7,987 nt of DNA, from contig JBKPCR010000087.1 of NCBI GenBank assembly GCA_046727435.1, forward strand, positions 1 through 7,987, given 5' to 3'. Position numbers and translations under genes: made by a program. Positions 1 through 7,987 of the stretch are shown one piece after another (within the stretch, counting starts at the first letter, position 1; each line of letters starts with the position of its first letter). The DNA is from CAVPRW01 sp046727435 [NCBI: bacterium]. Lineage in GTDB: Bacteria; Tectomicrobia; Entotheonellia; J063. Below the pieces are notes generated by a model, which worked only from the letters and a program-made list of their open reading frames with translations, made no database searches and was not told where the DNA came from.

Positions 1-633
1 GCCCACGCCGCCGCCTTCCCTGAGCGTGGGATTAACGCCGCGGATGCCTTGACGATCGCCCAGGTGGCTCTTGGACTGCTGCGCCAGCACATTCGTGCCA
101 CCGATCGGATCCATGGCATTATTACCAAGGGAGGAGACGCCCCCAACATCATCCCGGCCCACACGGCCGCCAAGTACGCCGTACGCGCCCAGACGGTTGA
201 CGACCTGGAGGCGATCCGCACGAAGGTGCTGCGGTGCTTCGAGGCTGGGGCAGTCGCGACTGGCGCCACCTTGGACATTGGTGGGCAGCGTCACCCCTAT
301 GCCCAGTTGCGCCACGATCCTGACATCGCGGCGGCGTATCGTCGCAATGCTGAGGCCCTTGGGCGCGTCTTCCCAGATCCCACGGCACCATCACGTCCCG
401 GTGGCTCGACCGATATGGGCAACGTGTCGCTCGCTCTGCCGTCCATCCATCCCATGATCGGCATAGACTCTCTGCCAGCCACGAACCACCAGCCCGAGTT
501 TGCCGCTCACTGCGTCACCCCCGCGGCAGACCAGGCGCTCGTGCATGGCGCCCTGGCCATGGCCTGGACTGCCGTCGATTTGGCCAAGACGGCCGCGATC
601 CGCCATCGCCTGCTTGGTGTCACGTCCGCATGA
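1..633 (+). CDS. M20-family amidohydrolase/peptidase, C-terminal part (5' end outside window)
   Basis: The frame is open from base 1 and stops with TGA at 631-633, so 210 C-terminal residues are visible and the real start lies upstream. The visible part has the dimerisation ('lid') domain: an HAA..P..GINA.DA stretch at residues 2-16, then HGIITKGG.APNIIP followed by a beta-strand. The C-terminal catalytic segment has a GGSTDMGNVS motif near residues 134-143 and an NHQPEF motif, whose His (about residue 163) fits the last metal ligand of M20 enzymes. The STDMGNVS..LPSIHP pattern is that of the ACY1L2/PM20D2-like and aminobenzoyl-glutamate hydrolase-like branch, metal-dependent hydrolases of amide or dipeptide bonds. 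The N-terminal metal ligands are not in the window, so activity and exact substrate cannot be judged. The gene converges on the DUF2845-like gene. M20 assignment is confident; the subfamily is less so. Confidence 0.9.
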   Translation, partial: AHAAAFPERGINAADALTIAQVALGLLRQHIRATDRIHGIITKGGDAPNIIPAHTAAKYAVRAQTVDDLEAIRTKVLRCFEAGAVATGATLDIGGQRHPYAQLRHDPDIAAAYRRNAEALGRVFPDPTAPSRPGGSTDMGNVSLALPSIHPMIGIDSLPATNHQPEFAAHCVTPAADQALVHGALAMAWTAVDLAKTAAIRHRLLGVTSA

Positions 634-730
634 GTCGAGATGTGTGGTGGGGCCGCTCGCCACGTGGAAACGCTCATGACCATGCATCTGTGAGCGGTCC
701 CAATGCCCTCCCGATCTCCAACGCCTATAT

Positions 731-779
731 GCCGCTGGCGCTCCCAGCGGCACTCCCGAGGGGTGGAATGTTGCCCCTC
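731..779. repeat. Two tandem hairpins in the convergent intergenic region
   Basis: GCCGCTGG (731-738) and CCAGCGGC (744-751) form a perfect 8-bp stem with a 5-nt loop. GAGGGG (758-763) and CCCCTC (774-779) form a 6-bp stem with a 10-nt loop. They sit in the 262-bp gap between two genes that end towards each other (633 on plus, 896 on minus). The position suggests a bidirectional transcription barrier, but neither stem is followed by a T-run, so they are not classic intrinsic terminators. I see no convincing gene in the gap. Confidence 0.4.
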
Positions 780-895
780 ATGACCACGTCGCTTTCGGTC
801 GGCCGATACGAATGGAAGAAGACGGGCGTTGGAAATTGGTGTGCCAGGTGAAACATGCCCGTGGCGGCCAGAGCCCCCCATCTTTGCTACACAGT

Positions 896-1237
896 TTATC
901 CTCCATAGTCACCTGTTTTGATGTCGATCAATTTTCCCTCCTGAAAGGTCAGATAATACAGCAAGCGTGTCGACCCAAAATTGTAGGTCCAGATGCTCTG
1001 CTGCACCGGCACGAGGATATATACAGGGGTCTGGCTTGTGGAGTCAAAGGCGCGTTGCGGGATGTATTTCATCACGTCCTCAATAGCGGCTGGCTCTCCA
1101 CACCGCTCTCTTACCTCCCAGGGGCTCGCGCCGATCACGATCAGCCGGCCATGGCAGTCTTGCGCCAACGTACTTCCGACGGTCCCGCCCAGGACCATGA
1201 CCGACGACACGATTGCCACCACTACGATTCGCCTCAT
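896..1237 (-). CDS. Secreted DUF2845-like small protein
   Basis: The 113-residue protein begins with a typical Sec signal peptide: an MRR n-region, a hydrophobic core at residues 4-20 and a TLA|Q cleavage site after residue 25. The mature part matches the DUF2845 pattern known from Gram-negative bacteria: a short Cys-containing strand (C28) leading into LIVIGASPWEVRERCGEP (C46), then W-Y-NFG (residues 83-88), and a C-terminal L-F..GKL..I..G..G. The two cysteines could form a disulfide in the periplasm. The function of the family is unknown. The ATG at 1237 is supported by a GGGAG ribosome-binding site at 1252-1248, 10 nt upstream. It lies 39 bp downstream of a 58-residue ORF on the same strand, so the two may be co-transcribed. 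Family recognition is from motif memory, not a search. Confidence 0.8.
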   Translation of the reverse strand: MRRIVVVAIVSSVMVLGGTVGSTLAQDCHGRLIVIGASPWEVRERCGEPAAIEDVMKYIPQRAFDSTSQTPVYILVPVQQSIWTYNFGSTRLLYYLTFQEGKLIDIKTGDYGG

Positions 1238-1276
1238 CGTCTGCGATCTCCCATCGCCAAGCCGCGATGCACCATG

Positions 1277-1453
1277 TTATCCGCGCCGGATCGCTTGTTG
1301 CCGCTGCCGAGCGGATTGAACCTGTGGAGCAACCTCTTGGACTCGTTGGCAATCCTCGTCGGCCGAGCGCCAGAAGAGAAGGCCTGCGGGGACCTCGCGA
1401 ACCGTCACCGGGGTGCCGAGCTCTGTGGCTAGACGGAGGACGCGGTTTTGCAT
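1277..1453 (-). CDS. Small hypothetical protein, 58 aa
   Basis: An ATG at 1453-1451 opens a frame that closes with TAA at 1279-1277. The product starts MQNRVLRLATELGTPVTVRE, continues through VPAGLLFWRSADED, and ends in a Gln/Arg-rich basic helix (QSARQRQQAIRRG). It has a plausible fold pattern: amphipathic helix, beta-strand, a G-LLFW strand, an acidic turn, then a basic helix. Codon third positions are GC-rich in the first half, as in real genes here. A weak purine-rich site (GAAGGG) lies 9 nt before the ATG. There is no signal peptide or membrane segment. It sits directly upstream of the DUF2845-like gene on the same strand, so they may form a two-gene unit. I do not recognise the family; the basic tail would allow nucleic-acid or ribosome contact, which is inference. 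Overlapping frames on both strands look non-coding by comparison. Confidence 0.55.
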   Translation of the reverse strand: MQNRVLRLATELGTPVTVREVPAGLLFWRSADEDCQRVQEVAPQVQSARQRQQAIRRG

Positions 1454-1659
1454 CGTCTTGTGCCCTTCGGGGGGTCATGCCTGCGGCAGTGTTGTCCAGA
1501 GATTGGGTTTTTCCCTTTAAGGCACTATAGCGCCGAGTTCATACGGGGCGCATGACAAGAGGAAGAGAGCCCCTTACCTATCGGTCCGGTGCCTGGTTCG
1601 CTCACGCCGGCGCCGGGCCATCCTTCTCCGGCCTCGCGTGCAACCCCCAGCGGACTTCC

Positions 1660-3021
1660 CTAGTGGGGTCTCTTATATGCCTCTACGCGACTCCGCAACG
1701 GCTCCTCCCGCAGGGCCGAGAGCGGCTTGGCCAGATTGAACACTTCGGTCACCAGCCGCTGGACCTCGAGGTCTTCGGCGGTGAGGGCATCCACGTCGGC
1801 GAAATACTGCGCCTGTTCTTCCAGGTCAGCCGGCCGTTCCCCGCGCGTCCCCGGATACGCAAAGTCCCGCATGGCCGCCAGGGTCCATGGCCTCTCAACG
1901 ATCGCCGCCGCCTTCGGGAAAAAGTCGCCTGCCAGGCCGTCAAGTCCCTGCGCCGCAATCGCTCGCTCCGACAAGACCTGCTGCAACGCCTGGACCTGCA
2001 GCGCGGCCGCGCTCATTCCCTGGCCATAGAATGGATTGACGCTGCTAATGGCATCCCCCAAGACCAGCAAACCTTCGGGAACGGTCGTCAGCCGTTCGTA
2101 ATGATGCCGTAGACTGGTGGGAAACCGATAGGCGGTGATGTCCGCCACCCGCTCCGCATCCTTAATGAGGTTGTACAGCTTGGGAGTATGCAAGGCCTTG
2201 GCAAAGGCCATGAAGCCCGCGGCGTCGTGCGGGGGATAGTTCCCGAAGCGGCCCATTAATGTCACGTGCCAGGTGCGCTCCTCGATGATCTCCACAATGG
2301 CCCCATCGGGAAAATCCGGCGGTGGGCCAATAAACACCAACAGCCGCTCCGGCTTGTCGTAGGTCTCCGGCACACGGAACTTGGTGCTGGCATAGGCGAT
2401 ATCAACCCCGATCGTCGTCACCTCTGGGGCTTGGGAACCGAGCGCCGTGAGCCAACGAGGCGTCTGCGATCGCCGTCCGCCGGCGTCGACCACCAAATCA
2501 GCGGCAAGGCAATGGGTTTCGCCAGCCTGGGTGTAGTGCACGCCGCGGACGCGCCCGTCGGCGTATACCAGCCCGCGCACGATGCTCTCCCCTGCAAACA
2601 TGATGTTGGCCTGCTGCAGGGTGCAGTGGCGCACGCAGCATTCGAGGAGCTCACGACTGTGACAGGTGATATCAAACCCCAGATCGCGTGGCTCTTGCAC
2701 CGTGCCCGTCATCGAAAACGCCTTGCCCGTCGGGAGATAGAACACGACGCCCGTGCCGGCTCGACAGCGCTCAGCGCCCAGGGTTTCTAACTTCTTGATG
2801 AAACCAGGATACAGCGATGCCATGACCTGCTGTCCGCCCAACAACAACCCATGGAGATGGGAGCCCTGTGGGATCGATTGATGCAGCGTGGGCCGATCAT
2901 CGACGTGGTCCCGTTCGAGGACGGTGACGGCGTCCAGGTGATCGGCGAGCACCCGCGCCGCCATCAGTCCCGCCATGCTCCCGCCGATGACGACCGCCTG
3001 CTGACCGACGTGATGCGCCAT
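1660..3021 (-). CDS. FAD-dependent oxidoreductase / epoxidase-like monooxygenase
   Basis: This 453-residue protein has the three marks of the PHBH-type flavoprotein fold. The Rossmann motif VVIGGSMAGLMAARVL at residues 10-25 is followed by the ribose-binding acid in VLERD (E36). A DG-type motif, DLVVDAGGR, lies at 175-183. The FAD-closing GD motif is in LLVLGDAISSVNPFYGQGMS at 318-337. The SxNPxYGQGM form is typical of the FAD epoxidase/geranylgeranyl-reductase-like group, which oxidises or reduces lipid, terpenoid or polyketide-like substrates; the substrate here is unknown. No signal peptide or membrane segment is seen. The frame could extend upstream to 3081, but I chose the ATG at 3021 because a strong GGAGG at 3033-3029 precedes it by 7 nt and the Rossmann fold begins just after it. 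It lies 306 bp downstream of the phospho-histidine protein on the same strand and may belong to the same pathway or carry its own promoter. Confidence 0.88.
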   Translation of the reverse strand: MAHHVGQQAVVIGGSMAGLMAARVLADHLDAVTVLERDHVDDRPTLHQSIPQGSHLHGLLLGGQQVMASLYPGFIKKLETLGAERCRAGTGVVFYLPTGKAFSMTGTVQEPRDLGFDITCHSRELLECCVRHCTLQQANIMFAGESIVRGLVYADGRVRGVHYTQAGETHCLAADLVVDAGGRRSQTPRWLTALGSQAPEVTTIGVDIAYASTKFRVPETYDKPERLLVFIGPPPDFPDGAIVEIIEERTWHVTLMGRFGNYPPHDAAGFMAFAKALHTPKLYNLIKDAERVADITAYRFPTSLRHHYERLTTVPEGLLVLGDAISSVNPFYGQGMSAAALQVQALQQVLSERAIAAQGLDGLAGDFFPKAAAIVERPWTLAAMRDFAYPGTRGERPADLEEQAQYFADVDALTAEDLEVQRLVTEVFNLAKPLSALREEPLRSRVEAYKRPH

Positions 3022-3028
3022 ACTTGCC

Positions 3029-3033
3029 CCTCC
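3029..3033 (-). promoter_or_regulatory. Ribosome-binding site fixing the flavoprotein start
   Basis: On the minus strand GGAGG (in TTGGAGGGGCAAGTATG) stands 7 nt before the ATG at 3021. The upstream in-frame ATG at 3081 adds 20 residues unlike a flavoprotein N-terminus, so 3021 is preferred. Confidence 0.75.
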
Positions 3034-3082
3034 AATGATCGTTTCCACGGCCATCATGCACGGACCCGGCCGTGACACCACG

Positions 3083-3190
3083 TCACCCCCAGGCCTGAGC
3101 CATCGCGGTCACGCATTGGCTCGCATAAGGGACGTAGCCGTGCTGGTCTACTGCCACTGCATAATACCGCGCCACTGCCAAGGCGGGCAA
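3083..3190 (-). CDS. Possible 35-aa leader ORF or gene remnant
   Basis: Within the 306-bp spacer before the flavoprotein gene, a minus-strand frame starts at TTG (3190-3188) and ends at TGA (3085-3083). GGAGG at 3201-3197 lies 6 nt before the TTG, which is good spacing. The product includes ARYYAVAVDQHGYVPYASQ and looks protein-like. In another frame just upstream, an ATG at 3242 begins a hydrophobic signal-peptide-like stretch (MLALLLCTVILVCL). This raises the alternative that both pieces are remains of one small secreted protein gene broken by a frameshift. A third reading is that this is not coding and instead holds the promoter noted at 3161-3190. I do not recognise the sequence. Confidence is low. 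Confidence 0.25.
   Translation of the reverse strand: MPALAVARYYAVAVDQHGYVPYASQCVTAMAQAWG
3161..3190 (-). promoter_or_regulatory. Candidate sigma-70-type promoter for the flavoprotein gene
   Basis: On the minus strand TTGCCC (3190-3185, 4 of 6 to the -35 consensus) is followed after 18 nt by TATTAT (3166-3161, 5 of 6 to the -10 consensus). It would give a leader of about 130 nt before the ATG at 3021, allowing the flavoprotein gene to be expressed apart from the dikinase genes. It overlaps the possible 35-aa ORF, so at most one of these readings may be right. Such matches occur by chance. Confidence 0.3.
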
Positions 3191-3327
3191 CAGGTGCCTC
3201 CAGGCATACCAAGATCACCGTGCAAAGCAGTAAAGCAAGCATGAAACCCAGCGGCGCCTTTCACAACACTGAGGGTTCTACGAAAGATGAGTGCCCTGCG
3301 GATGTGGCGTCGTGCTTCATGTTGCCC

Positions 3328-4968
3328 TTAGATTCGTGCGTCAATACGCACAACCCCTCGGGAGCCATCAACCGTCAACAGCATGCCGTCCTTGAGAACG
3401 GATGTCCCCACAACCGTCCCAACCACACACGGGATGCGGTACTCTCGAGACACAATGGCGCAGTGGCTGAGGACGCCACCGGTATCAGAAACCACAGCGC
3501 TGGCGGTGGAGAAGAGAGGCGTCCAGGCGGGCATCGTCATCTCGCAGACGAGAATATCTCCGGATTGGACTTTACTGGCCTCGGACAGGTTGTGGACGAC
3601 CGTCGCTCGACCATGAACAGTGCCGGGTGAGGCGCCAGTGCCAGTGATGACGTCGGGGTCCCGGCTCGGCTCTACTGGAACGCCAAGCATCTTCCGCAGA
3701 ATCGCCTCCTCCCAGGGGTCGTCGCTGGGTGGCGGTGGTTCGCCTATGGTTGGCGGCGGAATGATCTGCGACCACGCTGCCATTTCTGCCTTCCGTTCGG
3801 CTGCCAAGGCCTGCTGGTTCGCTCCTGATAAGCCGGCGCGAATCTCAACCAGGTAGAGCAGGAACACGTCGTTCTGGTCGGCTAAAGCACCCCGGCGTAC
3901 CAGGCGACGGCCAAGCTCCAGGAGGGGAAGCCGCAGGACAGAATCCCCCATCTGGTCGATGTAGAAATTATGGTCCTCGGTCAGGACCAGATTGTGGCGG
4001 GCCATCTCGTACAGCTCGTTGAAGCGGGCCAGCTTCTCTGGGTCTCCCGCCAACCGCTGCCGTGTCTGGGCCAGCAGCCGTTCGCGGGCTCGGATCGCTT
4101 CCTGGAAGCGAACGTCAGGGTCGGCCTCCGCACCGAGAGAGATATAGCCCTGGAGGGTGTTCAGCGGGATGCGAGGGTTTTCCCGCCAGGTTGGGTCAGC
4201 CAGCTCGAAGGCATCACTACGCCAGCCAAACTCGTCCAGGTAAGCTCGAAACTCCCCCAGGAAATGGCGCCCCTCCTCCAACTGTTCCAGGTGCGAGACC
4301 AGTCCGGCGGGGTCCTGGGCCTCGAACATCTTCTTCAGTGCGGGGGTCGCTTTGATCATCCGGCTGAGCCTCCACAAGCCGCGACCTGCGGCCAGCGAGC
4401 GTGTGGGAAAGCCCTGAAGCAAGAGATATGGCTCGGTGCGGTCTTCGGGCTCGAACGTGTCGTTGTAGAAGTCGGCGAACCAGCTGGCAGAGATGGTCAC
4501 GAAGTTAATCCAGCCATGGATGGTCCAGCGTTCGAGAAAATCCCGCCGCATCTCGTCCAAGGTGTGCAGCAGCTCGTCGTCGCCCAACGTCGTGAAGTCT
4601 GTGGTGCGGGCCTTCTCGAGGCCGGGAAGAATGGTTGGCAGCCATGTCCGTTCCCACAGTTCGCCCATGCGAGGCAATACCTGCCTCAGTTGCTCTTGAT
4701 AGCGGGCGACCCGCTCCTGCATCGTTTCAGCGCCCAGGTCGAAGGGTTTGATGGTAAAGAAGCCATAATAGTTAATGGCGCGACACTGTGCACCAAAAGG
4801 ACAAGCCCATCTTCCCATGGCTACAGAGAAGCCTTCGCTAAGGGTGCTATACAAGAGCTCCTGAGTCAATGGCGTGGCGGGACGGGGAAAGTGTCCCTTT
4901 TCCCATGCCCAGAAGCCTTCAACCTCCGGTGGGATCGGGAAATTCGGTGTGAGCGGAGCGGCGGTCAT
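3328..4968 (-). CDS. PEP-utilising/dikinase-family phospho-histidine protein (helical acceptor region + His swivelling domain)
   Basis: The 546-residue protein ends in a PEP-utiliser mobile domain, residues about 440-546. It has a GTGASPG..HGRA entry strand (442-454) and the phosphorylated-His motif GGVLSHCAIVSREYRIPCVVG at 497-517, with H502 the expected phosphate carrier. The preceding roughly 430 residues are helical and rich in Trp, Arg and acidic residues; YLDEFGWRSDAFELADPTW at 243-261 resembles the acceptor-binding region of rifampin-phosphotransferase-like enzymes. A proline-rich linker (404-414) joins the two parts. Both the N-terminal ATP-grasp and the C-terminal pyruvate-binding TIM barrel of PEP synthase are absent. 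The ATP-grasp is encoded by the gene just upstream. Inferred role: accept a phosphoryl group on H502 from the partner and pass it to a small molecule, as in phenylphosphate synthase or rifampin phosphotransferase. I chose ATG 4968 over 5034 because AAAGGAG lies 10 nt upstream. Substrate unknown. Confidence 0.88.
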   Translation of the reverse strand: MTAAPLTPNFPIPPEVEGFWAWEKGHFPRPATPLTQELLYSTLSEGFSVAMGRWACPFGAQCRAINYYGFFTIKPFDLGAETMQERVARYQEQLRQVLPRMGELWERTWLPTILPGLEKARTTDFTTLGDDELLHTLDEMRRDFLERWTIHGWINFVTISASWFADFYNDTFEPEDRTEPYLLLQGFPTRSLAAGRGLWRLSRMIKATPALKKMFEAQDPAGLVSHLEQLEEGRHFLGEFRAYLDEFGWRSDAFELADPTWRENPRIPLNTLQGYISLGAEADPDVRFQEAIRARERLLAQTRQRLAGDPEKLARFNELYEMARHNLVLTEDHNFYIDQMGDSVLRLPLLELGRRLVRRGALADQNDVFLLYLVEIRAGLSGANQQALAAERKAEMAAWSQIIPPPTIGEPPPPSDDPWEEAILRKMLGVPVEPSRDPDVITGTGASPGTVHGRATVVHNLSEASKVQSGDILVCEMTMPAWTPLFSTASAVVSDTGGVLSHCAIVSREYRIPCVVGTVVGTSVLKDGMLLTVDGSRGVVRIDARI

Positions 4969-4978
4969 CGTGTGACAG

Positions 4979-4985
4979 CTCCTTT
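4979..4985 (-). promoter_or_regulatory. Ribosome-binding site fixing the phospho-histidine protein start
   Basis: AAAGGAG on the minus strand (4985-4979) precedes the ATG at 4968 by 10 nt. The in-frame ATG at 5034 would add 22 residues with no domain character and lacks a comparable site. The 105-bp gap to the upstream gene and this separate site argue that the two dikinase parts are separately translated proteins, not one gene broken by a sequencing error. Confidence 0.7.
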
Positions 4986-5073
4986 CTGTACGATCATAGC
5001 TTGATGTGACGGCAACGCATGGTCCAGCCTGCATGTAATGAGCAAGTGCCCATGACCAACACCGCTGTGAGGA

Positions 5074-5961
5074 TCACAAGGCAGTCAGCGTAGTAATGGG
5101 CCGACATTGGAGTAGGTACAAGTCTCGCCCTCGGTAGGCACACTCGATATCCACGGGCCAGCCCATGGCCGTCTCCAGGGCTATGCTGAGACGAGCCAAC
5201 TCCATCACTTGGCCGTCGTCTATGCTGGGAGTCTTCCGGTGCCTGCAAGGAACAGGTACCTGGTGTGTGCCTTGCTGAGCGAGGACGGTCATGCGGCGCT
5301 TTTCAGCGATGTCACGGATTCCAATGGCCAGGTCCGATTTGCGTACAGTATAGGTATCAGGAGTCACGGTGCCGCTGACGAGACTCTCTCCCAAGCCCCA
5401 GCTGGCGTTGATCATCACCTCCTCGTCGCTACCGGTCACAGGGTTGGCGCTGAACACCACCGCTGACACGTCTGCCGGAACAAGCTGCTGCACCAGCACG
5501 GCGAGGCCGGCTCCTGCAACGGATAAGCCTTGCTGCTGGCGGTACACCAGGGCCCGCTCCGTTCGAACCGAGCCCCAACACCGGACAACAGCCTCTGCCA
5601 CGGCGTGTGCTCCGGTGATGTTCAGGTAGGTCTCGTGCTGGCCGGCGAAGGAGAGGGTAGCACCATCCTCATCCACAGCAGAGGACCTCACCGCGACCCC
5701 GGGATCGGCAATGCCGCATGTTTCGCCCAAGTCTCGGTAAGCAGACGCCAATGCATCGGCAAGAGCGAGCAGTATGGATGGGGTGAGTGAAGCTGGCCGA
5801 GTACTGTCGATAAGCTCTGCCCACTGTGAATATGCCTGAGCGGAGATGCAGAATCCTGGTGGGATACGATAGCGGGATGCCAAGCGGCTGAGGTGCGCTG
5901 CCTTTGCGCCGGCCCTATTGACGTCGTGGCAGTCTGCATGACCAAGCCAGAGAACCTCCAT
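5074..5961 (-). CDS. Stand-alone ATP-grasp subunit, PEP synthase/PPDK N-terminal family
   Basis: The 295-residue protein is a complete PPDK_N-type ATP-grasp domain and nothing more. Visible family motifs in order: GAKAAHLSRL with K20; IPPGFCIS (33-40); VRSSAVDEDGA..SFAGQ (91-108) with R92; VVFSANPVTG (168-177); WGLGESLVSGTVTPD (188-202); DIECA (271-275) with E273; and the closing QCRPIT (285-290) with R287. These are the positions that bind ATP and metal in this family, and all are present. The domain splits ATP to AMP and Pi while loading a phosphoryl group on the His of a mobile domain; here that His is on the separate downstream protein. The ATG at 5961 is chosen over 6045 because a full AGGAGGTGA lies at 5977-5969 and a sigma-54-type promoter lies between the two candidate starts. 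The natural end at QCRPIT.. with its own stop suggests a true subunit and not a truncation. Confidence 0.9.
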   Translation of the reverse strand: MEVLWLGHADCHDVNRAGAKAAHLSRLASRYRIPPGFCISAQAYSQWAELIDSTRPASLTPSILLALADALASAYRDLGETCGIADPGVAVRSSAVDEDGATLSFAGQHETYLNITGAHAVAEAVVRCWGSVRTERALVYRQQQGLSVAGAGLAVLVQQLVPADVSAVVFSANPVTGSDEEVMINASWGLGESLVSGTVTPDTYTVRKSDLAIGIRDIAEKRRMTVLAQQGTHQVPVPCRHRKTPSIDDGQVMELARLSIALETAMGWPVDIECAYRGRDLYLLQCRPITTLTAL

Positions 5962-5968
5962 AGCACAT

Positions 5969-5977
5969 TCACCTCCT
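5969..5977 (-). promoter_or_regulatory. Full-length ribosome-binding site of the ATP-grasp gene
   Basis: AGGAGGTGA on the minus strand is a complete match to the anti-Shine-Dalgarno complement. It is followed by 7 nt and then ATG 5961. It is the strongest such site seen in the window and decides the start. Confidence 0.8.
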
Positions 5978-6029
5978 CCCCTCTGCAGCCTTCGTGGTAC
6001 CGGAAGATATCGATTGCCAGCGTCCCAGG

Positions 6030-6044
6030 GCAAGGGCCGTGCCA
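6030..6044 (-). promoter_or_regulatory. Sigma-54 (-24/-12) promoter for the dikinase genes
   Basis: The minus strand reads TGGCACG-GCCC-TTGC, matching the RpoN consensus TGGCACG-N4-TTGC at all fixed positions, with exactly 10 nt between the invariant GG (-24) and GC (-12). Only the last, variable W is C. Transcription would start near 6018 and give a leader of about 57 nt before ATG 5961, which carries a full Shine-Dalgarno. Sigma-54 promoters need an enhancer-binding activator bound upstream. This implies the dikinase genes are switched on by a specific signal, perhaps the substrate. Confidence 0.65.
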
Positions 6045-6111
6045 ACTCTACCAGAGGCCGTCAAGTGGCGGTGGTGGGGGAAATTTTGCGATTAGAGGTA
6101 TCGAAGTTATC

Positions 6112-6152
6112 GGCAGTGGCTGTGCAGGATTGGCCGGCAGAAGGGCAGTGGC
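6112..6152 (+). repeat. Direct repeat GGCAGTGGC x2 upstream of the sigma-54 promoter
   Basis: GGCAGTGGC occurs at 6112-6120 and again at 6144-6152, 32 bp apart or about three helical turns. This is roughly 100-130 bp upstream of the inferred transcription start, a usual distance for activator sites. The core GCAGTGGC also occurs twice (minus strand, 3178-3171 and 3160-3153) before the flavoprotein gene, but at least twice more inside coding sequence, so it may just be a common word. Confidence 0.25.
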
Positions 6153-6360
6153 CGATCGGGAAGTCCCTAGAAGGGTGAGCTGTCAATCACTCCGGGCGCT
6201 GCGCAGTGCTGACCATGGTGGCCATCTTTAGACAGCAGAAAAACCAAACATGTGGCGAGATGCATCCGCCCTCCGACGGTTTACGTAAGTCATCCTGGAC
6301 CACCATGCCCTACTGTCTGCGATGAAGCATGCGACGTGATGGCCACTTGATACCAGTCCT

Positions 6361-6374
6361 GCTGCTGGAGCAGC
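6361..6374. repeat. Inverted repeat, operator-like (site 1)
   Basis: GCTGCT-gg-AGCAGC is a perfect 6-bp inverted repeat with a 2-bp spacer in the divergent spacer. Its centre is 30 bp, about three turns, from the next inverted repeat, whose arms begin with the similar GCTGTT. Paired, phased dyads suit a dimeric regulator or sigma-54 activator. No binding protein can be named. Confidence 0.35.
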
Positions 6375-6387
6375 AAATTGTTGCCAG

Positions 6388-6407
6388 GCTGTTGGATAGA
6401 CAACAGC
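6388..6407. repeat. Inverted repeat, operator-like (site 2)
   Basis: GCTGTTG-gataga-CAACAGC is a perfect 7-bp inverted repeat with a 6-bp spacer. It lies about 380 bp upstream of the inferred dikinase start and about 500 bp before the binding-protein ATG. No T-run follows, so a regulator site is more likely than a terminator. Confidence 0.4.
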
Positions 6408-6613
6408 GTGGGTGAACAGCCTGCATCCGGCTATCTGACGCCCGACAGCGCTATACGCCATTTTATTTAAATATAACAATGACGTATGAAACTTTTAATG
6501 ACATCGTTGGTTGATGGCATCGAATATGCTGGTTGCTCCCGCAGCCTGCTACATCAGACCGCACAAGATTTGTATACATGATCAGCAGTAGTACATCCCC
6601 CGGCACTTCATGC

Positions 6614-6648
6614 TTCCCCCTTTGACAAAGAGGGGCAGGGGAGGAATT
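6614..6648. repeat. Dispersed intergenic repeat-like hairpin (CCCCCTTTG...CAAAGAGGGG)
   Basis: CCCCCTTTG followed at once by ACAAAGAGGGG and CAGGGGAGGAATT forms an imperfect dyad. Read on the minus strand it is the AATTCCTCCCCTGCCCCTC-TTTG-type sequence. Similar C/T-rich then G/A-rich dyads recur between genes in many environmental bacterial genomes. Only one copy is present here, so its repeat status is from general knowledge and not shown by this window. Confidence 0.45.
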
Positions 6649-6913
6649 GGTCAGCGACGTCACACGCTGGTGTACCAATGTGGTGTGGTTTGATCGAGCA
6701 TTCGGCATGACGTGGACGATCCCCGATACTCCGACGCGAGCCCCGACCTCTCCATCGCCAAGAATACGGTAGGGCTGACGTGGCAGTCGTGAATCGAGCC
6801 CTAGATCTAGCTCATTACATGCGTGTGAACACCGAAGCAGAACTGGAAATAGGGGGCATGACGCCATCGGCAGATGTCGGGACCTGTCACGCACGCAGAC
6901 ATAAGGGAGGAGT

Positions 6914-7987
6914 ATGCTTCACCACCGCAGACTTCAAGCTAGAGGACTGATGGGCATCGTGTTGTTCTTGATCCTCTTAGGGGCCATGGTCGCTGCTGTG
7001 TGCACGCAGCGGCCACAACTCGGGTTCATACCCATCTCTCCTGCCTTGGCAGCAATAGCAAGCCAAGGAGCCTTCCCTCAGGCTGGGGTGGATGGCGTCC
7101 CGGCAGCGGTCGAGCAGTTGACCGTCGCCTTCGACGGTTGGGGGGGAGATGTCATCGACCCCTGGCAATACATCGGTACCGGAATGCTACAAAGCTACTT
7201 GAATTTACGGCTCCTGCATCGGGATGAGCAGATGCAGGTGGTACCGCTGTGGGCCACCGAATGGCGGCAGGCCAATGAAGGGATCTACTTCACCCTCAAT
7301 CCGAAGGCCAAATGGCAGGATGGTACGCCGGCCACCGCAGAAGACTTCAAGGCTAATGTCGAAGCCTTGCTGGGAAAGTACGCTCCCGACTTCAAAGGCA
7401 CGCCCAGAATCGGGCAATTCAAGCGGGTGGTCCAGGAGGTGCAGATCATCGATCCGCTCCATGTGTTGATCAAGACCGAGATGCCCGACCCGAGCTTCTT
7501 CTCGCTCGTCAGTGGTGCCAATTATCATCAGGTCTGGTTTGGACCTAGCGCATACCTCAAGAAGGTGGGCCATGAGGGATACATCAAAAAGCCCGTCGGG
7601 GGCGGGCCCTATCAGCTCAAAACCTTCAAGCCTGGTGAGCGCATCGTCTGGGAGCGCTGGGAGGATTTCTGGGGCGATTATGCGTATTGGCAGAAACCCC
7701 AGCATCGTCTGATGGAATGGCTCCAGGTGCCCGATGATGCGGCGCGCTTCGCTCTGCTACGGGGCAAACAGGTGGATATGGTGGTCAATATCCCGTATGC
7801 CATCGCCAAGGACCTGCCCCGCTCGGAGTCGAACAAGCGTGGCGTCAATCCCCACAAGGGGCCCATCTGGACCCAGACCCATCTGGCGAACGGCAAGATG
7901 CAGATCACCTTCGACGCCGAGTTCATCATCCAAGAAAAGTTGGCGGGCTGGGAGGCCTTGCAAGATGACCCCACGCTCAAGCCGAAA
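6914..7987 (+). CDS. ABC transporter substrate-binding protein, family 5 (peptide/opine/nickel type), 3' end outside window
   Basis: The frame runs from ATG 6914 to the window end, 358 residues without a stop. Family-5 binding proteins are usually over 500 residues, so roughly a third is missing. The N-terminus has a basic region (HHRRLQAR, 3-10) and a hydrophobic segment at 11-29, as in an export signal. C30 is preceded by V29, so AAVC is not a standard lipobox; cleavage after ALA near residue 46 or an uncleaved anchor are alternatives. Family motifs are clear: FTLNPKAKWQDGTPATAEDF (126-145), the usual W.DG.P.TA.DF signature, and GGGPYQLKTFKPGER (229-243) with VWERWEDFWG (245-254). Such proteins capture peptides, opines, sugars or metal chelates for an ABC importer; ligand unknown. 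GGGAGG at 6905-6910 lies only 3 nt before ATG 6914. ATG 6950 is possible but would remove the basic n-region. The importer genes would be expected to the right. Confidence 0.88.
   Translation, partial: MLHHRRLQARGLMGIVLFLILLGAMVAAVCTQRPQLGFIPISPALAAIASQGAFPQAGVDGVPAAVEQLTVAFDGWGGDVIDPWQYIGTGMLQSYLNLRLLHRDEQMQVVPLWATEWRQANEGIYFTLNPKAKWQDGTPATAEDFKANVEALLGKYAPDFKGTPRIGQFKRVVQEVQIIDPLHVLIKTEMPDPSFFSLVSGANYHQVWFGPSAYLKKVGHEGYIKKPVGGGPYQLKTFKPGERIVWERWEDFWGDYAYWQKPQHRLMEWLQVPDDAARFALLRGKQVDMVVNIPYAIAKDLPRSESNKRGVNPHKGPIWTQTHLANGKMQITFDAEFIIQEKLAGWEALQDDPTLKPK

Follow-up and report, generated by a model that had tools for sequence, protein, structure and literature searches.

Two adjacent genes, A and H, on the reverse strand of a 7,987-nucleotide stretch of DNA (the window) from the Tectomicrobia bacterium CAVPRW01 sp046727435 probably encode the two components of a small-molecule dikinase, as judged from their sequences. 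The original prediction had envisaged a two-component dikinase that transfers the β-phosphate of ATP to a small-molecule acceptor, and this was upheld as the best reading. It is suggested by the domain content of the two proteins, their intact catalytic residues, the predicted fold of H, which resembles that of rifampin phosphotransferase (RPH), the occurrence of split relatives and the matching distances of A and H. The two-gene design is already known from HpeHI, CreHI, PpsAB and PasAB; the window pair appears to be a member of this known kind, but one that falls outside the phenolic-kinase branch and groups with unstudied Chloroflexota pairs.

Domain content of the two genes

Gene A (P0001; positions 5074..5961, reverse strand) was found to encode a free-standing ATP-grasp protein of the PPDK_N type, 295 residues long, in which PF01326 (PPDK_N, 251 bits) was the sole Pfam match. 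It is preceded by a ribosome-binding-like site, GAGGAGGTGA (5969..5978, reverse strand). Residues K20, R92, E273 and R287, which had been described as intact in an ATP-grasp-only protein, were all present, as was T111, a further ATP-site residue missing from the earlier list. Alignment placed R92 opposite Arg117 and T111 opposite Thr136 of RPH, and K20, judged by its position, is probably the counterpart of RPH Lys22. In RPH, Lys22, Arg117 and Thr136 are ATP-site residues to which a role in the first phosphate transfer has been ascribed (PMC4844700).

Gene H (P0002; 3328..4968, reverse strand; 546 residues) has a ribosome-binding-like site of its own, AGAAAGGAG (4979..4987, reverse strand), and encodes a putative helical acceptor domain followed by a C-terminal His swivel domain, PF00391 (PEP-utilisers mobile domain) matching residues 468-538 with 80.7 bits after the long helical region. 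Both Pfam families expected of the pair, PF01326 on A and PF00391 on H, were thus recovered, and the description of the second protein as a helical region with a His swivelling domain (H502) agreed with this match and with the RPH-like model. His502 (codon 3463..3465, reverse strand), the predicted phosphohistidine, was invariant in a 19-row alignment, and was kept in 63/63 sequences counted and in 27/27 free-standing H proteins checked among the relatives. It lies within SDTGGVLSH, which fits the T/SxxGGxxxH motif published for two-component dikinases (PMC12167813).

The structure of H was predicted with AlphaFold2 from a seven-row alignment (mean pLDDT 73.3, pTM 0.74), the swivel part of the model being poor (pLDDT below 50 at residues 477-513 and 517-523). 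In a PDB search with this model, the matches at E <= 0.001 were six RPH entries and nothing else, and structural alignment set model residues 1-544 against RPH 308-867 (Z 19.9, rmsd 5.2 Å, 464 residues); PEP synthase was absent from the VIA list of structural alignments, which is uninformative either way. Since the model spans RPH 308-867, H would correspond to RPH minus its ATP-grasp, the part that gene A would supply. RPH had been noted to carry this domain order in one chain and, consistent with this, the H model and A together cover the RPH domains. The domains, their order and the predicted fold of H are thus the same, but RPH is one chain, whereas the window holds two reading frames parted by a TGA.

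Taken alone, A scored best on PEP synthase models and on the ATP-grasp of the solved PEP synthase 8a8e (190 bits, with 150 bits for RPH), as would a disused remnant of a PEP synthase. We give hardly any credence to such a remnant, as A retains its ATP-site residues and H its catalytic His, H has an RPH-type helical domain, the distances of A and H agree, and the search for a TIM barrel came up empty. PEP synthase and PPDK have the ATP-grasp and swivel domains in common with the pair, but no counterpart of their PEP/pyruvate TIM barrel turned up: a query made from the C-terminal region of a PEP synthase gave a best E of 0.42 in the window, and found the barrel in a control locus with an E of 3e-56. 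The claim that neither gene encodes this barrel was therefore borne out, none was seen elsewhere in the window, and identity as a PEP synthase was rejected.

The best NCBIfam match of H was the PRK08296 group ('hypothetical protein'), at 196 bits against a cut-off of 578 bits; the models of this group span ~570-630 positions, and they matched H without appearing in the hits of A. The NCBIfam PigC model gave 206 bits on A and 145 on H, against 215 and 136 for the RPH model. These scores would be consistent with a ligase that joins two molecules after activating one of them with phosphate, like the prodigiosin ligases PigC and RedH with their matching domains. A ligase is very unlikely, however, as the PigC and RPH-model scores all lay far under the curated cut-offs, the models of both PigC and RedH describe a single chain of ~880 positions, and a scan of six window proteins revealed no recognisable genes of such a pathway.

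Separation of A and H and the arrangement of their relatives

Three-frame translation of the gap placed the TGA stop of gene A (5074..5076, reverse strand) in the same frame as gene H, with 35 codons up to the ATG of H and no further stop, so that one base change or readthrough would fuse A and H. This shared frame did not feature in the original prediction. A and H could thus be pictured as a fused RPH-type chain that was cut by the TGA through mutation, sequencing error or recoding, and two of the four A-then-H relatives checked (G071, G259) are likewise in register. However, chance alone puts one pair in three in register, and the other two (G215, G033) and a fifth relative judged by its coordinates (G047) are out of register. 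Relatives with H before A cannot yield an A-H chain, and G001 and G167, which are among the nearest H relatives, have H with no A beside it. In a 42-row ATP-grasp tree, window A fell in a six-row clade (support 100/98) of which no row, the window counted, is fused; close homologues forming one chain had been named as evidence for a broken gene. H moreover has its own ATG and ribosome-binding-like site. We therefore think that A and H are two separate proteins; base error or readthrough is formally possible, and the broken gene highly improbable. Of the earlier arguments against it, that from separate ribosome-binding-like sites stood, while that from natural protein ends was weakened because only one in-frame TGA separates A and H, and it is the arrangement of the relatives that carries the point.

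Twenty Chloroflexota stretches were fetched around H matches. A separate A was present in 12, one was fused and no A was seen in seven, at least four of which have a contig end close to H; both gene orders occurred. A lay ~2.5-3 kb from H in G180 and G132, and in G033 it was cut by the contig start. Seven H relatives from the genome collection, scanned by exact short patterns, were all Chloroflexi/Chloroflexota records. H also matched 284 plasmid records, and separate A and H genes were present in all five that were opened, from Thermomicrobium (genes ~3 kb apart), Azoarcus (with ppc genes), Rhodococcus, Deinococcus and Natribaculum; a second Thermomicrobium plasmid A/H pair was also found. 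Other plasmid matches of A that were opened were either fused (annotated as rifamycin phosphotransferase or PEP/pyruvate-binding, with one unannotated) or PEP synthase.

In a 36-row H tree, the window grouped with G001 (64% identity), G167 and G151 (support 100/100), and PpsA, a CreH-like protein, Natribaculum and Thermomicrobium b formed a separate 100/100 clade. No A was seen beside H in these three nearest relatives (the contigs of G151 being short), which suggests that the A-H pairing is not fixed; the solo A genes of G151 and G167 fell near the PpsB group, outside the window A clade. AU tests on 19-row trees rejected placement of the window in the phenolic-kinase branch, and with it membership of the phenylphosphate synthases, for both H (p 0.0004) and A (p 2e-7). 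The RPH group was separate in the 19-row H tree (support 100/99); holding window H with this group, a test applied to H, gave p 0.089 and was not rejected, so that the separation of window H from it is a matter of branch support. The distances of A and H were correlated across 15 separate pairs (r 0.68; 0/20,000 permutations as high), across the nine pairs of the window's side (r 0.72; 2/20,000) and across all 19 pairs when four fused ones were added (r 0.37; 43/20,000), the rows having been picked by hand from the fetched sequences and related rows being non-independent.

Two-component small-molecule dikinases were defined as a subfamily in 2025 (PMC12167813). HpeHI, the hydroxyphenylethanone dikinase of Rhodococcus rhodochrous GD02, consists of the ATP-grasp protein HpeI and the acceptor and swivel protein HpeH; its main nucleotide product is AMP, replacing the His abolishes activity and a stable complex was not seen (PMC12167813), and both components are needed (PMC12167813; PMC9618137). 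CreHI and PpsAB are named as HpeHI homologues (PMC12167813), PasAB of Desulfatiglans anilini phosphorylates aniline (PMC7500099) and MarK is a single-component kinase (PMC13101465). HpeHI is like the window pair in having an ATP-grasp-only protein, an RPH-type acceptor/swivel protein (with the essential His in HpeH) and no TIM barrel. In contrast, HpeI is of 40.6 kDa and the gene A product of 31.6 kDa, and in trees built without HpeHI itself the window pair falls outside the PpsA/CreH-like branch to which HpeHI is related. PpsAB, taken from an Azoarcus plasmid copy with annotated ppc genes alongside (L049), has the same two-protein split and a Glu-Asn/Asp-His acceptor motif in common with the pair, PpsA being 26.9% identical to window H. 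Phenylphosphate synthase had been cited as separating the ATP-grasp and His parts, and L049 indeed has separate H and A genes, but in the order H then A and with a CBS-domain gene besides the ppc genes, against A then H in the window. CreHI (the 4-cresol kinase of Corynebacterium glutamicum) and PasAB are two-component dikinases acting on small aromatics, and are likened to the pair by description rather than by their own sequences. A locus of Rhodococcus oxybenzonivorans, beside a cytochrome P450 (L050), was taken by us, under our own label, as a stand-in for CreHI.

The predicted acceptor site and neighbouring genes

The putative acceptor-site motif of H, identified by RPH alignment and motif counts, comprises Glu331, Asp332 and His333 (codons 3970..3978, reverse strand). 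Sequence alignment placed Thr330 of H opposite Arg666 of RPH, Glu331 opposite Glu667 and Asn334 opposite Lys670, and thus Glu667 is kept while equivalents of Arg666 and Lys670 are absent. RPH depends critically on Arg666 and Glu667 in the second transfer, and rifampin inactivation was abolished when Ala took the place of either (PMC4844700). His333, three residues past the Arg666 position, was invariant in the 19-row alignment (window included), and both it and the Glu-x-His motif are common to PpsA and the CreH-like protein. In H, as in the phenolic kinases, a conserved His located three residues further along thus appears to replace the catalytic Arg666 of RPH.

A motif census covered 63 distinct sequences, those gapped at the positions read or identical to another being dropped and close relatives being counted repeatedly. 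All 11 fused sequences had Arg330, two of them together with His333. Among the 52 free-standing H sequences, 41 had His333 without Arg330, nine had Arg330 without His333 and two had both, so that none of the 63 was without both. Glu or Asp was found at position 331 in 27/27 free-standing H proteins checked; Pro at this position in sequences of the Thermomicrobium-a type (6/63) counts against a strict Glu331 rule. As read from these alignments, the Arg/His alternation at the acceptor site seems to be new here, and His333 may take over the role of Arg666 as a phosphate clamp or base.

An MFS transporter was the immediate neighbour at 12 of 34 loci with a free-standing H or solo A (19 genomes), against 0.68 expected (P 1e-12); with MFS genes taken as three times commoner, 2.0 were expected (P 3e-7). 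The expectation was calculated from the number of MFS genes in these genomes (63 candidates scored), which is a lower bound for the larger ones, and the loci were scored by hand on a hypothesis born from the same data, with fragments at contig ends or of the swivel domain only excluded, as were fused genes. The layouts were A-H-MFS (G215, G259, G033, G047), H-A-MFS (G283, G297), MFS-H-A (G023), H-MFS-A (G002) and H-MFS without A (G001, G167); the MFS gene of G005 was split across three frames, and one of the 12 cases was a solo A next to an MFS gene (G001). When eight of the neighbouring MFS proteins were scanned, the best model was of the EmrB-type DHA2 drug-efflux kind in seven, the cut-off being passed by one, and the eighth was of the MFS_3 type. 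Relatives of the pair thus often adjoin a drug-efflux-type MFS pump, an association that is new here.

Within the window, whose two ends are both truncated, no MFS gene, CBS-domain gene or ppc genes were recognised, and the six proteins scanned included no recognisable carboxylase or phosphatase and, bar a flavoprotein, no product of aromatic-catabolism genes. This downstream flavoprotein (P0003) was matched in 18/301 genomes at E <= 1e-30 (best 41% identity), none of which was found to have window-clade genes, and it was rejected as a conserved partner. A DUF2845 family gene also neighbours the pair, and was matched in 0/301 Chloroflexota genomes, as was a control query. Rfam gave no RNA element at the gathering threshold in the window, and the promoter-like sites (3, against 1.4 in shuffles, sd 1.2) and terminator-like sites (3, against 2.3, sd 1.5) at 3050-7000 were uninformative.

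The RPH fold predicted for H, the EmrB-type efflux pumps adjoining its relatives and the p of 0.089 for H within the RPH group would all suit a split RPH-like kinase that inactivates an antibiotic, its acceptor being a rifamycin or similar natural product. We consider such a kinase unlikely, because Thr330 and Asn334 leave RPH Arg666 and Lys670 without equivalents, the Arg666Ala change kills rifampin inactivation (PMC4844700), and the RPH group forms its own branch in the 19-row H tree. Rifamycins are thus unlikely as the acceptor, while another antibiotic is possible. For the two-component small-molecule dikinase preferred here, our guess at the acceptor would be a molecule that is phenol-like or xenobiotic. 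The Glu-x-His motif suggests acceptor chemistry resembling that of phenolic kinases, and the efflux-type pumps of the relatives suggest a toxic or foreign compound. As PasAB acts on aniline, a nitrogen acceptor is also possible.

Proposed mechanism and subunit numbers

In the mechanism that we infer, A would bind ATP and the swivel domain of H would dock on A in a transient contact, upon which His502 would take the β-phosphate, with ATP converted to AMP and Pi. The swivel would then return to the helical domain of H, where the phosphate would pass to a hydroxyl (or amino) group of the small acceptor, Glu331 and His333 presumably doing the job of Arg666-Glu667 in RPH.

Free-standing H and A genes were counted by hand from open-frame lengths in 39 genomes where both were sought, and H outnumbered A in at least nine. 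The H:A ratios were 3:1 in G001, 2:1 in G002, G005 and G207, at least 6:1 in G006, at least 2:1 in G151, 4:2 in G132 and G188, and 3:2 in G180, whose third H lies in two frames. As many of the assemblies are drafts, gaps may account for the absence of A genes. The stronger cases are G132, G188 and G180, whose contigs reach 0.8-2 million bases. Free-standing H but no free-standing A was seen in G003, G004 and G224. The solo A genes of G001, G005, G006 and G167 had no H in the fetched flanks, that of G005 being near a contig end. A single H close to a single A was found in 14 genomes, which speaks for fixed pairs, and the other 13 were unclassed, among them G167 with one H and one A, unlinked.

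This surplus of H in several genomes, likewise a new finding, suggests that one ATP-grasp may serve several acceptor subunits. A shared donor would fit the transient contact of HpeH and HpeI; the matching A and H distances of linked pairs, which indicate partners staying together, count against it. Listings of published work on shared ATP-grasp subunits, split dikinases and these genes in Chloroflexi, which covered few subscription journals, showed neither a shared subunit nor the branch of the window pair. Tentatively, and with more doubt than conviction, the pair could be placed in an undescribed branch of split dikinases that forms a modular system for detoxification or scavenging, with an interchangeable ATP-grasp donor, several H subunits each specific for its acceptor, some of them encoded with a DHA2-type exporter, and a His in place of Arg at the acceptor site as phosphate clamp or base.

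The published two-component dikinases that we met act on few aromatic substrates, and the window pair would anchor a separate branch, linked in its relatives to efflux-type pumps. The Arg/His alternation offers a way to test the working of the acceptor site in split and fused forms, and the surplus of H over A makes it testable whether a single ATP-grasp serves several substrates.

Genes flanking the proposed dikinase pair in the window

Downstream of gene H, which encodes the helical acceptor and His swivel domains of the proposed two-component dikinase, and on the same strand, lies a gene for an FAD-dependent oxidoreductase of 453 aa (1660-3021, reverse strand). Relatives of this flavoprotein were recovered at E <= 1e-30 in 18 of the 301 Chloroflexota genomes searched, the best at 41%, and none of these 18 was among the genomes found to carry genes that group with the window pair in trees.

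On the other side, gene A, encoding the free-standing ATP-grasp protein, is divergent from the 5' part of a gene for a family-5 extracellular solute-binding protein (SBP_bac_5; 6914-7987, forward strand), which is truncated at the end of the window. The interval between the two, of about 950 bases, contains no recognised gene. At the opposite end of the window are the C-terminal part of an M20-type amidohydrolase (1-633, forward strand), truncated by the window start, and a DUF2845 protein (896-1237, reverse strand), a family for which the search of the 301 Chloroflexota genomes gave no match and a control search was equally empty.

Neighbours of related dikinase genes

In three relatives a flavin-reductase-like gene on the reverse strand adjoins gene H in divergent orientation, assigned by PF01613 at L003 7092-7793 and L004 7197-7856, and by similarity at L005 7213-7878. 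The plasmid pCP1 of Deinococcus radiodurans also encodes a dikinase split over two genes, in which the ATP-grasp is short (L051 727-2803), and an annotated Qat anti-phage system lies a few genes away.

A swivel-domain repeat and swivel-only frames

After the gene H relative at 64% identity comes a short stretch (L001 6927-7078) in which part of that gene's own swivel-domain sequence is repeated. Small frames comprising the His swivel part only occur in the Chloroflexota genomes G001 (L162 8208-8588), G033 (L146 1-468) and G151 (L175 6672-7328), and these may be either fragments or free swivel domains.
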